Shown: piece after piece, positions 1-35,378 of the stretch
Position numbering within the stretch: the first letter of the stretch is position 1
Layout: the number at the start of each line of letters is the position of its first letter
DNA from: Burkholderiales bacterium
Lineage (GTDB): Bacteria > Vulcanimicrobiota > Xenobia > Xenobiales > Xenobiaceae
NCBI GenBank assembly: GCA_012799975.1
Contig: JAAZKF010000108.1
Span: 1-35,378 of the forward strand
Reading direction: 5' to 3'
DNA length: 35,378 bases
Notes under the pieces: model-generated
Told to the model about the DNA's origin: nothing
Database searches by the model: none
The model's input: only the letters and a program-made list of their open reading frames with translations
Translations under genes and position numbers: made by a program

Positions 1-25
1 CATTCGGCCGTCGATCCGTTGAGAC

Positions 26-51
26 CCCACCCACACCAGGGTGTGGGTGGG
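26..51 (+). terminator. GC-rich hairpin, possible terminator of an upstream off-window gene
   Basis: Bases 26-37 are the exact reverse complement of 40-51, with a loop of two to four bases. A TGA at 20-22 sits three bases before the stem, so bases 1-22 may be the last codons of a gene entering from the left; that is only a guess from 22 bases. There is no U-tract after the stem. The same arrangement (stop codon, then at once a perfect GC stem) is seen at 1830-1864, which supports a terminator role. The hairpin lies just outside the 87-192 repeat. Confidence 0.5.
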
Positions 52-86
52 AGGGGCCCGTCTGCGTCGTCAGGCGCACCTCTGCG

Positions 87-192
87 GTGCTCACGTAGTT
101 TCCAACTACGCTCCGCTCCTCGATGCCCGCCTTCCTGGCATCCAGACCCGCCTCGATGGCCTCGGTTCTCACGCCAGGCGGCGGATTCAGGC
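87..192 (+). repeat. 106-bp repeat, left copy (inverted copy at 35273-35378)
   Basis: These 106 bases match the reverse complement of 35273-35378 with only two differences (at 127 and at the A/G near 176). The match stops sharply at 192, where the flanks diverge. Inside the repeat, 94-100 and 104-110 form a 7-bp hairpin (CGTAGTT/AACTACG) with a three-base loop. I see no convincing protein. The conserved boundary and near identity over 35 kb point to a dispersed or recently copied element rather than chance. The left edge can be judged only to base 87, because the right copy is cut by the end of the window. Confidence 0.85.
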
Positions 193-205
193 AGGGTTTT
201 TCATC

Positions 206-235
206 TTGTTGCCACCGTTATCTTCGTGCTAGGAT
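206..235 (+). promoter_or_regulatory. Predicted promoter of the ModE-like operon, extended -10
   Basis: A TG at 227-228 precedes TAGGAT at 230-235, giving an extended -10 (TGnTAGGAT). A possible -35, TTGTTG, lies at 206-211 with an 18-base spacer; TTGCCA at 209-214 with 15 bases is the alternative. Transcription would start near 242, that is, at the ATG of the downstream gene at 243, so the mRNA would be leaderless or nearly so. The same spacing of seven bases between the -10 and the ATG is found at 12939-12952. Confidence 0.55.
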
Positions 236-240
236 AACGG
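215..240. promoter_or_regulatory. ModE-box-like palindromic operator
   Basis: CCGTTATC at 215-222 and GATAACGG at 233-240 are a perfect 8-bp inverted repeat around a 10-base spacer. Read as CGTTAT-N12-ATAACG, the half-sites and their spacing correspond to the E. coli modA ModE operator as I remember it. The palindrome covers the spacer and the -10 of the predicted promoter, a typical repressor position, and ends two bases before the ATG of a gene for a ModE-type DNA-binding protein. Autoregulation is inferred, not shown. Confidence 0.6.
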
Positions 241-242
241 AC

Positions 243-638
243 ATGCGCATCGAGGTGAAGGTGGCCCTGCTCGACTCGCAGGGCGAGCGCTTCATGGGGG
301 CGGGGCCCTTGTGGCTTCTGGAGGGGATCCGCCAGACGGGTTCCATCCGCCAGGCGGCCTTGGGTATGGGGATGTCGTACGCCAAGGCGCATCGCCTTTT
401 AGGGCGTCTGGAACAGGCTCTGGGAGTGCGTTTGCTTTCCCGGCGTATCGGGGGCGCCGAGCACGGGGGGGCGGGTCTGACGCCTGAAGGGGTCGAGTTC
501 CTCGAACGCTACACCCGGCTTTGTCAGACACTCCAGGCTCGGGCCCGGGAGGAGCAGGAGGCCTTCGGCGCGTTCTGCAGCGAGCTGGCTTCCCGCCAGG
601 CGCCCCTGGGGGCTGCGTCGGGGGAGGGCGGGGCGTGA
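243..638 (+). CDS. ModE-type winged-helix regulator lacking the molybdate-binding domain
   Basis: The 131-residue product is the N-terminal DNA-binding domain of the ModE family: an N-terminal strand region, a GSIRQAA helix-turn-helix around residues 30-60 (GMSYAKAHRLL recognition helix), a wing with SRRIGG and LTPEG, then a helical tail suited to dimerisation. Full ModE proteins have about 260 residues with two Mop-type oxyanion sites; these are absent, as in the short LysR/ModE-like regulators. I chose the ATG at 243 because family similarity starts with MRIEVKVALL and a promoter and operator abut it; a longer frame from 123 would run into the repeat. The stop overlaps the next start (GTGA), so the gene leads a three-gene operon and likely represses it through the palindrome at 215-240. 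The ligand, if any, is unknown. Confidence 0.75.
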   Translation: MRIEVKVALLDSQGERFMGAGPLWLLEGIRQTGSIRQAALGMGMSYAKAHRLLGRLEQALGVRLLSRRIGGAEHGGAGLTPEGVEFLERYTRLCQTLQARAREEQEAFGAFCSELASRQAPLGAASGEGGA

Positions 639-1222
639 GGCTGTTTTTTACGACCCGGGAGATGGCCACCCTGGCCATGCTGGTGGCCTGCAACGCGGCC
701 ATGGAGCTGACCCTGGGCAATCTTCTCCACGCCGTGCGTTCTCCCATGACCGGTTCCTTGCTGGTGGGCCTGAACCTGGTGGTCTACGCCATGGGCTACC
801 TGCGGGTTCCCCGCTTCGGGGCGATCCTGGTGATCGGGGTGGGGACGGCCTTCCTGAAGTTCGCCTTGGCGGGTTCCTTCAAGATGCTGGCCCTGCCGGC
901 CATCGTCCTGGAGGCGGCCCTTATCGATCTGCTGATCTCCCGCGGGGGCCTGAACAGGCTCACTTTGGTGCTCTCCGGGGTGATGGCCAGTATCTTCTCG
1001 CTGGGGTGGAGGCTGACCACGGCCTGGATCTTCGTCGGGATCGAGCCCGCGGTTACCCTGGCACGGTTGGTCCACGAGGACTTCGCGAGCAGGGTTCCCT
1101 TTCTGGGACTCCTGGGCGTGATGCTGGCCTCCCGGGCCCTGGCGGGGGGGCTCTTCGGCCTGTTGGCCTGGCGGGTCCTGGCCCTGGTGGAGTCGGCCCT
1201 GCACAGCGGGGCGGAGCCCTGA
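635..1222 (+). CDS. Integral membrane protein, ECF transporter S-component-like
   Basis: The 195-residue protein is almost wholly hydrophobic, with about five or six membrane helices. It opens with a TTREMATLAMLVACNAAMELTLGN stretch-like layout (residues 6-30) that recalls the first helix of energy-coupling factor substrate-binding subunits, which bind vitamins or metal ions in the membrane and pair with a shared EcfT/EcfA module. The GTG start at 635 overlaps the TGA of the regulator by four bases, indicating translational coupling. No ATPase or EcfT gene is present in the window, so a shared module elsewhere would be needed. The substrate is unknown; the ModE-like partner makes an oxyanion or a molybdenum-cofactor-related compound conceivable, but this is inference. 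A plain small-molecule permease is an alternative. Confidence 0.55.
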   Translation: MRLFFTTREMATLAMLVACNAAMELTLGNLLHAVRSPMTGSLLVGLNLVVYAMGYLRVPRFGAILVIGVGTAFLKFALAGSFKMLALPAIVLEAALIDLLISRGGLNRLTLVLSGVMASIFSLGWRLTTAWIFVGIEPAVTLARLVHEDFASRVPFLGLLGVMLASRALAGGLFGLLAWRVLALVESALHSGAEP

Positions 1223-1223
1223 G

Positions 1224-1832
1224 GTGCAGGGCATCCGGATCCTTCCCGCGATTTTGCCCCAGCGCGCCGACAGTGACTTCTGGGCCTGGGAGGAGCGCTA
1301 CGCCGCACCGCGCCGCCGCCCGCGTGGTCCATCGGGCTGGCTGGTGACCCACGTGGATCGTCTGCCGGGGGGGCGGGCCCTGGACGTGGCCATGGGGGAG
1401 GGGCGCAACGCCCTGTTCCTGGCCCGGCGGGGCTTCGAGGTGACGGGGGTGGACCGCTCGCCGATGGCCTTGCGCACGGCTCGAGCCCGGGCCCGGGAGG
1501 AGGGGCTGGAACTCGATCTCCACCTGGCCGATCTCGAAGCCTGCGAGTTGCCCGCCGGTCCCTTCCAGGTAGTGGTGGTGATGCGTTATCTGCAGCGCAG
1601 CCTCTTCGCGCCGCTGGGACGGGCTTTGGCCCCGGGCGGGGTCCTGCTCTATGAGAGCTTCACCCGGGACTATCTGAAGTACGGGCCCCGGAATCCGGAA
1701 CATCTGCTGCGACCAGGCGAGCTGTGTGAAGCCTTCCGCGACCTGGAAATCCTCGACTATCGCGAGACGGAGGACCCCGAGCGCCGCGAGGTACGGGCCA
1801 GCCTGCTGGCCCGCAAACCCTTCGTCCCTTGA
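1224..1832 (+). CDS. Class I SAM-dependent methyltransferase, TehB-like
   Basis: The 202-residue product has a Rossmann methyltransferase core: motif I DVAMGEGRN at residues 54-62 for S-adenosylmethionine, the acidic residue D77 in VTGVD that should bind the ribose, and a motif IV region near LADLEA. A YESFTRDYLKYGPRNPEHLL segment-like pattern and a terminal LLARKP resemble the TehB/tellurite-resistance-like branch of small methyltransferases. The methyl acceptor cannot be read from the sequence. The GTG start at 1224 lies one base after the stop of the membrane protein, with GGAG at 1213-1216 as ribosome site, so it is the third gene of the operon. A hairpin follows the stop directly. Confidence 0.7.
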   Translation: MQGIRILPAILPQRADSDFWAWEERYAAPRRRPRGPSGWLVTHVDRLPGGRALDVAMGEGRNALFLARRGFEVTGVDRSPMALRTARARAREEGLELDLHLADLEACELPAGPFQVVVVMRYLQRSLFAPLGRALAPGGVLLYESFTRDYLKYGPRNPEHLLRPGELCEAFRDLEILDYRETEDPERREVRASLLARKPFVP

Positions 1833-1864
1833 GAGAGGCCCTCCCCGGAAGGGGAGGGCCTCTC
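1833..1864. terminator. Bidirectional hairpin between convergent genes
   Basis: A perfect 14-bp stem (1833-1846 with 1851-1864) closed by a GGAA tetraloop begins at the base after the methyltransferase stop and ends six bases before the glgP stop. It can terminate both strands. Neither side has a U-tract. Confidence 0.8.
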
Positions 1865-1870
1865 AGGAGG

Positions 1871-4513
1871 TCAGTCCTGCTCGTAGTGGGGCAGGGTGAT
1901 CGGGCAGGCCTCCAGGTCCCAGATCTCCTGGGCATACTCCTGGATGGTGCGGTCGGAAGAGAAGTGTCCCAGACGGGCCACATTGAGGATGGCCCGGCGG
2001 GTCCACTCCTCCTGGTCGCGGTAGATCCGGGAGGCCTCCTCCTGAGCCTGGAGGTAGGCGGCGAAGTCGGCCAGGACGAAGTAGGGGTCGCTGCCCACCA
2101 GGTTGTCCAGCAGCGGGCGGAACACGTCGGGTTGGCCGGGGGAGAACTCGTTGCGGTTCAGGCGGTCGATCACCTCGCGCAGCTCCGAGCAGGCCTGGAG
2201 GCAGTCCACCGGGTTGTAGCCTCGGGCCCTGCGCTCGGCCACCTCGGGAGCGGTAAGCCCGAACAGGAAGAAGTTTTCGGGACCCACCAGTTCGCGGATC
2301 TCCACGTTGGCCCCATCCAGGGTCCCCATCGTCAGGGCACCGTTCAGGCCGAACTTCATGTTTCCGGTTCCCGAGGCTTCCTTACCGGCGGTGGAGATCT
2401 GTTCGGAGAGCTCGGCCGCGGGGATGATCCGCTCGGCCAGGGTGACCGAGTAGTTCTCGAGGAAGACCACCTTGATCCGTCCGGCCACGTCGTGGTCGTA
2501 GTTGACCACCTCGCCGATGGCGTTGATCAGGTGGATGATCTTCTTGGCCATGAAGTAGCCCGGAGCCGCCTTTCCCGCGAAGATGAAGGTACGCGGGACC
2601 AGGTCGATCTGCGGGTTCTTCTTGATCTGGTTGTACAGGTGCACGATGTGCAGGGCATTCAGGTGCTGGCGCTTGTACTCATGGAAGCGCTTGACCTGGA
2701 CATCGAAGAGCGAGTCCAGGTTCACCTTCAGGCCGTTGTGGGTGCGAATCCAGTCCGCCAGCATGGCCTTGTTCTCTCGCTTGATGCGGCGGAATCGGGC
2801 CCGGAAGCGGGCGTCTTCGGCCAGGGGTTCCAAGTCCCGCAGCCGCGAGAGGTCGGTGATCCAACCCTCGTCTCCCAGGGCCTCGGTCAGAAGGCGAGCC
2901 AGTCGGGGATTGCACTGGGCCAGGAAGCGCCGGGGGGTGACCCCGTTGGTTCGGTTGTTGAAGCGCTCCGGCCACATCTCGGCGAAGTCCCGCAGTACGT
3001 CCGTCCTGAGAAGTTCGCTGTGCAGGGCGGCCACGCCGTTCACCGAGTGCGAGCCGACGCTGGCCAGGTGGGCCATGCGCACCAGCCGCGGGTGGTCCTG
3101 GAAGAGCGACATCCTCTGCACCCGGGCCTCATCGCCCGGGAAGCGTGCCCGGACCTCTTCCAGGAATCGGCGGTTGATCTCGTACATGATCTGCAGGTGG
3201 CGGGGCAGGAGCCGCTGGAACATCTCCACCGGCCACTTTTCCAGGGCCTCCGAGAGCAGGGTGTGGTTGGTGTAGCCGAAGCAGCGGACCGTGATGCTCC
3301 AGGCTACCTCCCAGGCCAGGCCATCTTCGTCCAGCAGCAGGCGCATCAGCTCAGCGATGGCGATGCTGGGATGGGTGTCGTTCATCTGGATGGCCGCCCG
3401 GTCCGGCAGCAGCTCCATCGACTTGTGGACCTGCCGGTAGCGCCGCAGGATGTCTTTGACCGAGCAGGAGACGAAGAAGTACTGCTGTTTGAATCGGAGT
3501 TCCTTGCCCTGCATCGAGTTGTCGTTGGGGTAGAGGACCTTCGAGATATTCTCCCAGATGGTCTTCTGGTGCACCGCGTCGGCGTAGTCGCCCCGGTCGA
3601 ATTCCTCAAAGTTGAACTCCTGGACCGCCCGGGCGCTCCACAACCTCAAGGTGTTGACCGTATTGTTGCGGTAACCTGGGATCAGGGTGTCGTAGGGCAG
3701 ACCCAGGACATCCTCGGTTCCCACCCAGCGGTAGCGGAGATTCCCCCACTCGTCCTGCCAGGGCTCTACGCTGCCGCCGAATTGCACCCTCTGGACATGC
3801 TCCGGGCGGGGGACCTCCCAGGGATTGCCGTAGCGCAGCCACTCGTCGGGTTGCTCGACCTGTTCGCCGTGGACGATGCGCTGGGCGAAGATCCCATACT
3901 CGTAGCGAAGACCATAGCCCATGGCAGGGTAGGCCAGGGTGGCCAGCGAGTCCAGGAAGCAGGCCGCCAGCCGCCCCAGACCTCCGTTACCCAGTCCTGC
4001 ATCGGGTTCGTTTTCCAGCAGGACCTTCAGGTCGAGGCCCAGGTCGTCCAGGGCTTGGCGGATCTCCTCGGTGATCCCCAGGGCCAGCAGGTTGCTGGCC
4101 AGGGATCGGCCCATGAGGAATTCGGCCGACAGGTAGTTCACCCGCTTGAGATCCTTGGCCTTGTAGGTCTGTCGGGTCCTGATCCAGCGCTGGATCAGGC
4201 GGTCCCGGATGGTATAGGCCAGGGCCATGTAGCGGTCGTGGGGCGTGGCGGAGTACTCGTCCTTGCCCTGCAGGTAATACAGGTTATCCTTGTAGGCTCG
4301 ACGCAGGACCGCCACGCTCATCCCGGTGCGATCGTCCTCGATCACCACGGAGACCTGGTGGTCCTCGGCCGGGAGGGGGGCCGTCTTCGGGTCTGAGCAG
4401 GCCGGCAGTTCCGAATCTACCTGGTCGGCCACCACCTGGGGCTTATGGATCGCACGGCGGGTCACCCGCCTTGCGGGGGAGGGGGCCTGCGAGCCCTCGG
4501 AATTCTTCGTCAT
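1871..4513 (-). CDS. glgP: Glycogen/alpha-glucan phosphorylase
   Basis: The 880-residue enzyme belongs to GT35 and releases glucose-1-phosphate from the ends of glycogen or maltodextrin with pyridoxal phosphate as cofactor, in the cytoplasm. The cofactor site is clear: GTGNMKFGLNGALTMGT, with K720 as the Schiff-base lysine, and the GNGGLGRLAACFLDSLA segment of the family near residue 160. The chain is complete to its usual C-terminal region. I chose the ATG at 4513 because GGAGGT lies eight bases upstream; a start at 4597 would add 28 residues with no ribosome site. Before the family core there is still an N-terminal extension of about 65 residues (Pro/Ala/Thr-rich, then a VSVVIEDDRTGMS segment), longer than in E. 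coli GlgP. The gene stands alone, divergent from the alpha-2-macroglobulin gene; no other glycogen gene is nearby. Confidence 0.97.
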   Translation of the reverse strand: MTKNSEGSQAPSPARRVTRRAIHKPQVVADQVDSELPACSDPKTAPLPAEDHQVSVVIEDDRTGMSVAVLRRAYKDNLYYLQGKDEYSATPHDRYMALAYTIRDRLIQRWIRTRQTYKAKDLKRVNYLSAEFLMGRSLASNLLALGITEEIRQALDDLGLDLKVLLENEPDAGLGNGGLGRLAACFLDSLATLAYPAMGYGLRYEYGIFAQRIVHGEQVEQPDEWLRYGNPWEVPRPEHVQRVQFGGSVEPWQDEWGNLRYRWVGTEDVLGLPYDTLIPGYRNNTVNTLRLWSARAVQEFNFEEFDRGDYADAVHQKTIWENISKVLYPNDNSMQGKELRFKQQYFFVSCSVKDILRRYRQVHKSMELLPDRAAIQMNDTHPSIAIAELMRLLLDEDGLAWEVAWSITVRCFGYTNHTLLSEALEKWPVEMFQRLLPRHLQIMYEINRRFLEEVRARFPGDEARVQRMSLFQDHPRLVRMAHLASVGSHSVNGVAALHSELLRTDVLRDFAEMWPERFNNRTNGVTPRRFLAQCNPRLARLLTEALGDEGWITDLSRLRDLEPLAEDARFRARFRRIKRENKAMLADWIRTHNGLKVNLDSLFDVQVKRFHEYKRQHLNALHIVHLYNQIKKNPQIDLVPRTFIFAGKAAPGYFMAKKIIHLINAIGEVVNYDHDVAGRIKVVFLENYSVTLAERIIPAAELSEQISTAGKEASGTGNMKFGLNGALTMGTLDGANVEIRELVGPENFFLFGLTAPEVAERRARGYNPVDCLQACSELREVIDRLNRNEFSPGQPDVFRPLLDNLVGSDPYFVLADFAAYLQAQEEASRIYRDQEEWTRRAILNVARLGHFSSDRTIQEYAQEIWDLEACPITLPHYEQD

Positions 4514-4686
4514 CAGCCAATACCTCCGGCATTTTTCCCGAGAAAACGTCCTCCGGTCCGCTTCTTTTCCCGTCCACCCCGGGGGGGACCTCCCCACCAG
4601 CAGGCCTCGTCGACTTCTTCACGCGGGACCTGCTCGTATTCTCCGATCTCGCCTCTCCCCGGCGGGAGGAAACGCAGGCCATGGTG

Positions 4687-4710
4687 CCGGTAGCGTGGAA
4701 CCATTACCGG
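4687..4710. promoter_or_regulatory. Inverted repeat in the glgP/alpha-2-macroglobulin divergent intergenic region
   Basis: CCGGTA at 4687-4692 and TACCGG at 4705-4710 form a 6-bp inverted repeat with 12 bases between. It lies about 50 bases upstream of the alpha-2-macroglobulin start and could be an operator, but six-base arms are weak evidence. I see no convincing -35/-10 pair for either divergent gene between 4514 and 4760. Confidence 0.25.
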
Positions 4711-4760
4711 TTCAGGAAGCCAAGGTGCCTTCCATCGAAAGGGCTGTTTTGGAGGAACCG

Positions 4761-7700
4761 ATGCGCACGATTTCCAGCCGTGTTCTGGCCTTGCTGGGGG
4801 CCATCCTGGGAACCCTCTTCCTGGTGGTAGCCTGCGGACAGGGTGGGGGAGAACCCCCGGAGATTCCGGCCTTCCTGCTGCCTCAGGGGCCTCCTCGCCC
4901 CGTCGAGGTGGTCTTCGCCTCCCCTCAAGGCCAGCTCCAAAACCTCCCAGAAGGCGCCGCCGCCACCCTGGTTTTCAATCAACCCATGGTTCCCCTGGAG
5001 GGCCTGGGCCAGCCGGGACCGCTTCCCCCTGTGACGATCCAACCGCCGGTCGCCGGTACCTGGGAATGGAGGGGGACGGCCACCCTGGTCTTCAGGCCGG
5101 AAGGGGAATTGCCCCTGGCCACCCGCTTCGAGGTGAGCCTTCCCGCCGGCCTGAAGTCCTTCTCGGGACAGACCCTGGCCCAGGAGTATCGGTTCTCCTT
5201 TACGACACCCCGTCCCGACCTGGTCCGTTCAATTCCGACCAACAATACCAAGTTCGTGCGCCCGGAAGCCACCCTGCTACTGGCCTTCAATCAGCCCATC
5301 CAGGCCATGGCGGCGGCCGAGGCGATCTCCTTGCGGGCGCATAAGACCGACCTGGCGATTCAGGTCCGCCCTCCCTCCGATCAGGAATGGAAGGACTTCC
5401 AAGACCGCTCCACCGGCGATGAACCACCTCCCGAGTCGACCCGCAGGAATCTGCTGGTGGTCCAACCTTCCTCTCCGATGGCCCTGGGCACCGAGCACAT
5501 CCTGGAGATTCGAGCAGGCCTGAAGGGGGCTTCCGGAGCCGACCTGGGGCTGGAGAAGACCCGGACCATCCATTTCCACACCCTGAACAAGTTCTCCGTC
5601 TCGGACCTCTCCACCGAGTCGGACTGGCGTCCTGACGGGGGCCTGGTCCTGAAGTTCTCCAACCCCGTCTCGCCTAAAAAACTGGTGAGCAGCCTGCGCT
5701 TCGAACCCGAGATCCGGATTCCCGAATGGTACGCTGAGGATGAACACGCCCGGACGGATATCTACCTCTACCTGCCCATGAAGGCACGCACGGCCTATCA
5801 GGTCTCCCTGACAGCCGACCTGCAGGATGATTTCGGGAACGCGCTGGGTACCGCCTGGACGAAGTCCTTCACCACGACCGATTTCACACCGGCCCTGCAC
5901 CTCTCGGGAGGACAAGGAATCCTGGAAGCCCAGGGCGACCTTAGACTCCCGGTGGGTTTGAGGAATATCCAACGCCTGAGGGTCCGCATGGCGCGGATCG
6001 CTCCGGAGGACCTGGTTCCCCTGCTTCAGAATGGGGATGCCTTCTGGTCCGATCAGCCCTTCACCCCGCCGGAAGGCTACCAGGTCGACGAGGACTGGAC
6101 GCCGGTCGTTCCCCAGAACCAGATGGTGGATTGTCCCTTGGATCTATCCCGGGCGCTGGGGGAAAGCCGCACGGGCCTGGTCTATGTCCAGCTCCAGGCT
6201 GGCGAAGGAAAGTCGAAATGGGACCAGCGGGTGCTGGTTCAGGTGACCGACCTCGGGTTGACAGGCAAGTTCTCGGCTGAGGATACCCTGGTCTGGGCCA
6301 CCAGCCTGTCGGCGGCGCAGCCGCGGCCCGGCCTCTCGGTCGAGATCCGCGACGCCAAGAACCAGGTCCGCTGGAGTGGCCGTACCGACTCGAAGGGGCT
6401 GGCTACCGCACCGGGTTGGGGGGCTTTGGGACTGGACAAGGGCGGGAGCTGGGGGCTCCCAGACCACTACGTCCTGATCCGCGATGGGCAGGACCTGGCC
6501 TGCCTGAGCGCCGAGGGCTCGACCGGGATCTCGCCCTGGGACTTCGACCTGGACCATGACTGGGACCCTGAGGCCCGAATCTACCAGGCCCAGACCTTCA
6601 CCGAGAGGGGGCTGTACCGGGCCGGCGAGCAGGTTCATCTCAAAGGGACCTTGCGACGTTCCCAGGCCGGACGCTGGATCGTCCCCGAAGAGGTCCAGAC
6701 CCTGGAATATGTGGTCTACGACTCGCGAGACCAGAAGATCGGCAACGGCACGACGCCGGTCTCTTCCTTCGGTTCCTTCGACCAGACCTTGAAGCTGGAC
6801 CAGAATGCACCCTCCGGATTCTATCGCGTGCAGTGGAACCTGCCATCCAAGCTGAGTAAGGCCGCGGGCATCTCAGGGGTGCTCACGGGGACCACCTTCC
6901 GGGTCGAGGCCTATCGGCCCGCCCAGTTCGAGGTGACGGTCGAGTCCCCGGATTCGGCCTGCGTGCAGGGGGAATCGGCAGGCGCCACGATCCGCGGGCG
7001 CTACCTCTTCGGGGCTCCCATGTCGGGTGACAAGGTACGCTATTCAGCCCGCCTGGAGCCTGCGACCTTCCAGCCGGAAGCCTGGGAGGGTTTCGAGTTC
7101 GGAACCTTGCGCCTCTGGGGAGAGAACCAGCGCGACCAGGAACGGATCCTGCTGCGCGAGGAGGGCACCCTGGACGAGCAGGGGCAGCGAGAGCTCACAG
7201 TTTCTCTGGAGGGGATCTCGTTTGAAGGCCCGGCCCGGCTGGTCGTGGAGGGAACCGTCACCTCGGCCAGTCGTCAGGCGATCTCCGGGCGTACCTCTGC
7301 GATGGTCCATCCCGCCTCCCTGGCCCTGGGCTTGAAGACTGGGGGGAGCCTGCGCCAGGCCGGCACCCGGGTTCCCGTCGAGTTGGTGGCGGTCGATCCC
7401 CAAGGGAAGGCCGTCCCGGCCCGCCAGGTGCAGGTGAAGTTGCTGCGTCGTGAGTGGGACTCGGTTCGCAAGGCGGGCAGTGGTGGGCGCTATGAATGGG
7501 TCTCGGAAGCCCGCGACACCGAGGTCTCCAGCCAGACCGTCCGGGTCGGCAACAAGCCCGAGAACCTGAACTTGACTCCGCCGCGGGCCGGTCTGTACGT
7601 AGTCCAGGCCCTGGCCCGCGACTCCAAGGGCCGCCAGACGGTGGCCGAGAGCATGCTCTACGCCTGGGGTGGGGACTATGTAGCCTGGGATCGCCAGGAC

Positions 7701-10433
7701 GAGGACCGGATCGATCTGGTACCGGACCAGAAGAGCTACGCCCCCGGCCAGTCCGCCCGGATCCTGGTCAAGTCTCCCTACGAGAAGGCTCGGGCCCTGG
7801 TGACCGTCGAGAGGGAGACGGTCCTGGATCGTTTCGTGGTCGACGTGGAAGGCACTGCGGACACCGTCGAGGTTCCCATCAGCTCGGATCACGTGCCCAA
7901 TGTCTTCGTCTCGGTGATCCTGCTGCAGGGGCGCCTCCCCGACGCAGGGTTCGGGCCCGATGGCCTGGACCTGGGTAAGCCCTCTTTCAAGATCGGCTAC
8001 GTCAACCTGCCGGTGGAGTCTGTGGAACGGCGCCTGGAGGTCCAGGTTACCCCCTCCAAGGAGGTCTGGGAACCGCGCCAGCAGGTCAGCTTGCAGGTCC
8101 AGCTTCGCGATTCCCAGGGGCGCCCGGCCGCCGGAGAAGTGTGCCTGGCGGTGGTGGATGAGGGGGTCCTGAGCCTGATCGGCTACGATACACCGGATTA
8201 TTTCCCGGCCTTCTACGGCTCCCGGCCCCTGTCGGTGCGTACCTCCGAGTCCCGTCTGGACGTGATCGGACAGCGCTCCTACGGGGCCAAGGGGGCGAAC
8301 CAGGGCGGAGGCGGAGGGAGCCTGGTAGGTGACTACCGGGAGGACTTCGTGGCCACCGCCTTCTGGAGCCCCCGGCTTCTAACCGACTCGAAAGGGCGTG
8401 CCCAGGTCGATTTCCAGCTTCCGGACAGCCTGACGCGTTTCCGGGTCATGGCCGTGGCCCAGACTCGGGACGGGCGCTTCGGATCGGGGAAGGCGGCCCT
8501 GGAGGTTCGCAAACCCTTGCTGCTGCAGCCTTCAGTCCCTCGGTTCGCGCGTCGGGGGGACCGGTTCCAGGCAGGCGTGCTGGTCTTCAACAATACCGGC
8601 GGTTCGGGGGAAGTCCTGGTCGAGGCCGAAGCCGCGGGTGTCTCGCTGGTCGAGCGCAAGACGGCCCGGGTCCGACTGAACTCCGGCCAGAGCCGGGAGG
8701 TGCTCTTCGACTTCGAGGCCCCCGGTTCGGGTGACTCGGAGATCGGCTTCCGGGCCTCGCTGGGTTCGTACCGCGATTCCCTGAAGCTGCCTCTGCCGGT
8801 CCACCTCTCCCAGCGCCTGGAGACGGTGGCCACCAGCGGAACCGTCCCTGTGGACTCGCAGGTCGAGCGGGTGCAGGTTCCCGGAGGCGTGTTGCCGGGG
8901 ACGGCTGTCCTGGAGACCACGGTCTCCTCCTCGGTCCTCTCGGGGGTGGAGGAGGCGCTCAACTGGCTGGTCGACTATCCCTACGGTTGCCTGGAACAGC
9001 GTCTCTCTCGTCTGGTCCCCCTGCTTCTGGCCGGAGACCTGTTGACGGCCTCGGCTCGGGCGGATCTGGACAAGAAGGCCTTGAAGGCCCGGGCTCAGGC
9101 CGAACTGGATGAGCTGGCCTCCTTACAGGTCGAAGGAGGAGGCTTCGCGATGTGGGCGGGCTCGGACCGCGTCCACGACGAATTGACGGCCTCGGCCGTG
9201 CGTACGCTGTTGGAGGCTCGGGAGCGGGGCTTCCGGGTCGAGGAGGCCATGCTGACGCAGGCCCGAGCCGCCATGAAGAAGGCCTTGAACCAGAAAAACC
9301 GCGACTATCCGTTCAGTTCGACCGAGAATCTGACCGTCCGGGCCAGCCTCCTGGAGGCCCTGACGCGGATGGACTACAGTGACCCCGCTACCCTCTCGGC
9401 CCTCTTCAAGGAGCGCGACCAGCTCTCTGTGGACGCCAAGGTGCACCTGCTGCGGGCCGCCTGGAGGATGAAGAACTCCACCGTGGTCGACGAGTTGCGT
9501 CGGGATATCCAGAACCTGGCCCGGGTGGAGGCCCAGACGGCCTGGTTTGATGATCCGGTGCCTCAGCCCTGGCTCTTCTCCTCTTCGGTCCGGACCACCA
9601 GTCTGGTCCTGGAGGCCTTCCTGGAACAGGGGGAGTCCGCCCTGGCCCCCCGGATGGTTCGCTGGCTGATGGAGGCCCGCCGCGACGGTCACTGGGGGAC
9701 TACCCAGCAGGATGCGGCGGCGCTACGGGCCCTGTTGGCCTACCGTTCGCGCTTCGAGAGCCAGACCCCCGACCTGGAGGCCACCGTCCAGGTGGCCGGA
9801 CGGGGGATCCTACAGACCCGCCTGAACTCCAAGGCCCCCCTGGCTTCCAGCCAGACCACCCTGGAGGAGGGGAAGGTCGGGGAGGCCTTGGAGGTGCTTT
9901 TCGGGCGCCGGGGTCGGGGGACCTTGCACTACGACCTGAGGCTTCGCTATGCCCCCGAGAAGGATCTCCCCGCGCAGGACGAGGGTTTCACGGTCTTCCG
10001 GACCGTGCGACCCCTGGAGGGAGCCAAAGTCCATATCGGCCCCTTCCGGGCCGGGCAGACCTATAGGGTTACCCTGACGGTGCTGACTCCTCACGAACGT
10101 CGCTACGTGGTGGTGGAAGACCCGGTCCCGGCTGGCTTCGAGGTGGTCCAGACCACCTTCGAGACCGAGAGCGATGAGTTCCGCCAGGTGCTGTCGCAGG
10201 CCGGGATCGCCAAGCCCTGGATGGGGACCTTCAACCACTTCGAGATCGAGGACTCTCGGGTTCTGCTCTTCGCCGACGGCCTGGTGCCCGGCGAGCATAC
10301 CTTTGAGTACCTGGTCCGCGCCATGTTGCCCGGGAAATTCCGGCTTCCCGCAACCCGGGCCGAGGAGATGTACCATCCCGAGATCTTCGGGACCACTCCC
10401 GTCCAGGTGGTCGAGGTCCAGCCGGGGCAATGA
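4761..10433 (+). CDS. Bacterial alpha-2-macroglobulin lipoprotein with intact thioester
   Basis: The 1890-residue product is a periplasmic protease trap of the YfhM type. It begins with a lipoprotein signal peptide whose lipobox VVAC places the lipidated cysteine at residue 25; residue 26 is Gly. A series of macroglobulin beta-domains follows. A glycine-rich flexible stretch near residues 1175-1190 fits a bait or linker region, and the CLEQ thioester is at Cys1410-Gln1413 (in YPYGCLEQ), so covalent trapping chemistry should be intact. The helical thioester domain and a C-terminal receptor-like domain close the chain. It is longer than E. coli YfhM (about 1650 residues). The ATG at 4761 has GGAGG five bases upstream; in-frame sequence upstream to 4326 overlaps glgP and is not family-like. 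The stop overlaps the start of pbpC (ATGA), the classical pairing in which the trap guards the periplasm while PBP1C repairs peptidoglycan. Confidence 0.95.
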   Translation: MRTISSRVLALLGAILGTLFLVVACGQGGGEPPEIPAFLLPQGPPRPVEVVFASPQGQLQNLPEGAAATLVFNQPMVPLEGLGQPGPLPPVTIQPPVAGTWEWRGTATLVFRPEGELPLATRFEVSLPAGLKSFSGQTLAQEYRFSFTTPRPDLVRSIPTNNTKFVRPEATLLLAFNQPIQAMAAAEAISLRAHKTDLAIQVRPPSDQEWKDFQDRSTGDEPPPESTRRNLLVVQPSSPMALGTEHILEIRAGLKGASGADLGLEKTRTIHFHTLNKFSVSDLSTESDWRPDGGLVLKFSNPVSPKKLVSSLRFEPEIRIPEWYAEDEHARTDIYLYLPMKARTAYQVSLTADLQDDFGNALGTAWTKSFTTTDFTPALHLSGGQGILEAQGDLRLPVGLRNIQRLRVRMARIAPEDLVPLLQNGDAFWSDQPFTPPEGYQVDEDWTPVVPQNQMVDCPLDLSRALGESRTGLVYVQLQAGEGKSKWDQRVLVQVTDLGLTGKFSAEDTLVWATSLSAAQPRPGLSVEIRDAKNQVRWSGRTDSKGLATAPGWGALGLDKGGSWGLPDHYVLIRDGQDLACLSAEGSTGISPWDFDLDHDWDPEARIYQAQTFTERGLYRAGEQVHLKGTLRRSQAGRWIVPEEVQTLEYVVYDSRDQKIGNGTTPVSSFGSFDQTLKLDQNAPSGFYRVQWNLPSKLSKAAGISGVLTGTTFRVEAYRPAQFEVTVESPDSACVQGESAGATIRGRYLFGAPMSGDKVRYSARLEPATFQPEAWEGFEFGTLRLWGENQRDQERILLREEGTLDEQGQRELTVSLEGISFEGPARLVVEGTVTSASRQAISGRTSAMVHPASLALGLKTGGSLRQAGTRVPVELVAVDPQGKAVPARQVQVKLLRREWDSVRKAGSGGRYEWVSEARDTEVSSQTVRVGNKPENLNLTPPRAGLYVVQALARDSKGRQTVAESMLYAWGGDYVAWDRQDEDRIDLVPDQKSYAPGQSARILVKSPYEKARALVTVERETVLDRFVVDVEGTADTVEVPISSDHVPNVFVSVILLQGRLPDAGFGPDGLDLGKPSFKIGYVNLPVESVERRLEVQVTPSKEVWEPRQQVSLQVQLRDSQGRPAAGEVCLAVVDEGVLSLIGYDTPDYFPAFYGSRPLSVRTSESRLDVIGQRSYGAKGANQGGGGGSLVGDYREDFVATAFWSPRLLTDSKGRAQVDFQLPDSLTRFRVMAVAQTRDGRFGSGKAALEVRKPLLLQPSVPRFARRGDRFQAGVLVFNNTGGSGEVLVEAEAAGVSLVERKTARVRLNSGQSREVLFDFEAPGSGDSEIGFRASLGSYRDSLKLPLPVHLSQRLETVATSGTVPVDSQVERVQVPGGVLPGTAVLETTVSSSVLSGVEEALNWLVDYPYGCLEQRLSRLVPLLLAGDLLTASARADLDKKALKARAQAELDELASLQVEGGGFAMWAGSDRVHDELTASAVRTLLEARERGFRVEEAMLTQARAAMKKALNQKNRDYPFSSTENLTVRASLLEALTRMDYSDPATLSALFKERDQLSVDAKVHLLRAAWRMKNSTVVDELRRDIQNLARVEAQTAWFDDPVPQPWLFSSSVRTTSLVLEAFLEQGESALAPRMVRWLMEARRDGHWGTTQQDAAALRALLAYRSRFESQTPDLEATVQVAGRGILQTRLNSKAPLASSQTTLEEGKVGEALEVLFGRRGRGTLHYDLRLRYAPEKDLPAQDEGFTVFRTVRPLEGAKVHIGPFRAGQTYRVTLTVLTPHERRYVVVEDPVPAGFEVVQTTFETESDEFRQVLSQAGIAKPWMGTFNHFEIEDSRVLLFADGLVPGEHTFEYLVRAMLPGKFRLPATRAEEMYHPEIFGTTPVQVVEVQPGQ

Positions 10434-12874
10434 ACCGTCGCCGGTGGGGACTGGCCCTGGTGCTGGTCCTACTCCTGGTGGGGGTCCTGGTGGGCTGGCC
10501 GCTTCCTGAGGAATTGGCCCGGCCCCACCAGGAGGCCTCGCTGATCCTGCTGGATCGGCATGGCGAGGTGTTGCGGGAGGTGCCCTCCAGCCGCAACGGC
10601 GTCAGCCGCTGGGTGAGCCTGGACCAGGTGGCTCCGGTGCTCGTCCAGGCGACGATCCTGGCCGAGGACCGCCGCTTTCATCTGCATCCCGGCGTGGACC
10701 CCCTGGCCCTGCTGCGGTCCGCCTGGATCAACCTGCGGGCGGGCCGGGTCCTGACCGGGGGGTCCACCCTGACCCAGCAGTTGGTCCGCAATCTGCGCCC
10801 CCCTCGTTCCCGGGGGCTGGGGACCAAGATCCTGGAGGCCTGGGAGGCGGTGCGCATGGAGGTCCGCTTCTCCAAGACCGAGATCCTGGAAGCCTACCTC
10901 AACCGCATCCCATACGGGAACGGAGCATATGGGGTCGAGGCGGCTTCCCGGCGCTACTTCCAGAAGTCGGCCAGCCTCCTCTCGCCGGCCGAGGCGGCCG
11001 CCCTGGCGGTTTTGCCTCGGGCTCCCGAGGCCCTGGATCTGGTCAGTCGCCCCCAGGAGGTCGTCGTGCTGCAGCGGGACCTTCTGAAACGGATGGGGGA
11101 GGCGGGACTCCTCACCGAGGAGGATCTCCGAGAGGCCCTGGAGGTCCCTCTCCTGGCGGCTCCCTTGCACGAACGCTTCGCTGCGCCTCACTTCTGTGAT
11201 ATGGTCCTGGCCGAATTGCCACCGGCTGCGGGGGATCGGCAGGTGCGCACCAGCCTGGATGCTTCCTTGCAGAGCCTGGTCGAGGATCTGCTGGAGACCC
11301 ACCTGGAGCGTTTGGCGGGGCAGAATGTGGGCAATGGGGCCGTGGTGATCCTGGATGTGGCTACGGGTGAGATCCTGGCCCTGGTGGGCTCGCGGAACTA
11401 TTTCGATCCCGTGGCCGGGCAGGTCAACGCGGCCTTGGCGCTGCGCTCGCCAGGTTCGACCCTCAAGCCGTTCATGTATGGAATGGCCCTGGAACGGGGT
11501 AGGACTGCGGCCAGCGTGCTTCCCGATCTGGAGTTCCACCCCGACGGAGCCCGCGATGGCTTCCTCCCGCGTAACTATGACTGGACCCACCACGGTCCGG
11601 TCCGCCTGCGCACGGCCCTGGCCTGTTCCTACAACCTGGTGGCCGCCCGCACCCTGCAGGAACTGGGCCCTCAGTCCTTGTTGGAACGCCTGCATGAGCT
11701 GGGCTTCACCTGCCTGGACCGGCCGGCCAGCCACTACGGGACGGGCCTGGTCCTGGGTGACGGCGAGGTCTGCCTGTTGGATCTGGCCCTGGCCTATCGG
11801 ACCCTGGCGCGGGGCGGACTCTACGCTCCGGCTCGTCCGGTGTTGGCGATGGCGGAAGGGGGGAACTGGAAACCGATCCCGACTTTTCCCTCTAGGCGGG
11901 TCATGGACCCCGGCGTCTGCTTCGTGCTGAGCGACATCCTGGCTGATCCCGAGGCCCGGGCTCCGGCTTTCGGACGCTACGGGCCCTTGAGCCTGTCCTT
12001 CCCCTGCGCTGCCAAGACCGGAACCTCGAAAGACTACCGCGACAATTGGACCCTGGGCTACACCCCGCGTCACGTGGTCGGCGTCTGGGTGGGGAACTTC
12101 GACGGAAGTTCGATGGTCGGTGCCTCCGGAGTGACCGGCGCAGCTCCCTTGTTCCGAGACCTGATGCTGGCCTTGCGGGCCCGGGAGGAGGCCCAGGCAC
12201 CCCCCCGCGCCGCAGAAAAGGGTTTCCTGGTGCCGGCAGGCGTGGTGCAGGAGGCTATCTGCCCGGTCTCAGGGCAGGGACCAGGCCCCGATTGTCCAGG
12301 TTCCATGGCGGAATGGTTCCTGTCGGGGACGGTTCCGTCGGAACCCTGTTGCGTGCATCGCCGGGTTGTATTGGACCGGCGTACGGGCGGGCTTGGCGGG
12401 GCCTCCACGCCAGATTCGGAGCGCCTGGAGCGCGTCTACGAGGTCCACCCGCCCTTGTATCGGGCCTGGATGGCCGAGGTCGGTCTGCCCACGCCGCCTG
12501 AGGACTCCATCTCAGCTTCGCGCTCGCGCTCGACCCGTCCGGTCCTGCCCGCGGCCCGCCCCCGGGGCCGGAGCCCCGGCGAATATCCGGAGCCGCCCTC
12601 CACCAGGCCGGTCCGCCTGGCCATCGCCAGTCCGGAAGAGGGGGCGGTCTTCCGTCTGGATCCCGTGCTCCGCCGGGAATACCAGAAGGTAACCCTGCGG
12701 GCCGTCGTGCCCGAGGGGGTCCCGGAGGTGGAGTGGCTGGTCGATGGACAGATCCTGGAACGCTGTCCCCCCCCCTTCACGACCCGCTGGCAGTTGACAC
12801 CCGGCGACCACACCCTGGTCCTGAGGGCCGCTGGAGTGGGGGAGTCCTCGGTTCGGCTTACGGTGCTGGAGTAG
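10430..12874 (+). CDS. pbpC: Penicillin-binding protein 1C, bifunctional peptidoglycan synthase
   Basis: The 814-residue protein has one N-terminal membrane anchor (residues 7-24), a GT51 glycosyltransferase domain (catalytic Glu79 in AEDRRF; GGSTLTQQL at 110-118) and a penicillin-binding transpeptidase domain with all three motifs: S343-T-L-K346, S400-Y-N402 and K529-T-G531. The last 90 or so residues form the Ig-like BiPBP_C domain, typical of PBP1C. A low-complexity Ser/Arg/Pro-rich linker (about residues 695-725) precedes it. It acts in the periplasm on lipid II and nascent glycan. The start overlaps the stop of the alpha-2-macroglobulin gene by four bases, so the two are translationally coupled. 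Confidence 0.96.
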   Translation: MNRRRWGLALVLVLLLVGVLVGWPLPEELARPHQEASLILLDRHGEVLREVPSSRNGVSRWVSLDQVAPVLVQATILAEDRRFHLHPGVDPLALLRSAWINLRAGRVLTGGSTLTQQLVRNLRPPRSRGLGTKILEAWEAVRMEVRFSKTEILEAYLNRIPYGNGAYGVEAASRRYFQKSASLLSPAEAAALAVLPRAPEALDLVSRPQEVVVLQRDLLKRMGEAGLLTEEDLREALEVPLLAAPLHERFAAPHFCDMVLAELPPAAGDRQVRTSLDASLQSLVEDLLETHLERLAGQNVGNGAVVILDVATGEILALVGSRNYFDPVAGQVNAALALRSPGSTLKPFMYGMALERGRTAASVLPDLEFHPDGARDGFLPRNYDWTHHGPVRLRTALACSYNLVAARTLQELGPQSLLERLHELGFTCLDRPASHYGTGLVLGDGEVCLLDLALAYRTLARGGLYAPARPVLAMAEGGNWKPIPTFPSRRVMDPGVCFVLSDILADPEARAPAFGRYGPLSLSFPCAAKTGTSKDYRDNWTLGYTPRHVVGVWVGNFDGSSMVGASGVTGAAPLFRDLMLALRAREEAQAPPRAAEKGFLVPAGVVQEAICPVSGQGPGPDCPGSMAEWFLSGTVPSEPCCVHRRVVLDRRTGGLGGASTPDSERLERVYEVHPPLYRAWMAEVGLPTPPEDSISASRSRSTRPVLPAARPRGRSPGEYPEPPSTRPVRLAIASPEEGAVFRLDPVLRREYQKVTLRAVVPEGVPEVEWLVDGQILERCPPPFTTRWQLTPGDHTLVLRAAGVGESSVRLTVLE

Positions 12875-12935
12875 GACCAGCTTCCGAACACCGGGAGCCT
12901 TCCGGCCTTCTGCTTCCGCATGCCTGCCGGTTTCG

Positions 12936-12944
12936 TGTTAGAAT
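12936..12944 (+). promoter_or_regulatory. Predicted extended -10 for the BamE-like gene
   Basis: TG at 12936-12937 followed after one base by TAGAAT at 12939-12944 gives an extended -10 in the 77-base gap after pbpC. I see no good -35. Seven bases separate the hexamer from the ATG at 12952, which would make the mRNA leaderless; no Shine-Dalgarno sequence is present. Confidence 0.45.
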
Positions 12945-12951
12945 GGCACCC

Positions 12952-13473
12952 ATGAAACGCCTTCTCACGATGACCTTGTGTCTCTTCTTGCTCGGCCTTC
13001 CCGCCTGGGCCGCACCCCCGGCCTGGGATGCCGAGGCCGCCTTGGACCTCAACGGCCTGAGCCTGCAGATGACCGAAGAGGAAGTCGTCTCTTCCCTGGG
13101 GGACCCCACCAAGGTGCTGGACGAGCAGTTGAAGCTCTATTCCGGCAACCTCCTGGTGCGGACCCGCGAGGGACGGGTCGTGAACCTCTCGGCTTTTGAC
13201 CAGGGCGGTCACTGGGCCTTGGGAGTCGCGGGCCGGCCGACCCTCCGAACAGGCAGTCCCGAGGCCGGATTGCGAGCCGGTCTGGGCGCGCCCTGGCGGA
13301 CCTTCGTGAACTCCGAGAAGGACCTTCAAGCCCTCCTGTATGTTTCGATTCGCTCGGATTTGGTGGTCCTTCTCCAGCACGGGCAGGTGGCCGCCCTCAT
13401 GTTGGCCGAGCCCGGGACCCTGGCCCAAAGCCTGCTCAGCCTGGGGTATGAGGTCCAGGAGGCCGCTGAATAG
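12952..13473 (+). CDS. Small secreted protein with two BamE-like modules
   Basis: The 173-residue product starts with a Sec signal peptide (charged MKRLL, hydrophobic core, cleavage after AWA at residue 20). The mature part holds two similar units. The first (about 33-85) has the pattern LSLQMTEEEVVSSLGDPTK ... LYSGNLLVRTREGRVVNL, like the SmpA/OmlA (BamE) fold. The second (about 100-155) repeats it as GSPEAGLRAGLGAPW ... LVVLLQHGQVAALML. BamE-like modules are small periplasmic binding folds; the partner is unknown. ATG at 12943 (three residues longer) is possible, but it lies inside the predicted -10. The gene is 77 bases after pbpC and 29 bases before plsC, so it is probably part of the envelope operon as well as served by its own promoter. 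Confidence 0.7.
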   Translation: MKRLLTMTLCLFLLGLPAWAAPPAWDAEAALDLNGLSLQMTEEEVVSSLGDPTKVLDEQLKLYSGNLLVRTREGRVVNLSAFDQGGHWALGVAGRPTLRTGSPEAGLRAGLGAPWRTFVNSEKDLQALLYVSIRSDLVVLLQHGQVAALMLAEPGTLAQSLLSLGYEVQEAAE

Positions 13474-13502
13474 CCCTGTCAAGCCTCCGAACACTGAAGA
13501 CC

Positions 13503-14183
13503 GTGAGCCTGTACGCTTGCCTGCATCCCCTGATCCGGATGGCTGCCTACGCCCTCTACCACGTCGCGGGTGGCTATCAGGTCTGCGGAACCGAGCACAT
13601 TCCCCGGTATGGGCCGGCGCTGGTGGCCTGCAACCACATCAGCCTGGCGGACCCCGTAGCCATGCTGGGGGCCAGTCCTCGTGCCCTGCACTACATGGCC
13701 GCCCAGGAGCTGCATGACCTGCCCATCCTGGGCCCCGCCATCCGTTTCATGCAGGCTTTCCCGGTCCGTCGCGGCCAGCAGGACCCGGAAGCCGTGGCCC
13801 GGTGTCGTGCCCTGCTGCGCGACGGTCAGGCCGTGGTCATCTTCCCGGAGGGCCGCTGCAGCCCCGATGGGCACCTGGGGCCCTTCTTCCCGGGGGTAGC
13901 CACCCTGGCCCTGCGTGAGGGATGTCCGGTGGTGCCTGCCGTGGTCCAGGGAACTGATCGCTTCCTTCCCCTGGGGGCCCGCATGCTGCGTTGCCGACCC
14001 AAGACCATGCGATTTGGTGCCCCCCTGGACCTGGGGCGCCTGCAGGCGGGTGTGCCGGTACGCCAGCAGGTCGACCAGGCACTGTCGAGGTTGCGGCAGG
14101 CCATGCTGGACCTGGGGGCGACCCCCAGGACCCCGGAGGTCTCCTACCAGGGCAGCGGTCGGCGCTTCCAGACCAGGTCGTAG
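13503..14183 (+). CDS. plsC: 1-acyl-sn-glycerol-3-phosphate acyltransferase (PlsC family)
   Basis: The 226-residue protein has the PlsC motifs in order: NHISLAD (the H-x4-D motif, His45 and Asp50), a substrate-binding block around residues 75-90, and FPEGRCS near 115-121. It transfers a second acyl chain to lysophosphatidic acid on the inner face of the membrane. A short hydrophobic segment at residues 5-24 can anchor it. The GTG start at 13503 has only a weak GAAGA upstream; ATG at 13539 is an alternative. The 3' end overlaps the convergent beta-propeller gene by 40 bases. A lysophospholipid or ornithine-lipid acyltransferase role is possible, because the family is broad. Confidence 0.85.
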   Translation: MSLYACLHPLIRMAAYALYHVAGGYQVCGTEHIPRYGPALVACNHISLADPVAMLGASPRALHYMAAQELHDLPILGPAIRFMQAFPVRRGQQDPEAVARCRALLRDGQAVVIFPEGRCSPDGHLGPFFPGVATLALREGCPVVPAVVQGTDRFLPLGARMLRCRPKTMRFGAPLDLGRLQAGVPVRQQVDQALSRLRQAMLDLGATPRTPEVSYQGSGRRFQTRS

Positions 14184-15052
14184 ACCTCCGTGAAGGGCGG
14201 CGTAGGGAATAACTCGGGTGAGCCGCCCTCTACGGGAACCGTGTAGAGCGCGGCCCCATTCCCCGTCCGGGCGGTAAAGAGCAACTGGCGGCCGTCCGGG
14301 GACCAGGCTGGATAGCTGGCGGACTCGGTCCCTTGCAGGAGCCGGCGGGGAACCCCTTCCGGCCCGATCACCGCCAGGAAGCCGCGCAGGTGGTTCCAAC
14401 TCCCATAGACCAGATGTCGGCTGTCTGGAGACCAGGCCGGGGTGACGTCAGCGTAGAAGTTTCTGGTAATTCGGGTGGCCCGGCCCGGATTCTCCGCAGG
14501 CGTCGTGTACAGGTCGGAAGACCCCTGTCTCCATCCCACGAAGGCGATTCGGCTTCCATCCGGCGACCAGGTGGGGAAGCGGTTGATCGTCTGATCCGAG
14601 GTCAACCGGCGAAGGTCCGTCCCGTCCGCCTTCATGATCGCCAACTCCTCCGCGCCCCAGCGGTTGGTCTCGAAGACTATCCGGGTTCCGTCGGGGGACC
14701 ACGAGGGATGTCGGTCATCAGAGGGGGAGCTGGTCAGGCGCTGGAGGTTCCGGCCCGACAGGTCGACCCGGTAGAGGTTCCAAGAGCCGTGTTCGTACAC
14801 TGCGAAGACTACCAGGCCGGTCCTGGAACACAGGTCGGGTTGGCGACAATACCCGCGGAGTCGGATCAGGAAACCCAGATCCCGGCCATCGGGGCGGACC
14901 ATCTGGATCTGGGTGTAGCGGTCCGTCTTGGCGGCGAAGAGGATCACCTCGGATAGAGGTCCAGCTCCTACCCGGTTCGGGGCGAGCATGACCAGGAGGG
15001 CCGGCAGCATGACCAGCACTGCGAGAAGCCCCATGGTGCAGGTTCGGGACAA
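14144..15052 (-). CDS. Exported TolB-like beta-propeller protein (PD40/WD40-like repeats)
   Basis: The 302-residue protein has an N-terminal hydrophobic signal or anchor (residues 7-24), then a beta-propeller with at least four WSPDG-type repeats: PSWSPDGTRIVF, PTWSPDGSRIAF, PAWSPDSRHLVY and PAWSPDGRQLLF, plus a degenerate earlier blade. Such propellers in TolB bind partner proteins in the periplasm, but this protein lacks the TolB N-terminal domain and no tol-pal genes are near. I chose the TTG at 15052 because GGAGGT lies eight bases upstream; the first ATG (15034) is too far from that site. Its 3' end overlaps plsC by 40 bases in the convergent direction. Its exact function is unknown. Confidence 0.75.
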   Translation of the reverse strand: MSRTCTMGLLAVLVMLPALLVMLAPNRVGAGPLSEVILFAAKTDRYTQIQMVRPDGRDLGFLIRLRGYCRQPDLCSRTGLVVFAVYEHGSWNLYRVDLSGRNLQRLTSSPSDDRHPSWSPDGTRIVFETNRWGAEELAIMKADGTDLRRLTSDQTINRFPTWSPDGSRIAFVGWRQGSSDLYTTPAENPGRATRITRNFYADVTPAWSPDSRHLVYGSWNHLRGFLAVIGPEGVPRRLLQGTESASYPAWSPDGRQLLFTARTGNGAALYTVPVEGGSPELFPTPPFTEVYDLVWKRRPLPW

Positions 15053-15088
15053 ATCCGCCGACCTCCGGTGGGCCTGGGTACAGCAAAG

Positions 15089-15111
15089 GGCCCTGGTCGC
15101 GAGCCAGGGCC
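15089..15111 (-). terminator. Terminator hairpin after the secreted protein gene
   Basis: GGCCCTGG (15089-15096) pairs with CCAGGGCC (15104-15111) around a seven-base loop. On the minus strand it lies 14 bases after the stop of the 15126-15722 gene and is followed by CTTTGCT, the nearest thing to a U-run among the hairpins of this window. Confidence 0.65.
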
Positions 15112-15125
15112 GTCCAGGTGGGAAG

Positions 15126-15722
15126 CTACTTTTCGAGCTTGTTCATCACGGTCCGGGTGGAGGGATGCAGGTTGTTGATCACCCAGGCCACGTCTGCTTT
15201 CAGTCGGGTGTTCCAGCGGTTCTGGTAGGGCGTCCGCATCCAGACCAGGAACTGGATTCCGGCCCGTTCCACACCGTAGATCTCGAAGTAGTAGTTGCCG
15301 AAGACGTCGTTGCCCGAAGCCTTGAGGGCGGGGATCCCGGCTACGTTGGTCTGCTCCGGGGAGGTCCAGGTTCCGCCATGTGCCTTCTTGAGGTTGTCCA
15401 AGGTAGCCTGCAGGGCGTTGGCCGGGGACCAGCCGGAACCAGCCAGATGGGCCTCGACACCCAGACGTGCCTGGCGCTCGTCGCTGAGGAATTCCAGACC
15501 TTCTCCGGTGTGGTTGACGGCCCACTCGTCGTCGGTCATCAGCAGGACGATTGCCCCATCGGCCAGGTCGTAGCGGACGCCTTTGATGTCGCGCATCTTG
15601 TCCACCTGGGCTCCGTTGATGTCCCGGTGGGCGTCGGTTCCGGTCGAGAACTCCGCCGCTGCGACGGCAGTCGGAATCGCAAAGATAGCAATAGCCAGAA
15701 AAATCCGGGTCACCAGGTTCAT
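15126..15722 (-). CDS. Secreted protein of unknown function
   Basis: The 198-residue protein has a clear Sec signal peptide (MNLVTRIF, hydrophobic core, AVAAAE near residue 23). I do not recognise the family. The mature part shows alternating beta strands (RYDLADGAIVLLMTDDEW, NYYFEIYGVERAGIQFLVWM), one amphipathic helix (ALQATLDNLKK) and a closing helix (KADVAWVINNL). This layout recalls the PsbP/Mog1-like fold (DUF1795 relatives), but that is a weak fold-level impression. AAGGAGG lies six bases before the ATG at 15722. Just upstream is a very AT-rich patch (ATTGAATATATATAA, 15735-15749) in a GC-rich setting, which suggests a promoter. The gene ends at a hairpin, so it is probably monocistronic and separate from the propeller gene downstream. 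Confidence 0.75.
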   Translation of the reverse strand: MNLVTRIFLAIAIFAIPTAVAAAEFSTGTDAHRDINGAQVDKMRDIKGVRYDLADGAIVLLMTDDEWAVNHTGEGLEFLSDERQARLGVEAHLAGSGWSPANALQATLDNLKKAHGGTWTSPEQTNVAGIPALKASGNDVFGNYYFEIYGVERAGIQFLVWMRTPYQNRWNTRLKADVAWVINNLHPSTRTVMNKLEK

Positions 15723-15876
15723 CCCGGGCCTCCTTATATATATTCAATTTCGTGGGGAGGGCCTTCGAGCTTGTTCCTCTACCTTCCTCCGGGGTATCTG
15801 GAGGGTTTTTCGGGGGGAGGCGGAGAATGCCCCGCCACCTGCCCCAGGGATCCGGACGACAGGGCCGGGAGGGGGG

Positions 15877-15924
15877 CACCCTACACAAGAGGGCTCGGGA
15901 GCTTGAGCCCTCTTGTGTGAGGTG
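15877..15924. other. Long perfect hairpin between divergent genes
   Basis: Bases 15883-15896 are the exact reverse complement of 15905-15918 (14 bp, eight-base loop). Beyond one wobble and one mismatch, 15877-15880 pair with 15921-15924. The flanking genes diverge, so it is not placed as a terminator for either. It could be an operator, a 5' leader structure of pcnB, or the end of an unseen transcript. It lies in the 276-base gap 15723-15998, where no other gene is visible. Confidence 0.6.
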
Positions 15925-15998
15925 TCCTGGCTTCCCAGTTGGGGATTCCGAGATTAGGGGAACGGCATTTCTCCAGGCCCAGCGGGAAGAGGAAGGGC

Positions 15999-17345
15999 AT
16001 GCAACCGAAGGTCTACCCGCGGACGCGACACCCCGTGTCTCGCAAGAACATCGATCCCGACGCTTTGAAGGTCCTCTACCGTCTGTATCGGGCTGGGCAC
16101 ACGGCCTATCTGGTCGGCGGCGGGGTGCGTGACCTGATCCTGGGCCGCGCACCCAAGGACTTCGATATCGCCACCTCGGCGCGGCCTTCACAGATCAAGA
16201 AGCTGTTTCGCAATTGCCGGCTCATCGGGCGGCGCTTCCGCCTGGCCCATGTTCATTTCGGAGGGGACAAGGTCCTCGAGGTCTCGACCTTCCGGCGGGA
16301 GCCGGACCTGGAGGATGGCCTTCCCGAAGCCGACGAGGACGGCTTCGTCGACCTGCAGATCAGGATGGACAACACCTTCGGCTCCCCGGAGGAGGACGCG
16401 CGGCGTCGGGACTTTACGGTCAACGGTCTTTTCTACGATATCGACGACTATTCGATCCTGGACTATGTGGGGGGGGTTGAGGATCTGCATCGCAGCATCA
16501 TCCGCACCATCGGGGACCCCGACCTGCGCTTCCAGGAGGACCCCGTCCGGATGATCCGGGCCGTCAAGTTCTGCGCGCGCCTGGGCTTCAAGATGGATCG
16601 CGCTACCTGGGAGGCCATGGTGGCTCATCGCTGGGCCATCGAGAGGGCGGCCGCCCCCCGAGTACAGGAGGAGATCGCGCGGTTGTTGGAGAGCGGTACG
16701 GCCTGTCGCTGCATGGAGCTTCTGGACGATTCGGGGTTGCTGGAAGTGATGGTTCCCGAGATTTTTGCCTACCTCGAGCGGGCTGACCATGGTCAGGTCG
16801 CGGAAGACCTCGACGGTCAGCTCTACTACCGTCTGCTGCGCAGCATGGACGAGTTGCCCAGAACCTCGAAGGCCCGCCCCCTGCTCTTCGCCATAATGCT
16901 GGCGCCGCTGTGCCTGGAGGCTGGCCTGCTGGGGACCGAGCCGCCCGACCCCTTGGTCCGCAAGGTGATGAAGGAACTCGGGCCCCGTCTGGGGATCTCC
17001 CGGAAGGATCAGGAACGCGTGACGCAGATCCTCCTGACGCAGCGTCGCATGCTGCCGCGCAAGCGGAAGCGAACCTTCCCCAAGGCGCTGGTCGCGCGCT
17101 CCTACTTCCCCGAAGCCTTTGTCCTGTATCGGATGCTGGTCCAGGCCACGGGGAGCGGAGAGGCAGAACTGGCCTGGTGGAACGAGAGACTGGGAGAATT
17201 CTGGGGAACCGGGCAGGTCTCGTCGCAACCCTCGCCGGGCTTCGCCCCTCCATATGGCGACCAGGCCGGGACGACCCGCCCCTATCGTCGTCGTAGACGA
17301 CGCCCCGGTCGAGGAGGACACCAGGAACTGGTGGCTGACTCCTGA
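15999..17345 (+). CDS. pcnB: Poly(A) polymerase PcnB / class II tRNA nucleotidyltransferase family
   Basis: The 448-residue protein matches the bacterial poly(A) polymerase I branch from its first residues (HPVSRKNIDPDALKVLYRL), which precede the nucleotidyltransferase core and are usual in PcnB rather than CCA-adding enzymes. The core has LVGGGVRDL (39-47), the metal-binding pair Asp54/Asp56 in KDFD, and DARRRDFTVN. The RNA-binding helical domain follows, and the C-terminus is basic (RPYRRRRRRPGRGG). The enzyme adds A tails to RNA 3' ends and promotes decay. The ATG at 15999 has AGAGGA about six bases upstream; an in-frame start at 15939 lacks one. RpiA follows after 32 bases. A CCA-adding role cannot be excluded if the genome has no separate cca gene. 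Confidence 0.9.
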   Translation: MQPKVYPRTRHPVSRKNIDPDALKVLYRLYRAGHTAYLVGGGVRDLILGRAPKDFDIATSARPSQIKKLFRNCRLIGRRFRLAHVHFGGDKVLEVSTFRREPDLEDGLPEADEDGFVDLQIRMDNTFGSPEEDARRRDFTVNGLFYDIDDYSILDYVGGVEDLHRSIIRTIGDPDLRFQEDPVRMIRAVKFCARLGFKMDRATWEAMVAHRWAIERAAAPRVQEEIARLLESGTACRCMELLDDSGLLEVMVPEIFAYLERADHGQVAEDLDGQLYYRLLRSMDELPRTSKARPLLFAIMLAPLCLEAGLLGTEPPDPLVRKVMKELGPRLGISRKDQERVTQILLTQRRMLPRKRKRTFPKALVARSYFPEAFVLYRMLVQATGSGEAELAWWNERLGEFWGTGQVSSQPSPGFAPPYGDQAGTTRPYRRRRRRPGRGGHQELVADS

Positions 17346-17377
17346 GTTCTAGTAAGATCCGGAAAGGTGGTCTGCAG

Positions 17378-18076
17378 ATGTCCGAGCAGCGCGAGAAGGC
17401 CAAGTGGGTAGCTGCCCGCGCCGCCTGTGGGATGGTGGAGTCGGGGATGGTCGTCGGTCTGGGTACCGGATCGACAGCCATCAAGTTCCTGGACCTGTTG
17501 GCGGAGCGGGTTCGTCAAGAAGGCTTGAAGGTCACCTGCGTGGCCACCTCCGAGAAGACCGGTCGGGAGGCTGGGCGGCGAGGCTTGGCCATGGTTCCCG
17601 GTTTTCCCGACTTTGGAGTTGTGGATCTGACCGTGGACGGGGCTGATGAGGTCGACCCGGCCGGCAATCTGATCAAGGGCGGTGGCGGAGCCCTCCTGCG
17701 CGAGAAGCTGGTCGCCTTGGCCAGTCGGCGGGTCGTTATCGTGGTGGACCCCGACAAGCACGTGGCCGAACTCGGACACGACTTCCGCCTTCCCGTCGAG
17801 GTGGTCCCGTTCGGCTGGTCGCGAACCCTCCAGGCACTTCGGGATCTGGGGGCTGAACCCGGGATGCGTCGGCAAGGTGACGAATTCTTCCGGACCGACC
17901 ATGACAACTACATTATCGATTGCCGGTTCGCGGGTATTCCCGAGCCGGCGGCTCTGCACGCCCGGATCAAGAGCCTCTCGGGCGTCGTTGAGACGGGGAT
18001 CTTCCCCGGCCTGGCGCACGCGATCCTGACTGGCCATCCGGACGGCACCTGGGATTTGCGCGAACTCCCGGTTTGA
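17378..18076 (+). CDS. rpiA: Ribose-5-phosphate isomerase A
   Basis: The 232-residue enzyme interconverts ribose-5-phosphate and ribulose-5-phosphate in the non-oxidative pentose phosphate pathway. It has the family motifs GLGTGSTA (27-34) for phosphate binding, TVDGADEVD (about 83-91) with the catalytic acidic residues, and KGGGGALLREK (about 97-107) with the catalytic lysine. Length is as usual. The ATG at 17378 has AAAGGTGG seven bases upstream. It lies 32 bases after pcnB and is probably co-transcribed; a TAGTAAGAT string at 17350 could be a weak internal -10. Confidence 0.95.
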   Translation: MSEQREKAKWVAARAACGMVESGMVVGLGTGSTAIKFLDLLAERVRQEGLKVTCVATSEKTGREAGRRGLAMVPGFPDFGVVDLTVDGADEVDPAGNLIKGGGGALLREKLVALASRRVVIVVDPDKHVAELGHDFRLPVEVVPFGWSRTLQALRDLGAEPGMRRQGDEFFRTDHDNYIIDCRFAGIPEPAALHARIKSLSGVVETGIFPGLAHAILTGHPDGTWDLRELPV

Positions 18077-18196
18077 AGCCTTTGGAAGCCCAGGGGGACG
18101 GGGCCCGCCGGCTCCTGGAATCGGCCTGACACACCCACGAGGAATCTCGAGGTTCATTGCGAATACCCTGCCCGGATTCCTGCGCCCGGTTGCCTG

Positions 18197-18213
18197 GGCG
18201 GAGAGGCTCCGCC
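18197..18213 (+). terminator. Possible terminator hairpin after rpiA
   Basis: GGCGGAG (18197-18203) pairs with CTCCGCC (18207-18213) around AGG, in the 202-base gap between rpiA and the metallopeptidase gene. It is 120 bases after the rpiA stop and has no U-tract, so it might instead belong to the leader of the next gene. Confidence 0.3.
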
Positions 18214-18278
18214 GCCGAGAGTCCGATACCGGTCTGTCCGGGGGGCTCCGCAGGGTGGCAATTGCCTGGAGGTGTTGG

Positions 18279-20006
18279 ATGCGAAGGAAATTCCTCGGTT
18301 GGATGACGGCCGCGGTACTCTCGGGGTGCCTGTTGGCTGGATGTGGTTCAGGGGGAGGCGACGCTTCGAGCTTCCATTACGTCCCGCCCCCGGGCCCGAT
18401 GCCCCCCCCTCAGCGCCCGGTGAGTTTCAGAATCCCCGCCTACAACGCAGGGGATCAGGCGGTCCTGGTCTTCACCCCGGTCAGCAAGGATGAGTTCGAT
18501 CAGTCCGGCAACACCATCCAGATCAACGCCGTCAATGCCCGTCAGAGCGAATGCGCTGAAGACCACTCTCACGCCAAGGGGACGTTTGCCGACAAGTGTG
18601 GGTTGAACGAGTCAATCCGCTCCTTTGACGAACGGGTCGGGCTGGAGCGGGTCCGCGAGCGATCCGAGCTGCTCCGGCCGCGCGAGATCCAGCCGCGCTG
18701 GGACGGACTGCCCAAGGGCACTCCCGGTGAGCTCTTCCATCCGCTGGCCGACAAAGTAGACTCCAAGATCGAGGTCGTCAAGATGCTGGACGACTCCCAG
18801 ACCGTCCACTGCAACATCCTGGCCGAGTCTGGGGTCATCACCGAGGCGGATGCCCTGCAACTGGCCCAGGTCTTCGACTCGGCCAACCCCTTCGACCCGA
18901 CCGCTCCCGGTACCATCGGTCTGTATGATCGGATCACCGGGATTTGTGGCCACGAGTGGCAGAACAACCCCGTGGGCGGCCGAGACGGCGACCTGCGCGT
19001 CAATCTGGTCATCTGTTCGGCCAGCACCATGGCCATCGAAGGTGGGTTCGTTTTTGGCCTGGTCCGCTTCGCTGACATCTTTGGGACTGATATCGACCCC
19101 GTCTCCAACGCCGGGGAGTATGTCTACATCAACTACGAAGCCCTCGCTGTCCCAGGCGGGAATCCGCTGCAGAATTACAGCCTCTACGGCACCCTGGCCC
19201 ATGAGTTCCTGCACTTGGTCCAGATGAACGCCAAGGTGGGCGAGGAAGGCACCTTCCCCCACTTCGACCCCCAGACGCCGGACCCCGCCCACAGTGCCTA
19301 CACGCTGTCCGAGCGCCGGACCATGGCAGAAGGTTTCGCCGAGACGATGGCCACCCTGTGTGGCTATGGGGTTCACAAGGCTCTGGACGCCTCGCCTACT
19401 GGTGGGGCCGACCTGCTGGCCTACGACCCGATCAACCTCTTCCTGGGAGGGGAGAGCCTCATCGCCCCGGGGATGACCGGCATCACCACGGTGGGCTCCA
19501 ACTTCTGGACACCATTCCTGGAAGAGGGCGACCCCTATGGGATCGGTCATCTCTTCGGCCTCTATCTGGTCGACCGCTATGGGGCCGAGAAGTGGGGTGA
19601 GCTGACCAGGTCGCGGCATCGCGGGCTGCTCAACCTCAACGCCGTCCTGGGGCTTGAACCCGAGGATGTCTTCCACGGATTCAACATCGCGCTGCACGCC
19701 TCGTCACTGGCCGGCGTCCCGCCCCAGTATGACTTGAGTCTGCTGCGTCCGGGCGGCTTGAACAACTATCGCCCCCTGCTTTCGGATGAACCTCCGATCT
19801 TCCATAACCTGCTGACCGCCGGCTTCGTCGTGTCGTCCGAGCCGACGGCCTGGATCGAGAAGGTCGTTCCGCCCTGGTCGACGTCGCTCTTCCGCTTCAT
19901 CGGTGGCGACGGCTCTGCTTTGAACCTCGATATAGTCCTGCCCCTGAAGTCCCGGGCCAGCCTGATCCATGAATCTCCGGCCGGAACCTTCTCGGATATC
20001 CAGTGA
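18279..20006 (+). CDS. Lipoprotein zinc metallopeptidase, M30-like
   Basis: The 575-residue protein has a lipoprotein signal peptide with lipobox LAGC (Cys22), a glycine linker and a Pro-rich stretch (about 37-55), then a large domain with the zinc motif H308-EFL-H312 in LAHEFLHLVQ. About 40 residues later comes EGFAE (Glu351/Glu355), which can supply the third ligand. This HEFxH...GFAE spacing resembles the M30 (hyicolysin-like) group of extracellular peptidases. It should act outside the cytoplasm, tethered to a membrane; the substrate is unknown. The ATG at 18279 has GGAGGT five bases upstream. The gene is flanked by 200 bases before and 540 bases after, so it is monocistronic. Confidence 0.8.
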   Translation: MRRKFLGWMTAAVLSGCLLAGCGSGGGDASSFHYVPPPGPMPPPQRPVSFRIPAYNAGDQAVLVFTPVSKDEFDQSGNTIQINAVNARQSECAEDHSHAKGTFADKCGLNESIRSFDERVGLERVRERSELLRPREIQPRWDGLPKGTPGELFHPLADKVDSKIEVVKMLDDSQTVHCNILAESGVITEADALQLAQVFDSANPFDPTAPGTIGLYDRITGICGHEWQNNPVGGRDGDLRVNLVICSASTMAIEGGFVFGLVRFADIFGTDIDPVSNAGEYVYINYEALAVPGGNPLQNYSLYGTLAHEFLHLVQMNAKVGEEGTFPHFDPQTPDPAHSAYTLSERRTMAEGFAETMATLCGYGVHKALDASPTGGADLLAYDPINLFLGGESLIAPGMTGITTVGSNFWTPFLEEGDPYGIGHLFGLYLVDRYGAEKWGELTRSRHRGLLNLNAVLGLEPEDVFHGFNIALHASSLAGVPPQYDLSLLRPGGLNNYRPLLSDEPPIFHNLLTAGFVVSSEPTAWIEKVVPPWSTSLFRFIGGDGSALNLDIVLPLKSRASLIHESPAGTFSDIQ

Positions 20007-20041
20007 CCTGAAGACCTCGGCCTTTTGAAGAACACCATATG

Positions 20042-20089
20042 GACACTCCCGTACAGCCCCGGAATGTGCTGGGGCCGTGCGGGGGTGTC
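20042..20089 (+). terminator. Terminator hairpin after the metallopeptidase gene
   Basis: GACACTCCCG (20042-20051) pairs with 20080-20089, one G-U wobble included, and an inner GCCCC/GGGGC stem (20056-20060 with 20071-20075 region) continues it. AGCATTTT follows, a short T-run. It lies 35 bases past the stop. Confidence 0.7.
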
Positions 20090-20316
20090 AGCATTTTCCG
20101 GGCTGGGGGCGACTGCTTCTAGTACCTGTGGGGGTTTGTGGGGGTTGCCGCTACCCCTCCAGGTTGCCGGAATGGTGAGCCTTGGCTTCCCTTCAGATGA
20201 GTCTCAGGCTAGAGGGATCCCGGCCACGAGTTGGTCCGGGCCTGGCGGAACAGTGCCCTCAAAGCATTTCGGTTCAGGCCTCTTCAAAGCCGTCTGCTTA
20301 TCTGATCTGGTACAGG

Positions 20317-20435
20317 GCCAGCAGCCTGTGTGAATATCGCGTCGGTCGCCCCGCCTCTTGATGGGGTTGCACCGCGCGGGGCAAAACAAGGCCCTCAGGC
20401 CATGCTGGTGGATGCTCACATAGGCTGCTGCTGGC
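20317..20435. other. Structured intergenic element, candidate ncRNA or miniature repeat
   Basis: Bases 20317-20333 pair with 20416-20435 over 17 base pairs, with one G-U and one three-base bulge. Between them 20348-20354 (GCCCCGC) pairs with a GCGGGGC near 20375. A further stem, GGGTGG-CCAGG (20451-20465) with CCTGG-CCACCC (20491-20501), follows downstream. No convincing protein lies in 20007-20548. It is not a tRNA, tmRNA, RNase P or SRP RNA by any motif I know. Either strand could be transcribed. The rest of this gap (20090-20316) shows nothing I can name. Confidence 0.35.
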
Positions 20436-20548
20436 GCAACACGTTTGCTCGGGTGGCACGCCAGGCGGCGATTCAAAGACGATCCAGGGACCTGGCCACC
20501 CCCCTGGCGGAGCAGGCTTGAGAAACCTCGCCGTTGTCGGGGGGTATT

Positions 20549-23272
20549 TCATTTTTGCCGGTTGCGCCAGGCCTTCTCGAGTGCCACCACCGGCAGGATG
20601 GTGGCACCTACCAGCGTGGCTTTCACCAAGTCGGCCGGTTTGAGCGGCACGGTGTCAAAGACCACGTTCATGGGGGGGAAGTAGATGAAAAGAGCCTGCA
20701 GGACCAACAGGAATGCGATTCCCAGGTAGAGCGGGGGGTTGCTCCACGCCCCGACCGTCAGGAAGGAGTGTTTCAGCGAGCGGCAGTTCAACAGATAGAA
20801 GACCTGAAAAAGGACCACCGTGGTGACCGCCATCGTCTGAGCCTCGGAGACGGCTGCAGCAGCGTTGATGCCAGAGATCAGAGCATCGGATCGCTCGTCG
20901 AGGAACATCAGGATGGCTCCAACCGTCATCAGGACCGCCACCATGACCGTCCGGTACAGGACGAAGGGGCCGAGGATAGGCTCTCCCGGTCGGCGGGGAG
21001 GACGTTCCATGAGGTCCTTCTCAGGAGCCTCGAAAGCCAGGGGAGTGGCCAGGAAGAAGGAGGCGATCAGGTTCACCCACAGCAACTGGGCTGGCAGCAT
21101 GGGGAGCAGCAGTTGGCCCGTGCGGGGGTCAAAGGGGAAGAAGGCGACGCCCCAGGTCAGGATCAGGGCCAGTCCCAGGTTGGTCGGCAGCATGAAGGCC
21201 AGGGACTTGATCAGGTTGTCGTAGACGCGGCGGCCCTCTTCGACGGCAGCCCGGATGCTGGCGAAGTTGTCGTCGGTAAGTACCAGGTCGGCTGCCTGCT
21301 TGCTGACCGAGGTCCCCGTGATCCCCATGGCTACGCCGATGTTGGCCTGTTTCAAGGCAGGGGCGTCGTTGACCCCGTCGCCCGTCATCGCCACTATCTC
21401 GCCCTGGGCCTGCAGGTTCTTTACCAGGCGCAATTTGTGCTCGGGGGCTACCCGGGCGAAGACATGGCAGCGGCGCAGCGCGTCGTCCAGGGTCGGATCA
21501 TCCATGCGACTGAGTTCCCGGCCGGAAATCACCGGGATCTCCGATTGCAGGCCGAGCTGCTCTCCGATGGACTGCGCCGTCGCCTGATGGTCTCCGGTGA
21601 TCATCTTGACCGTGATGCCGGCCTGGTGGCAGTCCCGGATGGCCGCGATGGCCTCGGCACGGGGCGGGTCGATCATCCCCTGAAGGCCCAGGAAGTGGAA
21701 CCCGGTGGCGGTGTCCTCCATGTCTACCTGGACCTGGTCTCCTGGCAGTTCCTTGCGGGCGAAAGCCAGGACTCGGATACCCCGGGAGGCCATCCCCAGC
21801 ACCTGGTTCTGGACCTCCTCGAGCTCGGCTCCCGGGCAACGCGACAGGATGATTTCGGGCGCCCCCTTCAGCAGCAGGATGCTGGCTTCTCCCATCCGAT
21901 GCAGCGTCGCCATGAACTGGTTTTCGCTTTCGAAGGGGATGGCATCCAGCCGGGGTGATTCCTGGCGCACCTCGGAGACCTTCAGCCCGGCCTTTTCGGC
22001 GGCCGTCAGGAGCGCTCCCTCGGTGGGGTCTCCCGTGACGGTCCAGCGCCCGGCTTCCTCCTGCAGGGAGGCGTCATTGCAGAGCACACCGGCTTCCAGC
22101 AGGCTGCGACCGGCCTCCGGGAGGTCTGGGGTGAAGCCGCCCACCGGCTCATAGCCGACACCGTCTACAGCGATCGTTCCGATCTGGGGGGACCACAGGG
22201 CCTGGACCGTCATTTCGTTGCGGGTCAGGGTGCCGGTCTTGTCGGTACAGATCACCGTGGTGCTGCCCAGGGTCTCGACGGCGGGAAGCTTGCGAATCAC
22301 CGCCTGACGCCGGGCCATCCGTTGCACTCCGATGGCCAGGGCGATGGTTACCACGGCCGGCAGGCTCTCGGGGATGGCACCCACTGCCAGGGCAATGGCA
22401 AAGGTGACGGTGCCTCGCACGGCATCGAAGAAGGCTGAGCCATTGGTCAGCATCTCTCGAGCGGTGCCCACAGCCAGCATCAGCGCTGCCAGAGCGACGA
22501 TCCCCAAGGTCAGCTTGCCGCCGATCTCCTGGAGCGCCCGGGTCAGGGGGGTCACCAGGTCGGTGGCTTCTGACAGCATGGTGGAGATGCGGCCCAGTTC
22601 GGTCGCGCTGCCCGTGGCTATCACGATTCCGGTCCCGGTGCCGTAGGTCACCAGGGTTCCAGCAAAGGCCAGGCACTGGCGCTCCCCCAGGGAGGCCTCG
22701 GAGTCCACCGGACCGGGCGCCTTGTCGACCGGGACCGACTCGCCCGTCAGGGCTGCCTCTTCGATCTGGAGGTTCCGGCTTGTCAGCAGGCGCAGGTCGG
22801 CCGGGACCTTGTCTCCGCTGGCCAGGAAGACCACGTCTCCCGGCACCAGGTCGGGCACGGGCACCGAGAGGCGCTGCCCCGAGCGCTGGACCGCAGCGAA
22901 TTCGGGGACCATGCCGGAGAGGGCCTCGATGGCCTGGCTGGCCCGGAACTCTTGGAAGAACCCGATGGCTGCGTTGAGGATCACCACGGCCAGGATGACC
23001 AGCCCGTTCTTGGTCCCATCGCGGGGATCCGCCAGCAGGGCCACCACCGAGGCTGCCAGGAGCACCCAGATCAGCGGGGTGTTGATCTGCCTCCAGAGGA
23101 GGACCCATATCGAGTCGCCTTTAGGGTGGGGAAGCAGGTTCGGGCCGTGCTTTTCAAGACGGGCCTTGGCCTGCTCGACAGTGAGCCCCCCCGGGTTGGA
23201 GTCCAGGGCGTGGAGAATCTCGTCTTCGGTTTGGGCGTGCCAGGGGAGGGAGGGGGGGGGAACAATCGACAT
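20549..23272 (-). CDS. P2-type cation-transporting P-type ATPase with non-canonical ion site
   Basis: The 907-residue pump has an N-terminal cation-ATPase domain (about 10-75), ten predicted helices, LTGES in the actuator domain, the phosphorylation motif DKTGT (Asp344) and TGDGVNDAPAL in the P domain. The M4 site is IPESLP with Glu302 exactly 42 residues before Asp344, as in SERCA. In M5 TNLG keeps the Asn (698) but has Leu701 where SERCA has Glu771. In M6 LLWVNLIAS keeps Asn734 but has Ala737 and Ser738 for Thr799 and Asp800. So the transported ion need not be calcium. Start: ATG at 23272 has GAGGAG 12 bases upstream; ATG at 23317 has no ribosome site and would add 15 residues. The gene lies 212 bases after ygfK behind a hairpin. 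Confidence 0.9.
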   Translation of the reverse strand: MSIVPPPSLPWHAQTEDEILHALDSNPGGLTVEQAKARLEKHGPNLLPHPKGDSIWVLLWRQINTPLIWVLLAASVVALLADPRDGTKNGLVILAVVILNAAIGFFQEFRASQAIEALSGMVPEFAAVQRSGQRLSVPVPDLVPGDVVFLASGDKVPADLRLLTSRNLQIEEAALTGESVPVDKAPGPVDSEASLGERQCLAFAGTLVTYGTGTGIVIATGSATELGRISTMLSEATDLVTPLTRALQEIGGKLTLGIVALAALMLAVGTAREMLTNGSAFFDAVRGTVTFAIALAVGAIPESLPAVVTIALAIGVQRMARRQAVIRKLPAVETLGSTTVICTDKTGTLTRNEMTVQALWSPQIGTIAVDGVGYEPVGGFTPDLPEAGRSLLEAGVLCNDASLQEEAGRWTVTGDPTEGALLTAAEKAGLKVSEVRQESPRLDAIPFESENQFMATLHRMGEASILLLKGAPEIILSRCPGAELEEVQNQVLGMASRGIRVLAFARKELPGDQVQVDMEDTATGFHFLGLQGMIDPPRAEAIAAIRDCHQAGITVKMITGDHQATAQSIGEQLGLQSEIPVISGRELSRMDDPTLDDALRRCHVFARVAPEHKLRLVKNLQAQGEIVAMTGDGVNDAPALKQANIGVAMGITGTSVSKQAADLVLTDDNFASIRAAVEEGRRVYDNLIKSLAFMLPTNLGLALILTWGVAFFPFDPRTGQLLLPMLPAQLLWVNLIASFFLATPLAFEAPEKDLMERPPRRPGEPILGPFVLYRTVMVAVLMTVGAILMFLDERSDALISGINAAAAVSEAQTMAVTTVVLFQVFYLLNCRSLKHSFLTVGAWSNPPLYLGIAFLLVLQALFIYFPPMNVVFDTVPLKPADLVKATLVGATILPVVALEKAWRNRQK

Positions 23273-23404
23273 GAGTTGGGAGTTCTCCTCGTCAAGTCGG
23301 GTCCAGGGGGGCTTCATCTGGTCTGTTCAGCCGGACCGGGTCCTCGCTGGATCCAGAAAACGGTTTTGACCGTGGAAGGGTTACCGGCACAGGTCCGGGT
23401 CAAG

Positions 23405-23442
23405 GCCATGCTCCCAGGCGGTGGTTGCCATGGGAGCATGGC
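23405..23442 (-). terminator. Hairpin between ygfK and the ATPase gene
   Basis: Twelve bases at 23405-23416 pair exactly with 23431-23442 around a 14-base loop. It lies 42 bases past the ygfK stop on the minus strand and 132 bases before the ATPase start, so it likely ends the ssnA-ygfK transcript. No U-tract follows. Confidence 0.6.
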
Positions 23443-23484
23443 TCGATGGTTTTGGAGGGCTCCTCCTTTAGAGGCGCCGTCGGC

Positions 23485-26475
23485 TCAGTCTACGCCTGCC
23501 TGGCCGGCCGGCAGAAGCCAGGCATGGTCGGTCAGCACGGCCCAGAGTATCTTCTCCAGAGCCGGGTCGATTCCGGGATCGGTCTCTTCGAGGTCCACCT
23601 CACGGGTCTGCTCGACCCGCAGGCGGAACCTCTTGCCGCCCAGGTGGTAGAAACCTGGCACGGCACTCTCCTCGAATTCTTTCTCGGTCGAGAAGAGGGT
23701 CAACTTCTCGAGGTAGGGGGAACTGTCGTAGGGGCAGAAGGCCGTGCAGTTCCCGCACTCGTTGCACATCCGGTCGATGTGCAGGATCTGTGGGTTCTTC
23801 AAACCCTTGACGGTCAGCGACACGTAGGCCCGGTTGGGACAGACCTGGACGCAGTTTTCGCAGATATCCCCACATTGCAGGCAGCGCTCGACTTCCCTGG
23901 AGCTGTCGTCATACAGTTTCAGGACTCCGCGTTTGGAGTGGCAGTCGCTGGTGCAGCCCGGGACTGAGTGGGTATAGGGGCCGGCGATGGCGTCGACCAC
24001 GCGGCGGGCATCGGCGATGGCCTCGACGATGGTGGCCGGGCCCAGGTGGGCGTCGCCAGCCACATAGACCCCGGGGACCGAGGTCTCCAGCGTCGCCGGG
24101 TTGACCTGCACTCGGCCTTTGTCGGTCATGGCCAGTCCGTTGGCTTGGAAGAAGCGGGAATCCACCTTCTCTCCGACGGCGGCGATCAGCGTGGTGCAGG
24201 GGAGCGAGACGGTCAGGTCGGTCTCCAGCGGAGTCCGCCGGCCGCTGTCATCCGGCGGGCCCAGCACCATCCTGCGGCACAGGAGCTTTTCATCCTCCCA
24301 GGAGATCGGGGCCAGAAGTTCCAGGAACTCGACTCCGTCCGCCAGCGCCAGGTGCAGTTCTTCCTCGTCGGCGGGCATGAAGCGCCGGGTCCGGCGGTAC
24401 ACCACCCGCGCACGCTGGACTCCCGGGGTCCTCTTGGCAGCTCGGGCAGCGTCCATGGCGGTATTCCCGCCTCCGATGACCAGCACGTCGGTCCCCAGGT
24501 CTTCGAGGGTCCCCGCCCGGTGGCGCTGGAGGAAGTCGATCACGTTGAGGGGTTCGCCTTGCTCCAGGGACAGGATTCCCGGGACCTGAGCACCCACGGT
24601 TAGGACCACGTGGGTGAACCCCTGGTCTTTGAGTTTTTGCACCCCGGGGGCCTCCTGGCCGGTCTGCACCTCGATTCCCATTTTCTGCATCAGGGCTACA
24701 TCGCAGTCCACGCTCTGGCTTGGGACGCGGAATTCCGGGACCACGTAGCGCACGATGCCGCCCAGTTGCTCCTGCTTTTCGAAGAGGGTAACCGGGACTC
24801 CCTGGCGGCCCAGGAAGAAGGCCGTCGACATCCCGGCCGGGCCTCCGCCCACCACGGCTACCCGATGTGGGGAAGTCTTGGGGGGAGTGGTGAGCTCGGC
24901 CATGAGCGCTTCGAAGCCGGCCTTGGCGGCCTGCAGTTTGACGTTGCGGATATATACGGGCTCTTCATAGAAGTTGCGTGTGCATTTGTCCATGCAGCGG
25001 TGGTTGCAGACCGTTCCGGTCATGAACGGCAAAGGGTTTTTCTCGATGATCAAGCGCAGAGAAGCCAGGGCGTCCCCTTTCCCGAAGAGTTCGATGTATC
25101 CCGGGATGTCCTGGTGGATCGGGCAGCCGTGGGTGCAGGGAGCGGTGAAACAGTCGACCAGTGGCACCTTGGTATCCAGCTTGCGCCGAGGAGCCGGCTT
25201 GAGGGCTTTGAGGTGCTGGGGATCGTGGAGGGCCTGCTCGGCCAGCCGGGTGACCCGTCCCACGGAGACGCCCTGGAAGGGCAGGATCGTCCGAGCGGAC
25301 AAGGCTCGGGCCATCTGGATGAAGCGCTCATAGCCGCCGGGCTTGAGCAGGGTGGTGGCCATGGTTACCGGCCAGATGCCGGCCGAGACCAGACCCTCGA
25401 TGTTGAAGGCCTCGACGCCGCCCGAGAACGACAGACGCATCTGGCCATCGAAATCCTGGCTGATGCGGCGGGCCAGTTCCATGGTCAGCGGGTACAGTGA
25501 GCGGCCGCTCATGTACATCTCTTCGCCCGGCAGCTCGCCCCGGGTGATGCTGACCGGGAACGTGTTGGTCAGCTTCAGCCCGAAGGTCAGGCGGTTCTCG
25601 ATGGCCAGTTCCTGAAGGCGTCGGAACATGGGCACTGCGTCGCGGTACTGCAGATCGTTGTTGAAGTGGAAATCGTCGAAGACCAGGTAGTCGTAGCCCA
25701 TCCGGTCCAGGGTGCGGCGGGCGAAGTCATAACCCAGCATCGTCGGGTTGCACTTGACGAAGGTGTGCAGTTTCTTGGCGCGGATCAGCCAGACGGCGAT
25801 CCGCTCGATCTCCTGGGGAGGGCATCCGTGCAGCGTGGACAGGGTGATGGAGGTGCATACCCTGGGCGAGATGCCCGCCAGATACTCCTCGTCTACCCGC
25901 TCGAAACAATCCAGGTTGGCTCGGGCCCAGGCCAGGCACTCTGTCCAGATGGGGGTGGCACTGGCGTTCTTGAGGCCTTCGATGAAGGTGTCGATCTTCT
26001 CCGAGGTGATGCCCTCGTAGTTGTAGCCCACGCTCATGTTGAAGATGAACCCGTCGGGATGACCCCAGCCGAACTCGTGACTCAGCAGTTTCAGGGCAAA
26101 CCAGGCCTTGACATACTCGTCGAAGGCCTCCTGGACTCGCAGTTCGGTGGACCACTCGACGTTGTAGCACTCGTCTTCGGCCAGGATGCAGGGTTTGGAG
26201 ACAGGCAGGTCCTCTCCGTCCAGGGTCTGCACGGTCTTGAGTTCGAAGAAGCGAGCTCCGGCGTAGTAGGCTGACAGGATGTTCTGGGCCAGTTGGGTGT
26301 GGGGGCCCGCCGCGGGTCCGAAGGGCGTCTCGAGGTGCTCGCCAAAGAGTTGCAGACTCTCCCCTGGAGGGGCGACGAAGCCATTGTGCAGGGCGAAGAA
26401 GGTGCCCTGCTTCCTCTCCTCGAGGATCCAGCGCATAAGTTCAGGGAAGGGGATGGGTGTCATGCGATCGGACAT
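23485..26475 (-). CDS. ygfK: YgfK, multidomain iron-sulfur flavoprotein (putative selenate reductase subunit family)
   Basis: The 996-residue protein has the full YgfK architecture. An N-terminal TIM-barrel, dihydroorotate dehydrogenase-like domain (1 to about 430) comes first, then a cysteine block CTAPCTHGCPIHQDIP (from Cys447) as in glutamate synthase small subunits. An FAD Rossmann motif (GGGPAG near 542) and an NAD(P) motif (GGGNTAMDAA near 668) follow, and a C-terminal ferredoxin pair with CLQCGDICENC (about 864) and CNECGNCTAFCP (about 904). It should pass electrons from NAD(P)H through flavin and iron-sulfur centres. In E. coli and gut anaerobes it sits with ssnA and xanthine dehydrogenase-like genes in loci for anaerobic purine breakdown; the selenate-reductase name is historical. 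GAGGAGG is nine bases before the ATG and overlaps the ssnA stop region, so the pair is coupled. Confidence 0.93.
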   Translation of the reverse strand: MSDRMTPIPFPELMRWILEERKQGTFFALHNGFVAPPGESLQLFGEHLETPFGPAAGPHTQLAQNILSAYYAGARFFELKTVQTLDGEDLPVSKPCILAEDECYNVEWSTELRVQEAFDEYVKAWFALKLLSHEFGWGHPDGFIFNMSVGYNYEGITSEKIDTFIEGLKNASATPIWTECLAWARANLDCFERVDEEYLAGISPRVCTSITLSTLHGCPPQEIERIAVWLIRAKKLHTFVKCNPTMLGYDFARRTLDRMGYDYLVFDDFHFNNDLQYRDAVPMFRRLQELAIENRLTFGLKLTNTFPVSITRGELPGEEMYMSGRSLYPLTMELARRISQDFDGQMRLSFSGGVEAFNIEGLVSAGIWPVTMATTLLKPGGYERFIQMARALSARTILPFQGVSVGRVTRLAEQALHDPQHLKALKPAPRRKLDTKVPLVDCFTAPCTHGCPIHQDIPGYIELFGKGDALASLRLIIEKNPLPFMTGTVCNHRCMDKCTRNFYEEPVYIRNVKLQAAKAGFEALMAELTTPPKTSPHRVAVVGGGPAGMSTAFFLGRQGVPVTLFEKQEQLGGIVRYVVPEFRVPSQSVDCDVALMQKMGIEVQTGQEAPGVQKLKDQGFTHVVLTVGAQVPGILSLEQGEPLNVIDFLQRHRAGTLEDLGTDVLVIGGGNTAMDAARAAKRTPGVQRARVVYRRTRRFMPADEEELHLALADGVEFLELLAPISWEDEKLLCRRMVLGPPDDSGRRTPLETDLTVSLPCTTLIAAVGEKVDSRFFQANGLAMTDKGRVQVNPATLETSVPGVYVAGDAHLGPATIVEAIADARRVVDAIAGPYTHSVPGCTSDCHSKRGVLKLYDDSSREVERCLQCGDICENCVQVCPNRAYVSLTVKGLKNPQILHIDRMCNECGNCTAFCPYDSSPYLEKLTLFSTEKEFEESAVPGFYHLGGKRFRLRVEQTREVDLEETDPGIDPALEKILWAVLTDHAWLLPAGQAGVD

Positions 26476-26489
26476 AAAAATGATCCTCC

Positions 26490-27818
26490 TCAGCCGTTGA
26501 TGGAATTCCAGAGCTTCAGGGCGCTCTCACGGCAGCGGGCCATCAGGTCCGCCTCATCGGTCACCAGGATCTGTCGGTCGCGCATGAGGATCTTGCCGTT
26601 GCACACTGTGCTGGTCACGTAGCGACCGTTCATGCCGAAGAGGATGTGCCCGTTGCAGTTGGCTCCGTTCATCGGTGTGAGGGGGTCGTAATCGGTCACG
26701 ATCACGTCGGCATAGGCTCCGGGCTTCAGGACGCCCAGGGGCTTGTTGAAGAAGCGTCCGGCGATTCGGGCGTTGTTCTCGAAGAGCATGGTCGGGATTT
26801 CGGCCCAGGCCACGGTGGGGTCACACAGGTGGTGCTTGTGGATCAGGTTGCCCACCTTGTAGCTTTCCAGCATGTCCGAGGTGTAGCCGTCGGTGCCCAG
26901 TCCGATCAGGACTCCGGCTTTGAAGAGATTCAGGACGGGGCCACAACCGACCGCGTTGCCCATATTCGACTCGGGGTTGTGGACGACCATCGTGTCGGTG
27001 GCCTTCAGCAACTCGATCTCGGCGCGGTTGACATGGACGCAGTGGATGGCCAGGGTCTTGGGACCCAGGATCCCGGCATCGAAGAGGCGCTGGACGATCC
27101 GCTTGCTGAAGCGCTGGAGCGAATCCTGCAGGTCGCCGGGGCCCTCGGCCACGTGGATGTGGTAGCCTGCCTCGCGACCCTGGTGCTCGGCGCAGAAGGC
27201 CAGCGTTTCATCGCTCAGGGTGAAAGCGGCGTGCAGGCCCATCATGCCTTTGAGCATGTCGGTGTCGTCGGCAGCCGCGCGTTGGATGAAGCGCTCGTTC
27301 TCCAGCACGGCCTCCTTCATCTTGGCCTCGCCGTCACGGTCCGAGACCTCATAGCAAAGGCAGGTGCGCACTCCGTACTCCCCGGCGGGCCGGGCGATCA
27401 TGTCCAGCGAGCCGGGAATCTCGTGGTAGGAGGCGTGGTGGTCGAATACCGTGGTGACACCGTTCTTGATGCAGTCCAGGTAGGTCGCGCAGGCCGAGAG
27501 GTGGGTGTTCTCCAGGGTCAACTGCCGGTCGAGCCTCCACCACATCCCCTCCAGGATGTCGTTGAAGTTCTTCGGATTATAGCCATCGATCGACAGCCCC
27601 CGGGCAAACGCGCTGTAGATGTGGTGGTGCGTGTTGATCAGACCCGGCATGATCGTACCGCCTCGAGCGTCCAGGAACTCCGCGTGGGGGTATTTCTGCC
27701 GCAAGGCGACGGTGGTGCCTACCTCCTGGATGAGGTTTCCCTCGATGACGACGGCTCCGTCGTCGAAGAAGCCTCCGTCGTCACGGGTGATGAGCCTGCC
27801 GTTGCCAATAAGTAACAT
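26490..27818 (-). CDS. ssnA: SsnA-type amidohydrolase (putative aminohydrolase)
   Basis: The 442-residue enzyme belongs to the metal-dependent amidohydrolase superfamily, close to guanine deaminase and chlorohydrolases. The metal ligands are visible: His64/His66 in NTHHH, His222 in HIHVAEG, His259 or His262 in IHCVHVN, and Asp310 in GLGTDG. It should hydrolyse an amidine, amine or ring bond of a purine-derived or similar substrate in the cytoplasm. In E. coli ssnA adjoins ygfK and xdhD; here it precedes ygfK by 14 bases, the first gene of a two-gene operon. AAGGGG lies eight bases before the ATG at 27818. No xanthine dehydrogenase, YgfM or selenium-insertion gene is present in the window. Confidence 0.92.
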   Translation of the reverse strand: MLLIGNGRLITRDDGGFFDDGAVVIEGNLIQEVGTTVALRQKYPHAEFLDARGGTIMPGLINTHHHIYSAFARGLSIDGYNPKNFNDILEGMWWRLDRQLTLENTHLSACATYLDCIKNGVTTVFDHHASYHEIPGSLDMIARPAGEYGVRTCLCYEVSDRDGEAKMKEAVLENERFIQRAAADDTDMLKGMMGLHAAFTLSDETLAFCAEHQGREAGYHIHVAEGPGDLQDSLQRFSKRIVQRLFDAGILGPKTLAIHCVHVNRAEIELLKATDTMVVHNPESNMGNAVGCGPVLNLFKAGVLIGLGTDGYTSDMLESYKVGNLIHKHHLCDPTVAWAEIPTMLFENNARIAGRFFNKPLGVLKPGAYADVIVTDYDPLTPMNGANCNGHILFGMNGRYVTSTVCNGKILMRDRQILVTDEADLMARCRESALKLWNSING

Positions 27819-28023
27819 GTCTTCGCCCCTTGGATAGGTTTACTTGGCGCGCTGGGTCGCGCAGCCCGGAGTGGGCCGAAACCCGGTTTCCGGAATTCCA
27901 TTGCCACACCCTTCCTCCCTGCCTTGGACTCGCGACCAGGAGGAGGAACGGGGTTTTCTTCTCCGGGAGGTCGGGGAAAAACTCCCTGTTAATGGGAATT
28001 GTGGCGAAATAGAAACAAAACCC

Positions 28024-28054
28024 TTGACCGCGCAGGCCCTCGAGGGGATAGGAT
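28024..28054 (+). promoter_or_regulatory. Possible promoter of the proline-rich protein gene
   Basis: TTGACC at 28024-28029 and TAGGAT at 28049-28054 are separated by 19 bases, longer than the usual 17. TAGGAT is also the -10 at 230-235. It lies 75 bases before the ATG at 28130. The rest of the 311-base divergent gap 27819-28129 holds an A/T-rich patch (27988-28022) that may contain the ssnA promoter on the other strand, but I cannot place it. Confidence 0.35.
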
Positions 28055-28129
28055 CATCAGGGGTGGCCTGTGCACCCCTGGTCCGGTTACTCCGCAGCCT
28101 CCGGCCTCCCCCGCGAAGGAGAATCCTCA

Positions 28130-29179
28130 ATGTCCGACCCGACCAACCTGCAACGCGAGATCGATCGGCGTCCCATCCGACGCCTGGAGATTCGTCCCTT
28201 GGGCGAGGGCGCCTCTGCGGATCAGGATCGTTTTGAGACCGTCCTTACCGATCCCACCTCGCAATCGGTTGGAGGAACGGCGTGGCATGGGCCGCTTCCT
28301 CTTGAGGAGGCGGAAACCTGGCCTCCAGATGCTGAAGGGGTACGCCCCCGGGCGCCACGTGGCCGCTTGGCGGCCATGCTGGCAGTGCTTCTGTTGCTGG
28401 CCTTCTCCTTTCTCGGCCTGATGCTGGTCCGCTCCGCCGCTCTGCCGCCAGGCGAGGAGGGGGGCGAGACCATCGTCTCCACTTCCACTCCAGAACCCCT
28501 CGCTGATACCTGCTCCGTCGTTCCGCTTCCGGTCTATCCGGTGCCCGAGACCAGCTCGGTGAATTCTTCGGTCTCACCCATCCCCATGGCCCTACAGCAG
28601 CAGGCTTCCCACCCGGATCCGGCATCCGTGCGGGTCAGTCCGGTGGCGCAGGACCCTTCTCCAGTCCTTTCCGAAGAACCGTCGGCGCAGGCCCCGACTG
28701 ACGACAAGCCGGTCCCTGTGGAAGAGGTCGAGCAGGAGACCCCTCCGGCGGCTGAGACCTTGTCGACGGCCCCCGAAACGCGGACTCCCCAACTTCAGGA
28801 GAAGGCACCGGCTCCCTTGCGGCTCCAGCCCCCCCAATCGGCGCCCCCGCCCCCGGAACGCTCCGCGTCAGCGGCTCCGCAGCCTGGAAGGCCGGATATG
28901 CTGGTTTCCGCTCTGCAGCCCAAGCCTTCCAACGCTTCAAGGCCTTCGCCCCGGCCCGTATCTGTCCAGCCCCGTCCGACCCCGCCGCCGGCTTCTAAGG
29001 CTCCGCTCCAGGTAGCCTCGGCCACGGGCCTGAAAGCCCCCCGGTCCCAGCCGGTGCAGCCCCCTGCTCCGCCCCAGTCTGCCGAGAAGAGACCCGGTAC
29101 TTCGGAAGGGTCACACACCCTGGCCACCTACCTCAGCAATCCCTGGTTGTTGTTACCTCCGTTGCGGGGCGAGCATTGA
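28130..29179 (+). CDS. Single-pass membrane protein with long proline-rich extracytoplasmic region
   Basis: The 349-residue product has a short charged cytoplasmic part (1-78), one membrane helix (about 79-100, LAAMLAVLLLLAFSFLGLML) and a disordered, Pro/Ser/Ala-rich tail of 240 residues ending in LATYLSNPWLLLPPLRGEH. I recognise no domain: there is no SPOR, LysM or TonB C-terminal domain. Such anchors often span the periplasm or scaffold envelope complexes; that is inference. The hydrophobic LSNPWLLLPPL end may be a docking peptide. AAGGAG lies eight bases before the ATG at 28130. It stands alone between ssnA (divergent) and the kinase gene, with a hairpin after it. Confidence 0.7.
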   Translation: MSDPTNLQREIDRRPIRRLEIRPLGEGASADQDRFETVLTDPTSQSVGGTAWHGPLPLEEAETWPPDAEGVRPRAPRGRLAAMLAVLLLLAFSFLGLMLVRSAALPPGEEGGETIVSTSTPEPLADTCSVVPLPVYPVPETSSVNSSVSPIPMALQQQASHPDPASVRVSPVAQDPSPVLSEEPSAQAPTDDKPVPVEEVEQETPPAAETLSTAPETRTPQLQEKAPAPLRLQPPQSAPPPPERSASAAPQPGRPDMLVSALQPKPSNASRPSPRPVSVQPRPTPPPASKAPLQVASATGLKAPRSQPVQPPAPPQSAEKRPGTSEGSHTLATYLSNPWLLLPPLRGEH

Positions 29180-29193
29180 GGGTTTTCCAGAGC

Positions 29194-29226
29194 GAACCGG
29201 GGCCGGTGCTTCTGCACCCCGGGTTC
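29194..29226 (+). terminator. Imperfect terminator hairpin
   Basis: GAACCGGGG (29194-29202) pairs with CCCCGGGTTC (29217-29226) with one bulged base; an inner GGTGC/GCACC stem competes with it. It begins 14 bases after the stop of the proline-rich protein gene. Confidence 0.45.
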
Positions 29227-29361
29227 GGCATGGCGCGTTTGGGCAGGCAGAGCCTTCTTGAAGAAGGGACTGAGCCCCCGGTCTAGTATCCCTTGCTTTC
29301 TTTCCGATGGCCGACCTGTCAGGAATGCAGGGAGTGCCGCATGCGACTGGAGGAGACGACG

Positions 29362-30360
29362 ATGGTGAAGTGTGATCATGGCAACGGCACGCAGGGGCGA
29401 ATCCTGGTTGCGGGGTCACTGGCCTTCGACTTCATAATGGGTTTCCCCGGTCGTTTCCAGGAACACATCCTTCCCGATAAGCTGCACATCATCAACCTCT
29501 CCTTCCTGGTGGACCGCATGCGCAAGCAAAGGGGGGGGTGCGCAGGGAATATCGGGTACACCCTGGCACTGTTGGGCGAAAAACCGCGTCTGGTGGCGGC
29601 CGCCGGGAGCGATTTCGGGCCCTATCGCAGCCACCTGGAGGGGATGGGTGTCGATACCTCGTGCGTCGAGCAGCATTCGGACGAGATGACGGCCACGTGC
29701 ATGATCACCACTGACAAGGCCAATAACCAGATCACCGGTTTCTACGTCGGAGCTATGGCGCGGGCCCGAGAGATCAGCCTCAAAGCCTGTGTCACCCCTT
29801 CTACCCGCTTCGCCGTGGTGGCACCGGACGACCCGCCGGCCATGCTTCGCCACGCCTGCGAAGCCCGCGAGGCGGGTGTCCCGGTCATCTTCGACCCCTC
29901 CTTCCAGGTGATCGCCCTGGACGGAGAGGAATTGATGCAGGGGGCCGATGGGGCCAAGGCCCTGATCCTCAATGACTATGAGTTTGCTGTCTTCCTGGAG
30001 AAGACCGGCCAGACGCTGGACGAGTTGCGCCAGCGCATCGATCTGGTCGTGGTGACCCTGGGTGAGAGGGGGAGCCGGATCCATACCCGCGAGGGGCGTG
30101 ACATCGAGGTGCCCCCCGCGCGGATTAAACAGGTCGTCGACCCTACCGGTGCGGGGGATGCCTACCGCGCCGGCTTCGTGCACGGCCTGTTGCACGGTGA
30201 GGAATTGGAGGTCTGCGGGCGCAAGGGCAGCGTGGCTGCAGCCTATGCCATCGAGAACTACGGCACCCAGAGCTTCACCTTCACTATCGAGGAGTTCAAC
30301 CAGCGCTACTACGAGAACTACGGCGTCATGCCGCCCGCCCGGGCCCTGGCCGCCTGCTGA
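29362..30360 (+). CDS. adoK: PfkB-family kinase, bacterial adenosine kinase-like
   Basis: The 332-residue protein has the ribokinase fold: GSLAFD near the N-terminus for substrate binding, GGCAGN (the GG hinge that closes over the sugar) and the C-terminal DPTGAGDAYRAGF with the catalytic base Asp and the anion hole. The segment FPGRFQEHILPDKLH ... INLSFLVD is strikingly like the mycobacterial adenosine kinase AdoK as I recall it, more than like ribokinase or fructokinase. It would phosphorylate adenosine to AMP. Start: ATG at 29362 has GGAGGAG six bases upstream; ATG at 29341 (seven residues longer) has GGGAG and cannot be excluded. A TAGTAT at 29284-29289 may be its -10. No operon partner is apparent. 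Confidence 0.85.
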   Translation: MVKCDHGNGTQGRILVAGSLAFDFIMGFPGRFQEHILPDKLHIINLSFLVDRMRKQRGGCAGNIGYTLALLGEKPRLVAAAGSDFGPYRSHLEGMGVDTSCVEQHSDEMTATCMITTDKANNQITGFYVGAMARAREISLKACVTPSTRFAVVAPDDPPAMLRHACEAREAGVPVIFDPSFQVIALDGEELMQGADGAKALILNDYEFAVFLEKTGQTLDELRQRIDLVVVTLGERGSRIHTREGRDIEVPPARIKQVVDPTGAGDAYRAGFVHGLLHGEELEVCGRKGSVAAAYAIENYGTQSFTFTIEEFNQRYYENYGVMPPARALAAC

Positions 30361-30448
30361 GCTCCATGCCCAGCAACACCAAGGTTATGGTCTTCTGCCC
30401 GGAGGGCTGGTATTCCAACATCTGGTAGGGTCCGAGTCGGTTCCGACG

Positions 30449-30477
30449 TTGACAGTTGCCCTGCCCCTGGCTATCCT
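30449..30477 (+). promoter_or_regulatory. Strong sigma70-type promoter for the CNNM/CorC gene
   Basis: A perfect TTGACA at 30449-30454 and TATCCT at 30472-30477 are 17 bases apart. The start would be near 30484, leaving a 5' leader of about 45 bases before the ATG at 30530. It is the clearest promoter of the window. Confidence 0.7.
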
Positions 30478-30529
30478 TGCCCCAAGGGAAGAATGGAAGA
30501 GCTGACAGGACTGAGATACCTCCCGATTG

Positions 30530-31888
30530 ATGGATGACGCCCCTTTGAATATCGGCCTGCGCCTGTTGGGCGTGGCCTTCCTGGTCCTGGTCAATGGTTT
30601 CTTCGTCGCTTCGGAATTTGCCCTGGCCACGGTCCGGCGAACTCGAATCGAACAACTGGTCCGGGAAGGACACCGCGGGGCTTCTGCCGTTCAACGCGGA
30701 TTGGACCAACTGGAGGATTTCGTCGCCGCGGCGCAGTTGGGGATCACCATGGCCAGTCTGGGCCTGGGCTGGTTGGCCGAGCCGGCTTTTGCCGCCCTCT
30801 TCCTCCCCTTCTTCCAGGGCCTGGGGTCCTGGTCTGCTACCGCTGCACACTCGTTGGCATTTGCTCTGGCCTTCACCCTGGTCACCACGCTTCACATCGT
30901 CGTGGGCGAACAGGCTCCCAAAATCATGGCCCTGCAACATCCGGAGCGCACGTCCTTGTGGTCGGCAGCCCCCACCGAACTCTTCCTGATTTTCTTTAAA
31001 CCCTTCATCCGCCTGCTCTCCCAGGCCTCTTCGGGTCTGGTCCGCCTGCTGAGGGTGGCTCCTCGAGACAACATCTCTACGGTCCACAGCGAAGAGGAGA
31101 TCAAGATGCTTTTGGCAGCCCGCGAGGAGGCGGGACTGCTGGACCCCATCGAGAAGGAGATGATCGGCCGGATCTTTTCGTGTTGTGATCTGGTGGCCGG
31201 GCAGGTGATGGTGCCGCGGACTGAAGCGGTATGCATTCCACACGATTACCGCCTGAAGGATCTGTTGGCCGTGGCGGCTCAGGAGAGTTTCGATCGCTTC
31301 CCTGTATTCCGGGAGAATCTTGACGACATCGTAGGTGTAGTCCATGTCCGGGAACTCCTGGCCGCCATCCAGGACCTCAAGCCCAAGGCAGGTCTGGAAC
31401 GGCCGATTTCCTCCCTCATCCGCCCCATCACCAGCGTGCCCCACAGTCTTCCGGTGCCTCAGTTGTTGGCTCGGATGAGGCAAGAAGGGGCCAGGATGGT
31501 CTTGATCCTGGACGAGTATGGAGGGACCGACGGCATCGCGACCTGGGGGAGCATCCTGGAACGCATCGTCGGTGAAATGCACGACATGGTCGAGACCCAG
31601 GAGCCTCCCGACATCGAAGGGTTGCCCGATGGTTCGTATCGGCTCTCAGGTCTGCTGTTGACCGAGGAGGTCGGCGAGCACCTGGGCGTTTCCATTGAGG
31701 ACCCCCACAACGATACCATCGGGGGAGTGGTCTTCAGCCGCCTGGGTCGCAAACCCGAGGTGGGCGACACTGTGGAGGTGGAAGGTTTCCACTTCCGAGT
31801 TGAGGCCCTGGACGGGCTGCGCATCGATCGCCTGGTGGTTTTGCCACCTTCCGGTTCAGGGCCGACCTCCATCGCAGTGGCGGGCTGA
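30530..31888 (+). CDS. CNNM-CBS-CorC/HlyC domain membrane protein (hemolysin C/CorC family)
   Basis: The 452-residue protein has a CNNM (DUF21) membrane domain with about four helices (residues 5-190; LVNGFFVASEFALATVRRTRIEQL is typical and VVGEQAPKIMAL closes it). A pair of CBS domains (about 205-335) with the usual LDEYGGTDGI link follows, then a C-terminal CorC_HlyC domain (about 355-440). Members are linked to magnesium or cobalt efflux and to resistance to divalent cations; direct ion transport is shown for some relatives. The ATG at 30530 lacks a Shine-Dalgarno sequence; a TTG at 30527 would add one residue. A strong promoter lies 50 bases upstream. Its stop is eight bases from that of the convergent response regulator. 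Confidence 0.92.
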   Translation: MDDAPLNIGLRLLGVAFLVLVNGFFVASEFALATVRRTRIEQLVREGHRGASAVQRGLDQLEDFVAAAQLGITMASLGLGWLAEPAFAALFLPFFQGLGSWSATAAHSLAFALAFTLVTTLHIVVGEQAPKIMALQHPERTSLWSAAPTELFLIFFKPFIRLLSQASSGLVRLLRVAPRDNISTVHSEEEIKMLLAAREEAGLLDPIEKEMIGRIFSCCDLVAGQVMVPRTEAVCIPHDYRLKDLLAVAAQESFDRFPVFRENLDDIVGVVHVRELLAAIQDLKPKAGLERPISSLIRPITSVPHSLPVPQLLARMRQEGARMVLILDEYGGTDGIATWGSILERIVGEMHDMVETQEPPDIEGLPDGSYRLSGLLLTEEVGEHLGVSIEDPHNDTIGGVVFSRLGRKPEVGDTVEVEGFHFRVEALDGLRIDRLVVLPPSGSGPTSIAVAG

Positions 31889-31896
31889 ATCCGGCC

Positions 31897-32256
31897 TCAG
31901 ACCGCCTGCAACTCCTGGACCATCTCCAGCAGGGTGTGCATGCGGAAAGGTTTTTTCAGGATGGGGATGCCCCTGCGAAGAACCTCTTTCATCATCGGGC
32001 AGCCTTCATGGGCGGTAATGACCAGTGTCGGTAGCGACGAACCGCGGGAGCTGATGTAGTCGAGAAGCTCCAGGCCCGACATTCCCGGCAGGGCCAAATC
32101 CGTCACCAGGATGTCGGCCTCGTCGATGTGGGGCAGGGCATGAACCGCTCGAGAAAAGGCCTGGACCTCTCCGACCTGTTCCAGGGCCAGGGCGAAGAGT
32201 TCCAGGAGGCTCTGGTCATCCTCCACCAGCAGGATCTTGGGGCGTTCAGGGTGCAT
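31897..32256 (-). CDS. Stand-alone response regulator receiver domain
   Basis: The 119-residue protein is a single CheY-like receiver: acidic pair Asp13/Asp14 in VEDD, phosphorylation site Asp53 in VTDLALPGMSG, Thr81 in VITAH and Lys102 in KKPF. It has no output domain, so it must act by protein contact or in a phosphorelay. No histidine kinase gene is in the window. GGAG lies eight bases before the ATG at 32256, but inside a 15-bp inverted repeat. nrdJ lies upstream on the same strand behind its own hairpin. Confidence 0.93.
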   Translation of the reverse strand: MHPERPKILLVEDDQSLLELFALALEQVGEVQAFSRAVHALPHIDEADILVTDLALPGMSGLELLDYISSRGSSLPTLVITAHEGCPMMKEVLRRGIPILKKPFRMHTLLEMVQELQAV

Positions 32257-32257
32257 G

Positions 32258-32307
32258 ACACTGCTCCGAGCCGAACCCGACGATTGGATTCTGGCTCGGA
32301 GCAGTGT
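32258..32307 (-). promoter_or_regulatory. 15-bp inverted repeat covering the response-regulator ribosome site
   Basis: Bases 32258-32272 and 32293-32307 are perfect reverse complements with a 20-base loop. On the minus strand the second arm contains the GGAG ribosome site and ends one base before the ATG at 32256. Folded in mRNA it would hide the site; as DNA it could be an operator. It lies between the nrdJ hairpin and the regulator gene. Confidence 0.65.
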
Positions 32308-32335
32308 TCCCGGTCTGTAAGCCAGGACACAGTCC

Positions 32336-32363
32336 CCTGCCTGTACCCCGGGGCACAGGCAGG
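32336..32363 (-). terminator. nrdJ terminator hairpin
   Basis: CCTGCCTGT (32336-32344) pairs with ACAGGCAGG (32355-32363), and CCCC/GGGG inside extends it. It begins seven bases after the nrdJ stop on the minus strand and has no U-tract. Confidence 0.65.
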
Positions 32364-32370
32364 AGACGGC

Positions 32371-34968
32371 TCAGCACTCCGAGTGTCCGCAGGAGTAGCA
32401 GGTGGTGCAGCCTTCGGTGAAGACGAAGCTGGTGTTGCCGCACTCCGGGCACAGGTCGACGAAGGCTTCCAGGCCCAACGAGTCCCGGGTCTCACCCAGC
32501 AGTTCCTGGCGGTAGGCGGGAGTGGCCACGTCCAGCTCCTCTTCGGCACCCAGATAGTTCTCTTCCAGGGCCTGCGACAGGGCGTCCGGCAACGAGCGCA
32601 CGCGGGTCTTGCCGAATCCGGTCGAACGCGGTCCCCCGATACCGCCCAGTTGTTTGACGATTTCCTGGACGCGCTCCTTGGGACTCAGGGGAGAACTCAC
32701 CCTCAGGACCAGAGAGGCCAGGCGACCCAGGGCTTCGGCCATGGCCTTGATGTCACTGCCACCCTTGCCGATCTCGATGAAGAGTTCGAAGGGGCGCCCG
32801 TCCTCGTCATCGTTCATCACGATGTGGGCAGTGCCGGCGGGAGTCGCCTTGGAAACCGTAACGCCACGCCTTTTGTAAGGGCGGGGACGTACCTTGGGCT
32901 TGGAAGTTTCCGCTGGCTTGGGGGCCTCCTGGACGTGCAGGACCTGTTCGTCGCGGGACTTGTCGCGATAGATCGTCCCTCCCTTGCAGCCCAGGCGGTA
33001 CATCAGCTCATACAGTTCGCGGGTCTGCTCGATGGTGTAGTTGGAAGGGACGTTACAGGTCTTGGATATCGCCGAGTCCACCCAGCGCTGCGTGGCGGCC
33101 TGGACTCGGACGTGTTCTTCCGGGGTCAGGTCCATGGCGTTGACGAAGTAGTCCGGAAGGGGCTGACCGGGATGAGCCTGCTGGAACTCCTCGACCACGC
33201 TGACCTTCTCCTCATGGACTCCCAGGCGGCTCTTGCGCAGGTAGGACCAGAAGTAGAAGGGTTCGATGCCGGTTGAGGTGCCGACCATGGTGCCCACGGT
33301 CCCGGTCGGGGCCTGGGTCAGCAAGGTGACGTTGCGCAGGCCCTGTTCGGCAACCTTCTGGCGGACCGACTCGGGCATGCGCTGCATGAACCCGCTTTGC
33401 AGCAGTTTCTCGGCGTTGAAGCGGGGGAATTTCCCCTTCTCGACAGCCAGATCGCTGGAGGCTTCGTAGGCCTGGGTGGCGATGAACTCGTACAGTCTCT
33501 CGATGAAGGCCACCGATTCGGAAGAACCGTAACGTATCCCCAGACGGATCAGCATCTCGGCCAGGCCGATGGTGCCCAGGCCCACGCGGCGTTCATCCTT
33601 CTGTTGGCGAGCATTCTGCTCGAAGAAGTAGGGCGTGGCATCGATCACGTTGTCCAGGAACCGTACCGCGTAGCGTACCGTTTGTCCCAGGGTGTCCCAG
33701 TCGACTTCGCCCTTGTGGACCATTCGCGACAGGTTCACGTGTCCCAGGTTGCACACCGCCCAGGCCGGCAGGGGCTGTTCGCCACAGGGGTTGGTGCAGA
33801 CCAGTCGGCCTTCGGGATAGTACCACGAATTGGCTTCCTTGTTGCATCGGTCCACGAACCAGATTCCCGGTTCGGCGGATGCCCAGGCGCTTTCGATGAT
33901 GCCGTTCCAGATCTCGCGGGCTTTGACCGTCTTGTGGGTAACCACCGTGCCCCCCATGGTCTGCCAGGCTTCCATGTCTCCGTTCCAGTGCTCGGCATAC
34001 CGGATGTCGGTGGTGTCGGGGAAGACCAGGTCCCAGTCCAGGTCTTCCTCCACGGCTTGCATGAAGCGGTCGGTGATGCCTACGGAGATGTTGGCGTTGG
34101 AGATCTTGCCAGCTTCCCTCTTCGAGCGGATGAACTCCAGGATATCCGGGTGCCAGACGTTCAGGATCAACATGAGGGCGCCCCGGCGCGATCCCCCTTG
34201 TTCGATGAGTCCGGTCACGAAGCTGAAAAGACCGCCCCAGGAGACCGAGCCGGAGGAACGTCCGTTCACTCCGCGGACGTAAGCGTAGCGCGGCCGCAGG
34301 GTGGACAGGTTGATGCCTACTCCGCCTCCCCGGCTCATGATCTCCGCCATCTGCGAGAGGGTCTCGATGATGCCGTCGCGGGAGTCTCCCGGACTGGGGA
34401 CCACGTAGCAGTTGTAGAAGGTCAGGTTCTGGTCGGTGCCGCAGGCCGTCAGGATTCGCCCACCCGGCACGAACTTCCACGAGTCCAGGAGCCAGCGGAA
34501 GTTCTCTGACCACTTCTGACGTTCAGGAGTGCTGGTCTCGACGGCGGCGGCCCCCCGGGCGGCCCGGTCCATCATCTGCTCGACCGTCAACTCGACGGGT
34601 TTGTCCACGTGTTCGAGGGGAAGCTCCAGCGTGGTCCCATCGCGTAGGACGACCTGCACGTTCCCCTCGTTGAAGGCCAGTGCGGTTCCGATCTCGCGCT
34701 GACCCGTGGCCGAGTCGACCAAGGCTACCACCAGGTCGTTGGTTTGAAGCGTGCTTTTCGATCCGTCCTTCAGGGCGTAGCGATCCAGGAAAATCTTCTC
34801 GCCCAGGGGCGAGAGGGTGTTGTTGCCCAGCAGTGGGAGTCGGTCCAGGATGCTCCCGTTTGACGGCTTATGCACGAAAGTTGCCCTCCGATCTGTTTCG
34901 GATCCGACCGTTTCGGGACCGGGCGAGAGGTTCGCCGGACGAGGATCGGACTTGAAAAATTTTGCCAT
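32371..34968 (-). CDS. nrdJ: Adenosylcobalamin-dependent (class II) ribonucleotide reductase
   Basis: The 865-residue enzyme reduces ribonucleotides to deoxyribonucleotides with a B12-generated radical and works with or without oxygen. Family features: an N-terminal segment with LLGNNTLSPLGEKIFLDRYA, an FYNCYVVPSP site with the redox cysteine, IMSRGGGVGINLSTLRP, the SVSWGGL loop, the active-site NPCGEQPLP with Cys395 and Glu397, and TQAPTGT in the barrel. A TSCPD domain precedes a C-terminal zinc-ribbon (CPECG ... CTTCYSCGHSEC) that also carries cysteines for re-reduction. The ATG at 34968 has no Shine-Dalgarno sequence, but an in-frame stop lies 18 bases upstream. No other RNR gene is in the window. 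Upstream are a NrdR-box-like palindrome and DnaA-box-like motifs. Confidence 0.96.
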   Translation of the reverse strand: MAKFFKSDPRPANLSPGPETVGSETDRRATFVHKPSNGSILDRLPLLGNNTLSPLGEKIFLDRYALKDGSKSTLQTNDLVVALVDSATGQREIGTALAFNEGNVQVVLRDGTTLELPLEHVDKPVELTVEQMMDRAARGAAAVETSTPERQKWSENFRWLLDSWKFVPGGRILTACGTDQNLTFYNCYVVPSPGDSRDGIIETLSQMAEIMSRGGGVGINLSTLRPRYAYVRGVNGRSSGSVSWGGLFSFVTGLIEQGGSRRGALMLILNVWHPDILEFIRSKREAGKISNANISVGITDRFMQAVEEDLDWDLVFPDTTDIRYAEHWNGDMEAWQTMGGTVVTHKTVKAREIWNGIIESAWASAEPGIWFVDRCNKEANSWYYPEGRLVCTNPCGEQPLPAWAVCNLGHVNLSRMVHKGEVDWDTLGQTVRYAVRFLDNVIDATPYFFEQNARQQKDERRVGLGTIGLAEMLIRLGIRYGSSESVAFIERLYEFIATQAYEASSDLAVEKGKFPRFNAEKLLQSGFMQRMPESVRQKVAEQGLRNVTLLTQAPTGTVGTMVGTSTGIEPFYFWSYLRKSRLGVHEEKVSVVEEFQQAHPGQPLPDYFVNAMDLTPEEHVRVQAATQRWVDSAISKTCNVPSNYTIEQTRELYELMYRLGCKGGTIYRDKSRDEQVLHVQEAPKPAETSKPKVRPRPYKRRGVTVSKATPAGTAHIVMNDDEDGRPFELFIEIGKGGSDIKAMAEALGRLASLVLRVSSPLSPKERVQEIVKQLGGIGGPRSTGFGKTRVRSLPDALSQALEENYLGAEEELDVATPAYRQELLGETRDSLGLEAFVDLCPECGNTSFVFTEGCTTCYSCGHSEC

Positions 34969-34994
34969 CAGGAGGGCCTGATGTCAACCCTTTA

Positions 34995-35010
34995 GCCCAA
35001 GATCTTGTGT
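34995..35010 (-). promoter_or_regulatory. Possible NrdR-box-like palindrome upstream of nrdJ
   Basis: On the minus strand ACACAAGATCTTGGGC has the perfect palindrome CAAGATCTTG (34998-35007). The NrdR consensus as I know it is ACACWATATATWGTGT; core matches are at C-W-A, A-T and T-W-G, with two mismatches. NrdR boxes usually come in phased pairs and I see only one here, 30 bases before the start. Confidence 0.3.
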
Positions 35011-35036
35011 TTATTTTTATTTTGGTCCCGAGATGT

Positions 35037-35144
35037 TGTGGTTATCCACAGCGCCATCCCGAGGCGATCCGGGACCGATTCCCGGTTTGCTGAGGGGTTG
35101 CAGCAGGTTTCCACAGGGGCCTGTGGATGTTTTTCAACCACAGG
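35037..35144. promoter_or_regulatory. DnaA-box-like CCACAG cluster upstream of nrdJ
   Basis: A perfect DnaA box TTATCCACA lies at 35042-35050, itself half of TGTGG-TTAT-CCACA. Seventy bases on is an 8-bp inverted repeat, TCCACAGG (35110-35117) with CCTGTGGA (35120-35127), and another ACCACAGG at 35138. Five CCACAG units thus fall within about 110 bases. An A/T-rich tract (35008-35026) adjoins the first box. The rest of the 304-base gap 34969-35272 shows no gene. Confidence 0.45.
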
Positions 35145-35272
35145 GTCGGCGGAGGCCCCCCGGAGCTCGTGGGCCACTGGTAATCCACTCTTCGGTCTCG
35201 TAGCAGGCTGGCCTCGGCAGGGGATCCCGAAGGACCCGTCAAAAATGATGGAGTGTCAAGATCTGAGGGCAG

Positions 35273-35378
35273 GCCTGAATCCGCCGCTTGGCGTGAGAAC
35301 CGAGGCCATCGAGGCGGGTCTGGATGCCAGGAAGGCGTGCATCGAGGAGCGGAGCGTAGTTGGAAACTACGTGAGCAC
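35273..35378 (-). repeat. 106-bp repeat, right copy (inverted relative to 87-192)
   Basis: This is the reverse complement of 87-192 with two substitutions. It runs to the last base of the window, so its outer boundary is unknown. The inner boundary is sharp at 35273, where the flank no longer matches the left copy. Confidence 0.85.

What the first reader, a model, noticed from the sequence alone, without database searches (positions are those of the whole stretch)
206..242. ModE-box-like palindrome over an extended -10, before a ModE-like gene without a molybdate domain
The 8-bp palindrome reads CGTTAT-N12-ATAACG, the half-site and spacing I recall for E. coli ModE. It overlaps the predicted promoter of a gene that encodes only the ModE DNA-binding domain. 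The site appears conserved although the effector domain is lost, so the regulator may respond to something else or act constitutively.
Basis: partly seen in the sequence, partly recalled or inferred. Interest (0 to 1): 0.62.

Follow-up and report, generated by a model that had tools for sequence, protein, structure and literature searches.

The report
Autoregulatory ModE box, single-domain ModE gene
A short molybdenum-type gene switch in an uncultured anaerobic bacterium has the classic ModE binding site over its own promoter; the site is conserved in most relatives, and the switch always sits next to a small membrane protein that may be part of a transporter.

Summary
Window 215-240 is CCGTTATC-N10-GATAACGG, an exact CGTTAT-N12-ATAACG. 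It is the only exact copy in the 3.65 Mb genome (0.04 expected) and lies directly before a 131-aa gene encoding only a ModE DNA-binding domain. It is not chance. In three same-genus genomes it is 92% identical while the flanking upstream sequence is at random level (24-34%). An exact copy precedes the orthologue in another genus, and an 11/12 copy in a third. In that third genus, ModE-consensus palindromes also precede a Moco-biosynthesis/modABC operon in both genomes. The best reading is an autoregulatory ModE operator bound by the single-domain ModE. Its targets are itself and a conserved, co-transcribed membrane protein that weakly resembles ECF-transporter S components (pair conserved in 8/8 family genomes).

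In the window's genus the identified molybdenum genes carry no box, so the regulon appears narrowed to this operon. Single-domain ModE is not new (Desulfovibrio; PDB 2IJL). The effector, binding and direction of control are untested.

In passing: window 1-191 is part of a 214-bp MITE-like repeat (22-bp inverted ends, 5-bp target duplications), with at least 40 copies in this genome.

The parts
215..240 (.). ModE-box palindrome CCGTTATC-TTCGTGCTAG-GATAACGG; core CGTTAT-N12-ATAACG at 216-239
   Evidence: conserved in orthologues; only exact copy in the genome
206..211 (+). weak -35-like TTGTTG, about 18 nt before the -10
   Evidence: Direct reading; not found by the sigma-70 scan; not conserved in G001-G003
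227..235 (+). extended -10 candidate TG-C-TAGGAT inside the palindrome (TGCTAAGAT in G001-G003)
   Evidence: Direct reading. It would start transcription at about 241-243, i.e. at the ATG (leaderless or near-leaderless mRNA; inferred)
243..638 (+). single-domain ModE-type regulator, 131 aa, no TOBE/Mop domain
635..1222 (+). small membrane protein, ECF-transporter S-component-like (weak family evidence); start overlaps the modE stop by 4 nt (GTGA)
   Evidence: next to modE in 8/8 family genomes
1224..1832 (+). SAM-dependent methyltransferase (TehB-like), likely third gene of the operon, found next to the pair only in the window's genus
1..191 (+). dispersed MITE-like repeat (214 bp full length, left 23 bp lost at the contig end) inserted directly upstream of the promoter; not part of the regulatory system but its neighbour

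Best explanation
The palindrome is the operator of a ModE-family, DNA-binding-domain-only regulator. A dimer of the 131-aa protein binds CGTTAT-N12-ATAACG, which covers the -10 and the start region of its own promoter, and blocks RNA polymerase. It thus autoregulates a short operon: regulator, ECF-S-like membrane protein and, in this genus, a methyltransferase. In a sister genus the same regulator type also appears to govern Moco/molybdate genes; in the window's genus its recognisable regulon has shrunk to this operon. Shown: site, uniqueness, conservation beyond flanking sequence, position over the start region, the conserved gene pair, lack of a sensor domain, and boxes before moa-mod operons in relatives. 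Inferred: binding, dimerisation, repression rather than activation, and the ECF-S identity. Unknown: the effector.
For: Exact site, unique in the genome. Box 92-100% identical among four same-genus genomes against 24-34% for G000 versus the others just upstream. Exact copy at -43 in G005, another genus, with an unrelated spacer and flanks, and 11/12 at -45 in G007. CGNTAT-N12-ATANCG in eight family genomes: 11 sites against 6 for the reversed-pattern control. Five of the 11 lie before modE-like, moa-mod or Se/Mo-hydroxylase-associated genes. G004 CGATATATTTTTAATTATATAACG, 15/16 to the extended E. coli consensus, lies about 31 nt before MoeA-like/moaA/MOSC/mog/modA/moaC/modB/modC; G007 has the dyad CGATAT-N12-ATATCG about 44 nt before the same operon. 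The distant relative G088 has CGCTAT-N12-ATAGCG before modE-modA. One P0001-type match per family genome, so it is the only ModE-type candidate binder found. Family profile matches PDB 2IJL, 1O7L and 1B9M.
Against: G004 and G006 have no good box before modE. In the window only the outer CGTTAT/ATAACG agrees with the E. coli consensus; of the inner TATATA positions 1 of 6 agrees. The -35 is poor, so the promoter itself is a guess. The window protein scores below the TIGR00637 curated cut-off. No binding or expression data exist.
Confidence: 0.72

Rival explanations
1. The conserved block is only a promoter (extended -10 plus leaderless start) and the dyad is incidental.
For: The block coincides with the -10 and the start codon, and the conserved stretch includes the spacer TTCGTGCTA.
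Against: An exact 12/12 dyad recurs in G005 with a different spacer and distance to the start; ModE-consensus dyads precede moa-mod in G004 and G007.
Confidence: 0.08
2. The regulator still reports molybdate or tungstate, sensed by a partner protein (a ModC TOBE domain or a stand-alone Mop) rather than its own domain.
For: Boxes before moa-mod operons in G004/G007 and before a double-cubane-reductase/EF2568-type cluster in G007. PMC545781 notes that Desulfovibrio has ModE DNA-binding-only proteins and separate chimeric Mop proteins.
Against: The only TOBE hit in G000 belongs to a MalK-type sugar ABC ATPase. In the window's genus the molybdenum genes lack boxes. G005 and G006 have the modE pair but no detected MoaC, MoeA_N or ModA; these are incomplete genomes.
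Confidence: 0.35
3. The protein is an effector-free autoregulator that merely sets the level of the operon.
For: No sensor domain in any family member; the box is unique and autogenous in G000.
Against: Sister-genus boxes at Moco/molybdate genes would make little sense without a signal.
Confidence: 0.3
4. The site is an activator site, or is used by another transcription factor.
For: E. coli ModE activates moa (PMC2408646) as well as repressing mod (PMC11980592).
Against: The site overlaps the -10 and start, a repressor position; no second ModE-type protein was found.
Confidence: 0.12

Closest known systems
E. coli ModE and its operators (modA, moaA)
   Same: Homologous DNA-binding domain; CGNTAT-N12-ATANCG site; operator over a promoter; mod and moa targets in a sister genus
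   Different: No di-Mop molybdate-sensing domain; in the window's genus the box precedes only the regulator's own operon; partner is an ECF-S-like membrane protein, not ModABC
DNA-binding-only ModE of Desulfovibrio (PMC545781) and the single-domain protein PDB 2IJL
   Same: Single ModE DNA-binding domain (2IJL: 135 aa)
   Different: Desulfovibrio was assigned a different box (CGGTCACG-N14-CGTGACCG); here the E. coli-type box is kept
ECF transporter S components (PF09819 ABC_cobalt; Trep_Strep/MptD family)
   Same: Size of about 190 aa, helical membrane protein, weak family matches in several homologues; EcfT/CbiQ-type proteins present in the genomes
   Different: The window protein itself matches no family; substrate unknown; coupled to a ModE-type regulator

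Membership tests
ModE box (E. coli type) | CGNTAT-N12-ATANCG dyad | tested here: met
   Exact
ModE box (E. coli type) | Inner TATATA-N6-TATATA positions | tested here: not met
   1 of 6 inner positions agrees in the window; 5 of 6 at the G004 moa-mod and G007 double-cubane sites
ModE box (E. coli type) | Conserved upstream of orthologues or molybdenum genes | tested here: met
   6 of 8 modE promoters at 11/12 or better, plus 2 moa-mod operons
ModE regulator | N-terminal ModE winged-helix domain | tested here: met
   TIGR00637 is the best NCBIfam hit of the window protein and matches 8/8 members, though below the curated cut-off for the window protein; profile hits 2IJL, 1O7L, 1B9M
ModE regulator | C-terminal di-Mop/TOBE molybdate-binding domain | tested here: not met
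   Protein ends after the DNA-binding domain
ModE regulator | Molybdate-dependent DNA binding | not testable with these tools
   Needs purified protein
ECF transporter S component (second gene) | Match to an S-component family | tested here: inconclusive
   PF09819 in 6/8 family members at a loose threshold (best 9e-4) and 1.7e-7 in a wider relative; Trep_Strep 1.3e-4; none for the window protein
ECF transporter S component (second gene) | Six-helix S-component fold | tested here: inconclusive
   Six helices predicted but mean pLDDT 43.6, not usable

The most novel reading that the evidence does not exclude
A ModE-type regulator has been detached from molybdenum: a sensorless ModE domain and its ancestral box now run a two-gene unit with an ECF-type uptake protein, kept even in genomes where no Moco or molybdate-transport genes were detected (G005, G006). 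This would imply either a new ECF-type oxyanion/cofactor importer or a reassigned ModE switch.
Probability: 0.25. Interest if true: 0.6.

Novelty: new variant of a known kind. Interest (0 to 1): 0.42.

Why it matters
It extends the E. coli-type ModE operator to the uncultured class UBP9 (Eremiobacterota), paired with a regulator that has no molybdate-binding domain, and shows the regulon differing between genera: moa-mod in one, only itself plus a putative transporter in another. It makes two questions directly testable: how a ModE without a sensor domain is controlled, and what the conserved partner membrane protein imports.

Tried and rejected
A chance palindrome was rejected by uniqueness and by conservation against flanks. 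The 1-mismatch site at G000:C376:7743 lies inside a glycosyltransferase-like reading frame and was rejected as an operator. The 3-mismatch second site in the window (31227) is at chance level. Several other strict sites in relatives (G006:C52 and C69, G005:C300, G007:C62 and C91, G001:C251) lie inside reading frames or have no molybdenum context. MoeA_N absence was first taken as absence of Moco synthesis, then dropped because G004/G007 have a MoeA-like protein that this model misses; MoaC was used instead. Profiles of the membrane protein found no PDB relative. No Rfam family in the window. The mapping of box to gene in G066 and G140 is unclear and is not used as evidence.

Full report
What is there. 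The window is contig C336 of a 452-contig draft genome (G000, 3.65 Mb). Its nearest named relatives are UBP9 MAGs. UBP9 is the basal, apparently strictly anaerobic class of Ca. Eremiobacterota (PMC6664022). At 215-240 lies CCGTTATC-TTCGTGCTAG-GATAACGG: two perfect 8-bp arms and a 10-nt spacer, i.e. an exact CGTTAT-N12-ATAACG. It contains an extended -10 candidate, TG-C-TAGGAT at 227-235, and ends 2 nt before the ATG at 243. Transcription from that -10 would start at about 241-243, so the mRNA would be leaderless or nearly so. That is an inference: the -35 is weak and a consensus scan finds no promoter. In the window AGGA at 231-234 could also serve as a ribosome-binding site, but it is AAGA in G001-G003.

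The gene. 243-638 encodes 131 aa. Its best NCBIfam match is TIGR00637, the ModE repressor domain (5.7e-14, below the curated cut-off), and the protein stops after that domain. A profile of eight family members matches PDB 2IJL, a 135-aa single-domain protein (9e-16), and E. coli ModE 1O7L/1B9M (4.5e-10), over the DNA-binding domain. One such gene was found per family genome.

Is the site more than chance? With 3 mismatches allowed, no. As an exact site, yes: 0.04 expected and 1 observed in the genome, 2e-6 in the 200 nt before one gene. In G001, G002 and G003 (same genus) the site reads CGTTCTCTTCGTGCTAAGATAACG at the same distance; the -28..-3 block is 92% identical to the window and 100% identical among the three. 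The preceding 50 nt are 24-34% identical between G000 and the others. In G005 (another genus) an exact CGTTAT-N12-ATAACG with an unrelated spacer lies at -43; in G007 CGTTAT-N12-ATCACG lies at -45; G004 and G006 have none close to modE.

The regulon in relatives. In G004 the site CGATATATTTTTAATTATATAACG (15/16 to the extended E. coli consensus) lies about 31 nt before an operon of MoeA-like, moaA, MOSC, mog, modA, moaC, modB and modC. In G007 the dyad CGATAT-N12-ATATCG lies about 44 nt before the same operon. G007 has a third site, CGTTATATTCTAATTTATATACCG (15/16), before a double-cubane reductase, activase and EF2568-family cysteine desulfurase cluster. EF2568 belongs to the gene set associated with selenium-dependent molybdenum hydroxylases (PMC2276186). 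Over eight genomes CGNTAT-N12-ATANCG occurs 11 times against 6 for the reversed control; five of the 11 are the three sites just named plus those before modE in G000 and G005. A distant relative, G088, has CGCTAT-N12-ATAGCG before modE-modA. This is how ModE sites behave.

The regulon in the window's genus. The ModA-like transporter (58 bits, just below the TIGR01256 cut-off) in G000 and G002 and the moeA-moaC region in G001 and G002 have no box within 2 mismatches; nor does the G000 moeA contig within 3. In G002 the transporter lies next to a helix-turn-helix plus PBP_like regulator (PF12727), the architecture described for TaoR (PMC11980592). So the only recognisable ModE-type site in G000 is autogenous. 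moaC was not found in G000 itself but is present in its three same-genus relatives, so this is probably an assembly gap.

The partner. The second gene (635-1222) overlaps the modE stop by 4 nt. A homologue follows the modE-like gene in all eight family genomes, while the wider neighbourhood differs between genera. More distant homologues occur without a ModE neighbour in nine other genomes of the phylum. Several homologues weakly match ECF S-component families (PF09819 best 1.7e-7; Trep_Strep 1.3e-4), the window protein none. CbiQ/EcfT-type proteins exist in all eight genomes. The predicted structure is not usable (pLDDT 43.6). The S-component label is therefore a lead. G005 and G006 keep the pair although MoaC, MoeA_N and ModA were not detected there; these drafts are 71% and 88% complete.

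How it most likely works. A dimer of the single-domain protein binds the two half-sites across the -10 and start region and excludes polymerase, giving negative autoregulation of the operon. Site, position and conservation are shown; binding, dimerisation and sign are inferred; the effector is unknown. The only TOBE hit in G000 is in a MalK-type ATPase, so no dedicated molybdate-binding partner was found, although divergent TOBE domains would be missed.

Comparison. The box is E. coli-type (consensus quoted in PMC545781). Single-domain ModE proteins are known: PMC545781 reports them in Desulfovibrio with a different box and leaves their sensing mechanism open. What seems new is the E. coli-type box kept with a single-domain ModE in a two-gene unit with an S-component-like membrane protein, and the narrowed regulon. 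My literature access was partial: the main paper on ModE-site conservation (Studholme and Pau 2003, PMC317290) was not held.

Neighbouring repeat. Window 1-191 is the right part of a 214-bp repeat with 22-bp inverted ends (CCTGAATCCGCCGCCTGGCGTG and its complement). Clear 5-bp duplications flank several copies, e.g. CCAGA, TTGGA, TTGTA, TAGGA, ATGAG. More decayed copies and fragments occur in G001-G003, and none in the six more distant relatives searched: four of the family, one of the order, one of the class. It ends 23 nt before the palindrome, which helps to explain why nothing upstream of the box is conserved in G000.

Noticed in passing
window 1-191; copies L140-L159: MITE-like element, 214 bp, 22-bp terminal inverted repeats, 5-bp target duplications, at least 40 copies at 92-99% identity in this genome (306 first-look candidates), more decayed in the three same-genus genomes, absent from the other relatives searched; inserted 23 nt upstream of the ModE box and cut by the contig end.
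   Followed up: partly
window 23485-27818 (-): ygfK (TIGR03315, 1309 bits) and ssnA (TIGR03314), adjacent; the pair that PMC12507026 shows to catalyse reductive dearomatisation and ring opening in anaerobic urate degradation. No ModE box nearby.
   Followed up: partly
L107 646-669 and 716-4255 (G007:C99): Strong ModE-type site (15/16) 46 nt before a double-cubane-cluster reductase, its activase and an EF2568-family cysteine desulfurase: a possible new ModE target.
   Followed up: partly
L108 5041-9698 (G002:C20); L083 (G000:C82): Divergent ModA-like ABC transporter; in G002 it lies next to a helix-turn-helix/PBP_like (TaoR-type) regulator. No ModE box.
   Followed up: partly
L130 (G021:C70): The S-component-like homologue lies close to genes that look like xanthine-dehydrogenase-type Mo-binding and FAD subunits (by eye), without a ModE neighbour.
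   Followed up: no
L126, L129 (G026, G033): S-component-like homologue followed by a kinase-like gene (by eye) in two different families; possible substrate clue.
   Followed up: no
L028, L029 (G005, G006): modE plus membrane-protein pair kept although MoaC, MoeA_N and ModA were not detected in these (incomplete) genomes.
   Followed up: partly
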